Shown: positions 1 through 64,000 of the stretch, piece after piece
Numbering within the stretch: position 1 is the stretch's first letter
Layout: each line of letters starts with the position of its first letter
Assembly: GCF_008693385.1 (NCBI RefSeq)
Contig: NZ_CP044065.1
Span: 496,001 to 560,000, forward strand
Direction: 5' to 3'
DNA length: 64,000 nt
Origin: Cupriavidus pauculus
GTDB lineage: Bacteria; Pseudomonadota; Gammaproteobacteria; Burkholderiales; Burkholderiaceae
Program-made: the position numbers and the translations under genes
The notes under the pieces: model-generated
What the model saw: only the letters and a program-made list of their open reading frames with translations
Told to the model about the DNA's origin: nothing
Databases searched by the model: none

Positions 1-483
1 ACCTTCGCGGGCGAGGAAGCCCCGGCCGTGGCGATTACCGGCGACGAAGGCATGTCGATGATCTTCTCGGCATGCTGCCGCCCGATTCCCGGCGATTCGA
101 TCGTCGGCTATCTCGGCAAGGGAGAAGGCCTGCAGATCCACGTGCAGGATTGCAAGGTGGCCAAGCGGCTGCACAGCAAGGATCCCGAGCACTGGATCGA
201 GGTCATGTGGGCGAAGAAGACCACGCGCGCGTTCGACGTCTCGATCAAGGTCATGGTGCACAACGTGAAGGGCATCGTGGCGCGCGTCGCTGCAGACCTC
301 ACGTCGGCGGACGCCAACGTGGCCCACGTGTCGATGGAGCAGCAGCAGGGCGGCCATCAGGAAGCCACGTACATGCAGTTCGTGATCCAGGTGCAGAACC
401 GTCTGCACCTCGCCAACGTCATGCGCGCGCTGCGCCGCAATCCGGACGTGATCCGGATCTTCCGCGACCGTAACGACGGCTGA
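1..483 (+). CDS. spoT: RelA/SpoT (p)ppGpp synthetase/hydrolase, C-terminal end (partial)
   Basis: The frame is open from base 1, so the gene starts upstream of the window; about 160 C-terminal residues are visible. They carry the zinc-finger-like segment of long RSH enzymes (ACCRPIPGD, then HVQDC) followed by an ACT domain (about residues 75-155 of the visible part). The catalytic hydrolase and synthetase domains are not in view. Long RSH enzymes make and degrade the stringent-response alarmone on ribosomes; the C-terminal half senses starvation state. SpoT is preferred over RelA because the next gene is greB, an arrangement I associate with the Burkholderiales rpoZ-spoT locus, but the C-terminus alone cannot separate the two. 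It converges on greB with only 8 bp between the stop codons. Confidence 0.85.
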   Translation, partial: TFAGEEAPAVAITGDEGMSMIFSACCRPIPGDSIVGYLGKGEGLQIHVQDCKVAKRLHSKDPEHWIEVMWAKKTTRAFDVSIKVMVHNVKGIVARVAADLTSADANVAHVSMEQQQGGHQEATYMQFVIQVQNRLHLANVMRALRRNPDVIRIFRDRNDG

Positions 484-491
484 CCCGCCGG

Positions 492-1064
492 TCAGGCCTC
501 CGCTTGCCCCCGCTTCGGGTAGCGGACTTCCAGAATATCGATCTGTTCGATGCCGGCCGGCGTTCGCAGCGGCACGGTATCGCCCTCGCGCGCCTTGATC
601 AGTGCCTTGGCGATCGGCGAGATCCAGCTCACGCGATGGGTGTCGAGGTCCACCTCGTCCATGCCGACGATGGTGATCGTGGTCTCCTCGCCGGCCTGGT
701 TCGCATAGGTCACGGTGGCGCCGAAGAAGATCTGGTCGTTGTCGCCCTGCAGGGAGGGATCGACGACCTCCGCCTTATCGAGCCGGCGCGTGAGAAAGCG
801 GATGCGCCGATCGATCTCGCGCAGCCGCTTCTTGCCATAGAGGTAGTCACCGTTCTCCGAGCGGTCGCCATTCGATGCGGCCCACGACACGATCTGCACG
901 ACGTCCGGCCGATCCACGTCGATCAGATGCATGAGTTCGTTGCGCAGGCGGTCGTAGCCGGTGGCGGTGATGTAGTTCTTGGTTCCCGCCGGAATCGGTG
1001 TGGCGCCTTCCGGAAGGTCGTCGTCGTCCTCGTCGGACGACTCTTTGACAAATGCCTTGTTCAT
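492..1064 (-). CDS. greB: Transcription elongation factor GreB
   Basis: 190 residues. GreB binds the secondary channel of RNA polymerase and stimulates transcript cleavage to rescue backtracked complexes. An N-terminal coiled coil (about residues 32-105) carries the acidic tip (GDRSENGDY, with D67, E70 and D73), and a C-terminal FKBP-like domain follows (about 110-190). It is longer than E. coli GreB (about 158 residues) because of an acidic, disordered-looking N-terminus (SSDEDDDD). The ATG at 1064 is chosen; a GTG four codons upstream (1076) is also in frame and neither has a strong ribosome binding site. GreB rather than GreA is inferred from the basic patch after the tip (YGKKRLR) and from the chromosomal context. 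Confidence 0.9.
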   Translation of the reverse strand: MNKAFVKESSDEDDDDLPEGATPIPAGTKNYITATGYDRLRNELMHLIDVDRPDVVQIVSWAASNGDRSENGDYLYGKKRLREIDRRIRFLTRRLDKAEVVDPSLQGDNDQIFFGATVTYANQAGEETTITIVGMDEVDLDTHRVSWISPIAKALIKAREGDTVPLRTPAGIEQIDILEVRYPKRGQAEA

Positions 1065-1146
1065 GGTCGGGATCACTTCATGAGGCTGTCATTATAGAAA
1101 GTTGCGGCTCTGCGGCCCCGATGGCGAAAAAAATGCACGAAGGGGC

Positions 1147-1174
1147 TTCCCAAAAATCAAAACTTCTATATAAT
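1147..1174 (+). promoter_or_regulatory. Sigma-70-type promoter of tRNA-Arg
   Basis: TTCCCA (1147-1152), a 16-nt spacer, then a perfect TATAAT (1169-1174) lie just upstream of the tRNA-Arg gene, predicting transcription start about 7 nt before the mature 5' end. Confidence 0.6.
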
Positions 1175-1188
1175 CTCTTTTCTCGCGT

Positions 1189-1265
1189 GCGGCTGTAGCT
1201 CAGTTGGATAGAGTACTTGGCTACGAACCAAGGGGTCGTGGGTTCGAATCCTGCCAGCCGCGCCA
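1189..1265 (+). tRNA. tRNA-Arg (anticodon ACG)
   Basis: A 77-nt cloverleaf. The acceptor stem GCGGCTG (1189-1195) pairs with CAGCCGC (1255-1261), followed by discriminator G and an encoded CCA (1263-1265). The anticodon stem CTTGG/CCAAG flanks the loop CTACGAA, with anticodon ACG at 1223-1225 (A34 would be deaminated to inosine to read CGU, CGC and CGA). The T-arm GGTTCGAATCC is canonical. A strong hairpin terminator follows 14 nt later, so this looks like a single-gene transcription unit. Confidence 0.97.
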
Positions 1266-1279
1266 CCTATAGAGACGAA

Positions 1280-1306
1280 GGGCTTCCGGAAACGGAAGCC
1301 CTTTTT
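1280..1306 (+). terminator. Rho-independent terminator after tRNA-Arg
   Basis: The perfect 9-bp stem GGGCTTCCG/CGGAAGCCC with a GAAA tetraloop is followed directly by five T. Confidence 0.93.
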
Positions 1307-1307
1307 C

Positions 1308-1344
1308 TTTTCCGCTTCCTTTTCCGCTTCCCTTTTCCGCTTCC
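1308..1344 (+). repeat. Three copies of a 12-bp pyrimidine repeat
   Basis: TTTTCCGCTTCC occurs at 1308-1319, 1320-1331 and 1333-1344, directly after the tRNA-Arg terminator. The core CCGCTTCC echoes the terminator stem. It is probably replication slippage; no function is evident. Confidence 0.8.
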
Positions 1345-1427
1345 TTTTCTCGCATCTTCCTCTCATTCCCGGAACGCCTTCCCGTCGCCAGGCTCCAACC
1401 TCTGTGATCACACACGGGAGAGACCTC

Positions 1428-1697
1428 ATGGCAAGCGATGACTGGCGCGTGGAGCAATACCGCGGCAAGGACGCCTACGTCCTGATTTCGCCGCAGCGAG
1501 AGCACATCGCGGGCAGCGTCGATGAGACGCAGCTGTGGACCTACGAGGTTCGCATCGCGGAGGAGGGCACCGATCCTGCCGACGCGGGCGATACCGAAGT
1601 GCTGCAGAGTGGCAATCATGTCTTCGCGACGCGTCATGCGGCCGAGACCGCCGCGTTCGCCGCGGCGTACGCGCTGATCGACAAGCTGCTCGCATAA
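1428..1697 (+). CDS. Small hypothetical protein
   Basis: 89 residues, soluble, with no signal peptide or membrane segment. The ATG at 1428 is chosen because GGGAGAG lies 5 nt upstream; an in-frame GTG at 1404 lacks such a site. The protein mixes a beta-rich N-terminal half (WRVEQYRGKDAYVLISP) with an alanine-rich C-terminal helix (about residues 62-89). I do not recognise a family. It sits alone between two tRNA genes. Confidence 0.7.
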   Translation: MASDDWRVEQYRGKDAYVLISPQREHIAGSVDETQLWTYEVRIAEEGTDPADAGDTEVLQSGNHVFATRHAAETAAFAAAYALIDKLLA

Positions 1698-1846
1698 TCC
1701 ACCTTCCGCGCGCCATTGCGGTTCTCGCAATGGCGCATGTCGACAGCCATTGCCGCGCGTTTGACGCGGATCATTTTTGTCGCGAAGGGTTGGACCTACG
1801 CTGGAATTGGACGCGGAGTTGCGCGTCGCAGTGGCAGGAGCCAACC

Positions 1847-2080
1847 ATGAAGGAGTACGACGGATACAAGATCCTCTACGAAGTGATCGCCATGCCCAAG
1901 GGCAAGTGGGCCATCATGATCGAGGTCATTCATCGCGAGAGCGGCACGACGATCGCAGAGCGGCACAACCCGTTTCCCGTGCACGCATTCGACACGAAGC
2001 TCGAAGCGCTCGGACACGTCAATCGACATATCGAGACGCTCATCGATGCGCATGGCGCACAACTGCGGCGCATCGCATGA
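1847..2080 (+). CDS. Small hypothetical protein
   Basis: 77 residues. A GCAGGAG ribosome binding site precedes the ATG at 1847. The protein starts MKEYDGYKILYEV and has an alternating beta pattern followed by a C-terminal helix (about 50-75, NRHIETLIDAHGAQLRR). It is soluble and no catalytic motif is visible. I do not recognise a family; similar small proteins are common in Cupriavidus-type genomes as lineage-specific conserved hypotheticals. Confidence 0.7.
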   Translation: MKEYDGYKILYEVIAMPKGKWAIMIEVIHRESGTTIAERHNPFPVHAFDTKLEALGHVNRHIETLIDAHGAQLRRIA

Positions 2081-2131
2081 CCTGAAATGGGACGCGCGCC
2101 GCGGCAATCCCCATCGCTGTGCAAATAACGA

Positions 2132-2160
2132 TTGCGTCAGCGATGGGTTTCAGACATAAT
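2132..2160 (+). promoter_or_regulatory. Promoter of tRNA-fMet
   Basis: TTGCGT (2132-2137), a 17-nt spacer and CATAAT (2155-2160) place the start about 7 nt before the tRNA. Confidence 0.55.
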
Positions 2161-2173
2161 TGCCTTCTTCAGA

Positions 2174-2252
<79 letters not shown>

Positions 2253-2421
2253 CCTCTGCAGTACAGTCTCTCAGTGGTCGTCGCAGTGCAGCCCTCTCGG
2301 GTGTAGCGTGCACAGATCCCTGGGACGCGCCAAGTCAGTTTCCTGCGACCCGTCTTCGCAAACTTCCTTTTTCGCGAACTTCCCAGCAGTGATGTGATCG
2401 CCGTTGCGACGCCGTTGAGAT

Positions 2422-2679
2422 TTACTTCGCCAGCGTCGCCGCTTTCGCGAACGTATCGCGTACGAGTGCCTGTCCTTCGCGTTCGGCCGCTTCCGCGCGT
2501 TCGTGCAGCCGCTGCGTGAGTACCTGAAGCGTGGCCGCATCGGCGCGCGATGTCGCCTCGCGCATCGTCTGCGCGAGTTCGCTGCTCACGTCGGCGCCAT
2601 CGAAGGCGCTGACGGAGAGGGCGGAAATGCGTTCGAGGAAATTGTTGACCAGCGCCTCATCGTGTTTCGGTTCGGACAT
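2422..2679 (-). CDS. Small helical hypothetical protein
   Basis: 85 residues, predicted almost entirely helical and amphipathic, with no cysteines, signal or membrane segment (for example RADAATLQVLTQRLHERAEA). It lies 51 nt downstream of the next minus-strand gene (2731-3030), so the two are probably co-transcribed. I do not recognise a family. Confidence 0.65.
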   Translation of the reverse strand: MSEPKHDEALVNNFLERISALSVSAFDGADVSSELAQTMREATSRADAATLQVLTQRLHERAEAAEREGQALVRDTFAKAATLAK

Positions 2680-2730
2680 ATTGCATGCTCCTGAATGATG
2701 AAGAGGGTGGCGCCGGCCAGAGGCCGGACG

Positions 2731-3030
2731 TCAGTCGCGCGGCGGCGGCAATTGTCCGGGGTAGTTCGCGGTCATGCGCCGCCGGGCGGGTTTCATCGCG
2801 CGAGCGGGCCAGAGCACGTAGTTGGTATGCGGGTCCATCGGCTTGCCGAAATAGGACACCCACACTTGTACGCCATGCTCGGTTTCCGAGACGATGGCAG
2901 CGACGGCACGCGCCGCGACGGACGGGGACTTCAACAGATCGGCCAGCGCTTCGACGCCCTGGACCACATGATGTTTCACACCCCTGAACCACACGTATTG
3001 ACGCATGGCAGCAAGAAAACTTTTGGTCAT
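2731..3030 (-). CDS. Small hypothetical protein
   Basis: 99 residues with a basic C-terminus. The middle (about 45-75: VAAIVSETEHGVQVWVSYFGKP) is beta-rich and aromatic. There is no signal peptide and no recognised family. It is likely the first gene of a two-gene unit with 2422-2679. Upstream (3031-3160) there is no gene. Confidence 0.6.
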   Translation of the reverse strand: MTKSFLAAMRQYVWFRGVKHHVVQGVEALADLLKSPSVAARAVAAIVSETEHGVQVWVSYFGKPMDPHTNYVLWPARAMKPARRRMTANYPGQLPPPRD

Positions 3031-3160
3031 GAGTTCGACTCTTCCTGTGTCTATGCGATGTTTGAGACAGCAGCTTACACAAGAAGTTGTGACGGTCTTG
3101 TAGGGGAGCGTCTGATTTTTCCCATTCGCGCACGATGCGTCACACGCAGGCTCTGTGGGC

Positions 3161-3173
3161 TGTCAAATTGACA
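3161..3173. promoter_or_regulatory. TGTCAA-A-TTGACA palindrome, possible operator/-35 of the DUF2252 gene
   Basis: A perfect 13-bp palindrome (TGTCAA, A, TTGACA) lies 54 bp before the DUF2252 start. Its right half is an exact consensus -35 hexamer. The best -10 at 17-nt spacing (TACGTT, 3191-3196) is poor, which would suit an activator- or repressor-controlled promoter. Confidence 0.4.
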
Positions 3174-3226
3174 ATCGCGGGACCTTGCATTACGTTCGAT
3201 CACATCGGGCCCATCATGGAGGCATC

Positions 3227-4690
3227 GTGGCGATCGTGGCAGGTTCGGACGCAAGACGGGCGCGCGGCAAGGCATTGCGGCAACATGCGCCGCGCAGTCT
3301 GCACGCCGCCATCGGCCACGTGGATCGCGACCCCATCCGGCTGCTAGAGATCAGCAGCGCCGGCCGTGTCGATCGGCTGATTCCGCTGCGCTACGGGCGC
3401 ATGCTCGAATCCCCCTTTGCATTCTTCCGCGGCAGCGCGATCGTGCAGGCGCACGATCTGGCCGGCACGCCGTATTCGGGCATCGTCCAGCAGATCTGCG
3501 GCGACTGCCATGTGGCCAACTTCGGCGGCTTTGCCACGCCCGAGCGCGCGCTGCTGCTCGACGTCAACGACTTCGACGAGACCGCCGAGGGGCCATGGGA
3601 ATGGGACCTGAAACGGCTGGTCGCGAGCTTCGTCGTGGCGGCCCGCCATCTGCGCCATTCGCGCGCGACCGCCGATACGCTCGTGCGGCAGGCCACGTCC
3701 AGCTACAGCGCCCGCATGGCGACGTACGCGGATATGGGCATCCTCGATACCTGGTATGACCACATCACGTTCGAGCGGCTGCTGAACGAGGCCACCGACC
3801 CCGACGCGCAGCGCGCGATCCGCCGTGGCATGGAGCGCGCGGCCGATCGCACGCATGCGGCATTGCTGCCCAAGCTCGGCGTGCAGGTCAACGGCCGCTG
3901 GCATATCCTCGACGCGCCGCCCGCGGTGTTCCACGTGCGCGGCAATCAGACCCTGTTCGCGGCGAGCGACGACTGGATGAGCGTGAAGGATGTGGAGGCG
4001 GTGCTCGACAAGTTCCACGCCGAGTACCTGACCACGCTCGCGCCCGACCGCCGTCAGTTGCTCGCGCATTTCACGCGGCACGACATGGCGTTCAAGGTGG
4101 TGGGCGTGGGCAGCGTGGGCACGCGCTGCCTCATCCAGCTGATGATCGATACCCACGGCAAGCCGCTGTTCCTGCAGGTCAAGGAGGCGGGGCAGTCGGT
4201 CGTGGCGCGGTATTTCAAGGCCCGGCGCGCGGCCGCGGGGAAGCGCGGCGCAGGGCGGTCGGTCCGGCCGGCGGCGGCACCCGTGCACGAGGGCCGGCGC
4301 GTGGTCGAAGGGCAGCGCCTGATGCAGGCCGCGAGCGATCTGTTCCTGGGCTGGGCCAAGGGGCCCTTCGGCCGGTGTTTCTATCTGCGCCAGCTGCGCG
4401 ACATGAAACTGTCGCCGCAGCTCGAACTCATGGACGCCAACCTGCTGGGCCGTTACGCGTCCACCTGCGGGTGGGTGCTCGCCCGCGCGCATGCGAAGGC
4501 CGGCGGGCAGGCGGCGGAGATCAGCGGCTACCTGGGCAGCGGCGATCGCATGGCCGAGGCGCTGGTGGAGTATGCGAACGCGTACGCGGATCAGGTCGAG
4601 CGCGACTATGCGCGCTTTGTGGAAGCGTGCCGCAAGGGCGATCTGCCCGCGCGCACCGACGAGGATATGGCCGCCGAGTTTAGGGTCTAG
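3227..4690 (+). CDS. DUF2252 family protein
   Basis: 487 residues from the GTG at 3227, which has GGAGG 4 nt upstream. The family is recognised from the motifs FFRGSA, GDCHVANFGG and DVNDFDET in the first third; these resemble the nucleotide-binding and metal-binding loops of kinase-like (aminoglycoside phosphotransferase-type) folds. Its substrate is unknown. The middle contains an alanine/arginine-rich low-complexity segment (about residues 325-350). The C-terminal third is helical. The stop codon TAG lies inside a run of 10-bp repeats. Function is not assignable from sequence; membership of DUF2252 is confident. Confidence 0.85.
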   Translation: MAIVAGSDARRARGKALRQHAPRSLHAAIGHVDRDPIRLLEISSAGRVDRLIPLRYGRMLESPFAFFRGSAIVQAHDLAGTPYSGIVQQICGDCHVANFGGFATPERALLLDVNDFDETAEGPWEWDLKRLVASFVVAARHLRHSRATADTLVRQATSSYSARMATYADMGILDTWYDHITFERLLNEATDPDAQRAIRRGMERAADRTHAALLPKLGVQVNGRWHILDAPPAVFHVRGNQTLFAASDDWMSVKDVEAVLDKFHAEYLTTLAPDRRQLLAHFTRHDMAFKVVGVGSVGTRCLIQLMIDTHGKPLFLQVKEAGQSVVARYFKARRAAAGKRGAGRSVRPAAAPVHEGRRVVEGQRLMQAASDLFLGWAKGPFGRCFYLRQLRDMKLSPQLELMDANLLGRYASTCGWVLARAHAKAGGQAAEISGYLGSGDRMAEALVEYANAYADQVERDYARFVEACRKGDLPARTDEDMAAEFRV

Positions 4691-4738
4691 CAGGGTGTAG
4701 CAGGGATTAGCAGGGATTAGCAGGGACTAGCAGGGTTT
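4686..4738 (+). repeat. 10-bp tandem repeat (TAGCAGGGNN) starting at the stop codon of the DUF2252 gene
   Basis: Five near-identical 10-bp units, TAGCAGGG plus two variable bases, begin with the DUF2252 stop TAG (4688-4690) and run to about 4738. Because the unit is 10 bp, the repeated TAG occupies all three frames. See the finding on stop-codon microrepeats. Confidence 0.85.
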
Positions 4739-4767
4739 GATCACAGAGGGACGACAGGAGCTTGCCG

Positions 4768-5097
4768 ATGACCGAGGAAATGCTGCTGCAACTGATGGCC
4801 GAAGTCGAGAAGGAGGACCCGATCGACTATGCGGACCTGCCATTCGACGACGCCGGATTGCGCGAGATCGCCTGCCGCCTGATCGCGGCCCGCTCGCAGG
4901 AAATCGAGGCGTCCGGCATGTCCGTGGACGCGCTGCTGGCCACGCTGTGGGCATCCACCGCCAAGCTCGTGCTGGAGAACATCGTGCTCAACGCGCGCCT
5001 GCTGACGTTGCAGGGGGCCCCCGAGGACGCGCGTGCGCTGATCGACCGGATTGCCCGCCAGTCGCGCGACACACCGCCCGGATCGGAAGATTCTTGA
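4768..5097 (+). CDS. Small acidic hypothetical protein
   Basis: 109 residues. AGGAG lies 7 nt before the ATG at 4768. It is helical and acidic at the N-terminus (EEMLLQLMAEVEKEDP), with a second helical half (about 50-100). There is no signal peptide or known motif. It follows the DUF2252 gene on the same strand after the 10-bp repeats and may be co-transcribed with it. Family not recognised. Confidence 0.65.
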   Translation: MTEEMLLQLMAEVEKEDPIDYADLPFDDAGLREIACRLIAARSQEIEASGMSVDALLATLWASTAKLVLENIVLNARLLTLQGAPEDARALIDRIARQSRDTPPGSEDS

Positions 5098-5223
5098 TCG
5101 GAATCAAAGGTGCCGGCTCGTGCACACAGTGCGGCGCCGTCATCATTTCGCTAAAATACCGATCTTTCGCCGGGGACGCCTTGTCAGGCCGCGTCTCGCG
5201 GTGCCTGACTGGAGGATTCTCGG

Positions 5224-6126
5224 GTGATCAAGTGGCTAATCGTCGCCGTCTATGCCGGCGCTATTCTGTACGTGCATTTGCGCGGCAAGGTGAGGCTGCC
5301 GTTCATGCGTCAGTTGCTGGACCACTCCGCCCTGGTCGCGCCGGTCAACTGCTTCATGTACATGTTCTCGGGCGTCCCGACCACGCCGTATATCCCGACC
5401 GAGCGTTTTCCCGATCTCGAGAAGCTGCGCGCCGCCTGGCCGCAGATTCGCGACGAGGGGCTGGCGCTGATCGCGATGCGCAAGATCAAGGCCGCGGACA
5501 AGAACGACGACGCCGGCTTCAACTCGTTCTTCAAGTACGGCTGGAAGCGCTTCTACCTCAAGTGGTACGAAGCGCAGCATCCGTCCGCGGAAACGCTGTG
5601 CCCCAAGACCGTGGCGCTGCTGCGCGAACTGCCGACCGTGAAGGCGGCGATGTTCGCGGAGCTGCCGCCTGGCGGCAAGCTCAACCCGCACCGCGACCCG
5701 TTCGCGGGCTCGCTGCGTTACCACCTGGGGCTGTCCACGCCGAACGACGACCGCTGCTTCATCGAAGTCGATGGCGAGCGCCATAGCTGGCGCGACGGGC
5801 ATGGCGTGGTGTTCGACGAGACCTATCTGCACTGGGCCGAGAACAAGAGCGAGACCGACCGGCTGATCCTGTTCTGCGATATCGAGCGCCCGATGCGCTA
5901 TCGCTGGGCCGCGGCGTTCAACCACTGGATGGGCCGCAAGGTCATGACGGCCGCCAGTTCGCCGAACGACGAGGCCGACCAGACCGGCGCGATCAACAAG
6001 CTGTTCCGCTTCGTGTGGCTCGGCGGCCAGCATCGCCGCCGCTTCAAGGCGTGGAACCGGCCCCTCTATTACGTGACCAAGTTCGGCCTGATCATCGGCG
6101 GCGTCGCACTGATCGTCTTCGTCTGA
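5224..6126 (+). CDS. lpxO: LpxO-like aspartyl/asparaginyl beta-hydroxylase (lipid A hydroxylase family)
   Basis: 300 residues, the usual LpxO length. It starts at a GTG with GGAGG 8 nt upstream. One hydrophobic anchor lies at residues 1-17 and another near the C-terminus (about 283-300), with a cytoplasmic Fe(II)/2-oxoglutarate dioxygenase domain between. The iron ligands are visible as H156-R-D158 (PHRDPFAG) and H203 (YLHWAEN), with R213 (ETDRLI) as the likely 2-oxoglutarate contact. In Salmonella, LpxO 2-hydroxylates a secondary acyl chain of lipid A. The family also includes other aspartyl-beta-hydroxylase-like enzymes, so the substrate is inferred. It stands alone, convergent with a diguanylate cyclase gene 18 bp away. 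Confidence 0.82.
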   Translation: MIKWLIVAVYAGAILYVHLRGKVRLPFMRQLLDHSALVAPVNCFMYMFSGVPTTPYIPTERFPDLEKLRAAWPQIRDEGLALIAMRKIKAADKNDDAGFNSFFKYGWKRFYLKWYEAQHPSAETLCPKTVALLRELPTVKAAMFAELPPGGKLNPHRDPFAGSLRYHLGLSTPNDDRCFIEVDGERHSWRDGHGVVFDETYLHWAENKSETDRLILFCDIERPMRYRWAAAFNHWMGRKVMTAASSPNDEADQTGAINKLFRFVWLGGQHRRRFKAWNRPLYYVTKFGLIIGGVALIVFV

Positions 6127-6144
6127 TCGCTTCTCCGCCAGACT

Positions 6145-7650
6145 TCACTCGTCGCCGGACTGGCGGCGTTCGTTGCCCATCTTGGCGTAGTGCGCGCGCT
6201 TGGCCTCGTACATGCGCGCGTCGGCGATCTTGCAGGTGTCCGTCAGGCGCTCGCCCTGCGCGCAGGTCGCGGCGCCGATCGAGAACGACAGCCGCACGCC
6301 CGGGTAGAAGCTGTTGTTCAGTTCCACGACCTGTTCGATCTGCTCGACGACCGTCGAGGCGCCGCGCTCGTCGCGGCCGGGCAGCAGCACCATGAATTCG
6401 TCGCCGCCCGTCCGGGCCACGCACGCCTGTTCCCCCACCGCCTTCTTCAGGACCTCGCCCGTACGGCGCAGCAGCGCATCGCCGTCGCTGTGGCCGAACT
6501 GGTCGTTCACGACCTTGAGCCCGTTGAGGTCCACCGCGATGACGCTGACCGGCCACGGTCCCTTGCGGCCGAGGCGCGCGAGTTCGTCCTCGTAGTACGC
6601 GCGGTTGAACAGCTTGGTCAGCACGTCGTGCTTGCCGAGGAATTCGACGTAGGCCTCGGCCTTCTTGCGCGCGGTGATATCGGTCAGCGATACGAGTACC
6701 TGGTCCCAGTCCGCCTCGCGGCCCGGAAACACCGACCATTGCATGAACACGTCGACGGCGCGGCCATCGAGCGCGTAGTTGATGACCTCGCGCTGCTGCC
6801 ACAGCTTCTCGTGCCACAGGTCGACGAGCTGCTCCGCGAAGTGGATGCGCATGTCGTCGCGGAACACGTCGCCGAGCCGGGAGAGCAGGATGTCCTTGGT
6901 CGGCGCGCTGAACATCGACAGTGTCTGCTGGTTGACGTCGAGCACGCGGATTTCCTGCATGCAGCGCGTGACGAAGTCCGGATGCACGTTCAGGAATGTG
7001 CGGAAGTCGGTGATGCCCGCCGCGCGCACTTCGTCGAGCAGCATCTTCACCGCGCTGAAGTCTTCCACCCACAGCGAGACCGGCGAATGTTCGAACAGCC
7101 CCACCGCATACTGCTGGCTCCGGCGCAGGTCGCGTTCCGTGCGGACGCGCGCGGTAATATCCTCGACCGACAGCAGCACGCGCGACCAGTCCGATTCGTG
7201 CCCGGGCATGACGCTGGCTTCGAGCCGGATGTCGAGCCGCTCGCCGTCGAGCGTGTAGTTCACGGTCTGGCTCGAGAAATGATTGCCGCCGTCCCAGAGC
7301 TGGCCCAGTTCCTCGACATGCTGGTCGAACATGTCGTCACGGAACACCGCATCGAGGTTGGCCACGAGATCGCCAAAGTCCGCCGCGCGGAAGAGGGTGA
7401 GCGTGCGGCGGTTGACCGAGACGACACGGATGAGCGCGGAGCAGCGCGCCACTTCCGCGGGGTTCGCGCGCAGGTAGGCGCGCAGATCGGTCACCCCTTC
7501 GGCGCGCAACTGCTCGAAGGCCTCGCGCACGGCGCTGAAATCCTCGAGCCAGAGCGATACCGGCGCCAGCTGGAACAGCGTCTCGTAGTCGTTATCGATC
7601 GTGGCGTTGATGGTGTCTTCGAGCGGCGTGGCAGCGCGTTCGCTATGCAA
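6145..7650 (-). CDS. Diguanylate cyclase with duplicated PAS modules
   Basis: 501 residues. Two homologous PAS-type modules (about 22-166 and 182-326) repeat with an exact 160-residue offset (APVSLWLEDFSAV at 29-41, SPVSLWVEDFSAV at 189-201), followed by a GGDEF domain (about 335-490). The active-site motif GGDEF (415-419) is intact, so it should make cyclic di-GMP. The inhibitory I-site RxxD expected nine residues before the GG is replaced by GEQA (406-409), predicting loss of product inhibition. There is no membrane segment, so it is probably a cytosolic sensor whose ligand is unknown. Confidence 0.9.
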   Translation of the reverse strand: MHSERAATPLEDTINATIDNDYETLFQLAPVSLWLEDFSAVREAFEQLRAEGVTDLRAYLRANPAEVARCSALIRVVSVNRRTLTLFRAADFGDLVANLDAVFRDDMFDQHVEELGQLWDGGNHFSSQTVNYTLDGERLDIRLEASVMPGHESDWSRVLLSVEDITARVRTERDLRRSQQYAVGLFEHSPVSLWVEDFSAVKMLLDEVRAAGITDFRTFLNVHPDFVTRCMQEIRVLDVNQQTLSMFSAPTKDILLSRLGDVFRDDMRIHFAEQLVDLWHEKLWQQREVINYALDGRAVDVFMQWSVFPGREADWDQVLVSLTDITARKKAEAYVEFLGKHDVLTKLFNRAYYEDELARLGRKGPWPVSVIAVDLNGLKVVNDQFGHSDGDALLRRTGEVLKKAVGEQACVARTGGDEFMVLLPGRDERGASTVVEQIEQVVELNNSFYPGVRLSFSIGAATCAQGERLTDTCKIADARMYEAKRAHYAKMGNERRQSGDE

Positions 7651-7780
7651 ATCTCTTCTCCCGGAATCCGCTGGGGCGGCCTGTCTGTACTAGCGCATTA
7701 GGATAGGCGAGCGCGCCCGGATTGGGGGAGAAAACTTGCAGGTCGATGCCTGCTTCCAACACTTCGCGGCCGGAATCCGC

Positions 7781-9226
7781 TCAGCGCGCGCCCTGCAGGA
7801 CGATGGTGGCGAGCGTATCGAGCGCGCGTTCGATCTCGTCCGACCGCGGCGCCCCGCAATTGACGCGCAGATAGCGGTCGTAGCGCGTGGAATTGGAGAA
7901 CATCGCTCCCGGCAGCACGCGAATGCCCTGCTGCAGCGCGCGGTCAGCGATGCGCGAGCCCGACAGGTCTTCCGGCAGCGCGATCCACAGGTGCATGCCG
8001 CCGCGCGGCAGCGTCAGCCGCGTGCCTTCGGGGAACGTGCGCGCGATCCTGCCGGCCACCCATTCCCGCTGCGCGCGCAATTGCACGCGCAGGCGGCGCA
8101 GATGGCGTTCGAGGCCGCCGTCGTGCATGAAGTCCGCGGCAATGATCTGCGGCAGCGCCGCGTTGGGCCGGGTGATGCCGATCTTGATCATCTCCACGCG
8201 CGCCTGCCACTTGCCCGCGGCCATCCAGCCCAGCCGCAGGCCCGGCGCGAGGACCTTGTTGAGCGACGCGCAATAGATCACGTTGCCGGTCGTATCCCAC
8301 GCCTTGGCGGCCGCGAGCGGCACGTCGTCATCGACGGTGCCCGAGAAGCAGTCGTCCTCGATCAGCGCGAGGCCGCGCCCTTCGCACCAGGCGACCAGCC
8401 GCGCCTTGTTCGCGTCCGGCATGATGCAGCCGAGCGGATTCTGCAGGTTCGGCACCACCACCACGGCCTTGATGTCCGCATGCGTTTGCGCCGCGAGTTC
8501 GAGCGCCTCCAGCGAGATGCCGGTCTGCGGGCTGCAGGGTACCTCCACCGCGCGCAGGCCGAGGCTTTCCAGCGTCTGCAGCAGGCCGTAGTACGTGGGC
8601 GACTCCACCGCGACGGCATCGCCGGGCGACGTGACCGCGCGCAGGGCAAGGTGCAGCGCCTCGGTGCAGCCGTAGGTGATGGCGATATCCTCGGGCGCCA
8701 CGCGAATGCGCGCGCGCATCGCATGACGGGCCACGGCCACGCGGAAGGGCGCGTGGCCATCGGCCTGCACGACATGGCCGTACAGGTCGGGATGGCGGCG
8801 CAGCGCGCGCGTGGCGGCCGTGCGCAGCGCGTCGTTCGGATATAGCGCGGGCGCGCAGAACGCGCCGCCGAAATCGACGCGGATCTCGTGGCGCTGCCAG
8901 CTGGCCATGATCGACGAGATGCGCGCATGGATGCCCGCGAACTGCCCCGCGAGCTGATCGGCATCGGGCAGCGAGAGGTCGGGCTCCGCCAGCGGCCGCA
9001 ATGCGGGACGCATGGGCGCGCAGACGAAATAGCCCGAGCGCGGCCGGGCCTCCAGCAGCCCCGCGGCTTCGAGCTCGCGGCATGCCTGCAGCGCCGTGGA
9101 GAGGCTCACGTCGTGCAGGCCCATCAGCGTGCGCACGGACGGCATGCGGTCGCCGGGCGCGAGCGTGCCGGCGTGAATGGCCTGGCGGTAGCGGGTGGCG
9201 AGTTGCTGATAGAGCGGGGCGGTCAT
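7781..9226 (-). CDS. MocR/GntR-type regulator with aminotransferase-like domain
   Basis: 481 residues from the ATG at 9226, chosen because the GntR winged helix begins exactly there (PLYQQLATRYRQAI) and upstream in-frame codons are not protein-like. The DNA-binding domain spans about 1-70; residues 90-475 are a fold-type I PLP domain with the Schiff-base lysine K324 (SLNKVLAPGLRLGW) and the NLQNPLG and EDDCFSG motifs. MocR proteins sense PLP or amino-acid adducts and usually control a neighbouring gene. Here the divergent neighbour is a DUF2917 gene; the 176-bp intergenic region holds nested inverted repeats. The regulated pathway is unknown. Confidence 0.9.
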   Translation of the reverse strand: MTAPLYQQLATRYRQAIHAGTLAPGDRMPSVRTLMGLHDVSLSTALQACRELEAAGLLEARPRSGYFVCAPMRPALRPLAEPDLSLPDADQLAGQFAGIHARISSIMASWQRHEIRVDFGGAFCAPALYPNDALRTAATRALRRHPDLYGHVVQADGHAPFRVAVARHAMRARIRVAPEDIAITYGCTEALHLALRAVTSPGDAVAVESPTYYGLLQTLESLGLRAVEVPCSPQTGISLEALELAAQTHADIKAVVVVPNLQNPLGCIMPDANKARLVAWCEGRGLALIEDDCFSGTVDDDVPLAAAKAWDTTGNVIYCASLNKVLAPGLRLGWMAAGKWQARVEMIKIGITRPNAALPQIIAADFMHDGGLERHLRRLRVQLRAQREWVAGRIARTFPEGTRLTLPRGGMHLWIALPEDLSGSRIADRALQQGIRVLPGAMFSNSTRYDRYLRVNCGAPRSDEIERALDTLATIVLQGAR

Positions 9227-9256
9227 GCTGGTGATGATCGGTGAACGCGGGCGACA

Positions 9257-9317
9257 GGAACAGATACAGACGCGGGGGCTCTGTATCGTAACAGAGCAGA
9301 TTTTTCTTATCTGTTCC
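9257..9317. promoter_or_regulatory. Nested ACAG/CTGT inverted repeats between divergent MocR and DUF2917 genes
   Basis: GGAACAGATA (9257-9266) is mirrored by TATCTGTTCC (9308-9317). Between them GATACAG (9263-9269) is mirrored by CTGTATC (9281-9287), and CTCTGT (9279-9284) by ACAGAG (9291-9296). Such clustered half-sites in a divergent promoter are a likely MocR operator. Confidence 0.5.
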
Positions 9318-9402
9318 GATTCAGGACACCAATCCTTGTGTCTGTCTCGGCCGGTGGCGGGCCGATACGCTGGAGTCCATGCCATCCCCACCGGAGCACG
9401 CC

Positions 9403-9813
9403 ATGGACAGGCCACCGCGACTGACAACCCAACATATCGATCTCGCACCGGGGCAGGTGCTGCGTACGCACCTTCCGCGCGGCGCGGTGCTGCATGTGGC
9501 CTTGGGCCGCGTGACGCTGACGGGCGCGCCCGAATGGCTGGCGGAAACCGTGGTGCGGCCCTTCATGACCCTGGGCGGGGGCGCGACCGAGGTGGCCGGA
9601 CACGGCGGCTGGGTCACGATCGCCGCGGCCGGTCCGGCTTCGCTGCGATTGATTCTGCCGGCGCCGCATCGATGGTGGCACTGGCTGATAAAATCGCGGC
9701 CTGGCCGTTCTGGACTCCTGCCGGGTAACACCTGGCCACCAGACACACAGGCCGACGTTTCATCAGGTCCCCATGCTACGACTCAGCGAAGTAAAACTCC
9801 CGCTCGACCATGA
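9403..9813 (+). CDS. DUF2917 family protein
   Basis: 136 residues. CGGAG precedes the ATG at 9403 by 6 nt. Residues about 10-90 match the small DUF2917 family: a beta-sandwich-like pattern with LAPGQVLRTHLPRGAVLHV and a glycine-rich turn (TLGGGATEVAGHGGW). The role is unknown. Beyond residue 95 the sequence turns proline/serine-rich and reads over the start of the next gene by 41 bp. The true family domain may therefore end early and the tail be accidental, though no earlier stop exists in frame. It is divergent from the MocR regulator, its likely controller. Confidence 0.65.
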   Translation: MDRPPRLTTQHIDLAPGQVLRTHLPRGAVLHVALGRVTLTGAPEWLAETVVRPFMTLGGGATEVAGHGGWVTIAAAGPASLRLILPAPHRWWHWLIKSRPGRSGLLPGNTWPPDTQADVSSGPHATTQRSKTPARP

Positions 9814-11392
9814 CGAGGGTGCGATCGAGGCCGCCGTGCGCGCGGCTCTTGCGCAGATCGGCGTCAAGAATGACGGTCTTGTCGGGTTCACGGTCTTCCG
9901 GCGCGCGCACGATGCGCGCAAGCGTTCCGACATCAAGCTCACCTACATCATCGATATCGAGGTGAAGGACGAGGCGGCGGCCATCCGCCGCATGGCGGGC
10001 AAGCCGAACTGGAGCATCACGCCGGACATGACCTACCGCTTCGTGGCGCAGGCGCCCGCGGGCGGGCCGGAGAAGCGTCCCGTGGTGATCGGGCTCGGGC
10101 CGTGCGGCCTGCTGGCCGGGCTGATTCTCGCGCAGATGGGGTTCCGTCCCATCATCCTCGAACGCGGCAAGGAAGTGCGCGAGCGCACGAAGGACACGTT
10201 CGGGCTGTGGCGCAAGAGCGTGCTGAATCCGGAGTCGAACGTGCAGTTCGGCGAAGGCGGCGCGGGCACGTTCTCCGACGGCAAGCTGTACAGCCAGATC
10301 AAGGATCCGAAGCATTACGGCCGCAAGGTGCTCGAGGAGTTCGTGCGCGCGGGCGCGCCGGACGACATCCTCTTCAAGGCACGGCCCCATATCGGCACGT
10401 TCCGCCTCGTGAGCATGGTCGAGAAGATGCGCGCGGAGATGCTGTCGCTGGGCGCGGAGATCCGCTTCGAGACGCGCGTCGATGATTTCGACATCGACAA
10501 GGGACAACTGCGCGGCCTCAAGCTGTCGACCGGCGACTATCTGCCGTGCGAGCACGTGGTACTCGCGGTGGGCCATAGCGCGCGCGACACGTTCGAGGTG
10601 CTGCACGAACGCGGCGTGTTCATGGAGGCCAAGCCGTTCTCGCTGGGCTTCCGCATCGAGCATCCGCAGGGCATGATCAACCGCAGCCGCTTCGGCAAGT
10701 TCGCGGGCAACAAGCTGCTTGGCGCGGCCGACTACAAGGTCGTGCATCACTGCAGCAATGGCCGCGCGGTCTACAGCTTCTGCATGTGCCCGGGCGGCAC
10801 CGTGGTGGCCGCGGCATCGGAGCCTGGGCGCCTCGTGACCAACGGCATGAGCCAGTATTACCGTGCCGAGCGCAACGCCAACGCGGGCATCGTGGTGGGC
10901 ATCACGCCCGAGCGCGATTACCCGGGCGGCCCGCTCGCGGGTATCGCGTTCCAGCGCAAGTGGGAAGAGCGCGCATTCGAGCTCGGCGGCAGCGACTATC
11001 GCGCGCCGGGGCAGCTCGTGGGCGACTTCCTCGCGCGGCGTCCCTCGACATCGCTCGGTTCGGTGGAGCCGTCGTACAAGCCCGGCGTGACGCCGACCGA
11101 CCTCAGCACGGCGCTGCCGGACTACGTGATCGACGCGATTCGCGAAGCGTTGCCCGAGATCGACAAGAAGGTGGCCGGCTTTGCGATGCACGACGCGGTG
11201 CTGACCGGCGTGGAGACGCGCACATCGTCGCCGCTGCGCATCGAGCGCGACGACAGCTACCAGAGCGTCAACGTCAAGGGCCTGTATCCGGCCGGCGAAG
11301 GCGCCGGGTATGCGGGCGGCATCTATTCCGCGGCGATCGATGGCATCGAGGTCGCGGAAGCGGTGGCGCTGGCCATCACCCACGGCGCATAA
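9773..11392 (+). CDS. FAD-dependent dehydrogenase of the COG2509 type
   Basis: 539 residues. An N-terminal alpha/beta domain (about 1-90) precedes a Rossmann FAD-binding motif (VVIGLGPCGLLAGL, about 104-117, with ERGKEVRER following). Further family signatures are QFGEGGAGTFSDGKLYSQIKD and the C-terminal GLYPAGEGAGYAGGI, which closes the FAD site. This family of soluble flavoproteins is widespread but its substrate is unknown. The start overlaps the DUF2917 reading frame. The 3' end converges on another FAD protein with 9 bp between stops; the two belong to different flavoprotein families. Confidence 0.88.
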   Translation: MLRLSEVKLPLDHDEGAIEAAVRAALAQIGVKNDGLVGFTVFRRAHDARKRSDIKLTYIIDIEVKDEAAAIRRMAGKPNWSITPDMTYRFVAQAPAGGPEKRPVVIGLGPCGLLAGLILAQMGFRPIILERGKEVRERTKDTFGLWRKSVLNPESNVQFGEGGAGTFSDGKLYSQIKDPKHYGRKVLEEFVRAGAPDDILFKARPHIGTFRLVSMVEKMRAEMLSLGAEIRFETRVDDFDIDKGQLRGLKLSTGDYLPCEHVVLAVGHSARDTFEVLHERGVFMEAKPFSLGFRIEHPQGMINRSRFGKFAGNKLLGAADYKVVHHCSNGRAVYSFCMCPGGTVVAAASEPGRLVTNGMSQYYRAERNANAGIVVGITPERDYPGGPLAGIAFQRKWEERAFELGGSDYRAPGQLVGDFLARRPSTSLGSVEPSYKPGVTPTDLSTALPDYVIDAIREALPEIDKKVAGFAMHDAVLTGVETRTSSPLRIERDDSYQSVNVKGLYPAGEGAGYAGGIYSAAIDGIEVAEAVALAITHGA

Positions 11393-11401
11393 GTGCGGCC
11401 G

Positions 11402-12688
11402 CTATCGCTTCAGATAGTCGGCGGCACCCATGCCCGCCACGCGCCCGCTGCCGAAGCACGCGGTCAGCAGATAGCCGCCGGTCGGCGCTTCCCAGTCGAG
11501 CATTTCCCCCGCGCAGAACACGCCCGGCAGGGCGTTCAGCATCAGGCGATCGTCCATCGCCTCGAAGCGGACGCCGCCGGCCGAGCTGATGACCTCGTCG
11601 ATCGGCCGCGCGCGCTCGAGCCGCAGCGGCAGCGCCTTGATCGCGGCCGCCAGCGCGACGGGATCGTGCATGGCCTCTTTCGACAGCACTTCGCGCAGCA
11701 GGCCGGCCTTGACGCCGGCAATGCCGAGGCGGCTCTGCAGATGGCTGGAAACCGAACGCGAGCCGCGCGGCCGGCCGATCTCGCGCGCCACGTCTTCCGC
11801 GGCGCGGCCCGGTGCGAGGTCCAGCGTGATCGTGGCATGGCCGTCGGCCTCGATGCGATCGCGGATCGGCGCGGACAGCGCGTACACGAGGCTGCCCTCG
11901 ATGCCGGACTCGCTGATCACGAACTCGCCGAGACGATGCCAGGGGGTGCCGTCGAGGGCGGTCACCGACATCGCCACGGACTTCACCGGTTCGCCCGCGT
12001 TGCGCGCGCGAAAGACATCGCTCCACGCAATCTCGAAGCCGCAGTTCGCGGGGCGCAGCGGGGCGATATCGACGCCGCGCGCGGCGAGCATCGGTATCCA
12101 CGCGCCATCGGAACCCAGTCGCGCCCAGCTGCCACCACCGAGCGCGAGCACCACGGCGCGCGCATGGACGGTCGCCTCGCCATCCTTCGTGGCAAAGCGC
12201 AGCGCGTGCCTGCCATCGGCCAGTCCGTCGCGGGCGGAATCGAATCCGAGCCATCGGTGCCGCATGTGAAAGCGCACGCCGCGCTCGCGCAGCCGGTGCA
12301 GCCACGCGCGCAACAGCGGCGCGGCCTTCATGTCGGTGGGAAACACGCGGCCCGAACTGCCGACGAACGTGTCGATGCCGAGCGCATGCACCCAGTCGCG
12401 CAACGCCTGTGCGCCAAAGGCTTCGAGCCACGGCGCGATGTCCGGCGCGCGGCTGCCGTAGCGGCCCAGGAATGCATCGGCCGCTTCCGCGTGCGTGAGG
12501 TTCATGCCGCCCTTGCCGGCCATCAGGAACTTGCGGCCCACCGAGGGCATGGCGTCGTACACGTCCACACGCAGCCCGTTTGCCGCAAGCATCTCGGCGG
12601 CCATGAGGCCGGCCGGACCGCCGCCGATCACGATGGCATCGCGGCGATCGTCGTCGGCATGGGGGGCGTGGGGAGCGGCAGCGGACAT
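11402..12688 (-). CDS. HI0933/YhiN-type flavoprotein (TIGR03862-like)
   Basis: 428 residues. A Rossmann FAD motif lies near the N-terminus (AIVIGGGPAGLMAAEML, about 18-34), with GRKFLMAGKGGMNLTH diagnostic of the HI0933 family, and CAGEMLDWEAPTGGYLL near the C-terminus forms the second FAD contact. The family includes BaiN-type flavoproteins, but the reaction is unassigned. A histidine/aspartate-rich lead precedes the Rossmann strand. It is divergent from the DUF1415 gene (113 bp apart). Confidence 0.88.
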   Translation of the reverse strand: MSAAAPHAPHADDDRRDAIVIGGGPAGLMAAEMLAANGLRVDVYDAMPSVGRKFLMAGKGGMNLTHAEAADAFLGRYGSRAPDIAPWLEAFGAQALRDWVHALGIDTFVGSSGRVFPTDMKAAPLLRAWLHRLRERGVRFHMRHRWLGFDSARDGLADGRHALRFATKDGEATVHARAVVLALGGGSWARLGSDGAWIPMLAARGVDIAPLRPANCGFEIAWSDVFRARNAGEPVKSVAMSVTALDGTPWHRLGEFVISESGIEGSLVYALSAPIRDRIEADGHATITLDLAPGRAAEDVAREIGRPRGSRSVSSHLQSRLGIAGVKAGLLREVLSKEAMHDPVALAAAIKALPLRLERARPIDEVISSAGGVRFEAMDDRLMLNALPGVFCAGEMLDWEAPTGGYLLTACFGSGRVAGMGAADYLKR

Positions 12689-12801
12689 GTGGGAGGAGGG
12701 TGGCGTGAGCGGTGGGGATGCGCGGCGGGTGGGGCGGGCCGATTATAAGCGTTGGTCCGCATTGTCGGCAGTAGAATGGCGTTTTGCCGCGCCGTGCCAC
12801 C

Positions 12802-13374
12802 ATGTTCCCAGAATCTTCCACGCCCACCGACGAACGCGTCGTCGCCGACACGCGCCACTGGCTCTCGCGTGCCGTGATCGGCCTGAACCTGTGCCCGTTC
12901 GCCAAGAGCGTGTACGTGAAGGAGCAGGTGCGCTACGTCGTGAGCCGCGCCACGGAAGAGGGCGCGCTGATCGACGACCTCGAGCGCGAACTGCGCTGGC
13001 TTGCGGAGGCCGATCCGGCGCAGACCGACACGACGCTGCTGATCCTGCCCGATGTGCTGCAGGACTTCCTCGCCTACAACGACTTTCTCTATCTGGCCGA
13101 CAGTCTGCTGCAGAGCCTGCGGCTCGATGGCGTGCTGCAGATCGCCAGCTTCCATCCGCGTTACCAGTTCGAGGGTACCGGCCCCGACGATATCGAGAAC
13201 TTCACGAACCGTTCCCCGTGGCCGATCCTGCATCTGCTGCGCGAGGACAGCATCGAGCGCGCTGTCGACGCGTTTCCCGATGCGGCCGATATCTACGAGC
13301 GCAACGAGGCCACGATGCGGAAACTCGGCCCCGAAGGCTGGCGCCAATGGATGGACGGCGACGCTCAGGCCTGA
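12802..13374 (+). CDS. DUF1415 family protein
   Basis: 190 residues from the ATG at 12802, chosen over an upstream in-frame TTG. The family is recognised by VIGLNLCPFAKSVY (about residues 25-38), LLILPDVLQDFLAYNDFL and FHPRYQFEGT. The conserved cysteine in NLCPFAK and the histidine in FHP suggest a catalytic or metal site, but no function is known. It is soluble. It overlaps the end of the convergent methyltransferase gene by 10 bp. Confidence 0.88.
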   Translation: MFPESSTPTDERVVADTRHWLSRAVIGLNLCPFAKSVYVKEQVRYVVSRATEEGALIDDLERELRWLAEADPAQTDTTLLILPDVLQDFLAYNDFLYLADSLLQSLRLDGVLQIASFHPRYQFEGTGPDDIENFTNRSPWPILHLLREDSIERAVDAFPDAADIYERNEATMRKLGPEGWRQWMDGDAQA

Positions 13375-14270
13375 GCCGTCGTAAAGAAGCGCTCGCGCAT
13401 CTCCTGCAGGCCGAGCGTGGCCAGCACGTCGTCTAGCCGCTCGGCCGGGCGGCGGCGCGGCAGGTCCTTGAACTGCGCGACGATCAGTTCGTTCTTCATC
13501 GAGTGTTCCCAGCCCACGAGTTCGGTCACGCTGACCTGATATCCGTGCGCTTCCAGCTGCAGGCAGCGCAGCACGTTGGTCACCTGGCTGCCGAACTCGC
13601 GCGTGTGAATCGGATGCCGCCAGATTTCCGTCAGCGGATTGCCGGCCAGCTGCACGCCCTTGTTCTTGCGCAGCACCGCGGCCACCTCGGCCTGGCAGCA
13701 CGGCACCAGCACGATATGGCGCGCCTGCTTGGCGAGCGCGAAGCGGATGGCATCGTCGGTGGCCGTGTTGCACGCATGGAGGGCCGTGACCACGTCGATG
13801 GTCTCCGGCAGCGCGGGCGAGGTGATGGAGTCCGCGACGGACAGGTTCAGGAACGACATGCCCCCGAAGCCGAGCCGACCGGCCAGTTCGCGCGATGTGG
13901 CGACCAGTTCCTCGCGTGTCTCGATGCCGAAGATATGGGAATCGTCCTCGAGCGCCTTGAAGAACAGGTCGTAGAGGATAAAGCCCAGGTACGACTTGCC
14001 CGCGCCATGATCGACGAGCGAGACGCGGCCCTTCGCTGCTTTCACGTCCGCCAGCAGCGGCTCGATGAACTGGAACAGGTGATAGACCTGCTTGAGCTTG
14101 CGGCGGCTGTCCTGATTCATCTTGCCGTCGCGCGTGAGGATGTGCAGCGCCTTCAGCAGCTCGATGGACTGGCCGGGACGGATATCGTTGGGATCCGACG
14201 GCGCCGTGGCGGGCGTGGCGGACTTTCCGGACTTGCCGGATCTGGCGGGCTTTGGGGAGTTGGCTGGCAT
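13365..14270 (-). CDS. Class I SAM-dependent methyltransferase (Methyltransf_32-like)
   Basis: 301 residues from the ATG at 14270; an ATG six codons upstream (14288) is also possible. After a basic, low-complexity N-terminus (PARSGKSGKSATPATAP), the methyltransferase core has VSLVDHGAGKSYLGFILYDLF (motif I region) and DVVTALHACNTATDDAI, whose TALHACxxATD pattern resembles the RNA-methyltransferase-like PF13679 group, then LVPCCQAE. The substrate is unknown. The two adjacent cysteines in PCCQ are a family feature. It is transcribed alone, opposite to fapA. Confidence 0.8.
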   Translation of the reverse strand: MPANSPKPARSGKSGKSATPATAPSDPNDIRPGQSIELLKALHILTRDGKMNQDSRRKLKQVYHLFQFIEPLLADVKAAKGRVSLVDHGAGKSYLGFILYDLFFKALEDDSHIFGIETREELVATSRELAGRLGFGGMSFLNLSVADSITSPALPETIDVVTALHACNTATDDAIRFALAKQARHIVLVPCCQAEVAAVLRKNKGVQLAGNPLTEIWRHPIHTREFGSQVTNVLRCLQLEAHGYQVSVTELVGWEHSMKNELIVAQFKDLPRRRPAERLDDVLATLGLQEMRERFFTTAQA

Positions 14271-14390
14271 GGCGAGGCGGGAATACAAGGCGACAGTTTA
14301 CCGAAGTCCTGCCGCGCAGGCGCTGCCCGGCAAAAATATGAAGTACTAGGCGCTTTAGTGCCTTTTATGTGATTCCCCACTTTTGTGGGC

Positions 14391-14417
14391 TCAAGTTCAC
14401 CCAGAACCGTCCGTCAA
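14391..14417 (+). promoter_or_regulatory. Sigma-28 (FliA)-like promoter upstream of fapA
   Basis: TCAAGTTC (14391-14398), an 11-nt spacer and TCCGTCAA (14410-14417) match TAAAGTTT-N11-GCCGATAA at 6 of 8 and 5 of 8 positions with the exact consensus spacing. It lies 114 nt before the chosen fapA start. Confidence 0.4.
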
Positions 14418-14530
14418 CCAAAGATCGACGACAACTATTAGCAGGACGACCAAGGTGGACCCCGAGCGGAGGGGTCGTGGGCCGACAGGCCGCACCGGCG
14501 TCCGGCATGGCCAGAAAGAAGCGGGGACAC

Positions 14531-16141
14531 ATGATTGCCGACGGGGGTTTGCGTCTGGAGTTGAGTCAGCCTGGGGAGCAGGTTCGTGCCTGCTTCGCGC
14601 CGGTGGCGGATCGCATGCCGCCGGACCGCACCGCGCTGCAGGAAAGCCTCGTGGCGCAGGGCTGGCAGGACGCGCGGCTCGATGCCGACGCGGTCAACGC
14701 GTTTCTCGCGCAGTGCCAGCTGGCCGAGCACGAGATCGACGCGGTCATCGGCACGCTGCTCGACGGCGAATTCGAACTCGAGGTGTCCGAGGACAAGCTC
14801 GTGCTGCGGCTGACGCTCGTGCCGCCCGAGGGCGGCAAGCCGATCGAGCTCGAGGATATCCGCGCGGCCATCGCGGGACTGCAGGTCACCGCGCCGCTCG
14901 ACCTGCCGGCCATCACGTCCGCGCTTGCCACCGGCAGCTGCGAGAACGTCGACATCGCGCGCGGTACCGCGCCGGTCCCCGGCACGCCGGCCCGCTTTAC
15001 GAGCATGGTGCAGCCGCGCAAGCCGGTCATGTCGGAAGGGGAGGACGGCCGCTTCGATCTGCGCGATCTCGGCAGCCTGCTGCTCGTCAATCCCGGCACC
15101 GCGCTGATGCGCCGCACGCCGGCCGTGCCCGGCCGCGAGGGCGTCGATCTCTTCGGCAAGCCGATTCCCGCCGAACTTGTGGAAGACGTGCCGTTCGACG
15201 ACGATCTGACGGGCGTCGCGGCCGACCCCAACGATGCCAATCTGCTGCTCGCCGTGATCGCGGGCTCGCCCAAGGTCGTGCCGCGCGGCGTGACCGTGAG
15301 CCCCGTCGTGGACGTGGAGGCGGTGGACCTGCATTCGGGCAACGTGACGTTCGACGGCTCGCTGCGCGTGTCCGGCGACATCCGCACGGGCATGTCCGTG
15401 AAGGTGACGGGCGACGTCGTGGTCAATGGCACGATCGAGGCCGCGCACGTGGAAGCGGGTGGCGACGTGATCGTCAAGGGCGGCATCATCGGCAAGGCCG
15501 AGAGCGCGCATGGCGACAGCGACGAGATCGCGAGCGTGCGTAGCCGGGGCGCCGTGCATGCGCGCTATATCCAGAACGCGATCGTCGAGGCCGTGACCGA
15601 GGTGATCGTGGAGTCCGGCATCCGCCAGAGCGATGTCTCGGCGGGCGAGCGCGTGGTGGTCGGCACGCCCACGGGCCAGGGCAGCATCAGCGGCGGCCGC
15701 ACGCGCGCGATGGCCACCGTCAGCGTGGCCACGCTGGGCGCGCCGGCCGGTACCGCGACCGCGGTGCAGGTGGGCCTCAACCCGTTCGCGGACCAGCAGC
15801 GCGCCGAACTCGAGGCGCAACGGCGCAAGGTGCTCGAGGATCAGGCCAAGCTCCAGCAACTGGTGGCGTTCTTCGCCAAGCATCCCGAGCGGGCCACGGG
15901 CGAGGTCCGCGAGAAGGCGCGCGCGACCATGCACAAGATCAACCGCGACCTGTTCGAACTCGAGGCCGAGATCGCGCGCATGACCGAGCAGATGAAGCCG
16001 GCCGCGGACGCGGTGATCGTGGCGGGCAGGCGTATCCATGGCGGCGTCACGCTGCAGGTGGGCCACAAGGTGCTCAAGGTCATGGAGGACAAGCCCGGCG
16101 GCCAGGTGCGCGTGCTCGACGACCGGATCCAGGTGAACTGA
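14531..16141 (+). CDS. FapA/DUF342 family protein
   Basis: 536 residues from the ATG at 14531; in-frame codons upstream (from 14369, and an ATG at 14507) lack ribosome binding sites. The central region (about 170-400) is the DUF342 right-handed beta-helix-like domain, with many short glycine/valine repeats (VTFDGSLRVSGDIRTG, VKVTGDVVVNGTIEA, VEAGGDVIVKGGIIG). A coiled coil follows (about 410-490), then a short C-terminal beta segment (GGVTLQVGHKVLKV). In Vibrio, the FapA protein is needed for polar flagella. A sigma-28-like promoter upstream fits a motility link, but no flagellar genes are in the window. There is no signal peptide, so it is cytoplasmic. Confidence 0.82.
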   Translation: MIADGGLRLELSQPGEQVRACFAPVADRMPPDRTALQESLVAQGWQDARLDADAVNAFLAQCQLAEHEIDAVIGTLLDGEFELEVSEDKLVLRLTLVPPEGGKPIELEDIRAAIAGLQVTAPLDLPAITSALATGSCENVDIARGTAPVPGTPARFTSMVQPRKPVMSEGEDGRFDLRDLGSLLLVNPGTALMRRTPAVPGREGVDLFGKPIPAELVEDVPFDDDLTGVAADPNDANLLLAVIAGSPKVVPRGVTVSPVVDVEAVDLHSGNVTFDGSLRVSGDIRTGMSVKVTGDVVVNGTIEAAHVEAGGDVIVKGGIIGKAESAHGDSDEIASVRSRGAVHARYIQNAIVEAVTEVIVESGIRQSDVSAGERVVVGTPTGQGSISGGRTRAMATVSVATLGAPAGTATAVQVGLNPFADQQRAELEAQRRKVLEDQAKLQQLVAFFAKHPERATGEVREKARATMHKINRDLFELEAEIARMTEQMKPAADAVIVAGRRIHGGVTLQVGHKVLKVMEDKPGGQVRVLDDRIQVN

Positions 16142-16168
16142 CAGCCTGCGTTACGGGTGTCGTGACAC

Positions 16169-16189
16169 GTTACGTCAGGCGTAACGTAA
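16169..16189. promoter_or_regulatory. Perfect 8-bp inverted repeat ACGTTACG/CGTAACGT
   Basis: ACGTTACG (16169-16176) and CGTAACGT (16182-16189) are separated by TCAGG, between fapA and the pseudo-receiver gene and about 200 bp upstream of a sigma-54 promoter. A GC-rich stem CGCGCCC/GGGCGCG follows at 16192-16207. The repeat could be an enhancer-type binding site for a sigma-54 activator or, with the second stem, part of a weak fapA terminator; there is no T-run. Confidence 0.4.
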
Positions 16190-16384
16190 CGCGCCCCTGG
16201 GCGCGCGGGGTGTCCCGAGCACCGGCCACGCGCGCGGCCACGTGCCGCGTCGCCCGGCGCGCCGCGCGTCCGGGTGCGAAAGCCAGTCGTGACAAGGGAT
16301 TGCCGGTCGCGGCGCGCGCTGGAACGCGCGAAGCGCAAGAGCCGAACGCGGGTCGGAAGGGGTGACGAATTCTGGCAATGTGGC

Positions 16385-16399
16385 TGGCACGGCGTTTGC
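16385..16399 (+). promoter_or_regulatory. Sigma-54 (RpoN) promoter
   Basis: TGGCACG-N4-TTGC lies at 16385-16399: the -24 GG is at 16386-16387 and the -12 GC at 16398-16399, with exactly 10 bp between, an essentially perfect sigma-54 element. Transcription is predicted to start near 16411, leaving about 30 nt of leader before the pseudo-receiver ATG at 16441. Confidence 0.8.
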
Positions 16400-16440
16400 G
16401 GTATGTCTCCCGACAGAAAACAACTACGGGGAGAGGAAAC

Positions 16441-16857
16441 ATGTCGACGATGGTCATCGAATCGCATCCGCTCGTGCGCCTTGGCATGCAACGCATGCTC
16501 GAACGCATGCCGGGTGTGGGCGCCGTGCGCAGCCTGGAGCCCAGCGCCGTGATGGGCCTGCGGGAGAGCCCCGAGGAAGCGCTGGTCCTCTTCGGCATGT
16601 CCGAGGATGCGACCGACAACTGGTATCTGCTGCGACGCCTGCATCAGGCGATGCCGAACGCGCGCATCCTGCTGCTGTCGGACAACATGTGGCTGCGCGT
16701 GCCGTCGTCGCTGCAGACCTGCGGCGTGGTGGAACACCTGCCGAAGTCCGCGTCCATCGAGCGCATGGAAGCCGCCATCCGCAACATCCTGGAAGACGAC
16801 TACATGCCGCTGCCGATGCCGGGCCGCCACGCATGGGAGGCCGTGCAGCACCAGTGA
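16441..16857 (+). CDS. Stand-alone pseudo-receiver (REC-like) protein
   Basis: 138 residues. GGGAGAGGAA ends 3 nt before the ATG. The sequence follows a NarL-type receiver domain: the start VIESHPLVRLGMQRMLERMP corresponds to the usual DDHPLVRxGL, and the conserved lysine is present (HLPKSAS, K102). However, the phospho-acceptor aspartate expected at the end of strand 3 is glycine (ALVLFG, G52), and the acidic pair is reduced to E7-S8. There is no output or DNA-binding domain after the receiver. It probably acts as a phosphorylation-independent adaptor. It is driven by a sigma-54 promoter and follows fapA. The function of this protein is unknown. Confidence 0.75.
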   Translation: MSTMVIESHPLVRLGMQRMLERMPGVGAVRSLEPSAVMGLRESPEEALVLFGMSEDATDNWYLLRRLHQAMPNARILLLSDNMWLRVPSSLQTCGVVEHLPKSASIERMEAAIRNILEDDYMPLPMPGRHAWEAVQHQ

Positions 16858-16858
16858 A

Positions 16859-17233
16859 TTACTGACGCCACACCACGTGCGCGACGGCGGCGCAGGTCGC
16901 CATCGCGCCCGTCCACTTTCTCTCCGTCACGGTCCGGATCTGCTGTGCCTCGGGCATGGCGATCGGCCGCTGACGCCGCTCCGCCAGATTGTTCGCGATG
17001 TTCGTCGCGACGGTCCGGCACTGCGTCTCCGCGGTGCTACGCCGCAACACGAAATCCGGGTAGCGGTAATTCATCGTCAGCATGAAGCCATCCGCGACAT
17101 ACTCCACCGTGTATTCGGTGGACATGTCGTACGTCGACATCTGACGTGTGGAGGCCGGCGGCGGGGGTGTCGTCGTGCTGCACGCCGTGGCCAGCGCGCA
17201 TGTCGTTGCGGCCAGCGCCAATCTGATCTTCAC
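16859..17233 (-). CDS. Putative outer-membrane or periplasmic lipoprotein
   Basis: 124 residues. The N-terminal signal peptide ends in a lipobox (ALATAC, Cys18), followed by a flexible STTTPPPPAST spacer. The mature part carries two further cysteines (TQC and ATC), possibly disulfide-bonded in the periplasm, and a tyrosine-rich segment (STYDMSTEYTVEYVADGF). There is no recognised family. It converges with the pseudo-receiver gene with a 1-bp gap and lies 46 bp downstream of the DUF1120 gene, with which it could form a two-gene unit. Confidence 0.72.
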   Translation of the reverse strand: MKIRLALAATTCALATACSTTTPPPPASTRQMSTYDMSTEYTVEYVADGFMLTMNYRYPDFVLRRSTAETQCRTVATNIANNLAERRQRPIAMPEAQQIRTVTERKWTGAMATCAAVAHVVWRQ

Positions 17234-17279
17234 TGCGGGGCTCCCGGTTGTCTGCCATCAGCCCGCGATGGTAGCGCGA

Positions 17280-18026
17280 TTACAGATAACTGAGCGAGAT
17301 CGTGGCCAGGCCGTCGATCTGCACTTCCTGATCGAGCGGCGGCAGATCGCCGGTCTTGCCCAGTGCGAGCGTGACCTTGATCGGTTGCGTGATGACCTTG
17401 TACGCGGCCGGGGGACTGGAGCTCGACGGCGCCCATGCGTGCAGCCGCACGCCCGGTTGCGCGGGCCCCAGCAGCGAGCTGATCCATTGCTTGCCGCCAT
17501 CCTGCGAATAGACGGCCGTCACGCTGGCGCCATCGGCCGTGGCCTGCACGCCGGCATTGGAGCCGAGCATCAGCGAATAGGCGCCGATGGTCTTGCCGCC
17601 GATCGCGCCGACCCCGAACGTGTACCCCGGCGTGGAAATCAGCGCGGTGCCCGCGGCCTCGTTGACGGTGCCGGCGCGGTTGTCGGTGGTGGTGATGCCG
17701 ACCTTCGTGGCCGTGTTGCAGGTGATGGTCAGCGTCACGATCTGCGCGGGAAGCACCGTGGCCGCGGTCGCGCTCAGTGCGCGCGCGGAGATGGTGCCGA
17801 AATCCGCGATGGCACCGCCGGACAGGGCGGTACTGCAGGCAGCGGGACGGATGACGCCGGTTACGGTGAGGTCGGCGGAACCGGCTGCGTGCGCGCCGAT
17901 GGGGGCGAGGCAAGACACCGCGGCGGCGATGACAGCCGCGGCGCGCGCGATCCGGCGAGGGCCGCGCAAGTCGGGATGGGGAACGTTGGAATGGTGAAAG
18001 ACGGGATGGATTAAGCGCGTGTGCAT
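17280..18026 (-). CDS. DUF1120 family exported protein (fimbrial-adhesin-like)
   Basis: 248 residues from the ATG at 18026; an ATG at 18062 is also possible. A hydrophobic signal (RAAAVIAAAVSCLAPIGAHA, about 29-48) precedes a mature protein starting AGSADLTVTG. Motifs GVIRPAACSTALSGGAIADFG and LTITCNTATKVGI, with two cysteines likely in a disulfide, and the beta-strand pattern to the C-terminus match DUF1120 proteins, which resemble pilin subunits. No chaperone or usher gene is nearby, so a free secreted role is equally possible. Confidence 0.7.
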   Translation of the reverse strand: MHTRLIHPVFHHSNVPHPDLRGPRRIARAAAVIAAAVSCLAPIGAHAAGSADLTVTGVIRPAACSTALSGGAIADFGTISARALSATAATVLPAQIVTLTITCNTATKVGITTTDNRAGTVNEAAGTALISTPGYTFGVGAIGGKTIGAYSLMLGSNAGVQATADGASVTAVYSQDGGKQWISSLLGPAQPGVRLHAWAPSSSSPPAAYKVITQPIKVTLALGKTGDLPPLDQEVQIDGLATISLSYL

Positions 18027-18128
18027 GATGGTGCGGGGGCGGAATGGCGAAGACCTATGCATTCTCGTTGCCGTCGCGGCCTCGATGAATCGCTGTTTCT
18101 TTAAAACGAACGCAAAGTGACGCGCAAA

Positions 18129-18162
18129 CAAAAATGCCGCCCGGCGCAGACCGAGGCGGCAT
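18129..18162 (-). terminator. Rho-independent terminator of lactate permease gene
   Basis: Read on the minus strand, ATGCCGCC and GGCGGCAT form a perfect 8-bp stem (18134-18141 with 18155-18162) followed by TTTTTG. It lies 43 bp beyond the lctP stop. Confidence 0.85.
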
Positions 18163-18204
18163 CGAAGGTGTCCTGCCCGCTGACGCGAGCAGGGAAGTGC
18201 AAAT

Positions 18205-19881
18205 TCAATGAACGACCATGTGCGTGAACGGCGGCACATAGGCCTGGAGCGTTACGAAAAGTCCGACCAGAATCGCGAGCGCGATCGAGTGGAAGAACAC
18301 GTAGCGAAGGATGTCGCCCTCGTGGCCGTACCACTTCGTCGCGGTGGAGGCCACGACGATCGACTGCGCGTCGATCATCTTGCCCATCACGCCGCCCGAG
18401 CTGTTGGCCGAGGCCATCAGGATCGGCGACAGGCCCAGCTGCTCCGCGGTGGTCTTCTGCAGGCCGCCGAACAGCACGTTGGAGGCCGTGTCGGAACCGG
18501 TCAGCGCCACGCCGAGCCAGCCCAGCATCGTGCCGAACAGCGGGTACAGCACGCCCGTCTGCGCGAACGCGAGGCCGAGCGTCGCGTCCAGGCCCGAATA
18601 ACGGGTCAGGTAGCCGATGCCGAACATCGCGCAGATCGTCAGCAGCGAGTAACGCGTGAGCTTGATCGTCTCCCAGTACTCCTTGATCAGGCGTGGCACC
18701 GAGTAGCCCATCAGCAGGCCGCCGACGATGGCCGATACCAGGATGCCGGTACCGGCCATCGACAGCACGTTGAACGTGAAGACCGCGCCTTCGGCGGTTT
18801 CCTTCGGCACCACGGGCGGCCCCTTGAGGACCATCTTGTCGAGGCCCGGAATCGGAAATTTCCACTGCCACAGGCCGTCCATCAGTTTCTTGAACTCCGG
18901 GATCCCCCACATAAATACGAAAACGGTGAGGATGACCCACGGCATCCATGCCTTGACCACCGAGATGCCCGCCGACGCGGCGGTCGCCCTGGCATCGGCC
19001 TCGATCGCTTCCGCGTGATCGACCTTCGAGTCGTCATCGCGGCCGAGAATCTTGGTCGAGGTCCAGATTTCCTTCGGCTGCCAGATCTTCAGGAAGCCTG
19101 CCAGGCAGCCCATCGAGATCAGGGCCGAAATCACGTCCACGAGCCACGGGCCATGGAAGTTCGACACGAGGAACTGCGGAATCGCGAAGCTGACGCCGGC
19201 CACGAGAATCGCGGGCCAGATCGCGAGCATGCCGCGGAAGCCCGCGAACGCCCAGATCAGCCAGAACGGCACGAGCACCGAGAAGAACGGCAGCTGGCGG
19301 CCGATCATCGCGGACAGCGCGGTCTGCTCCAGGCCCGTGACCGCGGACAGGCCGATGATCGGCGCACCGAGCGCACCGAAGGCCACGGGCGCGGTATTGG
19401 CGATGAGCGCCAGGCCCGATGCCGCGAGCGGCGAGAAGCCGAGGCCGATCAGGATCGCACCGGTCACCGCCACCGGCGTGCCGAAGCCCGCCGCGCCTTC
19501 GAAGAACGCGCCGAAGCTGAAGGCCACGAGCAGCAGCTGGAGCCGCCGATCCTCGGTGATGCCCGAGATCGAGTTCTGCAACACCTTGAATGAGCCGTTC
19601 AGGGTGGTGAGCCGGTGCAGGAAGATGATGTTGAGCACGATCCAGCCGATCGGGAACAGGCCCGATACGATGCCGAGACCGGCCGCCTTGCTGGCCATCT
19701 CCGCCGGCATGCCGAACACGAACGACGCCACGATGACACCGACCACCAGCGCCAGGCCGGCGGCGAAGTGGGCCTGCAGATGGAAAAATGCGAGCGCCGC
19801 GAGCAGCACGGCGACAGGGACACCCGCGGCAATGGTCGACAGCGCCATATTGCCTAGCGGGTCATAGACTTGACTCCACAC
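18205..19881 (-). CDS. lctP: L-lactate permease
   Basis: 558 residues, typical of the LctP family (TC 2.A.14), with about 12-14 hydrophobic segments. Family motifs include FGAFFEGAAGFGTPVAVTGA (about 123-142) and GALGAPIIGLSAVTGL. A cytoplasmic charged loop (about 278-300, GRDDDSKVDHAEAIEADAR) splits the bundle. It imports lactate, probably with protons. No lactate dehydrogenase gene is adjacent, so it is a stand-alone unit with its own terminator. Palindromes about 140 bp upstream of the start may bind its regulator. Confidence 0.93.
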   Translation of the reverse strand: MWSQVYDPLGNMALSTIAAGVPVAVLLAALAFFHLQAHFAAGLALVVGVIVASFVFGMPAEMASKAAGLGIVSGLFPIGWIVLNIIFLHRLTTLNGSFKVLQNSISGITEDRRLQLLLVAFSFGAFFEGAAGFGTPVAVTGAILIGLGFSPLAASGLALIANTAPVAFGALGAPIIGLSAVTGLEQTALSAMIGRQLPFFSVLVPFWLIWAFAGFRGMLAIWPAILVAGVSFAIPQFLVSNFHGPWLVDVISALISMGCLAGFLKIWQPKEIWTSTKILGRDDDSKVDHAEAIEADARATAASAGISVVKAWMPWVILTVFVFMWGIPEFKKLMDGLWQWKFPIPGLDKMVLKGPPVVPKETAEGAVFTFNVLSMAGTGILVSAIVGGLLMGYSVPRLIKEYWETIKLTRYSLLTICAMFGIGYLTRYSGLDATLGLAFAQTGVLYPLFGTMLGWLGVALTGSDTASNVLFGGLQKTTAEQLGLSPILMASANSSGGVMGKMIDAQSIVVASTATKWYGHEGDILRYVFFHSIALAILVGLFVTLQAYVPPFTHMVVH

Positions 19882-20020
19882 GATGACTCCTCCTCTGGTG
19901 TTGGCGGCCGCCTTGCCTCTTTGTGCCTGGACGACCGTTTTGCCACGTGCGGCGACCGCCGCTTGTATGGCAAATGTCGGATTTTAAGGAGCGGTCTATC
20001 GCGAACGGCCCAAATTCCGG

Positions 20021-20044
20021 TCACGGACTCCGTGAATCGGATTC
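20021..20044. promoter_or_regulatory. Two adjoining palindromes upstream of lctP
   Basis: TCACGGA-C-TCCGTGA (20021-20035) is a perfect 15-bp palindrome that runs into GAATC-G-GATTC (20034-20044). They lie in the 264-bp gap between the lactate permease start and the GST gene end; the rest of the gap shows nothing recognisable. The position suits an operator for lctP. Confidence 0.4.
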
Positions 20045-20145
20045 AGGGATCAGGGTTTGCTCGGGGGAGCGAGGGCATCGCGACGCACGTTCCTGGGACC
20101 CAACGGGAGGGTACTCCTCAAACGCGCGTTCGATTTCGAGGGAAA

Positions 20146-20835
20146 TTACTGGAGGGGGAGGACGAGGATGCCGGTCGCGGCCGGGCGGGCGCGCATGGCG
20201 GCAAGCCAGCGCTCGAGATGCGGTCGCGCGGCGTGGGGTGCGGGTGTGCCGAACCAGCGATGGGCGGCGCAGGCGAGCGAGATGTCGGCCATGGTGAAGC
20301 GGTCGCCGCCGATGAATTCCTTGCCTTCGAGCGCGGCGTCAAGCATGGCCGCGAGCGGCTCGGTACGGGCGCACGAGGCCGCGATCACGGCGTCGTCGCG
20401 GGCGTCGGCCGGCGCACGCACGAGGTTCAGGAAGGCCGGCCCCATGGCGGGGCTGAAAGCGGTCGTCTGCCAGTCCATCCACCGGTCCGCGGACGCGCGC
20501 GCCTTGACGTCGGCGGGCCACAGCGTGCCCTCGCCATAGCGCGCGCACAGATAGCGCACGATCGCGTTCGACTCCCACAGCACGAACGGTTCGCCACCGA
20601 CGTCCGTGCCGCGGAAATCCTCGATCACGGGAATCAGGCGGTTCGGGTTGAGCCGCACATAGGCTTCGGTGTCCAGCTCCCCGCGCACGTGGCCGATATC
20701 GATGCGTTCGTGGTCGAGGTGCAGCTCGCGCGCGCACCAGACCACCTTCTGCACGTTGATCGACGAGAGCCGGCCCCAGATGCGGAGCATGCCCTGGCCC
20801 TGTCCGTCGTCTGCACCGAAGTCTGGCTGTGCCAT
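20146..20835 (-). CDS. Glutathione S-transferase
   Basis: 229 residues; starting at Met16 (20790) would give the more usual GST N-terminus MLRIWGRLSSINVQKVVW. The thioredoxin-like N-domain has the SSINVQK glutathione-site region, NPNRLIPVIED with the cis-proline, and the ESNAIVRYL glutathione-binding motif; the all-helical C-domain spans about residues 110-215 with DRFTMADISLACA. It conjugates glutathione to electrophiles; the substrate is unknown. It is the last gene of a run of seven minus-strand genes and is separated from the aminotransferase by 66 bp containing an 8-bp tandem repeat. Confidence 0.9.
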   Translation of the reverse strand: MAQPDFGADDGQGQGMLRIWGRLSSINVQKVVWCARELHLDHERIDIGHVRGELDTEAYVRLNPNRLIPVIEDFRGTDVGGEPFVLWESNAIVRYLCARYGEGTLWPADVKARASADRWMDWQTTAFSPAMGPAFLNLVRAPADARDDAVIAASCARTEPLAAMLDAALEGKEFIGGDRFTMADISLACAAHRWFGTPAPHAARPHLERWLAAMRARPAATGILVLPLQ

Positions 20836-20863
20836 CGCGCGGGTTCCCGTGTTCGCTATGTGA

Positions 20864-20903
20864 GGTCGATCGGTCGATCGGTCGATCGGTCGATCGGTCG
20901 ATC
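20864..20903. repeat. Five exact tandem copies of GGTCGATC at the aminotransferase stop codon
   Basis: GGTCGATC repeats five times without error (20864-20903). The minus-strand stop codon of the aminotransferase (20902-20904) overlaps the last copy. It is 100 percent identical across copies, suggesting recent slippage. Confidence 0.95.
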
Positions 20904-22089
20904 AGGCCGCGCGGGCCTGCGGCGCGGCCTGCGCGATCGCTTCGCGGAACAGCTCGCCAAGGATCGTCACGCCCTGCTCGATGCGTTCCGGCGGTACCGT
21001 CACGAACGCGAGGCGCAGCGTGTTCTTGCGCGGCGCGCCCGCATAGAACGGCGCGCCCGGCACGTAGGCCACGTTGCGGCGCACGGCTTCCTCGAGGATC
21101 TTCATGCTGTCGAGGCCTTCGGGCAGCTCCACCCAGATGAACATGCCGCCTTCGGGGCGGTTCCAGGTCACGCCCGCGGGCATATGGCGCGTCAGCGCGT
21201 CGAGCATGCACTCGCACTGCTTGCCGTACAGGTCGCGGATGGTCGGGATATGGCGCTCGAGCAGGCCGTCGCGCACGCTCTCGTACGCGAGGCGCTGCGT
21301 GAAGCTGGGCGTGTGCAGGTCCGAGGCCTGCTTGGCCTGGCATAGCTTGAAATGCAGGTCGGGCGGGGCGATCACGAAGCCGAGGCGCAGGCCGGGGGCC
21401 AGGATCTTCGAGAACGAGCCCATGTAGATCACGCCGTCCGGGTTCATCGACAGCAGCGTCGGCAGCTGGTCGCCGGTATAGCTCAGTTCGCCGTAGGGAT
21501 CGTCTTCCACGATCAGCAGGTCCAGTTCCTTCGCGCGCGCGATCAGCGCCTGGCGGCGCTCGAGCGGCAGGCGGCGGCCGGTCGGGTTCTGGAAGTTCGG
21601 CAGCGCGTACAGGAAGCGCGCGCCGCTGGTCAGTTCACGCGTCAGTGCCTCGGGCAGCAGACCGCGTTCGTCGGTCGGCACCGACACGAATTCGGGTTCG
21701 AACAGCGAGAAGGCCTGCAGCGCGCCGAGGTAGCTCGGCGTCTCCACCAGCACGGGGCTGCCCGGGTCGATCATGACCTTCGCGATCAGGTCGAGCGCCT
21801 GTTGCGAGCCGGTGGTGATGAGCACGCGTTCCACCCCCACGTTGTAGCGCTTCGCCACGAACTCGCGCAGCGGCAGATACCCCTCGGTGGAAGCGTACTG
21901 CAGCGCGGCCTGCGGGTTGTCGGCGAATACACGGGCTACCGCGGCTTCCATTGCCGCTACCGGGAACGATGCCGGAGAGGGCAGGCCGCCGGCGAAGGAA
22001 ATGACTTCCGGACGCTCGGTGACCTTCAGGATTTCGCGGATGGCCGAGCTGGTCAGTTGCTGTGCCCGGCGGGAGATAGCCCATTTCAT
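20902..22089 (-). CDS. PLP-dependent aminotransferase (2-aminoadipate/LysN-like class I)
   Basis: 395 residues, fold-type I. Motifs: SFAGGLPSPASFP (N-terminus), ITTGSQQALDL, PNFQNPTGRR, EDDPYGELSY, Schiff-base lysine K228 in MGSFSKILAPGLRLGF, and RLAFVTV near the C-terminus with the substrate-carboxylate arginine. This subgroup is MocR-domain-like but lacks the DNA-binding part. Members act on 2-aminoadipate, aromatic or branched-chain amino acids; the exact substrate cannot be read here. It sits 46 bp after ridA, which fits because RidA removes reactive enamine by-products of PLP enzymes. Confidence 0.9.
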   Translation of the reverse strand: MKWAISRRAQQLTSSAIREILKVTERPEVISFAGGLPSPASFPVAAMEAAVARVFADNPQAALQYASTEGYLPLREFVAKRYNVGVERVLITTGSQQALDLIAKVMIDPGSPVLVETPSYLGALQAFSLFEPEFVSVPTDERGLLPEALTRELTSGARFLYALPNFQNPTGRRLPLERRQALIARAKELDLLIVEDDPYGELSYTGDQLPTLLSMNPDGVIYMGSFSKILAPGLRLGFVIAPPDLHFKLCQAKQASDLHTPSFTQRLAYESVRDGLLERHIPTIRDLYGKQCECMLDALTRHMPAGVTWNRPEGGMFIWVELPEGLDSMKILEEAVRRNVAYVPGAPFYAGAPRKNTLRLAFVTVPPERIEQGVTILGELFREAIAQAAPQARAA

Positions 22090-22135
22090 GATGTGTCTCT
22101 ACTGGTCGTGGGGGTGAATCGTGTGGGGTGCTAGG

Positions 22136-22591
22136 TTACTTCACTTCGACGATCATTTCGATCTCGACGCAGGCGCCGAGCGGAATCTGCGCCACGCCGA
22201 AGGCGCTACGCGCATGCTTGCCCTTGTCGCCGAACACTTCCACGAGGAATTCCGAGCAGCCGTTGGTCACCAGATGCTGTTCGGTGTACTCGAGCGTGGA
22301 GTTGACGAGGCTCATGACCTTGACGATGCGCGTGACGCGGTTCAGGTCGCCCACATGGGCGTGCAGCGTGGCGAGCAGGTCGATGGCGATCGCGCGCGCG
22401 GCGGCCTTGCCGGTTTCGGTATCGACGTCCTTGCCGAGCTTGCCGACCCAGGGCTTGCCATCCTTCTTCGCGATATGGCCCGACAGGAAGACCGTGTTGC
22501 CGGTCTGCGCGGCCATCACGTAGGCGGCGGCCGGTGCGCCCGCGGTGGGCAGTTCCACGCCGAGGCGCGAGAGGGTGTCATAGACGGACAT
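22136..22591 (-). CDS. RidA family enamine/imine deaminase
   Basis: 151 residues, longer than classic RidA (about 128) and typical of the subgroup beginning with SVYDTLSRLGVELP. Motifs FLSGHIAKKDGKP and the C-terminal HARSAFGVAQIPLGACVEIEMI place an arginine (HARSA) in the ligand pocket. RidA hydrolyses 2-aminoacrylate-type intermediates released by PLP enzymes. Its gene lies directly upstream of the aminotransferase gene and 10 bp after the EamA transporter gene, so they are almost surely one operon. Confidence 0.9.
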   Translation of the reverse strand: MSVYDTLSRLGVELPTAGAPAAAYVMAAQTGNTVFLSGHIAKKDGKPWVGKLGKDVDTETGKAAARAIAIDLLATLHAHVGDLNRVTRIVKVMSLVNSTLEYTEQHLVTNGCSEFLVEVFGDKGKHARSAFGVAQIPLGACVEIEMIVEVK

Positions 22592-22601
22592 GCATTCTCC
22601 T

Positions 22602-23609
22602 TCAGTGAAAACGTCCCGGGGCCGTGGGCCGGGTATCGAGGCGGGTGTTCAGGCTGGTATTCGGTCTGGCATCCGGGCCAGAGCCTGGCTGGCCTGCCGG
22701 GGCCGCGCCGCCCACGGCCGCCCGCCGGCCCAGCGCCACCACGGCGATGACCGCGATGGCAAAACCGATCGTCGCGGCGTCGAGCGGCTCGCCCAGAATG
22801 AGGGCGCCGCCCGCGAGTGTAAGAAACGGTTGCAGCAATTGTATCTGGCCGACGCGGGCCACGCCGCCTTTTGCCAGTCCGGCGTACCAGAACAGGAAGC
22901 CGACGAACATCGAGAACACGGACACATAGGCCATGCCGAGCCATGCGCGCGGAGACGCGGCGGCAATGGCGGCGGCGTCCGCGTGCGCGAGCCAGCCCAC
23001 CACGGGAAGCAGCAGCGGCAGCGACACCACGAGCGCCCAGCTGATGGTTTCCAGTCCGCCGAGTTCGCGCGAGAGCTTGCCGCCTTCGGCGTAGCCGAGC
23101 GCGCCGAGCACCACGGCCGCGAACAGATACCAGTCGGCGTGCTGCAGGCCGCCCGCACCTTGCCACAGCGCAAAGCCCACCACGAGCGCGCTGCCCGCGA
23201 GCGCGGACAGCCAGAAGGCGAACGAGGGGCGCTCCTGCCCGAACCATGCGGCGAACACGGCCGTGGCCAGCGGCAGCAGGCCGATGACGATCGCGCCGTG
23301 CGCGGCGGGTACCTCGCGCATGGCCAGCGACGAGAACACCGGGAAACCGGCCACGACGCCGACGGCCGTGACGATCAGCCGCGCCCATTGCCGGCCGCGC
23401 GGCCGCCGGTCCGCCGCCAGCGCGCCGCGCAGGGCCAGCAGGCCGAGCGCGAGCACGGCGGCGATGACCGCGCGCCCGAGCGCCACGAATAGCGCGTCGA
23501 ACTCGGCCACGGCCATGCGCGTGAACGGCAGCGTCTGGCTGAAGATGGCCACGCCGATGAATCCCAGCAGCATGCCGCCGCCGGCGGGGGTGTTCGTGTG
23601 TTGTGTCAT
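22602..23609 (-). CDS. EamA/DMT family transporter
   Basis: 335 residues from the ATG at 23609, which has a purine-rich ribosome binding site (GGAGA) a few bases upstream. There are ten predicted membrane helices in two EamA repeats (about 15-140 and 155-290), starting GMLLGFIGVAIFSQTLPFTR. The C-terminus is a hydrophilic proline/alanine tail. Such proteins export amino acids or other metabolites. It lies in the operon between ridA and the LysE gene with short gaps (10 and 22 bp). Confidence 0.88.
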   Translation of the reverse strand: MTQHTNTPAGGGMLLGFIGVAIFSQTLPFTRMAVAEFDALFVALGRAVIAAVLALGLLALRGALAADRRPRGRQWARLIVTAVGVVAGFPVFSSLAMREVPAAHGAIVIGLLPLATAVFAAWFGQERPSFAFWLSALAGSALVVGFALWQGAGGLQHADWYLFAAVVLGALGYAEGGKLSRELGGLETISWALVVSLPLLLPVVGWLAHADAAAIAAASPRAWLGMAYVSVFSMFVGFLFWYAGLAKGGVARVGQIQLLQPFLTLAGGALILGEPLDAATIGFAIAVIAVVALGRRAAVGGAAPAGQPGSGPDARPNTSLNTRLDTRPTAPGRFH

Positions 23610-23631
23610 GGCGCAGGTCTCCGTCGTCGTG

Positions 23632-24270
23632 CTAATGGGCACCGGGGCGGGCGCCCATGGCGATCCACAGCGCCGTGGCGCCGAGCGCGAGTCCCATGAT
23701 CCGGTTGAACCACGCCACGCGGTTGCCGTGCGAGAGCCATTGGCGCAGCGACGCGCCGAGCACGCCGTAGAACCCGTTGCTGATAAAACCGAGCGTCGCG
23801 AACACCGCGCTGACGAGCGCCGCGCGATGGAGCGTCGAGGGCGCGCCGGCCATATAGGACGCGGCGACGGCCAGCGACAGCATCCACGCCTTGATGTTCG
23901 CGTACTGCAGCGCCGCCGATTGCCACACGGTCATCGGGCGCAGGACCTGCTTCTCCGAAAGCCTGGTGCCGCGTGCGATGCGTGCCGCGAGCCACAGCAG
24001 ATAGATCACGCCGGCCACGTGGATGAGCGTGGCGAGCCACGGGCTTGCGAGAATCAGCGCGCCGACACCGGCCGCGCAGAGCGCGACGATGCTCGCGAAC
24101 CCGATCGACACGCCGAGGCTGTGCGGCAACGTGGCGCGCGCGCCGAAGTTCGCGCCGGTGACGGCGGCGATGGTCGTGTTCGGGCCGGGGGTGAACGTAC
24201 CGACGACCAGCAGCGTGACGAGCGCGAGAAACTGTTCGGGGGGCAGACCGGCAAGCCAGGCGTTGTTCAT
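23632..24270 (-). CDS. LysE/RhtB family amino acid exporter
   Basis: 212 residues. The start is the ATG at 24270, which overlaps the alaX-type stop by 4 bp (ATGA), evidence for translational coupling. It is a six-helix LysE-type protein with the signature TFTPGPNTTIAAVTGANFG near the N-terminus (about 24-42). Exported amino acid unknown; RhtB-type proteins export threonine, homoserine or others. Coupling to an alanyl-tRNA editing protein gene suggests export of a small amino acid such as alanine or serine, which is inference. Confidence 0.88.
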   Translation of the reverse strand: MNNAWLAGLPPEQFLALVTLLVVGTFTPGPNTTIAAVTGANFGARATLPHSLGVSIGFASIVALCAAGVGALILASPWLATLIHVAGVIYLLWLAARIARGTRLSEKQVLRPMTVWQSAALQYANIKAWMLSLAVAASYMAGAPSTLHRAALVSAVFATLGFISNGFYGVLGASLRQWLSHGNRVAWFNRIMGLALGATALWIAMGARPGAH

Positions 24271-24995
24271 GCGAAATTCACGACCACGCGTCGGTTGGTG
24301 CGGCTCTTCTTCTCGATCTTCGTGACGACGATCGCGCCGATCTCGCGCGTGTTGGCCACATGCGTGCCGCCGCACGGCTGGCGATCGACGCCGGGAATCT
24401 CGATGATGCGGATGGTCTCGGTACCGGCCGGCGGCGCGGCGCCGATCGTGCGCACGAGGTCGGGCTGCGCGGCGAGCGCTTCCGGCGTGATGCGGTCGAT
24501 GCGCAGTTCCGTCTGCGCGTCGATCAGGGCGTTGAGCCGTGTGGTCAGGTCCGCCTTGTCGAGCGTCGACTCGGGCAGATCGAAGTCGATGCGCGCGGAG
24601 TCGGGCGAGATGCCGCAGCCCGTCACGGGCACGGGAATCAGCGAGCCCAGCAGATGCAGGCACGTGTGCAGGCGCATCAGGCGATGGCGGCGCGTCCAGT
24701 CGATGGTCACCGTCACGCGATCGCCCACGGCGGGGCGGGCTGGGTTCGAGGGGGCGTCGGATGCCAGCACGTGCACGATGCGCGTGCGATCGTCGGCGTA
24801 GACCGTATCGGCGATCGCCAGCGTGCTGCCGTCGGCGAGCGTGAGCGTGCCGGTGTCGCCAGCCTGTCCGCCGCTGCGCGCGTAGCACACGGTCTGGTCG
24901 AGTTCGATGCCGTCGTCGCTCGCGGCGATCACGGTGGCCTCGCACGAGGTCAGGTAGGCATCGTCGTCGAAGCGCTTGCGGGTGGGGGCGGACAT
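24267..24995 (-). CDS. Alanyl-tRNA editing protein (AlaX-like)
   Basis: 242 residues: a free-standing relative of the AlaRS editing domain. The zinc ligands are visible: H110 and H114 (RLHTCLHLL), C208 and H212 (QPCGGTHV). The N-terminal beta-domain (about 10-95) carries YARSGGQAGDTG, typical of AlaX type II. It hydrolyses Ser or Gly mischarged on tRNA-Ala. The gene overlaps the LysE gene by 4 bp and follows the VOC protein gene by 30 bp, all under the divergent MocR regulator. Confidence 0.92.
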   Translation of the reverse strand: MSAPTRKRFDDDAYLTSCEATVIAASDDGIELDQTVCYARSGGQAGDTGTLTLADGSTLAIADTVYADDRTRIVHVLASDAPSNPARPAVGDRVTVTIDWTRRHRLMRLHTCLHLLGSLIPVPVTGCGISPDSARIDFDLPESTLDKADLTTRLNALIDAQTELRIDRITPEALAAQPDLVRTIGAAPPAGTETIRIIEIPGVDRQPCGGTHVANTREIGAIVVTKIEKKSRTNRRVVVNFA

Positions 24996-25025
24996 CCGGG
25001 GTCTCCGTTCTTCTGGGTGCTGGGG

Positions 25026-25712
25026 CTACTGCAGCGTCTTCACGCCGTTCGGGGTTTCGATTTCGGCGCGCAGCAACGGCACGCCATCGGTCTGTTCGAT
25101 CGCGATCAGGTGGTCGGCGCCGATCCACGCGAGGCCCTGGCGCAGCAGTTCCGCATGCGGATGGCTGCCGTGCAGCCTGCGCAGGGCGAGGTCCTGTCGC
25201 GGCAGGCTCCTGCCGGGATAGTCGGCCACGTCCCACTGGATCAGCGTCGGGAACACGCCCTCGCCGGCGCTGGCCGCCTCGCCGCGCCACGCGGGCAGCG
25301 AGCCGTCGTCCGGCACCGTGAGGCGCCAGTGCAGATGGCCGCGCGACATGGGAATGGCGGGGGCGATGCGGTCCGGATACTGCGCCTGCCAGCGCGACAG
25401 GTCGGCGGGGCGTTCCACGCGCGCAGCCCAGTGCAGCAGGAACGGGCCGTCGCGCAGGCGCTGCTGCACGAGTTCGCCATCGAGGCCGAACCAGCGTGGC
25501 CGCTCGGGCGCGTGCTGGCCCGTTGCCGCGGGATCGATGGCGATGACTTCGAGATAGACGCCGCCATACATGCCGAGCACGCGGTTGTGCGTGCCCATGC
25601 GCGCATGGGCGCCCCCGCCGGCCGGCGCAACGCCGAGCGCGGCGGCTACGTAGTCGGCACCGGTGTCGAGGTCCGGCGCGGCAATCACGAGGTGGTCGAG
25701 GGCGAGTGTCAT
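25026..25712 (-). CDS. VOC/glyoxalase-like protein (Glyoxalase_3 type)
   Basis: 228 residues from the ATG at 25712. It opens TLALDHLVIAAPDLDTGADYV, the beta-alpha start of the VOC fold with the metal-ligand-like histidine (H7), and continues HARMGTHNRVLGMYGGVYLEVIAI, which matches the Glyoxalase_3 group. The later part is less conserved. Enzymatic role unknown. It is the first gene of the seven-gene operon and is divergent from the MocR regulator gene with 84 bp between the start codons, a region containing GTACAGT repeats. Confidence 0.82.
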   Translation of the reverse strand: MTLALDHLVIAAPDLDTGADYVAAALGVAPAGGGAHARMGTHNRVLGMYGGVYLEVIAIDPAATGQHAPERPRWFGLDGELVQQRLRDGPFLLHWAARVERPADLSRWQAQYPDRIAPAIPMSRGHLHWRLTVPDDGSLPAWRGEAASAGEGVFPTLIQWDVADYPGRSLPRQDLALRRLHGSHPHAELLRQGLAWIGADHLIAIEQTDGVPLLRAEIETPNGVKTLQ

Positions 25713-25739
25713 CGTGGGTTGATGGTAGACAAGGTTCTC

Positions 25740-25782
25740 GGTACAGTACCGGTACAGTTCTGCGGATCGTATTCTGTACAGT
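25740..25782. promoter_or_regulatory. MocR operator candidate: three GTACAGT direct repeats and a GGTAC-A-GTACC palindrome
   Basis: GTACAGT occurs at 25741-25747, 25752-25758 and 25776-25782. The first copy forms the perfect palindrome GGTACAGTACC (25740-25750). All lie in the 84-bp gap between the divergent VOC-operon and mocR starts. Direct-repeat sites in a divergent promoter are the known binding mode of several MocR proteins such as PdxR and GabR. Confidence 0.6.
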
Positions 25783-25796
25783 TGCGGGAGCACCAC

Positions 25797-27326
25797 ATGG
25801 AAAGCATCCAGGACGGCACCGAGCGTGCCGGCCAAGACCGCAAGGATAGTGAAAAAGGCGCCGGAAAAGCTAGCGCTGGCGCCCGATCCTTGCGTCTCGT
25901 CATGCCCGGGACCGAGCGCCTGCCCGACCCGGTGCCATCGGCCCAGATGACGCTGGTCGAGCAGCTCACCGAATGGGCCCGGTTGCGCATCGACGAGCGC
26001 GTGTTCCGCGCGGGCATGCGCATGCCCTCCATCCGGCAACTGGCGCAGGAAAAGGGCATCTCCCGCTTTACGGTGGTGGAAGCCTACGAGCGGCTGGTCG
26101 CGCTCGGCTACCTCGAGTCGCGCCGCGGTTCGGGCTTTTACGTGCGGGAGCGCGCGAGCCAGCATGCGGCGGCCATCGCGGCCACGCCGCCGACCTCGCG
26201 TGCCATTGACGTCACATGGCTGCTGCGCAGCATGTTCCACTCGGCGGAGCCTCACAAGGCGCCCGGTTGGGGGTTCCTGCCCAACGACTGGCTCGACGGC
26301 GAGCTCGTTGGCAGCGCGCTGCGCGGTCTGGGGCGCCAGCCCGGCAATCACTTCCTCGCCAGCGGTACGCCCCAGGGCTTTCTGCCGCTGCGGCAGCAGT
26401 TGCGGACGCGGCTGGAAGAGCTCGAGATCGGCGTCACACCCGAGCAGATCGTCATGACGTCGGGCATCACGCAGGCGTTCGACCTGATCGCGCGGCAGTT
26501 CCTGCATCCCGGCGATGCGGTGCTCGTGGGCGATCCCGCGTGGTTCGTGATGTTCGCGCGCTTTGCCGCGCAGGGTGCCCAGGTGATCGGCGTGCCGTAC
26601 ACGCCCGATGGGCCGGATCTGGAAGCGCTCGAGCGCATCGTGCAGGCGCATCGGCCCAAGCTGTTCGTGGTCAATTCCGTGCTGCACAACCCGACCGGCA
26701 CCTCGCTCTCCGCGGCGCGCGCGTTCCGGCTGCTGCAACTGGCCGAGCAGTACGACTTCCTGATCGTCGAGGACGACATCTACTGCGACCTGTGCCCGCC
26801 CGGCCATGCGGCGACGCGGCTGGCCAGCCTCGACCAGCTGCGCCGCGTGATCTACCTCGGCAGTTTTTCCAAGACGCTCGCGGCCAACCTCCGGGTGGGC
26901 TTTATCGCGGCCAGCCCGGACCTCGCGGTCACGCTGACCGACAGCAAGCTGCTGACCGGCATGGCCACGCCCGAGATCAACGAGCGCGTGCTCTACAAGG
27001 TGCTGACCGAGGGCCACTACCGCAAGCACGTGGAACGCGTGCGCATGCGGCTGGACCGCGCGCGGGACGAGACCCGGCGCGCGCTCGAGGATCTGGGCCT
27101 GCGCATGTTCCCGGGGCAGTCGGCCGGCATGTACCTGTGGGCCGATTCGGGCGTGGACACCAATGCCATTGCCACGGCCGGCCACGAGGAGGGGTATCTG
27201 TTCGCGCCGGGCAGCCTGTTCTCGCCGTCGCAGCTGCCGTCGGGCTGGATGCGGTTCAACGTGGCCAGCAGTTCGGATCCCGGGATGCTGCGGTTTCTGG
27301 CCGTCCAGCTCGACCGCCGGCCTTGA
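25797..27326 (+). CDS. MocR/GntR-type regulator with aminotransferase-like domain
   Basis: 509 residues; GGGAG lies 6 nt before the ATG at 25797. A charged, flexible N-terminus (1-50) precedes the winged helix (about 52-118: MTLVEQLTEWARLRIDERVF, SRFTVVEAYERLVALGYL) and a fold-type I PLP domain with Schiff-base lysine K359 (LGSFSKTLAANLRVGF), NPTGTSL and EDDIYCDL. It very probably autoregulates and controls the divergent VOC-alaX-lysE-eamA-ridA-aminotransferase-GST operon in response to a PLP or amino-acid adduct. Its stop codon lies inside the sigma-32 promoter of htpG. Confidence 0.92.
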   Translation: MESIQDGTERAGQDRKDSEKGAGKASAGARSLRLVMPGTERLPDPVPSAQMTLVEQLTEWARLRIDERVFRAGMRMPSIRQLAQEKGISRFTVVEAYERLVALGYLESRRGSGFYVRERASQHAAAIAATPPTSRAIDVTWLLRSMFHSAEPHKAPGWGFLPNDWLDGELVGSALRGLGRQPGNHFLASGTPQGFLPLRQQLRTRLEELEIGVTPEQIVMTSGITQAFDLIARQFLHPGDAVLVGDPAWFVMFARFAAQGAQVIGVPYTPDGPDLEALERIVQAHRPKLFVVNSVLHNPTGTSLSAARAFRLLQLAEQYDFLIVEDDIYCDLCPPGHAATRLASLDQLRRVIYLGSFSKTLAANLRVGFIAASPDLAVTLTDSKLLTGMATPEINERVLYKVLTEGHYRKHVERVRMRLDRARDETRRALEDLGLRMFPGQSAGMYLWADSGVDTNAIATAGHEEGYLFAPGSLFSPSQLPSGWMRFNVASSSDPGMLRFLAVQLDRRP

Positions 27327-27350
27327 AAATCCCGGGCCGCGTCCCTATTT
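27322..27350 (+). promoter_or_regulatory. Sigma-32 heat-shock promoter of htpG
   Basis: CTTGAAA (27322-27328), a 14-nt spacer and CCCTATTT (27343-27350) match CTTGAAA-N13-15-CCCCATNT at all but one defined position. The -35 element overlaps the stop codon of the upstream mocR gene, and the start of htpG lies about 70 nt downstream. Confidence 0.75.
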
Positions 27351-27428
27351 CACCGCACATCGACCCCGCGCCGCTTTGACCGGCCGGGGCATTGACCTGT
27401 CGATTGTTTCGTTTTCAAGAGGAGAACC

Positions 27429-29330
27429 ATGACCGCGCCGCACGAGACGATGAGCTTCCAGGCGGAAGTGAAGCAGCTGCTGCATCTGATGATCCACTCG
27501 CTGTACAGCAACAAGGAAATTTTCCTGCGCGAGCTGGTATCCAACGCCTCCGACGCCACCGACAAACTGCGCTTCGAGGCCATTGCCAATCCGTCGCTGC
27601 TCGAGAACGACGCCGATCTGGCCATCCGCATCGAAGCCGACGCCGCCACGCGCACGCTTCGTATCACCGACAACGGTATCGGCATGAGCCGCGACGAGGC
27701 GATTCGCAACCTCGGCACGATCGCGCGTTCGGGCACGAAAGAGTTCTTCCAGCAACTCTCGGGCGATCAGCAAAAGGATGCGGCGCTGATCGGCCAGTTC
27801 GGCGTGGGCTTCTATTCGGCATTTATCGTCGCGGACAAGGTCACGGTGGAAACGCGCCGCGCGGGCCTGGCGGCCGACGAGGCCGTGCGCTGGGAAAGCG
27901 CGGGCGATGGCGAATTCACGATCGACGCGATCTCGCGCGCCGAGCGCGGCACCACCATCACGCTGCATCTGCGCGAGGGCGAGGACGACTTCCTGTCCGC
28001 CTACCGCCTGCGCCATATCATCCAGAAGTACTCGGACCATATTTCGCTGCCGATTCGCATGCCCAAGGAAGAGTGGGACGCGGAGTCGAGCACGCACAAG
28101 GTCACGGGCGAATGGGAGAGCGTGAACCAGGCGAGCGCGCTCTGGACGCGTAACAAGAGCGATATCACCGACGAGCAATACCAGGCGTTCTACCAGCACC
28201 TGTCGCACGACAACCAGGCGCCGCTGACGTGGACGCACAACCGCGTGGAAGGGCGCAGCGAGTACACGCAGCTGCTGTACATTCCCGCGCGTGCGCCGTT
28301 CGATCTGTTCGATCGCAACCACAAGGCCGGCCTCAAGCTGTATGTGAAGCGCGTGTTCATCATGGACGATGCGGACCAGCTGCTGCCGGCGTACCTGCGC
28401 TTCGTCAAGGGCGTGGTGGACTCGGCGGACCTGCCGCTGAACGTGTCGCGCGAACTGCTGCAGGAGTCGCGCGATGTGAAGGCGATTCGCGAAGGCTGCA
28501 CGAAGCGCGTGCTGTCGATGCTGGAGTCGCTGGCGGACAGCGAGGACGAAGCCGATCGCGCCAAGTACACGACGTTCTGGGAACAGTTCGGCCAGGTGCT
28601 GAAGGAAGGCACGGGCGAGGATCATGCAAACACCGAGCGGATCGCCAAGCTGCTGCGCTTTGCGTCGACGCATGCGGATACGGCCGAGCAATCGGTGTCG
28701 CTCGCCGCGTACGTGGGCCGCATGAAGGAAGGGCAGGACAAGATTTACTACGTCACGGCCGACACGTACGCCGCGGCCAAGTCGAGCCCGCACCTCGAGG
28801 TGTTCCGCAAGAAGGGTATCGAAGTCCTGCTGCTGACCGAGCGCGTGGACGAATACATGCTGTCGTTCCTGAACCAGTTCGATGGCAAGGACCTCGTCTC
28901 CGTCGCGCGCGGCGACCTCGACCTCGGCTCGCTGGCCGATGCCGAGGAGAAGGCCGAGCAGGAGAAGGCCGAGACCGAATGGAAGGAAGTGGTAGACCGC
29001 GCCAAGACCGTGCTCGAGGGGAAGGCCAAGGACGTGCGCGTGACGCTGCGCCTGACCGAATCGGCCTCGTGCCTGGTGTCCGACGACGGCGACATGAGCG
29101 GTTATCTGCAACGCCTGCTCAAGCAAGCTGGCCAGAAGGCCCCCGACGCCCAGCCGATCCTGGAACTGAACCCGGAGCATGCGCTGGTGAAGAAGCTGCG
29201 CGACATCCCCGACGGCGAAGCCTTCGGCGACCGCGTGCGGGTGCTGTTCGATCAGGCGCTGCTGGCGGAGGGCGGGATGCTGGACGATCCGGCGGCGTAC
29301 GTGCAACGCGTGAACCGTCTGCTGGCCTGA
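27429..29330 (+). CDS. htpG: Molecular chaperone HtpG (bacterial Hsp90)
   Basis: 633 residues, full length. The ribosome binding site GAGGAG precedes the ATG. The N-terminal GHKL ATPase domain (about 1-220) shows [31 protein letters not shown] and [12 protein letters not shown]; the middle domain contains [18 protein letters not shown], and the C-terminal dimerisation domain ends at LLA. It assists folding of client proteins under stress. It has its own heat-shock promoter. Nothing is odd about the sequence. Confidence 0.98.
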
Positions 29331-29362
29331 GGTAGCGGAACGAGAGCCGGGGTGAGGGCACA

Positions 29363-29863
29363 TTGACGACCAAACGGTGCTTTCCCCCGGTGGTGGACGC
29401 GAACACACGCGTCCTGATCCTCGGCAGCCTGCCGGGCGAAGTCTCGCTCGCGCAGAGCCAGTATTACGCGCACAAGCAGAACCGCTTCTGGCATCTGATG
29501 AGCGAGATCCTCGAACGGGATCTCGTCGGCATGGAGTACGCAAGCCGTCTTCAAACGCTCTTGCAACATCGCATCGGGCTTTGGGACGTGGTAGCGGAAG
29601 CGCAGCGCGCAGGCAGTCTGGACAGCAGCATTCGCAATCATGCGAGCAATGACCTGATCGCGTTGATCGAGACTTTGCCGAAGCTGGAAGTGATTGCGTT
29701 CAATGGCGGCACCGCGGAGAAGATCGGCACGCGCGCGCTCGGTTCGCTGACGGAGCGCTATCGGGTCATGCGGTTGCCATCCAGTAGTCCCGCTTACGCG
29801 GCGGTGCCCTATCGGGCGAAGCTGTCGGAATGGCTTCGCCTGCGAGCGTGCCTTGCCGCGTGA
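29363..29863 (+). CDS. DNA-deoxyinosine (hypoxanthine) glycosylase, UDG superfamily family 6
   Basis: 166 residues, starting at TTG (29363) with GGTGAGGG upstream; no ATG fits. Motif LGSLPGEVSLAQSQYYAHKQNRFW near the N-terminus (about residues 19-42) and LPSSSPAYA near the C-terminus are characteristic of family 6 hypoxanthine-DNA glycosylases, which excise deaminated adenine. The position-1 motif lacks the catalytic Asp of UNG and uses the asparagine in HKQNRFW. It follows htpG by 32 bp and may be co-transcribed. Confidence 0.85.
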   Translation: MTTKRCFPPVVDANTRVLILGSLPGEVSLAQSQYYAHKQNRFWHLMSEILERDLVGMEYASRLQTLLQHRIGLWDVVAEAQRAGSLDSSIRNHASNDLIALIETLPKLEVIAFNGGTAEKIGTRALGSLTERYRVMRLPSSSPAYAAVPYRAKLSEWLRLRACLAA

Positions 29864-30033
29864 CGCGACGGTACGGCTGCTTTCCCTATACACCGTTGTC
29901 AGTAGTTTTACTGTTCCGCCCTCTGTGCGCGGATCGCGGCAACCATCAGCCATTCGATCTACGTCACGAACCACGTCTCCCCGCAAAATGATGGAGCACA
30001 CTGCCCCGCCTGATGGTCGTCGCGCCTTGCGAA

Positions 30034-30053
30034 ATACAACATAGATGTTGTAT
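30034..30053. promoter_or_regulatory. hicAB operator: ATACAACAT-AG-ATGTTGTAT
   Basis: A perfect 9-bp inverted repeat with a 2-bp centre lies 34 bp before hicA. HicB antitoxins with a C-terminal DNA-binding domain bind such palindromes to autoregulate. The preceding 29864-30030 shows no gene. Confidence 0.7.
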
Positions 30054-30087
30054 CATCCGCTAGCCCCCCACATCAAACGGGGGATAC

Positions 30088-30273
30088 ATGAAGTACAGCG
30101 AGTTCCGACGCTGGCTGGCCAGGCAGGGTGCGACGTTCGAGAAGCACAAGGCTGGTTCCAGCCACTACCGAGTCACCCTGAATGGCAAGACAACGATCTT
30201 CCCTGATCACGGCGCCAGGGAAATCGGTACCGGCCTCGTCGAAGCCATCAAGAAGCAGCTCGGGATCAAATGA
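30088..30273 (+). CDS. hicA: HicA toxin (mRNA interferase)
   Basis: 61 residues, the family's usual length. It is a small double-stranded-RNA-binding-like fold with the catalytic histidine in KAGSSHYRV (H26) and the terminal helix GLVEAIKKQLGIK. HicA cleaves mRNA when free. It is upstream of hicB in the common toxin-first order, 58 bp apart. Codon use is less GC-rich than the neighbours (AAG/ATC mixed with AAT, ACA), compatible with acquisition by transfer. Confidence 0.92.
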   Translation: MKYSEFRRWLARQGATFEKHKAGSSHYRVTLNGKTTIFPDHGAREIGTGLVEAIKKQLGIK

Positions 30274-30331
30274 CGCGATGCTCGCCCCGCGTTCTTGCGG
30301 CAGTTCTTCGCCATCCACGACAGGAGTTCCC

Positions 30332-30751
30332 ATGTTTGCGTATCCAGTGAATTTGACGCCCGATGACAATGGCACGCTGCTGGTTACCTTCAAGGACGTG
30401 CCAGAAGCCATCACGGCAGGGGAATCGGAAGACGATGCACTGACACAAGCCTTGGATGCGCTGGAAGCGGCCTTCGAGATCTATTTCGCGGAGAAGCGGC
30501 CTATCCCTATGCCCTCCAAGCCGAAGCGAGGCCAGCGGGTGGTCCAGTTGCCGGTACTGACGGCCACCAAGGTGCTACTCGCTAACGAAATGTTGGCGCA
30601 GAAAGTACGCAAATCCGACCTGGCACGCCGAATGGGCATCAATCAAGTCCAGGTGGACCGAATGCTGAAGATGAACCACGCGACGCGTGTTGAATCGCTG
30701 GAAACGGCCCTTGGTACGCTGGGCCGGCATCTCGAAGTCAGCCTCGTCTGA
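30332..30751 (+). CDS. hicB: HicB antitoxin
   Basis: 139 residues from the ATG at 30332 with AGGAG 5 nt upstream. The N-terminal part (about 1-75, YPVNLTPDDNGTLLVTFKDVPEA) is the HicB partial RNase H fold that blocks HicA; residues 85-139 are a helix-turn-helix domain (KSDLARRMGINQVQVDRML) that should bind the palindrome at 30034. It neutralises HicA and represses the operon. A strong hairpin shared with the convergent MFS gene follows 8 bp later. Confidence 0.92.
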   Translation: MFAYPVNLTPDDNGTLLVTFKDVPEAITAGESEDDALTQALDALEAAFEIYFAEKRPIPMPSKPKRGQRVVQLPVLTATKVLLANEMLAQKVRKSDLARRMGINQVQVDRMLKMNHATRVESLETALGTLGRHLEVSLV

Positions 30752-30758
30752 TCACGAT

Positions 30759-31994
30759 TCATCGAGCGCCTTCGTCAGGCGCTCGATGTGCTTGACTGAA
30801 TCCCACGCGAAGCACGCCGGCCGCCGCCAGTGCCGCGACGGCATACACGATGGCAAGCGATGTCGCGGTACCGTCGTATGCCAGACTGGCAATCAGCGCC
30901 GCCGCACCGCCGACCAGTGCCAGAAATCCGTTGAGCGTGCCTGCGATGGCGGTGCGACTGTCTTCCGGCACATCCATCGCTCGGGCGTTTGCTGTGGGTA
31001 CGACCATGCAAAAGCCGAGTTGTGCCGTCGCGAGCGCGAGCATGAACAGCGGCAGCGAGACGTGTGGCTGCACGGTCAGCGCGATCAGTGCGCATGCGCA
31101 TACGCCCTGCAGGAACACGCCGGCGCGCATGCAGCGAAGCGGGGCGATACGCGCCATCAGTGCGCCAGTGGCGAGGTAGCCGGTGACGCCGACGCAGGCG
31201 AAGCCGGACAGTACAGCACCGACGGCAACGACGGACATGTCGAAGCGGTCCATCAACAGGAATGGTGCGGCCACCAGCAGCGCGGTGTAGCCGGCGTGCG
31301 TTGCGCATAACAGCGCGATCGGCGGGAGCGATGGATGGTGCCACCAAACCTGCCCGGTGCCGTGACGTCGCGCGCGGCATGTGCGAGTGCGCTCTCTCGT
31401 CCCTGCGAGCGTGGGGACGAACCATCCGATCATCGGCACGATCAGCAGCAGCGCGATACAGAACACGGCGAAGGTCGTACGCCAGCCCCACGCGATTGCC
31501 ATGACACCCGCGGCAAGCGGTGCCACGGTACACGCCGTTTCCAGCGCGGCCTGCCCGTATGCATATACCTTTCCATAACCTTCCGCGCCGGATAGGTCGC
31601 GCAGCAACGCCCGTGCGGCAATTGAGCCCATGGCGTTCACGACGAGTATGGCAGGCAAGATAACGGCGTAGCCAAGGCCGGAAGTCACCGCCGTGCTCAG
31701 CAGTCCGAGCGCGCAAACGAGCACTGCACTCATCGTCACCATTGTCCGGCGGCCCACACGGTCGACGATCGGGTGGCCAAGCAGGGAGACACCCGCCGTC
31801 ATGATCGTTGCCGCCGAGAGCAGCGATTGCAGCAAGTCCGGGCCGAGGGCGAGATCGCGGCCGATAAGCGGGAGGAGCGGTTGCAGGACTTCGAAGAGGA
31901 CCGTTACCAGAATGATGCGCAGGTACAGGCAGGTGCAGGCGAGCGCCACGCTTGCGCGGCGCGACATTGGGACATGGCTGGACATGGCAGGCAT
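30759..31994 (-). CDS. MFS transporter (drug/metabolite:H+ antiporter type)
   Basis: 411 residues if started at the ATG at 31994 (alternatives at 31985 and 31967; an upstream ATG at 32081 would overlap the next gene). There are twelve hydrophobic segments, with the conserved loop GHPIVDRVGRRTMV between TM2 and TM3 (residues about 75-90), the MFS motif A. There is a basic, serine-free central loop (about 215-240, RTRTCRARRHGTG). It resembles Bcr/CflA-like multidrug transporters; the substrate is unknown. The end of the gene overlaps a 12-bp stem shared with hicB. Confidence 0.8.
   Translation of the reverse strand: MPAMSSHVPMSRRASVALACTCLYLRIILVTVLFEVLQPLLPLIGRDLALGPDLLQSLLSAATIMTAGVSLLGHPIVDRVGRRTMVTMSAVLVCALGLLSTAVTSGLGYAVILPAILVVNAMGSIAARALLRDLSGAEGYGKVYAYGQAALETACTVAPLAAGVMAIAWGWRTTFAVFCIALLLIVPMIGWFVPTLAGTRERTRTCRARRHGTGQVWWHHPSLPPIALLCATHAGYTALLVAAPFLLMDRFDMSVVAVGAVLSGFACVGVTGYLATGALMARIAPLRCMRAGVFLQGVCACALIALTVQPHVSLPLFMLALATAQLGFCMVVPTANARAMDVPEDSRTAIAGTLNGFLALVGGAAALIASLAYDGTATSLAIVYAVAALAAAGVLRVGFSQAHRAPDEGAR
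30760..30788. terminator. Hairpin between convergent hicB and MFS genes
   Basis: CATCGAGCGCCT (30760-30771) pairs perfectly with AGGCGCTCGATG (30777-30788), a 12-bp stem with a 5-nt loop. It overlaps the last codons of the MFS gene. There is no clear T-run, so termination strength is uncertain. Confidence 0.5.
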
Positions 31995-32043
31995 GGCGAC
32001 ACGCGCCGGGACGTCGTTCGCCGCGGCGCATGCATGCGTCGTG

Positions 32044-32325
32044 TCAGACGGCGGCAGCCATCGTGGCGGCATCGGCGCCATGCCGGCCCTGTGCGCGGCG
32101 TCGCGCGCTGCCCGCGCACCAGGTTTCGATCAGTTGCCGGTGCTGCGGATACCGCCTGCAGAAATAGTCGGAGAATGCTTCCCAGTGGTCGTCCTTCAGC
32201 ATGCCGTGCAGCATGCCCAGGTCTTCGACGGGAAAGGTCAGGTCCATATGCATGCGGAACGCGGACATCTGGTCCGGCGTTGCGTGATCGCATAGCACTT
32301 CGGCATTGAGTCGATGTTGGCCCAT
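32044..32325 (-). CDS. Small hypothetical protein
   Basis: 93 residues with a good AGGAG site before the ATG at 32325. N-terminal sequence GQHRLNAEVLCDHATPDQMSAF, then a helical, aromatic middle (DDHWEAFSDYFCRRYPQHRQLIE), histidine-rich. No signal peptide or known motif. It lies 49 bp upstream of the MFS transporter start and is probably in its operon. Family not recognised. Region 32326-32595 upstream holds no gene that I can support. Confidence 0.65.
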   Translation of the reverse strand: MGQHRLNAEVLCDHATPDQMSAFRMHMDLTFPVEDLGMLHGMLKDDHWEAFSDYFCRRYPQHRQLIETWCAGSARRRAQGRHGADAATMAAAV

Positions 32326-32595
32326 GGAAGGCGCTCCTTTGGCGTAAACAGGAAGGGGGCGGCAATGGGACGCGGTGTTCGCGCCCGACGCAGCGCTATG
32401 GCTGCCTGATCAGCTTAAGAAACGCAGAGGCGCGTAGCGATAGCGGTTCAACGGAAGTTGAAATGGCTGGCGAGGGAGGGGAGAGGGGAGGTAGGGGGCG
32501 CGGGGTACGCGGCGCCGTGGTGGGCGCCGCGCAAGGATCCGTAGGGCCGGATCGGAAAAGGCGGGTCGAGGCGGGTCGAAGGGGGGGGAGCGGAT

Positions 32596-33087
32596 TCAGA
32601 CCGTCGTATCGACGTTGTTCCCCACCATGCTGCCACTTTCCTGCTGAATCGCCTCCGCCAGCTTCGCCATGGCCGCCCTCAACGCGCCCTGCAGCGTGTT
32701 GGCCTGCCCCTGCAAGCCGGCCAGTTGCGTCGCCTTGAGGCGTTCGTCCATGTCGCTCGACTGGATACTCTGGATCTGCTGCTGCACCACCGCCAGCTGT
32801 TTCTGGATCTGTTCGATCATCTCCTTGATCGTCTTGATCGTGACCGACTCGTTGCTGTCGTCCTCGGTTCCCTGTGCCGCGCCGCCGGCCGAGGCTGCGC
32901 CGCCGGCGAGGGTGGGGCCCTGGATGCGGCCGCTGCGGTCGGCTTCGCCCGTGGTGGTGCCGGTGGCGGCGTCCGGGGTGGAAGTGGCCGCTGACTTATT
33001 GGAGGCCTGCTGCGCGGCGATGGTGTCGCGCGGCGTCAGGACCTGTGGCGTGATGTTGGCGAGGCTGGTGCCGGAGACGCTGGTCAT
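32596..33087 (-). CDS. FlxA-like coiled-coil protein
   Basis: 163 residues from the ATG at 33087; the upstream frame would start inside the promoter. The N-terminal half is low-complexity (Ser/Thr/Ala/Gly, for example STPDAATGTTTGEADRSG). Residues about 85-150 form a Q-rich coiled coil (EMIEQIQKQLAVVQQQIQSI, then LQGQANTLQGALRAAMAKL). This is the pattern of FlxA-like proteins (PF14282), a small FliA-dependent family of unknown function in enterobacteria. A strong sigma-28 promoter lies immediately upstream, supporting a motility-regulon role. Confidence 0.6.
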   Translation of the reverse strand: MTSVSGTSLANITPQVLTPRDTIAAQQASNKSAATSTPDAATGTTTGEADRSGRIQGPTLAGGAASAGGAAQGTEDDSNESVTIKTIKEMIEQIQKQLAVVQQQIQSIQSSDMDERLKATQLAGLQGQANTLQGALRAAMAKLAEAIQQESGSMVGNNVDTTV

Positions 33088-33122
33088 TGCTGTAATCCTG
33101 TCGAGGGAAGAGCCTGTCACGG

Positions 33123-33150
33123 AGAACGGCACGAAACTGCGAAAACTTTA
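33123..33150 (-). promoter_or_regulatory. Sigma-28 (FliA) promoter of the FlxA-like gene
   Basis: Read on the minus strand: TAAAGTTT (33143-33150, 8 of 8 to consensus), a 12-nt spacer, GCCGTTCT (33123-33130). The consensus spacer is 11 nt, so it is one longer. It lies 35 nt before the ATG at 33087. Confidence 0.7.
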
Positions 33151-33292
33151 GTGGCCACCGAGAGACCAAAGACAGGGGCGTGCCGCGCCCGGCGAGAGCC
33201 AGCCGGCCCGCATCTGTCACAATCGCGTCCGTGGCGCCGCATTCCGTCTTCCCGACCCGCGCCGCGTGCTAAACCCGATTTCGGATTGATCC

Positions 33293-34054
33293 ATGTCTTC
33301 TTACCTCGGATTCGGTGGTATCGGCCTGCATGTCATCGTGGCGATCTTCTTCGCCGTGCATGCCGTGCGTACCCACCAGAACATGTACTGGCTGCTGCTG
33401 CTGTTCATTTTCCCGGGCCTCGGCAGCATCGTGTATTGCTTCGCCATTTATCTGCCGAGCCTGCGCCAGACGCGCGGGGCCCGGGCGGCCGGCCGCGCCA
33501 TCCGGCAGATCGTCGATCCGAACCGTGCCGTGCGCGAGGCGCGCGACGCGTTCGATCGCGCCCCCACCGTCGATGCCCGTATGCGCCTGGGCGCCGCGCT
33601 GCTCGATGCCGGCAACCCGGCCGAGGCGCTCGAGCACTACCAGGCCGCCGCGAACGGGCCGTTCGCCGCCGATCCGGCGCTGCTGCTCGGCCTGGGCCGC
33701 GCCCAGTTCGCCACGGGCCAGCACGCGGCCGCGCGGCAGACGCTGGAGCGGCTGTTCGAGGTCAATCCGATCTCGCGCGAGCAGTCGGATCCGACACTGC
33801 TTTATGCGCGCACGCTCGCGGTGCTCGGTGCCGATGGCACCCGGGCTGCCTTCGAGCAGGCGCTGACGAGCGCCAGCGACGTGGCGGCACGTTGCCTGTT
33901 CGCAGACTGGCTGGCCAAACAGCCCGACGCAGCGGACCGGGAACGCGCTAAGGCGCTCTATACCGAGATCGTCCACGACGCGCGCCACTGGCCGCGTCAT
34001 GCCCGCGAGCACAATCGCGAATGGCTGCAGCGCGCGCAATCGGCGCTGGGCTGA
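33293..34054 (+). CDS. Membrane-anchored tetratricopeptide-repeat protein
   Basis: 253 residues. Two N-terminal membrane helices (about 9-27 and 31-52, with LLFIFPGLGSIVYCFAIYLP) resemble the PLDc_N membrane domain; the rest (about 85-245) is a TPR-like helical repeat region (DARMRLGAALLDAGNPAEALEHYQAA, PALLLGLGRAQFATGQHAAARQTLE). It probably anchors at the inner membrane with the repeats in the cytoplasm, as an assembly scaffold. The stop TGA abuts the next start ATG (TGAATG), so the two are translationally coupled. Confidence 0.8.
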   Translation: MSSYLGFGGIGLHVIVAIFFAVHAVRTHQNMYWLLLLFIFPGLGSIVYCFAIYLPSLRQTRGARAAGRAIRQIVDPNRAVREARDAFDRAPTVDARMRLGAALLDAGNPAEALEHYQAAANGPFAADPALLLGLGRAQFATGQHAAARQTLERLFEVNPISREQSDPTLLYARTLAVLGADGTRAAFEQALTSASDVAARCLFADWLAKQPDAADRERAKALYTEIVHDARHWPRHAREHNREWLQRAQSALG

Positions 34055-34987
34055 ATGATTTCACGCGCCGTTGGCGCATTCCTCCGCAATATGACGCTTC
34101 TGAAACGCAAATCGATCGAGGCGGTGGCCTCCCGCCGTCCCGCCCGGGGCACCCGCTCCAGCGAGGGTACGCGCGAACCGCGCGCCGCGCGCCACGACTT
34201 CGGCGACGAATCCCGCATGACGCCGCGCTTCGCGCCGGTGACGTTCTCCGAGATGGACGGCGTGCGCTATCTCCATTTCGGTACCGAGTGGGTGCAGGGT
34301 GCGATGCGCCTGCGCAAGCCCGATGCCATCGAGCTCGAATATGCGCAGCAGATGATGGCGTGGCTGCTGTTCCAGTCGCCGTCCGCCGACGGCTTCCATG
34401 TGGCGCAGCTCGGGCTTGGCGCCGCGGCGCTGACCAAGTTCTGCCATCGCTATTTCGCGCGCGCGAAGGTGACGGCCGTCGAACTCAATCCCGCGGTGAT
34501 CATCGCGGGACGCAGCATGTTCGGCCTGCGCGAGGACGATGCGCGTCTGACCGTGCGCGAGCAGGACGCGTGGGACTTCGTGATGGATCGCGCGAACATC
34601 GCGAGCATCGACGCGCTGCAGGTGGACCTGTACGATGCCACCGCGCGCGGCCCCGTGCTCGACACCACCGCGTTCTACAACGCATGCCGGCGCGTGCTGA
34701 AGGCGCCGGGCGTGATGACGATCAACCTGTTCGGCGACCACGAGAGTTTTCCGAAGAACATCGTGCGCATCTGCGAAGCCTTCGACAATCGCGTGCTCGT
34801 GTTTCCGGAAGTCCACGACGGCAACATCATCGCGATGGCTTTCAACGGCCCGCGCATCGACGTGTCGTGGGACACGATCGAGGCACGGGCCGAGGTCGTC
34901 GAGGCGACGACCAGATTGCCCGCGAAGGATTGGGTGAAGAAGCTGCGCGCGGCGAATGCGCGGCAGGAAGCACGGCTCGTGATCTGA
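34055..34987 (+). CDS. Spermidine-synthase-like methyltransferase-fold protein
   Basis: 310 residues. The N-terminus (1-55) is basic and low-complexity. Then comes a Rossmann fold: FHVAQLGLGAAALTKFCHRYF (nucleotide loop), VTAVELNPAVIIAGRSMFGL (acidic strand-end residue) and IDALQVDLYDATARGPVLDTTAFYNACRRVLKAPG. This matches the spermine/spermidine synthase (SpeE-like) superfamily, but the usual aspartate pair around GGGDG is absent (LGLGAAALT), so polyamine synthesis is doubtful. It is co-transcribed with the TPR membrane protein. Confidence 0.75.
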   Translation: MISRAVGAFLRNMTLLKRKSIEAVASRRPARGTRSSEGTREPRAARHDFGDESRMTPRFAPVTFSEMDGVRYLHFGTEWVQGAMRLRKPDAIELEYAQQMMAWLLFQSPSADGFHVAQLGLGAAALTKFCHRYFARAKVTAVELNPAVIIAGRSMFGLREDDARLTVREQDAWDFVMDRANIASIDALQVDLYDATARGPVLDTTAFYNACRRVLKAPGVMTINLFGDHESFPKNIVRICEAFDNRVLVFPEVHDGNIIAMAFNGPRIDVSWDTIEARAEVVEATTRLPAKDWVKKLRAANARQEARLVI

Positions 34988-34994
34988 CGGAAAG

Positions 34995-35013
34995 GGTGCC
35001 CCGCGCGGGCACC
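34995..35013 (+). terminator. Weak hairpin after the spermidine-synthase-like gene
   Basis: GGTGCCC (34995-35001) pairs with GGGCACC (35007-35013) with a 5-nt loop. It is followed by TT only. It lies between two convergent genes and may serve both. Confidence 0.4.
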
Positions 35014-35020
35014 TTCGCCA

Positions 35021-36616
35021 TTACTCCTTGTGGAAGAACTGCGCGAGCGACCACTCGTCCGTGCGGGCCTCGTAGCGAACGCCCTTGCGCATCGCCCACA
35101 TCGCCAGCTGGCTATGCGAGGGAATGATCGCGTGGTCGTCGAGCGCGAACCTTGCCGCCGCGCGCGCGTTCTCTTCGCGCGCCTTGTCGCTGCTGACCGT
35201 CGTCAGCGAGGTCTCGATAAGCTTGTCCAGCTGCGGATTGCTGTACTTGCCCCAGTTCCACGTGCCGTAGCCCGTCTGCGGATTCGGCGTGCCGGTAATC
35301 GAGCGCAATGCCACGTCCGCGGCCGCCGAGCCCCATCCCAGCATCTGGAACGAGAACTCGCCCTGACGCGCGCGCGTGAAGTACGCGGCCACGGGCATCG
35401 TTTCCACCTTGGTCTGAATGCCGATACGCGTCAGCATCGCGGCCGTGGCCTGCGCCACCGCGTTGTCGTTCAGATAGCGGTTGTTGGTCGCATGCAGCGT
35501 CAGCCCGAAGCCATTCGGATACCCGGCGGCGGCCAGCAGCTTTTTCGCGCCTTCGGGATCGTAGGCATCGGGTTTGGTCCCCGGATGCCCGAAGATCTGC
35601 GGCGACACGATCGACGAGGCCGGCACCGCGAGCCCTTCCATGATGCGGCTGACGATTGCATCGCGATTGAGCGCCTTGCTGATGGCGGCCCGCACACGCG
35701 CATCCTTGAACGGATTCTTGCCCAGTGGCTTGCCGGCCTTGTCGGTGACGAACGGCGGATTGTCGCGCGACTGGTCCATCTGCCAGAAGATCGTGCGCCA
35801 CGATACCTGCTGCTCGATGCGGAACTTGGTGTTCTGCTTGAAGCGCGCGACGTCTGCCGCCGGCACGGATTCGATCACGTCCACATCGCCAGAGAGCAGG
35901 GCGGCCGTGCGCGCGCCGTTGTCGGTCAGGATGCGGAACGTCACGCGGTCCCAGTCGACCTTCGGTCCCCAGTAATCGGGATTACGCTGCATCACGATTT
36001 CCTGCCCGCGCGCAAAGCGCACGAATTTGAACGGCCCCGTGCCGATCATCAGCTTGCCCGAGTCGAAGTCCGCCTGCGTGAGCGTGGCGGCCACCGCCTT
36101 CGGCATGATCGGCACGCTGTTCAGGTCGTTGGCGAGGTTCGCGTAGTTCTGCACGTTCATCGTCAGCCGGACCGTGAGCGCGTCGGGCGTGTCGATGCTC
36201 TTGATGGGCTTGGTGTAGCTCGTGAACGTGCCGGGGCTGTTCACGAGTTTCTCGGGGCGCTCGAGCGAGGCCTTCACGTCGGCGCTCGTGAACGGCGAGC
36301 CGTCATGCCATTTGACGTTCGGCCGCAGCTTGATCTCCCACGTGGTGGGATTGACGGGCTTCCACGACAGCGCGAGGCCGGGGATATAGCGTGCGTTCTT
36401 GTCCATGAACACGAGCGACTCGAACACATGCAGCGCGATGGCATTGTTCGGGCCCGCGTTGTTCCATTGCGGATCCATCGATGTGACGTCGGCGGCGAGG
36501 CCCACGCGCAGGTCTTCGGCCAGGGCCGCATGGCCCGGGACCAGCAGGGCCGTGCCGAGCGCGAGTGCCGCGGCGGCGCGTGCGAACCATTGGCCAACTT
36601 GGTGATAGATCTTCAT
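35021..36616 (-). CDS. Extracellular solute-binding protein family 5 (peptide/opine/nickel type)
   Basis: 531 residues from the ATG at 36616 (GAGGAG upstream). The signal peptide ends about residue 33 (ALLVPGHAALA). The mature SBP_bac_5 fold shows LRVGLAADVTSMDPQWNN, WEIKLRPNVKWHDGSPFTSADV and YNRYLNDN-like ligand segments. It binds a peptide-like or other ligand in the periplasm for an ABC importer. No permease or ATPase gene is adjacent, so it is an orphan receptor. The ligand is unknown. Confidence 0.88.
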   Translation of the reverse strand: MKIYHQVGQWFARAAAALALGTALLVPGHAALAEDLRVGLAADVTSMDPQWNNAGPNNAIALHVFESLVFMDKNARYIPGLALSWKPVNPTTWEIKLRPNVKWHDGSPFTSADVKASLERPEKLVNSPGTFTSYTKPIKSIDTPDALTVRLTMNVQNYANLANDLNSVPIMPKAVAATLTQADFDSGKLMIGTGPFKFVRFARGQEIVMQRNPDYWGPKVDWDRVTFRILTDNGARTAALLSGDVDVIESVPAADVARFKQNTKFRIEQQVSWRTIFWQMDQSRDNPPFVTDKAGKPLGKNPFKDARVRAAISKALNRDAIVSRIMEGLAVPASSIVSPQIFGHPGTKPDAYDPEGAKKLLAAAGYPNGFGLTLHATNNRYLNDNAVAQATAAMLTRIGIQTKVETMPVAAYFTRARQGEFSFQMLGWGSAAADVALRSITGTPNPQTGYGTWNWGKYSNPQLDKLIETSLTTVSSDKAREENARAAARFALDDHAIIPSHSQLAMWAMRKGVRYEARTDEWSLAQFFHKE

Positions 36617-36726
36617 CGGAAGCTCCTCTGCGGTCGTCAACTCGGCATTGTGCCGCCAAACTTACATCGACGCGAGCGCGCCGGCCAGTTACGAATGCCC
36701 GCCGGTTGCCAGTAAAATCGGCGCCC

Positions 36727-37434
36727 ATGTTCGCCAATTCCCGCACCATCGCCTCCGCGCAGACCGATATCCACGATCATCTGGCCGCGCGCGTGGCCCG
36801 CCACCTCGCCGAGCCGTTCCGCAAGCCCATCGGCGACGCCAGCCGTCACGCCATGGACGAGGCGCTGTCCGCATGGCGCCGCGCGGGCGGTGGGGGAGGG
36901 GATAGGCCGCTGATCCTCGATGCCGGATGTGGCGTCGGCGAGAGCACGCTGCGCCTCGCGCGCGCCTATCCTGACCACTTCGTGATCGGCGTCGATCAAT
37001 CCGAAAAACGGCTGACCGCGGGCAAGGACTGGTGGGAAGGGGAGATGCCCGGCAATTACCACTGGGCGCGCGCGGACCTCGTCGATGTCTGGCGCATGCT
37101 CGTGGCGGATGGGGTGCCGGTGGCGCGCCATTACGTGCTGTACCCGAACCCGTGGCCGAAGATTGGGCATCTGGGGCGGCGCTGGCAGGGCCACGCGGTG
37201 TTTCCCGCGCTGGCGGCGCTGGGCGATTATCTCGAATGCCGCAGCAACTGGAAGATCTATATCGACGAGTTCGCGGCCGCGCTGGAGATGGTGGGCCGCC
37301 CGGCAGTCACGGAACCGTGGCTGCCCGCCGTCCCGATGACGCCGTTCGAGCGCAAGTACGGCGCATCGGGCCACGATCTGTGGCGCTGCGTGAGCAGCCC
37401 AACGAAGGTCCCAACGAGCGGCTCAGTGAAATAA
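36727..37434 (+). CDS. TrmB-family tRNA (guanine-N7)-methyltransferase
   Basis: 235 residues. The SAM-binding motif is LILDAGCGVGESTLRLARAYP (about residues 60-80) followed by VIGVDQSEKR. The diagnostic TrmB loop is YVLYPNPWPKIGHLGRRWQG (canonically PDPWPKxRHxKRR). It would methylate G46 of tRNAs. The changed loop (PNPWPK) and the short N-terminus suggest a diverged paralogue rather than the housekeeping trmB. It overlaps the convergent DUF2863 gene by 12 bp. Confidence 0.78.
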   Translation: MFANSRTIASAQTDIHDHLAARVARHLAEPFRKPIGDASRHAMDEALSAWRRAGGGGGDRPLILDAGCGVGESTLRLARAYPDHFVIGVDQSEKRLTAGKDWWEGEMPGNYHWARADLVDVWRMLVADGVPVARHYVLYPNPWPKIGHLGRRWQGHAVFPALAALGDYLECRSNWKIYIDEFAAALEMVGRPAVTEPWLPAVPMTPFERKYGASGHDLWRCVSSPTKVPTSGSVK

Positions 37435-38625
37435 CGGCTGCTGCGTCGGCGCGTCTTCGGGCAGTTCCGCATGCACGATCTCGCCGGTGCGATCGGCGTA
37501 GAGCGGCGTGCCGCAGTCCTCGCAGTACTCGGGATCGAACAGCGCGGCGTGGCGGAAGATGTCTTCCACGCCGACGTTACGCAGTTCCTCGCAGATCTGC
37601 TCGAGCGGATTGCCCTTTTCCTCGGCATCCACCTCGCCCGCCTCGCGGCCATACACGGGCCAGACGATGCCGTAGATCACGTCCTTTTCGCCGCGGATCG
37701 TGAAGCCCACGCGGTATTCCTCGACCACTTCCTCGCCGAACGACGCGACCACGGCGGCCAGCTGACCGGCCGGCATATCGAGCGTGCCGCTCAGGTAGTT
37801 GACGGCCGCGCGCACGGTCAGCGGACGAATGCTCTTGTCGGACTCGCGGCAGGACAGGAAGAACGCGTCCGGCAGCAGAAGCTCGAATTCGCAGCCCGGC
37901 AGCATCATCGCCACCGACGGTTGCACCTGCGTGCGCCATTGTTCGAGGCAGACCGAACGCTCGGCGTGGTGCTCCTTGGCGTCTTCCTGCCAGCGGAACA
38001 GCGCGCCTTCGTGCGGGGCGACGACCACGGCCAGCAGATAGCGCGGATCGGCGAGAATCGGGGCGGTTTCCGGCAGGTCGCGCAGATCGACCTTGGGCAC
38101 GGCGCCCGCCAGCGCGGCGGCGGCCAGCTTGTGGGTCAGTGCGAAGGTATCGCTATGCGTGCGCGGCAGCTGGTCGATGCTGTACAGGTAAGGCGACAGC
38201 GCGACCTTGGTGCCGTTGGCCAGCACGTGGGCCTGCAGATGCACGGACAGCGTCTGGGCCACGTCGCCCTTGAGCGCGCCCGACGGAATCGCATAACGCG
38301 TATGGGCCAGGATCGGCGCGGCGATCAGCAGCGCGTCGTAGCGCACGCCGTCCACCTCGATCGTCGCGGACTCCGCGAGCGTCTCGGCCTGTTCCGCGAG
38401 CACGTCGGAGGCGTCGGCATTGTGCTTGAACAGGTGTTCGAGCGCCGCGTCGAGCGCGGTCTGGCTGCCATTTTTCAACAGACGCCCGAGGCGCTGAGAG
38501 AGACGGCGCTCCCAATAGCCGTCCTCCATGCGGCTGCCCGAGGCGTCGAGCGCCAGTGCATCGGCCACGAGCCGTTCGGCGTCGGGCGAGAGTCGGGGGG
38601 AAGCCTTGGGACGAAAACCTGCCAT
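37423..38625 (-). CDS. DUF2863 family protein
   Basis: 400 residues from the ATG at 38625, chosen because the family-like start is AGFRPKASPRLSPDAERLV. It is soluble and acidic. The long alpha/beta body (about 25-380) has no recognised catalytic motif. The extreme C-terminus contains a CxxC (EYCEDCGTPLY), perhaps half of a zinc site. I associate this family with Burkholderiales; its role is unknown. It converges on and overlaps the TrmB-like gene. Confidence 0.75.
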   Translation of the reverse strand: MAGFRPKASPRLSPDAERLVADALALDASGSRMEDGYWERRLSQRLGRLLKNGSQTALDAALEHLFKHNADASDVLAEQAETLAESATIEVDGVRYDALLIAAPILAHTRYAIPSGALKGDVAQTLSVHLQAHVLANGTKVALSPYLYSIDQLPRTHSDTFALTHKLAAAALAGAVPKVDLRDLPETAPILADPRYLLAVVVAPHEGALFRWQEDAKEHHAERSVCLEQWRTQVQPSVAMMLPGCEFELLLPDAFFLSCRESDKSIRPLTVRAAVNYLSGTLDMPAGQLAAVVASFGEEVVEEYRVGFTIRGEKDVIYGIVWPVYGREAGEVDAEEKGNPLEQICEELRNVGVEDIFRHAALFDPEYCEDCGTPLYADRTGEIVHAELPEDAPTQQPLFH

Positions 38626-38749
38626 AGATAGAAACCGTCTGTTTTGCGTAAAACGGTATTCTACTCGCTGCGTTGGCAAAAGAAGGCCCCAGTCGGGCCT
38701 CTCGTGTATCCGCGAGTGCGGGGATGCCGCACGATGGCAGCCAGCGCGG

Positions 38750-38884
38750 TTATTTCTGCGTGGCGGGGGCGTGGGTTTCGGTGCCGTGCTGCTCGCCGGC
38801 GATGGACACGTCGTCTCCGCCCTTGGTGAGCAGATAGAGGGCGGCGCCCGCGACGACCACGAATGCGATCACAATCTTGACCAT
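38750..38884 (-). CDS. 44-residue single-pass membrane microprotein
   Basis: A short ORF with a strong AGGAGA site 4-9 nt before the ATG at 38884. The protein begins VKIVIAFVVVAGAALYLLTK (one membrane helix, residues 2-20), then a hydrophilic tail (GGDDVSIAGEQHGTETHAP, ending ATQK). A clean ribosome binding site, a normal stop and the amphipathic layout argue that it is real. It lies alone between acnA and DUF2863, 125 bp from the latter. Function unknown. Confidence 0.65.
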   Translation of the reverse strand: MVKIVIAFVVVAGAALYLLTKGGDDVSIAGEQHGTETHAPATQK

Positions 38885-39006
38885 GCTGTCTCCTGGCTAA
38901 TCGTTATATTGTCAGGAGGCAGTCTGGCAGTGCCGGCTTGCGTGGAACTTACGGGGCGGATCGGGGAAATCCCTTAAGAAAATCCCCGATCCGTGGCCGC
39001 CGTGGC

Positions 39007-39031
39007 CGATCAGCGGTCGATCAGCGGTCGA

Positions 39032-39034
<3 letters not shown>
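39007..39034. repeat. 11-bp tandem repeat (CGATCAGCGGT) at the acnA stop codon
   Basis: Two full copies (39007-39017 and 39018-39028) and a 6-nt third copy end with TCA, the minus-strand acnA stop (39032-39034). Read on the coding strand the unit is TGATCGACCGC, so the stop TGA is duplicated in each copy. The core TGATCGACCG is shared with the repeat at 20864. Confidence 0.85.
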
Positions 39035-41737
<2,703 letters not shown>

Positions 41738-41885
41738 TACCTGGCTCCAATGAAGGAATGACGCGGTGCTACGGCTTCTTGTTCTTGAGAGACCCCGGCG
41801 CGCGCCCGAGGTTCGTCACGGGGTGCGCGCCGTCACAGCAAACACTTATTGTGCGCGAGGCGAAGAAACTCTGCCACGCTGCAGG

Positions 41886-41910
41886 CCATCGTGATCGTCA
41901 ATCACGATGG
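41886..41910. terminator. Perfect 10-bp hairpin between acnA and the MliC-like gene
   Basis: CCATCGTGAT (41886-41895) pairs exactly with ATCACGATGG (41901-41910) around CGTCA. It is 26 bp past the MliC-like stop on the minus strand. Without a T-run it may stop transcription weakly. Confidence 0.45.
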
Positions 41911-41936
41911 CGAGACGCTACGGTAATGGCGTTTCT

Positions 41937-42506
41937 TTACTGCTTCGGGGCAACCAGGGCCGCAGGCTGTGCCTGGGCGGCCGGTTGCTGCTGCTGGGCA
42001 TCGGCCTGCGGTGCGGCCGGGGCGGCCAGCAGCGGCGTGGCCACCGGCGCGCGCAGCGCGCCGGCGACGGTCGGCGCGGAGCCGCCAGCCTGCATGTCGG
42101 CGTTCTGGCACTCGTCGGCCAGGCGCTGGCCCAGGTTCTTGTTGAACAGCATGGCCTTGCTCGGGATCACCACCAGGTCGAGGCCGCTGCGGGCATCGTA
42201 GTAGCGGTCCGCACCGGTCACGGTGGCCTGGCGCGGCAGGCGGTATTCCTTGGCCTCCCAGTTGACGACGATCACTTCGTCACGGCGCATGTCGCCGGCG
42301 ATGTAGATCGCATGGCCCAGTTCGCATTGCCACTTCTCGCCGTTCGGCGTGACGGGCACTTCGGCGACCGGCGTGGCCTTCTTGGAGGACTTCTTGGCGG
42401 GCGCTTTTTTGGTCGCGGCCGGCTTCTTGGCGGGTTCCTGGGCCAGCGCTGCACCGGCGGTCAGGGTCATGGCGCCAATGCAGGCTGCGAGCACGAGGTG
42501 TTTCAT
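41937..42506 (-). CDS. Exported MliC-like (lysozyme-inhibitor-type) protein
   Basis: 189 residues from the ATG at 42506 (AAGGAA upstream). A signal peptide (about 1-23, ending AGAALAQ) is followed by a lysine/alanine-rich linker (about 24-50), then a domain with WQCELGHAIYIAG, VVNWEAKEYRLPR, GADRYYDARSGLDLVVIPSKAML and ADEC, which resembles the MliC/PliC fold with its two cysteines. A Q/A-rich tail ends the protein. It would bind C-type lysozyme in the periplasm. The assignment is from pattern only. Confidence 0.5.
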   Translation of the reverse strand: MKHLVLAACIGAMTLTAGAALAQEPAKKPAATKKAPAKKSSKKATPVAEVPVTPNGEKWQCELGHAIYIAGDMRRDEVIVVNWEAKEYRLPRQATVTGADRYYDARSGLDLVVIPSKAMLFNKNLGQRLADECQNADMQAGGSAPTVAGALRAPVATPLLAAPAAPQADAQQQQPAAQAQPAALVAPKQ

Positions 42507-42698
42507 TGCTGGTTCCTTTTCGGATATCAAAATAGTAGACCGCGGTATCGATGGGGTGCGGCAAGGGGGGGGGCAGTCATAGTTCGCCGCTATTCTCTAC
42601 GATTTGCAAAGCCCGGCGTAGTACATCATGGGTTGGTTACACAATTGCACGGATTCGGATCACATCGTTGTTTCCATGTGCGCGACAACGGTGCCGGA

Positions 42699-43679
42699 TC
42701 ACGCGAAAAACAGCTCGGCGGCCGGCGGCGGCAGGGCCGTGCCCGTGGCCTGTGCGCGCTGCAGCAGAGACCAGTAATAGCGGTAGCTCGCGCGGTCGTG
42801 CAACTGCCCGTCATGGCGGATGGGCCCCCAGTTGTTCCGGTGCGCCGCGAGCAGGATCTCGCTGGCCGCGCCGATTTCCGCGTCGCTGGGCCGGAAGGCC
42901 GCCACGATCGGCGCGATCTGGCCCGGATGGATGCTCCATTTGCGCAGGTAGCCGAATTCGGTACGCGCGCGCAGCGCATCGTCGCCCGCGCGCTGCGGCA
43001 TCTGGACGTCGGTGCTCACGTTGTGCGAGGGCACCTTGCCATGCCGGTGGCAGGCCGCCGAGATCTCCAGCATCGCGCGCCGGATCAGCGGCTGCTCGAA
43101 TTGTTGCGGCGAGCGCATCGCCTCCCCGGGGATTGCCCCATGATGCGCAGAAACAAAATCCATGAGGCCGAACGATAGACACTCCACCTGCACCAGCGCG
43201 GCGATGTCGAACGCCTGCTCGAGGGCGGCATGCGTCTCGATCAGGACATGGATCGGGATATGGCGCGCGATGCCGGCCATGCGCGCGGCATGGTTGACGT
43301 GATCCGTCACGCGGGCCACCTCCACCACGTCCGTGACCTTCGGCACCACGACGTAGGCCAGCCGGGCGCCGGCGGCGGTGACGAGGATGTCGATGTCCTC
43401 GCGCCACGCGGGGTGGGCCGGGTCGTGAATGCGCACGCCCACGCGGTTGAACGCGTTCTCGCGGCTGTTGATCAGCTGCGCGCAAAGCGCGGCGTGTTCG
43501 CGTTCCTGGCCGACGGCGGCGCCGTCCTCGCAGTCGAACGTGATGTCGAACACGGGGCCAAGCTCTTGTTGCAGGCCCAGCGACTTGCGCATGAGCTTCT
43601 CGGTGCCGGCATAGTGGTCACAGACCGGTAGCTGGACCGGAATCGCTTCGCCCTGGAACAAGACCTCGGATGGATGCAC
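42699..43679 (-). CDS. HpcH/HpaI aldolase/citrate lyase (CitE-like) family protein
   Basis: 326 residues, typical of the CitE/malyl-CoA-lyase-like TIM barrel. Motifs FDITFDCEDGAAVGQE (acidic metal ligands) and HVLIETHAALE (metal glutamate). It should cleave or condense malyl- or citramalyl-CoA-like substrates, or act on another oxoacid thioester. It sits between the acnA side and mdh in the TCA island, but no CitF or CitD partner is present, so classic citrate lyase is unlikely. The exact substrate is unknown. Confidence 0.85.
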   Translation of the reverse strand: MHPSEVLFQGEAIPVQLPVCDHYAGTEKLMRKSLGLQQELGPVFDITFDCEDGAAVGQEREHAALCAQLINSRENAFNRVGVRIHDPAHPAWREDIDILVTAAGARLAYVVVPKVTDVVEVARVTDHVNHAARMAGIARHIPIHVLIETHAALEQAFDIAALVQVECLSFGLMDFVSAHHGAIPGEAMRSPQQFEQPLIRRAMLEISAACHRHGKVPSHNVSTDVQMPQRAGDDALRARTEFGYLRKWSIHPGQIAPIVAAFRPSDAEIGAASEILLAAHRNNWGPIRHDGQLHDRASYRYYWSLLQRAQATGTALPPPAAELFFA

Positions 43680-43714
43680 GTTGATCGAGAAGTAGAGAGT
43701 TAAGACAGGCCGAA

Positions 43715-43773
43715 TAAAAAAACCGGGGCCCGCGCCGATTCACGAAAATCCTGAATCGATGCAAGGCCCCGGT
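43715..43773 (-). terminator. Rho-independent terminator of mdh
   Basis: On the minus strand, ACCGGGGCC and GGCCCCGGT (43765-43773 with 43722-43730) form a perfect stem followed by seven T (43716-43722). A smaller stem CGATTC/GAATCG lies in its loop. It lies 24 bp past the mdh stop. Confidence 0.92.
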
Positions 43774-43796
43774 CTGTCATCGGAGGCGACTGGCGA

Positions 43797-44780
43797 TCAG
43801 CCCAGCAGGTGCTGCACGCCGGCACGCTCTTCTTCGAGTTCCTTGAGCGTGATATTGATCTTTTCCTGGCTGTAGGCGTCGACTTCGAGGCCCTTCACCA
43901 CTTCGTACTTGCCGTTGACCGTGGTCACCGGGAAGCCGAACATCGTGTCTTGCGGAATACCGTAGTCGCCGTTCGACGGGATGCCCATGGTCACCCACTT
44001 GCCGTTCGAACCCAGCACCCAGTCGCGCACGTGGTCGATGGCGGCGTTGGCGGCCGAAGCAGCCGACGACAGGCCACGGGCCTCGATGATCGCGGCGCCG
44101 CGCTTGCCGACGGTCGGCAGGAACACGTCGTTGTTCCAGGCGTGGTCGTTGATCAGCTCCTTGACGTTCTTGCCGTCAACGGTCGCGTAGCGGTAGTCGG
44201 CGTACATGGTCGGGCTGTGGTTGCCCCACACGAACAGCTTCTCGATGGCCGACACCGGCTTGCCGGTCTTGGCGGCGATCTGCGACAGCGCGCGGTTGTG
44301 GTCCAGGCGCAGCATGGCGGTGAAGTTCTCGCGCTTCAGGTTCGGCGCGGACTTCATGGCGATGTAGGCGTTGGTGTTGGCCGGGTTGCCGACCACCAGC
44401 ACCTTGACGTCGCGGCTGGCCACTTCGTCCAGGGCCTTGCCCTGCACGGTGAAGATCTGGGCGTTGGCTTCGAGCAGGTCCTTGCGTTCCATGCCCTTGC
44501 TGCGGGGACGCGCGCCCACCAGCAGTGCCACGTCGGCGTCCTTGAACGCAACCTTGGGGTCGTCGGTGATCACGACGCCGGCCAGCAGCGGGAACGCGCA
44601 GTCTTCCAGCTCCATCACGACGCCCTTGACGGCGGCTTGGGCTTGCGGGAGGTCCAGCAGTTGGAGGATGACCGGCTGGTCTTTGCCGAGCATGTCGCCA
44701 TTGGCGATGCGGAACAGCAGGGAATAGCCGATCTGGCCAGCGGCGCCGGTCACTGCGACGCGCATTGGGGCTTTAGCCAT
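43797..44780 (-). CDS. mdh: Malate dehydrogenase
   Basis: 327 residues from the ATG at 44780 (alternative GTG upstream rejected). Motifs: [19 protein letters not shown] (NAD site), [28 protein letters not shown], and the active-site histidine in WGNHSPTM. It oxidises malate to oxaloacetate with NAD+. It is divergent from the GntR regulator gene across a 218-bp region carrying a perfect palindrome, and ends at a strong terminator. Confidence 0.97.
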
Positions 44781-44924
44781 GGGAAAGTCTCCAAACGATG
44801 AAAAGGGGTGTGTCGCCACGGGGGCAGGGCGGCCATCCGCCGACAAGCCGTAAGTCTACTACTGCTATGTGGCGGCGCGGGGCTGCGGGAGTGTAGGTCC
44901 GGGCGGCGGACCCTGTCAAATAAG

Positions 44925-44949
44925 ATGTCTTATATAAGACATAAGACAT
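44925..44949. promoter_or_regulatory. 18-bp palindromic operator candidate plus third half-site between mdh and gntR
   Basis: ATGTCTTATATAAGACAT (44925-44942) is perfectly palindromic, and a third half-site ATAAGACAT follows (44941-44949). The surroundings are AT-rich against a GC-rich background. It lies 50 bp before the gntR start and 145 bp from mdh, so the GntR protein is the likely binder. Confidence 0.75.
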
Positions 44950-44998
44950 TTCATAGTTCGCTGGACGCGTTTCTCGCTTTTGTGGTGAAATCCGGGCT

Positions 44999-45871
44999 AT
45001 GTCAACCCTGCCCACGTCCCTGGCCGCCGCGACCGCTAATGGCGCGCCGGAATCTGGCGCCGCTCCGTCCGGTGCCGGGACGCCGCCGCCCGCTTCGGGC
45101 GCGCCCGCCGCCTCGCCGGCGCCGTCGCCCGCCGCCCCGCCCGTCATCTCGAATTCGCCCACGTTCAGCCCGCTTTACCAGCAGATCAAGGCCCTCATCA
45201 TGCAGAGCCTGCAGTCCGGCGAGTGGAAGCCTGGCGACATGATCCCGAGCGAGATGGAACTGGCCGCGCGCTACAAGGTGAGCCAGGGCACGGTCCGCAA
45301 GGCCATCGACGAGCTGGCTGCCGACAATCTGGTGGCCCGCCGCCAGGGCAAGGGCACGTTCGTCACGACCCATCACGAGGATGTGGTCAAGTTTCGCTTC
45401 CTGCGGCTGGTGCCGGACGAAGGGGAGCCGCACTACGGCGCGAGCCGGGTGCTCGAATGCAAGCGCCTGCGCGCGCCGGCGGAGATCGCGCGTCTGCTCG
45501 ACCTGCGCACCGGCGACAGCGTGGTGCAGATTCGCCGCGTGCTGACGTTCTCGGGCGAAGCGACCGTGCTCGACGAGATCTGGCTGGTCGGCGCGAGCTT
45601 CAAGGGCCTGACGGCCGAGAAGCTCACGGAATGGAAGGGCCCGATGTACGCGCTGTTCGAGGCCGAATTCGGGACGCGCATGATCCGGGCCACCGAGAAG
45701 ATCCGGGCGGTGGCGGCCGACGAGACGGCGGCGTCGCTGCTGTCCGTCCCGGCGGGCTCGCCGCTGCTGTCGGTGGAGCGGGTCTCGTTCACGTATGGCG
45801 ACCGCCCGGTGGAAGTCCGCCGCGCGTTGTATGTCACAACACGCCACTACTATCAGAACGATCTGAGCTGA
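44999..45871 (+). CDS. GntR family transcriptional regulator (HutC/UTRA subfamily)
   Basis: 290 residues. A proline/alanine-rich N-terminus (1-55) precedes the winged helix (about 57-125, PLYQQIKALIMQSLQSG, VSQGTVRKAIDELAADNLVARR) and a UTRA ligand-binding domain (about 135-285, VVQIRRVLTFSGEATVLDEIWL). The ligand is probably a TCA-related organic acid, which is inference from its place between mdh and sdhCDAB. The stop codon is the first base triplet of a duplicated 12-bp repeat. Confidence 0.9.
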   Translation: MSTLPTSLAAATANGAPESGAAPSGAGTPPPASGAPAASPAPSPAAPPVISNSPTFSPLYQQIKALIMQSLQSGEWKPGDMIPSEMELAARYKVSQGTVRKAIDELAADNLVARRQGKGTFVTTHHEDVVKFRFLRLVPDEGEPHYGASRVLECKRLRAPAEIARLLDLRTGDSVVQIRRVLTFSGEATVLDEIWLVGASFKGLTAEKLTEWKGPMYALFEAEFGTRMIRATEKIRAVAADETAASLLSVPAGSPLLSVERVSFTYGDRPVEVRRALYVTTRHYYQNDLS

Positions 45872-45892
45872 CCCGTGAGTTGACCCGTGAAT
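45869..45892 (+). repeat. 12-bp tandem duplication starting at the gntR stop
   Basis: TGACCCGTGAGT (45869-45880) is followed directly by TGACCCGTGAAT (45881-45892). Copy one begins exactly with the gntR stop TGA, so the unit duplicates the stop in frame four codons later. Confidence 0.85.
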
Positions 45893-46189
45893 TGTCGAGC
45901 GGAAATGTCGAAAAACCACGCCGGGGTAGTGGAATTGTCATGCTCCAGGCTGGTGCGTGGCGATGTGGCGTGCGATTGTCGCGCACGCCGTGGTGGTGCG
46001 TGATAGCTGAAAATTATTGGTGCGCTGCGCAACAAAGGCGCTAAAATCATGTGGATTTGCCCCAGTGCATTCCTCTGTATGCAGTGCCGATATGCATGAA
46101 TCATCGTGACGCGATGACCGTGGATTGGCAAGGGGTGATGGCAGTTTCGTTCTTTGGTAGTTCTTTTCTTACCGCAAATGGGGTCTCGC
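45872..46189 (+). other. 318-bp gap before sdhC
   Basis: It holds the stop-codon repeat above, a -10-like TAAAAT (46042-46047) with a poor -35 (TTGGTG, 46017-46022, 19-nt spacing), and no coding frame I can support. The sdh promoter is probably here, giving a leader of about 135 nt. Confidence 0.5.
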
Positions 46190-46600
46190 ATGGCTGAAGC
46201 CGTCAAACAAGCCAGGCCGGAGTTCCGGAACATCCATGTCGCGCAACTCGCGCGATACAGGTTGCCCTGGGCCGGCAAGGTATCCATCCTGCATCGCGTG
46301 AGCGGTGCGTTGATGTTCCTCCTCCTTCCGTTCGTTCTCTTCCTGTTCGAGCAGAGCGTTACGTCCGAAATCAGCTTCGCCCGTTTCTCGAGCCTGCTGT
46401 CCAACGGCTTCGTCAAGCTGGTCGTGCTGGCCCTGATCTGGGGTTACCTGCATCACTTCTGTGCCGGTATCCGCTTCCTGCTGCTCGATCTGCACGTGGG
46501 TGTATCGAAGCCCGCTTCCGGCAAGTCTGCCATTACCGTGCTCGTCGTCAGCCTGCTGCTTACCCTGATTTTCGGGCTGAAGCTTTTCGGCCTGTTCTGA
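46190..46600 (+). CDS. sdhC: Succinate dehydrogenase cytochrome b556 subunit
   Basis: 136 residues from the ATG at 46190. Starts AEAVKQARPEFRNIHVAQLARYRLP, with three membrane helices (about 40-60, 75-100, 112-136), the quinone-site motif SILHRVSGALMF (S and H) and the heme ligand region GYLHHFCAGIRFLLLDLHVG. It anchors the Sdh complex and binds heme b. First gene of sdhCDAB; 13 bp to sdhD. Confidence 0.95.
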   Translation: MAEAVKQARPEFRNIHVAQLARYRLPWAGKVSILHRVSGALMFLLLPFVLFLFEQSVTSEISFARFSSLLSNGFVKLVVLALIWGYLHHFCAGIRFLLLDLHVGVSKPASGKSAITVLVVSLLLTLIFGLKLFGLF

Positions 46601-46613
46601 GGAGAGTATTCAA

Positions 46614-46979
46614 GTGGCAAATAACAATATCGGTCCCAAGCGCCTCGTCGTCGGCGCGCACTACGGTATCAAGGACTGGCTTGCGCAGCGCGTGACTGCG
46701 GTGATCATGGTGGTCTTCACCGTGGTCCTGGCCATCGCCTTTCTCGCCTTTGGCAACCCCACGTATGAAGGCTGGGCAGGTCTCTTCGCCAATCAATGGA
46801 TGAAGATCCTGACTTTCCTGACCATCCTCTCGCTGCTGTACCACGCCTGGATCGGCGTGCGCGACATCTGGATGGACTACGTCAAGCCGATGGCCGTGCG
46901 CCTCGTGCTGCAAGTACTAACGATTCTGTGGCTCGTCGGTTGCGCGGGCTACGCTGCTCAGATTCTCTGGAGGGTGTAA
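46614..46979 (+). CDS. sdhD: Succinate dehydrogenase membrane anchor subunit
   Basis: 121 residues with a GTG start. Three membrane helices, a conserved N-terminal segment (RLVVGAHYGIKDWLAQRVTA) and the heme/quinone region LLYHAWIGVRDIWMDYVKP with its histidine. Pairs with SdhC in the membrane. Its stop is 3 bp before sdhA. Confidence 0.95.
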   Translation: MANNNIGPKRLVVGAHYGIKDWLAQRVTAVIMVVFTVVLAIAFLAFGNPTYEGWAGLFANQWMKILTFLTILSLLYHAWIGVRDIWMDYVKPMAVRLVLQVLTILWLVGCAGYAAQILWRV

Positions 46980-46982
46980 TAA

Positions 46983-48761
46983 ATGGTCGCAGTCAAGACT
47001 GGATTGCCGCGTCGTCGATTTGACGTGGTCATCGTCGGGGCGGGCGGCGCCGGGATGCGCGCATCCCTCCAGCTCGCGGAAGCCGGCCTGAACGTGGCCG
47101 TGCTGTCCAAGGTTTTCCCCACGCGCTCGCACACCGTGGCCGCCCAGGGCGGTATCGGCGCCTCGCTCGGCAATATGAGCGAGGACAACTGGCACTATCA
47201 CTTCTACGACACCATCAAGGGTTCCGACTGGCTCGGCGACCAGGATGCGATCGAGTTCATGTGCCGGGAAGCGCCGAAGGTCGTGTACGAGCTCGAGCAC
47301 TTCGGCATGCCGTTCGACCGCAATGCCGATGGCACGATCTACCAGCGTCCGTTCGGCGGCCACACGGCCAACTACGGCGAGAAGCCCGTGCAGCGTGCCT
47401 GCGCCGCGGCCGACCGTACCGGCCACGCGCTGCTGCACACGCTGTACCAGCGTAACGTCCGCGCCAAGACCCACTTCTTCGTCGAATGGATGGCGCTGGA
47501 CCTGATCCGCGACCAGGACGGCGACGTGCTGGGCGTGACGGCGCTGGAAATGGAAACGGGCGAAGTCTATATCCTCGAAGCCAAGACCACGCTGTTCGCC
47601 ACGGGCGGTGCCGGCCGTATCTACGCCGCATCGACCAACGCGTTCATCAACACCGGTGACGGCCTGGGCATGGCGGCGCGCGCCGGTGTGCCGCTCGAGG
47701 ACATGGAGTTCTGGCAGTTCCACCCGACCGGCGTGGCCGGCGCGGGCGTGCTGATCACCGAAGGCGTGCGCGGCGAAGGCGGTATCCTGCGTAACAAGGA
47801 CGGCGAACGCTTCATGGAGCGTTACGCGCCGACGCTGAAGGATCTGGCGCCGCGTGACTTCGTGTCGCGCTCGATGGACCAGGAAATCAAGGAAGGCCGT
47901 GGCTGCGGCCCGAACGGCGACTACGTGCTGCTGGACCTGACGCACGTCGGTGCCGAGACCATCATGAAGCGCCTGCCGTCGATCCGCGAAATCGGCATGA
48001 AGTTCGCCAACGTGGACGCGATCAAGGAACCGATCCCCGTCGTGCCGACCATCCACTACCAGATGGGCGGTATCCCGACGAACTTCCACGGTCAGGTGGT
48101 GGTGCCGAAGAACGGCAACCCCAACGAAGTGGTCAACGGTTTCTACGCGATCGGCGAATGCTCGTGCGTGTCCGTGCACGGCGCGAACCGCCTGGGCACG
48201 AACTCGCTGCTCGACCTCGTGGTGTTCGGCCGTGCCGCCGGCAACCACATCGTCGCCAGCGCGCTCAAGCAGAAGGAACACAAGCCGCTGCCGGCCGATG
48301 CCGCCGACCTCGCGATGTCGCGCCTGGCCAAGCTGCAGGCGACGTCGTCGGGCGAGTACACGCAGGACGTGGCAAACGACATCCGTCGCAACATGCAGTC
48401 GCACGCGGGCGTGTTCCGTACGCAGAAGCTGATGGACGAAGGTGTCGAGCGCATCCTCGAAGTGGCGGAACGTGCCGACAACATCCACCTGAAGGACAAG
48501 TCGAAGGTCTTCAACACCGCGCTGGTGGAAGCCCTCGAAGTGGCCAACCTGGTGGAAGTGGCCAAGGCCACGATGATTTCGGCCGCGGCCCGCAAGGAAT
48601 CGCGCGGTGCGCACGCGCACAGCGACTTCCCGAACCGCGACGACCAGAACTGGCTCAAGCACACGCTGTTCTACAGCGAAGGCAACCGCCTCGACTACAA
48701 GCCGGTGAAGATGGAACCCCTTACGGTGGAATCCGTTCCGCCGAAGGCTCGTACCTTCTGA
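46983..48761 (+). CDS. sdhA: Succinate dehydrogenase flavoprotein subunit
   Basis: 592 residues. Rossmann FAD motif DVVIVGAGGAGMRASLQ (about 14-30); the FAD-linking histidine is H50 in TRSHTVAAQGG. Other motifs: EFWQFHPTGVAGAGVLITEG and CSCVSVHGANRLGTNSLLDL. It oxidises succinate to fumarate and passes electrons to SdhB. No anomalies. Confidence 0.98.
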   Translation: MVAVKTGLPRRRFDVVIVGAGGAGMRASLQLAEAGLNVAVLSKVFPTRSHTVAAQGGIGASLGNMSEDNWHYHFYDTIKGSDWLGDQDAIEFMCREAPKVVYELEHFGMPFDRNADGTIYQRPFGGHTANYGEKPVQRACAAADRTGHALLHTLYQRNVRAKTHFFVEWMALDLIRDQDGDVLGVTALEMETGEVYILEAKTTLFATGGAGRIYAASTNAFINTGDGLGMAARAGVPLEDMEFWQFHPTGVAGAGVLITEGVRGEGGILRNKDGERFMERYAPTLKDLAPRDFVSRSMDQEIKEGRGCGPNGDYVLLDLTHVGAETIMKRLPSIREIGMKFANVDAIKEPIPVVPTIHYQMGGIPTNFHGQVVVPKNGNPNEVVNGFYAIGECSCVSVHGANRLGTNSLLDLVVFGRAAGNHIVASALKQKEHKPLPADAADLAMSRLAKLQATSSGEYTQDVANDIRRNMQSHAGVFRTQKLMDEGVERILEVAERADNIHLKDKSKVFNTALVEALEVANLVEVAKATMISAAARKESRGAHAHSDFPNRDDQNWLKHTLFYSEGNRLDYKPVKMEPLTVESVPPKARTF

Positions 48762-48795
48762 GCACCGCATCGTAGAGAAAACAGGACCCACAGAA

Positions 48796-49497
48796 ATGAA
48801 GCGTATCTTCGAAGTCTACCGCTACGATCCGGACAAGGATGCCGCCCCGCGCATGCAGACCTACGAGGTCGAGCTGGACGGTCACGAGCGCATGCTGCTG
48901 GACGCGCTGGTCAAGCTGAAGAAGCTGGACGAGACCATCTCGTTCCGCCGTTCGTGCCGTGAAGGCGTGTGCGGTTCGGACGCGATGAACATCAACGGCA
49001 AGAACGGCCTGGCCTGCCTGACGAACCTGCGCGAGCTGCCGGACCGCATCGTGCTGCGTCCGCTGCCCGGCCTGCCGGTGGTGCGCGACCTGATCGTCGA
49101 CATGACGCAGTTCTTCAAGCAGTACAACTCGATCAAGCCGTTCCTGATCAACGACGAGCCGCCGCCCGAGAAGGAGCGTCTGCAGTCGCCGCAGGAACGT
49201 GACGAGCTGGACGGCCTGTACGAGTGCATCTTGTGCGCGAGCTGCTCGACGTCGTGCCCGTCGTTCTGGTGGAACCCGGACAAGTTCGTCGGCCCGGCCG
49301 GCCTGCTGCAAGCCTACCGCTTTATCGCGGACAGCCGCGACCAGGCCACCGGCGAGCGTCTGGACAACCTGAACGACCCGTACCGCCTGTTCCGTTGCCA
49401 CAGCATCATGAACTGCGTCGATGTGTGCCCGAAGGGTCTGAACCCGACGAAGGCCATCGGCAAGATCAAGGAGCTGATGGTTCGCCGCGCGGTATAA
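48796..49497 (+). CDS. sdhB: Succinate dehydrogenase iron-sulfur subunit
   Basis: 233 residues. The [2Fe-2S] site is C54, C59 and C74 with D62 replacing one cysteine as in E. coli (SCREGVCGSDAMN). The [4Fe-4S] and [3Fe-4S] ligands are C144, C147, C150, C154 (ECILCASCSTSCP) and C201, C207, C211 (RCHSIMNCVDVCP). It relays electrons to the membrane quinone site. Stop is followed by a microrepeat-rich 144-bp gap before sdhE. Confidence 0.98.
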   Translation: MKRIFEVYRYDPDKDAAPRMQTYEVELDGHERMLLDALVKLKKLDETISFRRSCREGVCGSDAMNINGKNGLACLTNLRELPDRIVLRPLPGLPVVRDLIVDMTQFFKQYNSIKPFLINDEPPPEKERLQSPQERDELDGLYECILCASCSTSCPSFWWNPDKFVGPAGLLQAYRFIADSRDQATGERLDNLNDPYRLFRCHSIMNCVDVCPKGLNPTKAIGKIKELMVRRAV

Positions 49498-49547
49498 GCG
49501 GCCGTGGCGGAAGCGGTCTAAACTGTCTTTCGCCACATGACTTAAGC

Positions 49548-49579
49548 GTAGTAGCGACGTAGTAGCAAGCAATGTAGTA
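49548..49579 (+). repeat. GTAGTA microrepeats between sdhB and sdhE
   Basis: GTAGTAGC occurs at 49548-49555 and 49559-49566, with a partial GTAGTA at 49574-49579. Short imperfect slippage-type repeats in a non-coding stretch. Confidence 0.65.
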
Positions 49580-49641
49580 AGCGGGGTGCAAGCCTGGGCG
49601 GTTATCGTCGGGGTTCGTGCTCCGCAGCACGAAGGCTGACC

Positions 49642-49923
49642 ATGAGTCTTTCCACCACTTTCTCCCATCAGGCTGACCCGCACAAGCGCGCGCGGCTTCG
49701 CTGGCGTGCCCGCCGCGGCCTACTGGAGAACGACATCATCGTCGAGCGATTCTTCAACCGTTACGAGGAAAGCCTGTCCGACGAGGACGTGGCTGCACTC
49801 TCCGAGCTCTTCGAGCTCAGCGACAACGAGTTGATGGACCTGCTGCTTGCCCGCAAGGAGCTTGACGGTGAGCTCGACACGCCCCCGATGCAACGGCTGA
49901 TTGGCCTGTTGCGTTCGGTCTGA
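49642..49923 (+). CDS. sdhE: SdhE/YgfY, FAD assembly factor for SdhA
   Basis: 93 residues, the usual length. The diagnostic RGxxE is [10 protein letters not shown] (R-G-L-L-E, about 24-28), and the helical bundle carries [17 protein letters not shown]. It flavinylates SdhA. It lies between sdhB and gltA, as expected for Burkholderiales. Confidence 0.93.
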
Positions 49924-49964
49924 GTTTGGTCAACATATTATTCACAGCATTTGAAGGAACCGAC

Positions 49965-51266
49965 ATGACGCCGTCCGATGTGAAAGCCACGCTATCGTTT
50001 TCCGATGGTTCCCCCAGCGTTGAGCTGCCGATCTACAAGGGTACCGTTGGCCCGGACGTGATCGACATTCGCAAACTGTACGGTCAGACCGGCAAGTTCA
50101 CCTACGACCCGGGGTTCATGTCGACCGCCTCCTGCAACTCGAAGATCACCTACATCGACGGTGACAAGGGCGAGCTGCTGTACCGTGGCTACCCGATCGA
50201 GCAACTGGCCGCGAAGTGCGACCACCTCGAGACCTGTTACCTGCTGCTGAAGGGCGAGCTGCCGAACGCCAAGCAAAAGGAAGACTTCGTCTTCAACGTG
50301 ATGAACCACACGATGGTTCACGAGCAACTGCAGTTCTTCATGCGCGGTTTCCGCCGTGACGCCCACCCGATGGCCGTGCTGACGGGCCTGGTCGGCGCCA
50401 TGAGCGCGTTCTACCACGACGCGATGGACATCGACGATCCGCATCAGCGCGAGATCTCGGCCATCCGCCTAATCGCCAAGATGCCGACCCTGGTCGCCAT
50501 GGCGTACAAGTACAACATCGGCCAGCCGTACATCTACCCGCAGAACGACCTGTCGTACTCGGGCAACTTCCTGCGCATGATGTTCGGCACGCCGTGCGCG
50601 CCGTATCACGTGAACCCGGTGCTCGAGCGCGCGCTCGACCGCATCTTCATCCTGCACGCCGACCACGAGCAGAACGCGTCGACCTCGACCGTGCGCCTGG
50701 CCGGTTCGTCGGGCACGAACCCGTTTGCCGCCATCGCCGCCGGCGTGGCCTGCCTCTGGGGCCCGGCTCACGGTGGCGCGAACGAAGCCGCGCTCAAGAT
50801 GCTGGAAGAAATCGGCAGCGTGGACCACATCAACGAGTTCATCAAGCAGGTCAAGGACAAGAACTCGGGCGTGCGCCTGATGGGCTTTGGCCACCGCGTG
50901 TACAAGAACTACGACCCGCGCGCCAAGCTCATGCGCGAAACCTGCCACGAAGTGCTGAACGAACTGGGCCTGCACAACGACCCGCTGTTCAAGCTGGCCA
51001 TGGAGCTCGAGAAGATCGCGCTCGAGGACGAATACTTCGTGAGCCGCAAGCTGTACCCGAACGTGGACTTCTACTCGGGTATCGTGCAGCGCGCGCTCGG
51101 CATCCCGACCTCGCTATTCACCTGCATCTTCGCGCTGGCACGTACGCCGGGCTGGATCTCGCAGTGGGAAGAAATGATCACCGATCCCGAGTACAAGATC
51201 GGTCGTCCGCGCCAGCTGTTCAACGGCGCATCGAGCCGCGACGTGCCGGACATGGCCAAGCGCTGA
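49965..51266 (+). CDS. gltA: Citrate synthase
   Basis: 433 residues from the ATG at 49965; in-frame codons upstream (49926) read into the sdhE gap. Motifs: [27 protein letters not shown] and [16 protein letters not shown] hold catalytic histidines and the aspartate. Type I hexameric enzyme, NADH-inhibited in this group. It condenses oxaloacetate and acetyl-CoA. A strong terminator follows 34 bp later. Confidence 0.97.
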
Positions 51267-51300
51267 TCGAGGCTGTTGCCGCGCAGGTTGCGGTACAGGA

Positions 51301-51330
51301 AGCCCCCGACCCGGTCGGGGGCTTTTTTTT
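51301..51330 (+). terminator. Rho-independent terminator after gltA
   Basis: AGCCCCCGAC and GTCGGGGGCT form a perfect 10-bp stem with a 3-nt loop, followed by eight T. The mirror also has an A-run, so it could act on the opposite strand. Confidence 0.96.
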
Positions 51331-51481
51331 GCGTGCTTTCTCCGTGGTGGTGCAAGACTGCCGGCGCAATTAAATGCGCACCACAATCGTGATATCCCGT
51401 TTCTGCGCCTTATTCTGCCGTACAGTGGTTGCAATCGTCGGCATTTATTGTGCAAATTTCCGTATTGATGGGAATCTCTGC

Positions 51482-51510
51482 TTCAATGCGGTGCAACTTC
51501 TCCCTATAAT
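51482..51510 (+). promoter_or_regulatory. Promoter of the liv operon
   Basis: TTCAAT (51482-51487), a 17-nt spacer, and a perfect TATAAT (51505-51510). Confidence 0.6.
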
Positions 51511-51626
51511 GGCGGCTGCTTCGCCGACGGCAGCCGGGCCATCCCTCCGGTCCTGACGTACCGGCCAAGCGGGGCAGGCGACGCGCTTGCGCAAGAGACA
51601 ACGACAGTTGCTTGTCTTACCGAACA

Positions 51627-51652
51627 TGACGCCCGGGCACCCCCGGGCGTCA
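51627..51652 (+). promoter_or_regulatory. 11-bp GC-rich stem-loop in the liv leader
   Basis: TGACGCCCGGG (51627-51637) pairs perfectly with CCCGGGCGTCA (51642-51652) around CACC. It lies about 120 nt before livJ and lacks a T-run, so it is not a standard terminator. Confidence 0.6.
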
Positions 51653-51773
51653 GCACAGGCCGGGCCCCGCATCTCTCCATTTCCCTCGCTGGCCCGCATC
51701 CCTCCGTTCGATTGCGCGAGTCGCCCGACTCTGCCCGGCTGACCCACATCTACCTAGAACAGAGGAGCTCCTG

Positions 51774-52901
51774 ATGACGTCTTCCCGTCTCACGTCCATC
51801 TCCGTCGCCGCTGCCATGGCGACGGCTGCCGCCTTCGCTGCGTCCGGCGCCAGCGCGGAAACCGTCAAGATCGCCATCGCCGGTCCGATGAGCGGCGCGG
51901 TCGCCCAGTACGGCGACATGGTCAAGGCCGGCGCGCTGACCGCCATCGAGCAGATCAACGCGGCCGGCGGCGCCGGCGGCAACAAGCTCGAAGCCGTGCT
52001 GATGGACGATGCCTGCGAGCCGAAGCAGGCCGTGGCCGTGGCCAACAAGATCGTCAGCCAGAACATTCGCTACGTGATCGGGCATGTGTGCTCGGGCTCG
52101 ACGATTCCCGCATCGGACATCTACGAGAACGAAGGCATCGTGATGGTCACGCCGTCGGCCACCGCGCCGCAGCTGACCGAGAACAAGAAGCGCAAGTTCA
52201 TCTTCCGCACGATCGGCCGCGACGACCAGCAGGGCCCGGCCGCCGCGCAGTACATCATCGGCAAGGTCAAGCCGAAGAAGGTGGCGATCCTGCACGACAA
52301 GCAGTCGTACGGCCAGGGTATTGCGAGCTCGGTGCGCAAGGATCTGGAAGCGGCCAAGATTCCGGTGGCGGTGTTCGAAGGCATCAATGCCGGCGACTCC
52401 GACTACTCGGCCGTCATCACCAAGCTGAAGTCGCAGGGCGTGGACTTCGTCTACTTCGGCGGCTATCACCCCGAGATGGGCCTGCTGCTGCGCCAGGCGC
52501 GCGAACAGGGCGTCAAGGCCACGTTCATGGGCCCCGAAGGCGTGGGCAACAAGGACGTGACCGCGATCGCGGGGCCGGCCTCCGAAGGCATGCTCGTGAC
52601 GCTGCCGGCCGACTTCTCGGCCGATCCGGCCAACGCGGGTCTGGTCAAGGCGTTCGCGGACAAGAAGCGCGATGCGAACGGCGCGTTCCAGATGCCGTCG
52701 TATGCGGCCGTGCAGATCATCGGCGACGCCATTGCCGGCGCGAAGAGCACGGATCCGGCGAAGGTGGCCGCATACATGCACAAGAACGCGTTCCAGACGC
52801 CGATCGGCAAGGTCGAGTACGACGAGAAGGGCGACCTGCGCGCCTTCAAGTTCGTGGTCTACACGTGGCACAAGGACGCCACGAAGACCGCAGCCAACTA
52901 A
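51774..52901 (+). CDS. livJ: Branched-chain amino acid ABC transporter, substrate-binding protein
   Basis: 375 residues. Signal peptide about 1-29 (ATAAAFAASGASA), then ETVKIAIAGPMSGAVAQYGDMVKAG. The type I periplasmic-binding fold has two cysteines near residues 80-106 (DDACEPKQAV and VCSGS), a LivJ-type disulfide. It binds Leu/Ile/Val. It heads livJ-H-M-G-F and has its own promoter, with a hairpin before livH that may balance expression. Confidence 0.94.
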   Translation: MTSSRLTSISVAAAMATAAAFAASGASAETVKIAIAGPMSGAVAQYGDMVKAGALTAIEQINAAGGAGGNKLEAVLMDDACEPKQAVAVANKIVSQNIRYVIGHVCSGSTIPASDIYENEGIVMVTPSATAPQLTENKKRKFIFRTIGRDDQQGPAAAQYIIGKVKPKKVAILHDKQSYGQGIASSVRKDLEAAKIPVAVFEGINAGDSDYSAVITKLKSQGVDFVYFGGYHPEMGLLLRQAREQGVKATFMGPEGVGNKDVTAIAGPASEGMLVTLPADFSADPANAGLVKAFADKKRDANGAFQMPSYAAVQIIGDAIAGAKSTDPAKVAAYMHKNAFQTPIGKVEYDEKGDLRAFKFVVYTWHKDATKTAAN

Positions 52902-52920
52902 ACGGCAGCCAACCCAGTCG

Positions 52921-52950
52921 CGCCCCGCCGGCCATGTGCCGGCCGGGGCG
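52921..52950 (+). terminator. Hairpin between livJ and livH (attenuator-type)
   Basis: CGCCCCGCCGGC pairs with GCCGGCCGGGGCG with a one-base bulge around CATGT. No T-run follows. Likely protects the livJ end and reduces downstream transcription. Confidence 0.65.
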
Positions 52951-52969
52951 CGTCGCAATGGACGCGCCC

Positions 52970-53896
<927 letters not shown>

Positions 53897-53900
53897 TCCG

Positions 53901-55144
<1,244 letters not shown>

Positions 55145-55148
<4 letters not shown>

Positions 55149-55911
55149 GCGCGGAACTGCTGAAAGTGTCGGGCCTGCAGATGCGCTTCGGCGGGCTGCT
55201 GGCCGTGGACGGCATCGACTTCGATGTGCGTCGCGACGAGGTCTTCGCGATCATCGGCCCGAACGGCGCGGGCAAGACCACGGTGTTCAACTGCGTCGGC
55301 GGTTTCTACAAGCCGACCGCGGGAGAGGTGTCGCTCGACGGCGATGCCATCGCGGGCCTGCCGAGCCACCTCGTGGCGCGGCGCGGCCTCGTGCGCACGT
55401 TCCAGAATATCCGCCTGTTCAAGTCGCTGACGGTGGTGGAGAACCTGCTCGTGGCCCAGCACCTGCAGGTGCGGTCCGGCCTGCTGCGCGGCCTGTTCGC
55501 CACGCCCGGATATCGCCGTGCCGAACGCGAGGCGCTCGAGCGCGCCGCCGTGTGGCTCGAACGCATGAACCTGACGTCCGTGGCCAACCGCGAGGCGGGC
55601 ACGCTGTCGTACGGCCATCAGCGCCGCCTCGAGATCGCGCGCTGCATGATCACGAAGCCGCGCCTGCTGATGCTCGACGAGCCGGCGGCCGGTCTCAACC
55701 CGCAGGAGAAGGTGGAGTTGCAGCAGCTGATCGACGGGCTGCGCCGCGAGTTCAATATCTCGGTGCTGCTGATCGAGCACGACATGAGCCTCGTGATGGG
55801 CGTGTCCGATCGCATCCTCGTGATGGAGCACGGCCGGCCGATCGTGATCGGCGAGCCGGAAGCGGTGCGCAACGACCCGCGCGTGATCAAGGCCTATCTG
55901 GGAGAGGACTG

Positions 55912-55912
<1 letters not shown>
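55145..55912 (+). CDS. livG: Branched-chain amino acid ABC transporter ATPase LivG
   Basis: 255 residues. Walker [13 protein letters not shown] (about 37-48), ABC signature [13 protein letters not shown], where YGHQR replaces the common SGGQ as in LivG, Walker [14 protein letters not shown], and H-loop IEHDMSLVM. It energises uptake with LivF. The start overlaps livM by 4 bp; the end overlaps livF by 1 bp. Confidence 0.95.
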
Positions 55913-56613
<701 letters not shown>

Positions 56614-56919
56614 TCCCCAGGCTGGTAGCGGCGCTACCAGCCTGAATCGCCCGGTTTTTCTCTTTTCGTCAACGACGAAATCCCCCCTTCGCCAATCACA
56701 TGCGGCAGGTGCCCTCCCGGGGTGCCGGCTGGCCGCTGCATGGGCGCTTCACGTGGCATAATCGCTTGTGATGTCAAGCAATCGCCGTCGCCACCGAAAA
56801 GGCTGCACAATCGGACTGCACAGCGGCGGTGACATCGCCGGTAAAAACAATCCCCTGCAAACCACATTGCGGATCGCTTGTGTCCCTTGCCCGGACGTGA
56901 CGGTTCGCCCCCCTGCATC
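56614..56919 (+). other. 306-bp gap between livF and leuC
   Basis: It holds the liv terminator, a TTTCGTC/GACGAAA stem (56664-56680) and an extended -10 (TGGCATAAT, 56754-56762) that is the best leuC promoter, predicting a leader of about 150 nt. I looked for a leucine-rich leader peptide and found none. Confidence 0.5.
56618..56659 (+). terminator. Terminator of the liv operon
   Basis: CAGGCTGGTAG and CTACCAGCCTG form an 11-bp stem with a 5-nt loop (CGGCG, 13 bp if fully paired). A T-run (TTTTTCTC) starts about 10 nt later. Confidence 0.75.
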
Positions 56920-58329
56920 ATGGCCAAGACGCTCTACGACAAACTCTGGGATGACCACACCGTCCACGTCGAGGAAGACGGCACCACGCTGCTCTACATC
57001 GACCGACACCTGCTGCATGAAGTCACGAGCCCGCAGGCGTTCGAAGGCCTGAAGATCGCATCGCGTCCGGTATGGCGCATCAGCGCCAACCTGGCCGTGT
57101 CGGACCACAACGTGCCGACGACCGATCGCACCCAGGGCATCGCCGACCCCGTGTCGCGCCTGCAGGTCGATACGCTCGACGCCAACTGCGACGCGTTCGG
57201 CATCACCCAGTTCAAGATGAACGACCACCGCCAGGGCATCGTGCATGTGATCGGGCCCGAGCAGGGCGCGACGCTGCCCGGCATGACCGTGGTCTGCGGC
57301 GACTCGCACACGAGCACGCACGGCGCGTTCGGCGCGCTCGCGCACGGCATCGGCACCTCCGAAGTGGAGCACGTGCTGGCCACGCAGACGCTGCTGGGCA
57401 AGAAAGCCAAGAACATGCTCATCCGCGTGGAAGGCAAGCTGCCGCGCGGCTGCACGGCCAAGGACATCGTGCTCGCGATCATCGGCAAGATCGGCACCGC
57501 GGGCGGTACCGGCTACACGATGGAATTCGCGGGCTCCGCGATTCGCGACCTGACGATGGAAGGCCGCATGACCGTCTGCAACATGGCGATCGAAGCCGGC
57601 GCGCGCGCGGGCCTCGTCGCGGTGGACGACGTCACGCTGGAATACGTGAAGAACCGTCCGTTCGCGCCGCAGGGCGTGGAATGGGAGCAGGCCGTCGGCT
57701 ACTGGCGCACGCTGCATTCGGACGCCGGCGCCCATTTCGACAAGGTGGTCGAGCTGCGTGCCGAGGAGATTCGTCCGCAGGTCACCTGGGGCACGTCGCC
57801 CGAGATGGTCGTCAGCATCGAGGACCGCGTGCCCGATCCCGAGAAGGAGAAGGATCCGGTCAAGCGCGGCGCGATGGAACGCGCGCTCGAGTACATGAAC
57901 CTCGAGCCGAACGTGCCGATGGACGCGATCAAGATCGACAAGGTCTTTATCGGTTCGTGCACCAACAGCCGCATCGAAGACATGCGCGCGGCCGCGTGGG
58001 TCGTGCAGAAGCTCGGCCGCCGCGTGGCGTCCAACGTCAAGCTGGCCATGGTCGTGCCGGGCTCGGGCCTGGTCAAGGAACAGGCCGAGCGCGAAGGGCT
58101 GGACAAGGTGTTCAAGGCCGCCGGTTTCGAGTGGCGCGAGCCGGGCTGCTCGATGTGCCTGGCGATGAACGCCGACCGCCTGGAGCCGGGCGAGCGCTGT
58201 GCCTCCACCTCGAACCGCAATTTCGAGGGCCGGCAGGGCGCGGGCGGCCGCACCCATCTGGTAAGCCCGGCGATGGCTGCTGCCGCAGCCATCGAGGGCC
58301 ATTTCGTCGATATCCGTAAGCTCGGCTGA
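56920..58329 (+). CDS. leuC: 3-isopropylmalate dehydratase large subunit
   Basis: 469 residues from the ATG at 56920. Aconitase-family motifs: [14 protein letters not shown], cluster cysteines in [13 protein letters not shown] and GCSMCLAMN. It catalyses the second step of leucine synthesis with LeuD. Followed within the operon by an entericidin gene before leuD. Confidence 0.97.
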
Positions 58330-58380
58330 CCCCGGGCATCCCATCCCATCCTGTCTACGGTTATTTCGAAAGGCTTGAAG

Positions 58381-58512
58381 ATGAAAAAGATCCTGATCGC
58401 GCTGCTGGCATGTGTCGGCATCCTGCAGCTGGCGGGCTGCAACACGGTCGCCGGATTCGGCAAGGACACCCAGGCTGCCGGTCACGCGCTCGAGCGCGCC
58501 GCCAACAAGTAA
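58381..58512 (+). CDS. ecnB: Entericidin-type small lipoprotein
   Basis: 43 residues: [19 protein letters not shown] (signal peptide and lipobox LAGC, Cys20), then [28 protein letters not shown] is the entericidin signature. Entericidins are small membrane lipoproteins induced in stress or stationary phase. A purine-rich GAAAGG upstream serves as ribosome binding site. It is placed between leuC and leuD, 31 bp from leuD. Confidence 0.9.
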
Positions 58513-58543
58513 CGCGCAGCCACCAAGCGAGGCAATCCGCATC

Positions 58544-59194
58544 ATGGAAAAATTTACGGTTCACAGCGGCCTGGTTGCGCCGCTCGATCGCGAGAACGTC
58601 GATACGGACGCGATCATCCCCAAGCAATTCCTCAAGTCGATCAAGCGCACGGGCTTCGGTCCGAACCTGTTCGACGAGTGGCGCTATCTCGATGTCGGCC
58701 AGCCGGGCCAGGACAACACCAACCGGCCGCTGAACCCGGACTTCGTGCTGAACCAGCCGCGCTACCAGGGGGCGTCGATCCTGCTGGCGCGCGACAACTT
58801 CGGCTGCGGCAGCTCGCGCGAGCACGCACCGTGGGCGCTTGCGCAGTACGGCTTCCGCGCGATCATCGCGCCGAGCTTCGCCGACATCTTCTTCAACAAC
58901 TGCTACAAGAACGGCCTGCTGCCGGTGGCGCTGACCGCGCTGCAGGTGGACCACCTGTTCAACGAGACCAATGCGTTCAACGGCTACAAGCTGACGATCG
59001 ACCTGGACAAGCAGGTGGTGATCACGCCCGATGGCACGAGCTACGCGTTCGATATCACGCCGTTCCGCAAGTACTGCATGCTGAACGGCTTCGACGATAT
59101 CGGCCTGACGCTGCGCCAGTCGGACAAGATCAAGACCTATGAAGCCGAGCGTCTGACGCGCATGCCGTGGCTCGGAAACCGCGTGGTCGGCTGA
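58544..59194 (+). CDS. leuD: 3-isopropylmalate dehydratase small subunit
   Basis: 216 residues. Motif [16 protein letters not shown] (about residues 80-95) forms the swivel-domain active site. It joins LeuC to convert 2- to 3-isopropylmalate. Microrepeats follow its stop. Confidence 0.97.
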
Positions 59195-59196
59195 TC

Positions 59197-59223
59197 GCAC
59201 ACGCACACGCATACGCACACGTA
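59197..59223 (+). repeat. ACGCAC-type microrepeat after the leuD stop
   Basis: An imperfect (ACGCAC)n stretch (59197-59223) begins 2 bp after the leuD stop and ends just before the leuB ribosome binding site. Confidence 0.75.
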
Positions 59224-59237
59224 CAGGAATCAGAAAG

Positions 59238-60305
59238 ATGAAGATTGCAGTCCTGCCGGGCGACGGCATCGGCCCCGAGATCGTCGCGGAAGCCGTCAAG
59301 GTACTTGGCGCGCTCGACGAGAAGTTCGAACTGGAAACCGCGCCCGTGGGCGGCGCGGGCTACGAGGCCGAAGGCCATCCGCTGCCGGACAACACGCTCA
59401 AGCTGGCCAAGGAAGCCGACGCCATCCTGTTCGGCGCCGTGGGCGACTGGAAGTACGACAAGCTCGAGCGCGCGCTGCGCCCCGAGCAGGCCATTCTCGG
59501 CCTGCGCAAGCACCTGCAGCTGTTCGCCAACTTCCGCCCGGCCATCTGCTATCCGGAACTGACCGGCGCCTCGAGCCTGAAGCCCGAGCTCGTCGCCGGC
59601 CTCGATATCCTGATCGTGCGCGAGCTCAACGGCGATATCTACTTCGGTCAGCCGCGCGGCCTGCGCGAGGCGCCGGACGGGCTGTTCAAGGGCGCCCGCG
59701 AAGCCTTCGACACGATGCGCTACAGCGAGCCCGAGATCCGCCGCATCGCCCACGTGGCGTTCCAGGCGGCCGCCAAGCGCGGCAAGAAGCTGTGCAGCGT
59801 GGACAAGGCCAACGTGCTGGAGACGTTCCAGTTCTGGAAGGACGTCGTCATCGACGTCAGCAAGGAATATCCGGACGTCGAGCTGTCGCACATGTACGTG
59901 GACAACGCGGCCATGCAGCTGGTCAAGGCGCCGAAGAGCTTCGACGTGATCGTCACCGGCAACATGTTCGGCGACATCCTGTCCGACGAGGCGGCAATGC
60001 TGACGGGTTCCATCGGCATGCTGCCTTCGGCGTCGCTCGATGCGAACAACAAGGGCCTGTACGAGCCGTCGCACGGCTCCGCGCCCGATATCGCGGGCAA
60101 GGGTGTCGCCAACCCGCTGGCGACGATCCTGTCGGCGGCGATGATGCTGCGCTACTCGCTGAACAAGGCCGAGCAGGCGGACCGCATCGAGAATGCCGTC
60201 AAGAAGGTGCTGTCGCAGGGCTACCGTACCGGCGATATCCTCACGCCGGGCTGCAAGCAGGTCGGCACGCGTGAAATGGGCGACGCCGTACTCGCCGCGC
60301 TGTAA
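59238..60305 (+). CDS. leuB: 3-isopropylmalate dehydrogenase
   Basis: 355 residues. NAD-dependent isocitrate/isopropylmalate dehydrogenase family: [20 protein letters not shown] (N-terminus), [18 protein letters not shown] and [20 protein letters not shown] (metal/substrate site), and [18 protein letters not shown]. Third step of leucine synthesis. A strong hairpin follows 12 bp after the stop. Confidence 0.97.
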
Positions 60306-60316
60306 GTCGTATCAGG

Positions 60317-60342
60317 CGGGGCGGGCCGTATGGCCCGCCCCG
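60317..60342 (+). terminator. Hairpin terminator after leuB
   Basis: An 11-bp GC stem (GGGGCGGGCC with GGCCCGCCCC plus one closing C:G pair) and a GTAT loop lie 12 bp after the leuB stop, followed only by GTCGTATTT. It separates the leu operon from asd. Confidence 0.7.
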
Positions 60343-60391
60343 TCGTATTTCCGTGCGGCATCGCCGCAAAATATCGTGTAGACTCCCCCGC

Positions 60392-60541
60392 ATGGTCATC
60401 TCCCAGTCTATCCAGACTGCACTCTCCATCGCTGCTATCACCACGCGTGATATCGTCACCCCTGATTCGGGCGGCGTGGAGTCGCATGGCCCCGCGGTTA
60501 CCGCAACGACGATTAAAACCATTACCAAAACGATCCCCTAG
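60392..60541 (+). CDS. Candidate Thr/Ile/Lys-rich attenuation leader peptide of asd
   Basis: 49 codons from the ATG at 60392 to TAG at 60539-60541, between leuB and asd. Ten Thr and eight Ile residues in total; the last 13 residues are [13 protein letters not shown], six Thr, three Ile and two Lys. Codons here are AT-leaning (AAA, ATT), unlike the GC-rich neighbours. There is no clear ribosome binding site, but a possible -10 (TAGACT, 60379-60384) ends 7 nt before the ATG, so the transcript may be leaderless. Codons overlap hairpin arms. It resembles the E. coli thr leader in style, not in sequence. The start codon and coding status are inference. Confidence 0.5.
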
Positions 60542-60606
60542 ATCGTTCGTCGTGCCTGCCCGTCTTCCCCGCGCAGCCACGCCGGGCGAGGAAAATGGCG
60601 GGGAAG
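60506..60606 (+). promoter_or_regulatory. Alternative RNA structures between the leader ORF and asd
   Basis: ACGACGA (60506-60512) can pair with TCGTCGT (60547-60553). AACGATC (60529-60535) pairs with GATCGTT (60541-60547) around the leader stop. CTTCCCCGC (60564-60572) pairs with GCGGGGAAG (60598-60606), competing with GCCCG/CGGGC (60558-60562 and 60583-60587). No U-run follows, so Rho-independent termination is not evident. Confidence 0.55.
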
Positions 60607-60630
60607 TTCACATCACATCCGAGGTTTGTC

Positions 60631-61767
60631 ATGATTGTAGGTCTCGTCGGTTGGCGGGGAATGGTTGGCAGCGTCCTGATGCAACGCATGCAGGAAGAGC
60701 GCGATTTCGACCATATCGAGCCCATTTTCTTCAGCACGTCCAACGCTGGCGGCAAGGCGCCGGCGATGGCGAAGAATGAAACCACGCTCAAGGATGCCAA
60801 CGACATCGAGGCGCTGAAGAAGTGCGACGTGGTGCTGACCGCCCAGGGCGGCGACTACACCAACGACGTCTTCCCGCGCCTGCGCGCGGCCGGCTGGAAC
60901 GGCTACTGGATCGACGCGGCCTCGTCGCTGCGCATGAAGGACGATGCGATCATCGTGCTCGATCCGGTCAACCTCGGCGTGATCAAGGATGCGCTGGGCA
61001 AGGGCGTAAAGAATTTCATCGGCGGCAACTGCACGGTGAGCTGCATGATGATGGGCCTCGGCGGCCTGTTCCAGCACGACCTCATCGAGTGGATGACCTC
61101 CATGACGTACCAGGCGGCCTCGGGTGGCGGCGCGCAGCACATGCGCGAACTGCTGACCCAGTTCGGCACGCTCAACGCCGCGGTCAAGCCGCTGCTCGAC
61201 GACCCGGCTTCGGCGATCCTCGAGATCGACCGCCAGATCCTGGCGACCCAGCATGGCCTGTCCGCGGACGAGACCAAGCAATTCGGCGTGCCGCTGGCCG
61301 GCAACCTGATTCCCTGGATCGACAAGGACCTGGGCAACGGCGTGTCGCGCGAAGAGTGGAAGGGCGGCGCCGAGACCAACAAGATTCTCGGCCGTGGCGA
61401 AGGCTTCGTGGGCGCCACCGGCGCGGCCCCGATCGCCGTGGACGGCCTGTGCGTGCGGATCGGCGCGATGCGCTGCCATTCGCAAGCGCTCACTATCAAG
61501 CTGCGCAAGGATGTGCCGATCGACGAGATCGAAGGCATGCTCGCCGCGAACAACCAGTGGGCGAAGGTCGTGCCCAATACGCGCGAGGCCAGCATGACCG
61601 ACCTCACGCCCGCTGCCGTGACTGGCACGCTGACCATTCCGGTGGGCCGTCTGCGCAAGATGCAGATGGGCGGCGAGTACCTGTCCGCGTTCACCGTGGG
61701 CGATCAGCTGCTGTGGGGCGCGGCCGAACCGCTGCGTCGTATGCTGCGCATTCTGATCGAAGCCTGA
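60631..61767 (+). CDS. asd: Aspartate-semialdehyde dehydrogenase
   Basis: 378 residues from the ATG at 60631 (GAGG 6-9 nt upstream). N-terminal NADP motif [20 protein letters not shown] (about 2-21), catalytic cysteine in [10 protein letters not shown] and the C-terminal histidine in [12 protein letters not shown]. It reduces aspartyl phosphate to aspartate semialdehyde, the shared step for Lys, Thr, Met and Ile. It is a separate unit from leuB by the hairpin at 60317, with the leader ORF before it. Confidence 0.97.
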
Positions 61768-61840
61768 CCGTTCCGGCTGCCCGGCTGCAACGCGAGCATC
61801 GGCGTTGCGGCCAGGCAACAAAATGGGTCACTTTCCTCGC

Positions 61841-61864
61841 AACGCCGCGCCCCCGCGCGGCGTT
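61841..61864 (+). terminator. Hairpin terminator after asd
   Basis: AACGCCGCGC pairs perfectly with GCGCGGCGTT around CCCC (10 bp). It lies 74 bp past the asd stop, and a T7 run comes 16 nt later (61881 on). The gap to fimV otherwise shows no gene. Confidence 0.7.
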
Positions 61865-62012
61865 GTTACGTTCCGGCGCGTTTTTTTCGCAGGGTTGCGT
61901 CACAATACAGCCGGCATAAGCCCATGCCGAGGGGGGAGGTCACCCTCGATCGGGCGCGCCTGTTTTTGGGGTCGGGTCAATTCTGTTCATTAGAAAACAA
62001 ACGGAGCACGAG

Positions 62013-64000
62013 GTGAGTGTGAACCTACATCGCCGGAAAGATGCGCCTACTGTCCGTCAGCGCTGGTCAACGCTGGCCGTGACGGCTCTCGGTCTGCTGC
62101 TTGTACAGCCGGCCGCGTATGCCGCAGGGTTTGGACAACTACGGGTACAGTCGAGCCTGGGGCAACCGCTTCAGGCTGAAATCGATATCAGTGGCGTCGC
62201 GCCGGAAGAGGCCGAGAGCCTCGTCGTCAAGCTCGCGTCCCCGGCCGCCTATGCGCGTGCGGGACTCACGTACCTGCCGGCCGTCGGCAGCGTGCGCGTC
62301 AACGTCGAGCGCCGTCCGAACGGCAGCTACGTCGCCTACGTGCGCTCCAACCAGCCGATCAGCGAGCCGTTCGTCGATATCCTCGTCGATATGGCCTGGT
62401 CGAGCGGCAAGGTGACGCGCGCGTACACGTTCCTGCTCGATCCGGCCGGCAGCAAGCCTTCGCCGCAGTCGTTCGCGCCGACCACGGTCGTGCAGGCGGC
62501 GACGCCGGACGCTTCGCCCGCCGAGAACAATGCCGCGCCCGCACCGCTGGCCGCCCCGACGCCGTCGGCCGCGCCGATCGCCGGTGCCGGCGCCAATCCG
62601 GGTGCCGAACCCGCACAGCCGCGCCAGCGCCCGCAGCGCCGCGCGCAGCAGCCCGCACCGGCCGCGCCTCCCGCTTCCCCCGTCGCCGGCAGCTACACCG
62701 TGCAGCGTGGCGACACGCTGTCGTCCATCGCCGGCGAAGCGACCCAGGGTGCGGAGTCCGTCTCGCTCGACCAGATGCTGCTCGCGCTGTACCGGAACAA
62801 TCCGAACGCGTTCATCGGCGGCAATATCAACCGCATCAAGTCCGGCGCGGTCCTCAAGGTCCCGACGACCGAGCAGGCGCAGTCCGTGAGCCCCCGTGAA
62901 GCGCGCCGCGAAGTGGTCGCTCGCACGCAGGGCTTCGACAGCTACCGTGCGCGTCTGGCCGCCGCGGCTGCCGCCAAGTCCGTCGAGAGCGGCACGGGCC
63001 GCGAGCAATCGGGTGCCGTGACCGCACGCGTGCAGGAACAGGCCGCACCGGCCGCCGGCCCGCGCGACGAACTCAAGCTCAGCAAGGGCGAGCAGGGCGC
63101 ACAGGCCAAGGCGAATGCCCAGGCCGAAGCCAATGTCGCCAACGAGCGCAAGCTCAAGGAAGCCGAGTCGAAGCTCGCGCAGCTCGAGAAGAACGTCACC
63201 GACATGCAGCGCCTGATGGAGCTGAAGAACGCGGAGATCTCGAAGCTCGCGCAGGCCAATGACGCGGCCAAGTCGTCCGCTGCCGCCGCGACGGCTGCCG
63301 CCGCAGCCACCGCCGGCGCTGCCAGCACGGCCACCAACGCTGCACCGGCGCCCGCGCCGACCGTGGTGCCGGCGGCACCGGCCAAGGCCGATGCCGCGAC
63401 AACGCCGGCTGCTCCGGCCGCACCGGTTGCGGGCACGACCACTACCGCAACGACCACCCCGGGCACCGGCGCCGCTGCGGCATCCGATGCCGCCGCGCCG
63501 GCCGTGACGGCTGCCGCCGCTTCGGCACCGCAGGCCACCGCCGCGGCGTCGAGCCCCGCTGCCGCCACCGCCACGCCGGCGAAGCCGGCGGTGCGTCCGC
63601 CGGCACCGCTGCCGCCCGAGAAGTCGTTCCTCGACGATCTGCTCGAGAACCCGATGCTGCTGCCGGGCGCCGGCCTGCTCATCGCGCTGCTGGGCGGCTA
63701 TGCGATCTACCGCCGCCGCCAGAAGCAGAAGGCCAGCGAAGGCCACGGCTTTGGCGACAGCATCCTCTCGCAGGAAAGCACGGTGATGGCCGGTGGCCAT
63801 TCGCTGTTCGGCGCGGCCGGCGGCCAGAGCGTGGACACGTCGCAGCACAGCGTGTTCGGCGCGGACTTCCGGATCGGCAGCAACTCGCCCGAAGCGACCG
63901 AGGTGGATCCGATCGCCGAGGCCGAGGTCTATATCGCCTACGGGCGCGACGTGCAGGCAGAGGAGATCCTGCGCGAAGCGCTTCAGCAGAACCCTGAGCG
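62013..64000 (+). CDS. fimV: FimV-like pilus/motility assembly protein (3' end outside the window)
   Basis: At least 662 residues, open to base 64000. The GTG at 62013 has GGAG 6 nt upstream. A signal peptide (about 1-36, ending AAYA) precedes the FimV N-terminal domain (AGFGQLRVQSSLGQPLQAEI), a proline/alanine-rich linker, a LysM domain (SYTVQRGDTLSSIAGEA, about residues 228-300), a coiled coil, a long Ala/Thr/Pro linker, one membrane helix (LLPGAGLLIALLGGYAIYRR, near residue 550) and the start of the cytoplasmic TPR part (AEVYIAYGRDVQAEEILREAL). FimV governs polar type IV pilus assembly and cAMP signalling in Pseudomonas. Downstream of asd as in related genomes. Confidence 0.93.
   Translation, partial: MSVNLHRRKDAPTVRQRWSTLAVTALGLLLVQPAAYAAGFGQLRVQSSLGQPLQAEIDISGVAPEEAESLVVKLASPAAYARAGLTYLPAVGSVRVNVERRPNGSYVAYVRSNQPISEPFVDILVDMAWSSGKVTRAYTFLLDPAGSKPSPQSFAPTTVVQAATPDASPAENNAAPAPLAAPTPSAAPIAGAGANPGAEPAQPRQRPQRRAQQPAPAAPPASPVAGSYTVQRGDTLSSIAGEATQGAESVSLDQMLLALYRNNPNAFIGGNINRIKSGAVLKVPTTEQAQSVSPREARREVVARTQGFDSYRARLAAAAAAKSVESGTGREQSGAVTARVQEQAAPAAGPRDELKLSKGEQGAQAKANAQAEANVANERKLKEAESKLAQLEKNVTDMQRLMELKNAEISKLAQANDAAKSSAAAATAAAAATAGAASTATNAAPAPAPTVVPAAPAKADAATTPAAPAAPVAGTTTTATTTPGTGAAAASDAAAPAVTAAAASAPQATAAASSPAAATATPAKPAVRPPAPLPPEKSFLDDLLENPMLLPGAGLLIALLGGYAIYRRRQKQKASEGHGFGDSILSQESTVMAGGHSLFGAAGGQSVDTSQHSVFGADFRIGSNSPEATEVDPIAEAEVYIAYGRDVQAEEILREALQQNPE

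Follow-up and report, generated by a model that had tools for sequence, protein, structure and literature searches.

A Thr/Ile/Lys leader peptide before asd in Cupriavidus and its relatives: a candidate attenuator that appears to be built into the end of leuB in a sister family

Leader-peptide attenuators as such are a known kind of regulatory element. In the thr operon attenuator of Escherichia coli (thrL), a Thr/Ile-rich leader peptide is encoded directly before aspartate-family genes and alternative helices are located after its stop codon. Leader ORFs for which Rho-dependent control is suspected or shown include tnaC and mgtL/mgtP. In Streptococcus, the asd RNA motif is found upstream of asd, and we know of no leader peptide in that case. 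The 5' end of the Sinorhizobium meliloti trpL transcript coincides with the ATG of the leader, and two mutually exclusive structures are described for it (PMC7298713). Two other reports connect short ORFs with transcription that ends early although no classical terminator is present, in the case of mdtU-mdtJI (PMC7815308) and, as a suggestion, in that of the mycobacterial cys leaders (PMC1262725). Leaderless transcripts are documented in Burkholderia cenocepacia and Cupriavidus metallidurans (PMC4603805, PMC7563307).

The leuB-asd region of Cupriavidus pauculus analyzed here (Table 1) belongs to a contiguous stretch of 64,000 nucleotides, all of which is denoted the window. This region resembles E. 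coli thrL in that a Thr/Ile-rich leader is located just before an aspartate-family gene and is followed by putatively alternative helices after the stop, but differs in that the gene is asd, whose step is shared by the routes to Lys, Thr, Ile and Met, that Lys codons are added, that the start is predicted to be leaderless, and that there is no U-run. With S. meliloti trpL it would share the transcript start at the leader ATG, here predicted from the spacing of the promoter box only, whereas that system differs in its Trp codons, its alphaproteobacterial host and its described transcription terminator. As in tnaC, mgtL/mgtP, mdtU-mdtJI and the cys leaders, a short ORF is present and a classical terminator is not, although the signals and genes there are different and a role of Rho at asd is only inferred. 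The Streptococcus motif, also located upstream of asd, comes from a different phylum and was not matched in the Rfam searches of our region. At the gathering cut-off, Rfam identified only two tRNAs in the whole window, both outside this region, and no Thr_leader (which we take to be RF00506); for positions 60300-60660, searched with E up to 10, five weak matches were obtained, none of them to a leader family. The arrangement that characterizes the class, namely a short ORF with end-product codons just before a biosynthetic gene, is present here as a conserved ORF adjoining asd, with translation predicted. No description of the asd leader element was found in the open-access literature searched and, as far as that literature shows, the use of Thr, Ile and Lys codons together to control asd, a leaderless start without a U-run and, above all, the leuB-embedded form described below would be new. 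For Cupriavidus, Ralstonia and Burkholderia relatives, the proposal offers an explanation, open to test, of the control of asd as a gene on the route to lysine, threonine and isoleucine, and adds a predicted leaderless attenuator that has no U-run terminator.

Several claims of an earlier sequence-only reading of this DNA could be read directly from the letters: the ORF indeed encodes 49 residues, among them 10 Thr and 8 Ile, and ends with TAG; the hexamer TAGACT ends 7 nt before the ATG; and no U-run follows the last stem of the window leader. Both Lys codons of the leader are AAA, whereas all 42 Lys codons of leuB and asd are AAG. Homologues of asd were detected in 298 of 300 genomes of the order (E up to 0.001). 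Two inverted repeats are located between leuB and the leader. One of these, the strong G+C-rich GGGGCGGGCC..GGCCCGCCCC (60316-60345), is perhaps the leuB terminator; the other, TGCGGC-ATC-GCCGCA (60354-60368), just 5' of the -10 box, could be an operator, and similar repeats are seen in many Cupriavidus leuB-asd gaps.

Table 1. Features of the leuB-asd region (window coordinates)
Feature	Position	Strand	Basis
leuB, 3-isopropylmalate dehydrogenase, upstream gene, without Thr/Ile/Lys tail here	59238..60305	+	ORF; names in relatives
-10 promoter box TCGTGTAGACT (predicted), hexamer TAGACT 60379-60384	60374..60384	+	identical in 21/21 Cupriavidus gaps
Leader ORF, predicted leaderless, 49 residues, stop TAG	60392..60541	+	start, frame and Thr/Ile/Lys end kept
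Putative sensor codons ACG, ATT, AAA, ACC, ATC	60500..60538	+	Thr/Ile/Lys share of f1 leader ends
P1, codon region with post-stop region (ACGACGA/TCGTCGT, AACGATC/GATCGTT)	60506..60553	+	present; swap test marginal
C-rich, A-poor post-stop stretch, possible Rho loading region	60542..60574	+	base counts; rut role inferred
Helix A 5' arm CGTGCCTGC	60551..60559	+	97.9% of cells paired (35 f1 sequences)
Helix B 5' arm CTTCCCCGC	60564..60572	+	96.5% of cells paired (35 sequences); nearly invariant
Helix A 3' arm GCAGCCACG	60573..60581	+	as 5' arm
Helix B 3' arm GCGGGGAAG	60598..60606	+	complementarity kept while loop length varies
asd Shine-Dalgarno site, likely: GAGG	60621..60624	+	sequence; 21/21 Cupriavidus gaps
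asd, aspartate-semialdehyde dehydrogenase, regulated gene in the proposal	60631..61767	+	ORF; homologues; names in relatives

A DNA search over 40 relatives, the source genome among them, yielded 28 matches. These include 23 of the 24 Cupriavidus genomes, each matching across at least about 60503-60700, and five genomes outside Cupriavidus that match at the asd start only. The window and 20 of the 22 matching relatives, selected by DNA similarity, were aligned, giving 21 leuB-asd gaps; all 21 have the box and the ATG, a reading frame that stays open until a stop ahead of asd, and the Thr/Ile/Lys end. Two genomes carry an inserted base at the leader stop and nevertheless retain a stop (TAA in L012, TGA in L017). 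Given the persistence of all these features, and of the stop despite the inserted base, the comparison indicates that the Thr/Ile/Lys leader before asd is a real element, beyond chance. Few changes occur from position 60500 to the 3' arm of helix B, and the segment between helix B and the asd Shine-Dalgarno site is variable.

A pattern describing the post-stop RNA matched at least 119 stretches of named genomes, with organism titles obtained for 80 of these, and 112 of the matches listed are located before asd. The leader ORF is present in 108 of these 112 and absent in L085, L144, L145 and L106, the last being truncated by the end of its stretch. The titles comprise Cupriavidus, Ralstonia, Burkholderia, Paraburkholderia, Caballeronia and Trinickia, in all of which the leader precedes asd. 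Seven of the 119 matches listed (L088, L095, L111, L154, L155, L162 and L176) are not located before a recognized asd start, and three of the seven are, by title, from unrelated organisms (Sandaracinus, Treponema and Dehalococcoidia). Given that such a pattern selects its own letters, 40 asd upstream stretches chosen by genus from asd protein matches were added as a pattern-independent set, and the script identified the leader in 17 of them. The 23 script-negative stretches include three without an asd anchor (L193, L214 and L215); the genome of L193 was nevertheless matched by the RNA model, and L198 contains a weaker Thr/Ile/Lys ORF. In several genera, the gap is about 60 nt or less and contains no leader. 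The RNA model, built from 35 representatives (21 from the pattern set), matches 88 of 150 family genomes in 9 of 25 genera, with a single match in each genome, many of the matches being close kin of the model rows; among 200 genomes of the order, it gave 3 matches, all within the family of the window. On this point the sequence-only reading is supported, a Thr/Ile/Lys leader of the leaderless type being kept in Burkholderiales relatives; its interpretation as a whole is supported in part.

For family f1, that of the window, 150 records were assembled (some species twice, 116 distinct leader peptides) with a script that required a gap of 4-9 nt between hexamer and ATG and at least 6 Thr, Ile or Lys among the last 14 residues. 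Within the 4-9 nt required, the most frequent gap is 6 nt (82 of 150), and it is from the 4-9 nt spacing that a leaderless start is predicted. The box reads GTGTAGACT in 93 records, GTGTATATT in 49 and otherwise in 8. Under the requirement of at least 6 such residues, the last 14 positions comprise 34% Thr, 27% Ile and 16% Lys (36%, 25% and 17%, respectively, in the 42 records that do not derive from the pattern), and the Lys codons among them are AAA in 331 cases versus AAG in 13. The N-terminal part of the leader is variable and the length ranges from 36 to 60 residues; the constant feature is the Thr/Ile/Lys content near the stop. Searching the source genome with the box-ATG pattern gave 23 matches versus 30 in the backward control, so the pattern is uninformative beyond asd.

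A sister family, f49, is Comamonadaceae-like and includes Hydrogenophaga; the LeuB protein of one member, G072, is identical to that of Hydrogenophaga sp. PBL-H3. We analyzed 65 f49 loci, which comprise 60 of the 79 genomes with matches and 5 earlier loci. A separate leader (for example, MFAARPFTLNTTAAALAAVAVRAITTKTTTITG) is present in 21 of these, 3-9 nt past a box such as CTACAAT. In 30 loci there is no separate leader by the criteria used, and LeuB itself ends with a Thr/Ile/Lys tail (AAITKTITKG, AAIVGSTASTTTKTITKKS). The 14 loci scored as neither are an upper bound given that at least two of them (L234 and L243) still show the hairpin letters. The tail is present in 119 of the best 120 LeuB proteins nearest to that of G072, the named ones being mostly from Hydrogenophaga. 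Among loci of other families (39) and f1 stretches without a leader (22), the LeuB end is plain wherever it could be read; Thr/Ile/Lys matches there were L292 and L198, together with a repeat, VETKQETKQETK, in L212. The same sensor appears to be built into the LeuB tail in some relatives.

Downstream of the leader stop, helices A and B are paired in 97.1% of the cells in 35 f1 sequences, compared with 39-57% after the partners were slid. On these comparisons, helix A, which is absent from the sequence-only reading, is the best supported alternative helix. At one of its pairs, both sides are changed in 7 of the 35 sequences versus a mean of 1.4 in shuffles that leave the relatedness of the sequences in place; covariation in f1 is limited to this one pair, and the pair types are not above the shuffles (500 of 500 as high). 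When partners were swapped, the arms of helix A paired less well than with their own: 2 of 2000 permutations did as well, and 10 of 2000 in the pattern-independent set. The same test on helix B in f1 gave no difference, helix B being nearly invariant. Counted from the first base of the stop codon, the 5' arm of helix A begins after 10-14 nt in f1, which is about the distance at which the front edge of a terminating ribosome is expected. All 35 distinct f1 arm pairs of helix A leave the middle position unpaired (C-C, C-U, U-C, C-A, among others), as if pairing were avoided there.

The stems proposed in the sequence-only reading fared unequally. Its CTTCCCCGC/GCGGGGAAG stem is helix B, present and conserved. 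The stems that it drew between the codons and the post-stop region, ACGACGA/TCGTCGT (60506-60512 with 60547-60553) and AACGATC/GATCGTT (60529-60535 with 60541-60547), exist as complementary segments but are only marginal in the swap test (223 of 5000 permutations as good). For the GCCCG/CGGGC stem, the letters are there (60558-60562 with 60583-60587) but swapped partners do as well as its own (1045 of 5000 permutations as good), and this stem was not retained. A wider helix D (CCCGC..UCUU with AAGAU..GCGGG), attractive in single species, was rejected after failing the swap test in four versions (744, 4383, 1262 and 2485 of 5000 permutations as good).

Folding of the f1 sequences with the ribosome footprint blocked, under a nested model, did not reproduce a switch between these helices. 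In the window, the probability of helix A exceeds 0.5 only with stalls 6-7 codons upstream, and that of helix B is 0.01 with the ribosome at the stop. Averaged over the 35 f1 folds, P(B) rises from 0.28 with the ribosome at the stop to 0.41-0.44 at stalls 2-5 codons upstream, which is opposite to the switch model; P(A) reaches only 0.07-0.27 with a stalled ribosome, from 0.00 at the stop. The two helices of f1 cross without common bases and lie directly next to each other: the 5' arm of B adjoins the 3' arm of A in 149 of the 150 records, of which 108 had been selected with a pattern spanning that stretch. Given that they cross and abut, an A-B pseudoknot, which the nested model cannot represent, is possible in f1 instead of mutual exclusion.

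In f49, the two helices follow the stop in the same order as in f1, with other sequences. The loop and 3' arm of hairpin B (CCCCGGC..GCCGGGG) are also open to pairing with a segment such as GCTCCGGTTCGTC; A and B therefore share bases here and exclude each other. Pairs were counted by a script with anchored arms in 47 of 51 rows, 44 of them distinct (L231 and L220 were excluded as too short, L236 and L043 as unanchored). Helix A is paired in 81% of the cells versus 24-49% in slid versions; this fraction is little above that in shuffles (81.1% versus 79.1%; 7 of 500 as high), and changes on both sides number 22 versus 13.6 (2 of 500 as high). In the swap test (50 of 51 loci, L258 dropped), the helix A duplex has -21.2 kcal/mol with its own and -20.2 kcal/mol with swapped partners (2 of 2000 permutations as good); the effect is weaker within subgroups (104 of 2000 for tail loci, 31 of 2000 for leader loci), and a control segment gave nothing (1037 of 2000). 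Folding of 48 of the 51 loci predicts that the choice between A and B depends on the position of the ribosome, with B favored at the stop and A when the ribosome is stalled on the sensor codons. Specifically, with the ribosome on the stop, P(B) is 0.64 and P(A) 0.15, A being above B in 12 of 48 loci, whereas stalls 2-5 codons upstream give P(A) of 0.70-0.75 and P(B) of 0.16-0.21, with A above B in 36-39 of the 48. At stalls 9-12 codons upstream neither helix is preferred, the odds being about even, and without a ribosome P(A) is 0.38 and P(B) 0.50. The LeuB-tail loci alone show a weaker toggle (P(A) 0.59-0.69 at the 2-5-codon stalls). In some f49 leader loci (L045, L256 and L268), a second, A+T-rich hairpin, AAACAG..CTGTTT, is located between B and asd; in several f49 leader loci it is followed by T-rich sequence and might be a weak terminator. 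LeuB-tail loci such as L222, L225 and L265 seem to have an outer helix around B; its arms differ and yet are complementary (GGACCCC/GGGGTCC, ACAAACCC/GGGTTTGT).

The best explanation of these observations, and in our judgment a likely one, is a ribosome-read attenuator of asd with Rho-dependent output, asd probably being switched on when Thr, Ile and Lys run short. The conserved ORF, the promoter box, the codon bias, helices A and B and their spacing are features of the compared sequences; the model predicts in addition where the RNA starts, that the leader is translated and the ribosome stalls, that the window itself has the toggle, that Rho acts, and in which direction asd is regulated. Transcription would start at or beside the ATG (60392), and translation of the leader peptide would proceed without a Shine-Dalgarno site. 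With ample Thr, Ile and Lys, the ribosome would reach the stop and cover the 5' arm of helix A with its front edge; helix B would then form and the free C-rich RNA would be open to Rho, so that transcription would end before asd. Under a shortage of charged tRNA for Thr, Ile or Lys, the ribosome would wait on the sensor codons, helix A would form, B would be prevented or altered, and asd would be transcribed.

As to the output step, the 33 nt after the stop contain, on average over the 35 f1 representatives, 15.8 C, 8.4 G, 7.9 T and 0.9 A, and the 8 nt past helix B are T-poor, with 0 or 1 T in 48 of 51 f49 loci and 1-3 in 133 of 150 f1 records, so that the G+C-rich hairpin followed by a U-run expected of an intrinsic terminator is not seen after B. 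Given the lack of a U-run and the C-rich, A-poor post-stop stretch, Rho-dependent attenuation would be favored, with translational control next. Under the latter scenario, the same sensor would act through the A/B fold or an A-B pseudoknot that alters ribosome access to asd; the missing U-run is compatible with this, helix B of the window ends only 24 nt before the asd ATG, and the abutting arms in f1 would allow a pseudoknot of the H type. However, B is generally farther from the asd start in f49, which makes a shared translational block less natural, and a non-systematic look found no conserved helix holding the asd Shine-Dalgarno site; we regard translational output as a possible but unlikely alternative.

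An intrinsic terminator formed by helix B itself, of a kind that needs no U-tract, is suggested by the strong G+C-rich stem kept in both f1 and f49; given that intrinsic termination depends on a U-tract and that the sequence past B is T-poor, this possibility appears improbable. A product of the ORF that acts in trans as a small protein, with the conservation of the RNA being secondary, has a precedent in peTrpL of S. meliloti, a leader peptide described as acting in trans (PMC7298713), but is hard to reconcile with the variable N-terminal part and length, and with the relocation of the Thr/Ile/Lys end to LeuB in f49, and we consider it very unlikely. Short ORFs are common, and the window contains many, so that a chance ORF without function in a conserved promoter region could be envisaged; its conservation, and the recurrence of the leader in two families, leave this explanation with hardly any plausibility.

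Returning to attenuation and its LeuB-tail form, the DNA of leuB points to an internal promoter. In the LeuB-tail genomes, the Ala-Thr-Ile codons of LeuB read GCT ACA AT and thus spell CTACAAT in 29 of 30 cases, compared with 0 of 10 leader genomes and 2 of 9 of the rest (49 of the 65 f49 loci were counted, the leuB motif lying outside the retrieved stretch in 16); of the 453 Thr codons found elsewhere in these stretches, only 17 are ACA. When synonymous choice was scanned, the strongest departures in the tail group lay between the box and about 12 codons past it, including the codons beside ATG ATG, and these are missing in the other f49 group; a weaker constraint is seen 13-18 codons upstream of the box. 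The box and these departures suggest a promoter and a nearly leaderless internal start within leuB, such that the leader peptide would be an in-frame C-terminal fragment of LeuB. The association of the box with the tail group (Fisher p 4e-10 for tail loci versus the others) is not fully controlled for relatedness given that the Asd tree is poorly resolved, with two outgroup rows not together, and that there are only four well-supported independent pairs, which agree or are uninformative, with none opposed, and are too few for significance; the supported branches of the tree force at least 5 changes of the tail state.

We therefore consider it fairly probable that, in f49, the last 7-18 codons of leuB serve as a Thr/Ile/Lys leader for asd, with a leuB-internal promoter producing a short in-frame RNA for the C-terminal piece of LeuB, so that one DNA stretch would be enzyme tail, promoter and amino-acid sensor at once and evolutionarily interchangeable with the free leaderless leader. 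If so, a regulatory peptide has been absorbed into the end of an enzyme, with its promoter written in synonymous codons, and such a sensor would be hardly visible to protein annotation alone. Two other f49 loci (L267 and L239) have the CTACAAT box in leuB with a degenerate or missing Thr/Ile/Lys tail, which could represent decay or an intermediate. A third architecture is seen in L292 (family f14), where a short ORF that ends with RTTTIITKTVMKG and has AGGAAG before its ATG is located right after leuB and precedes asd.
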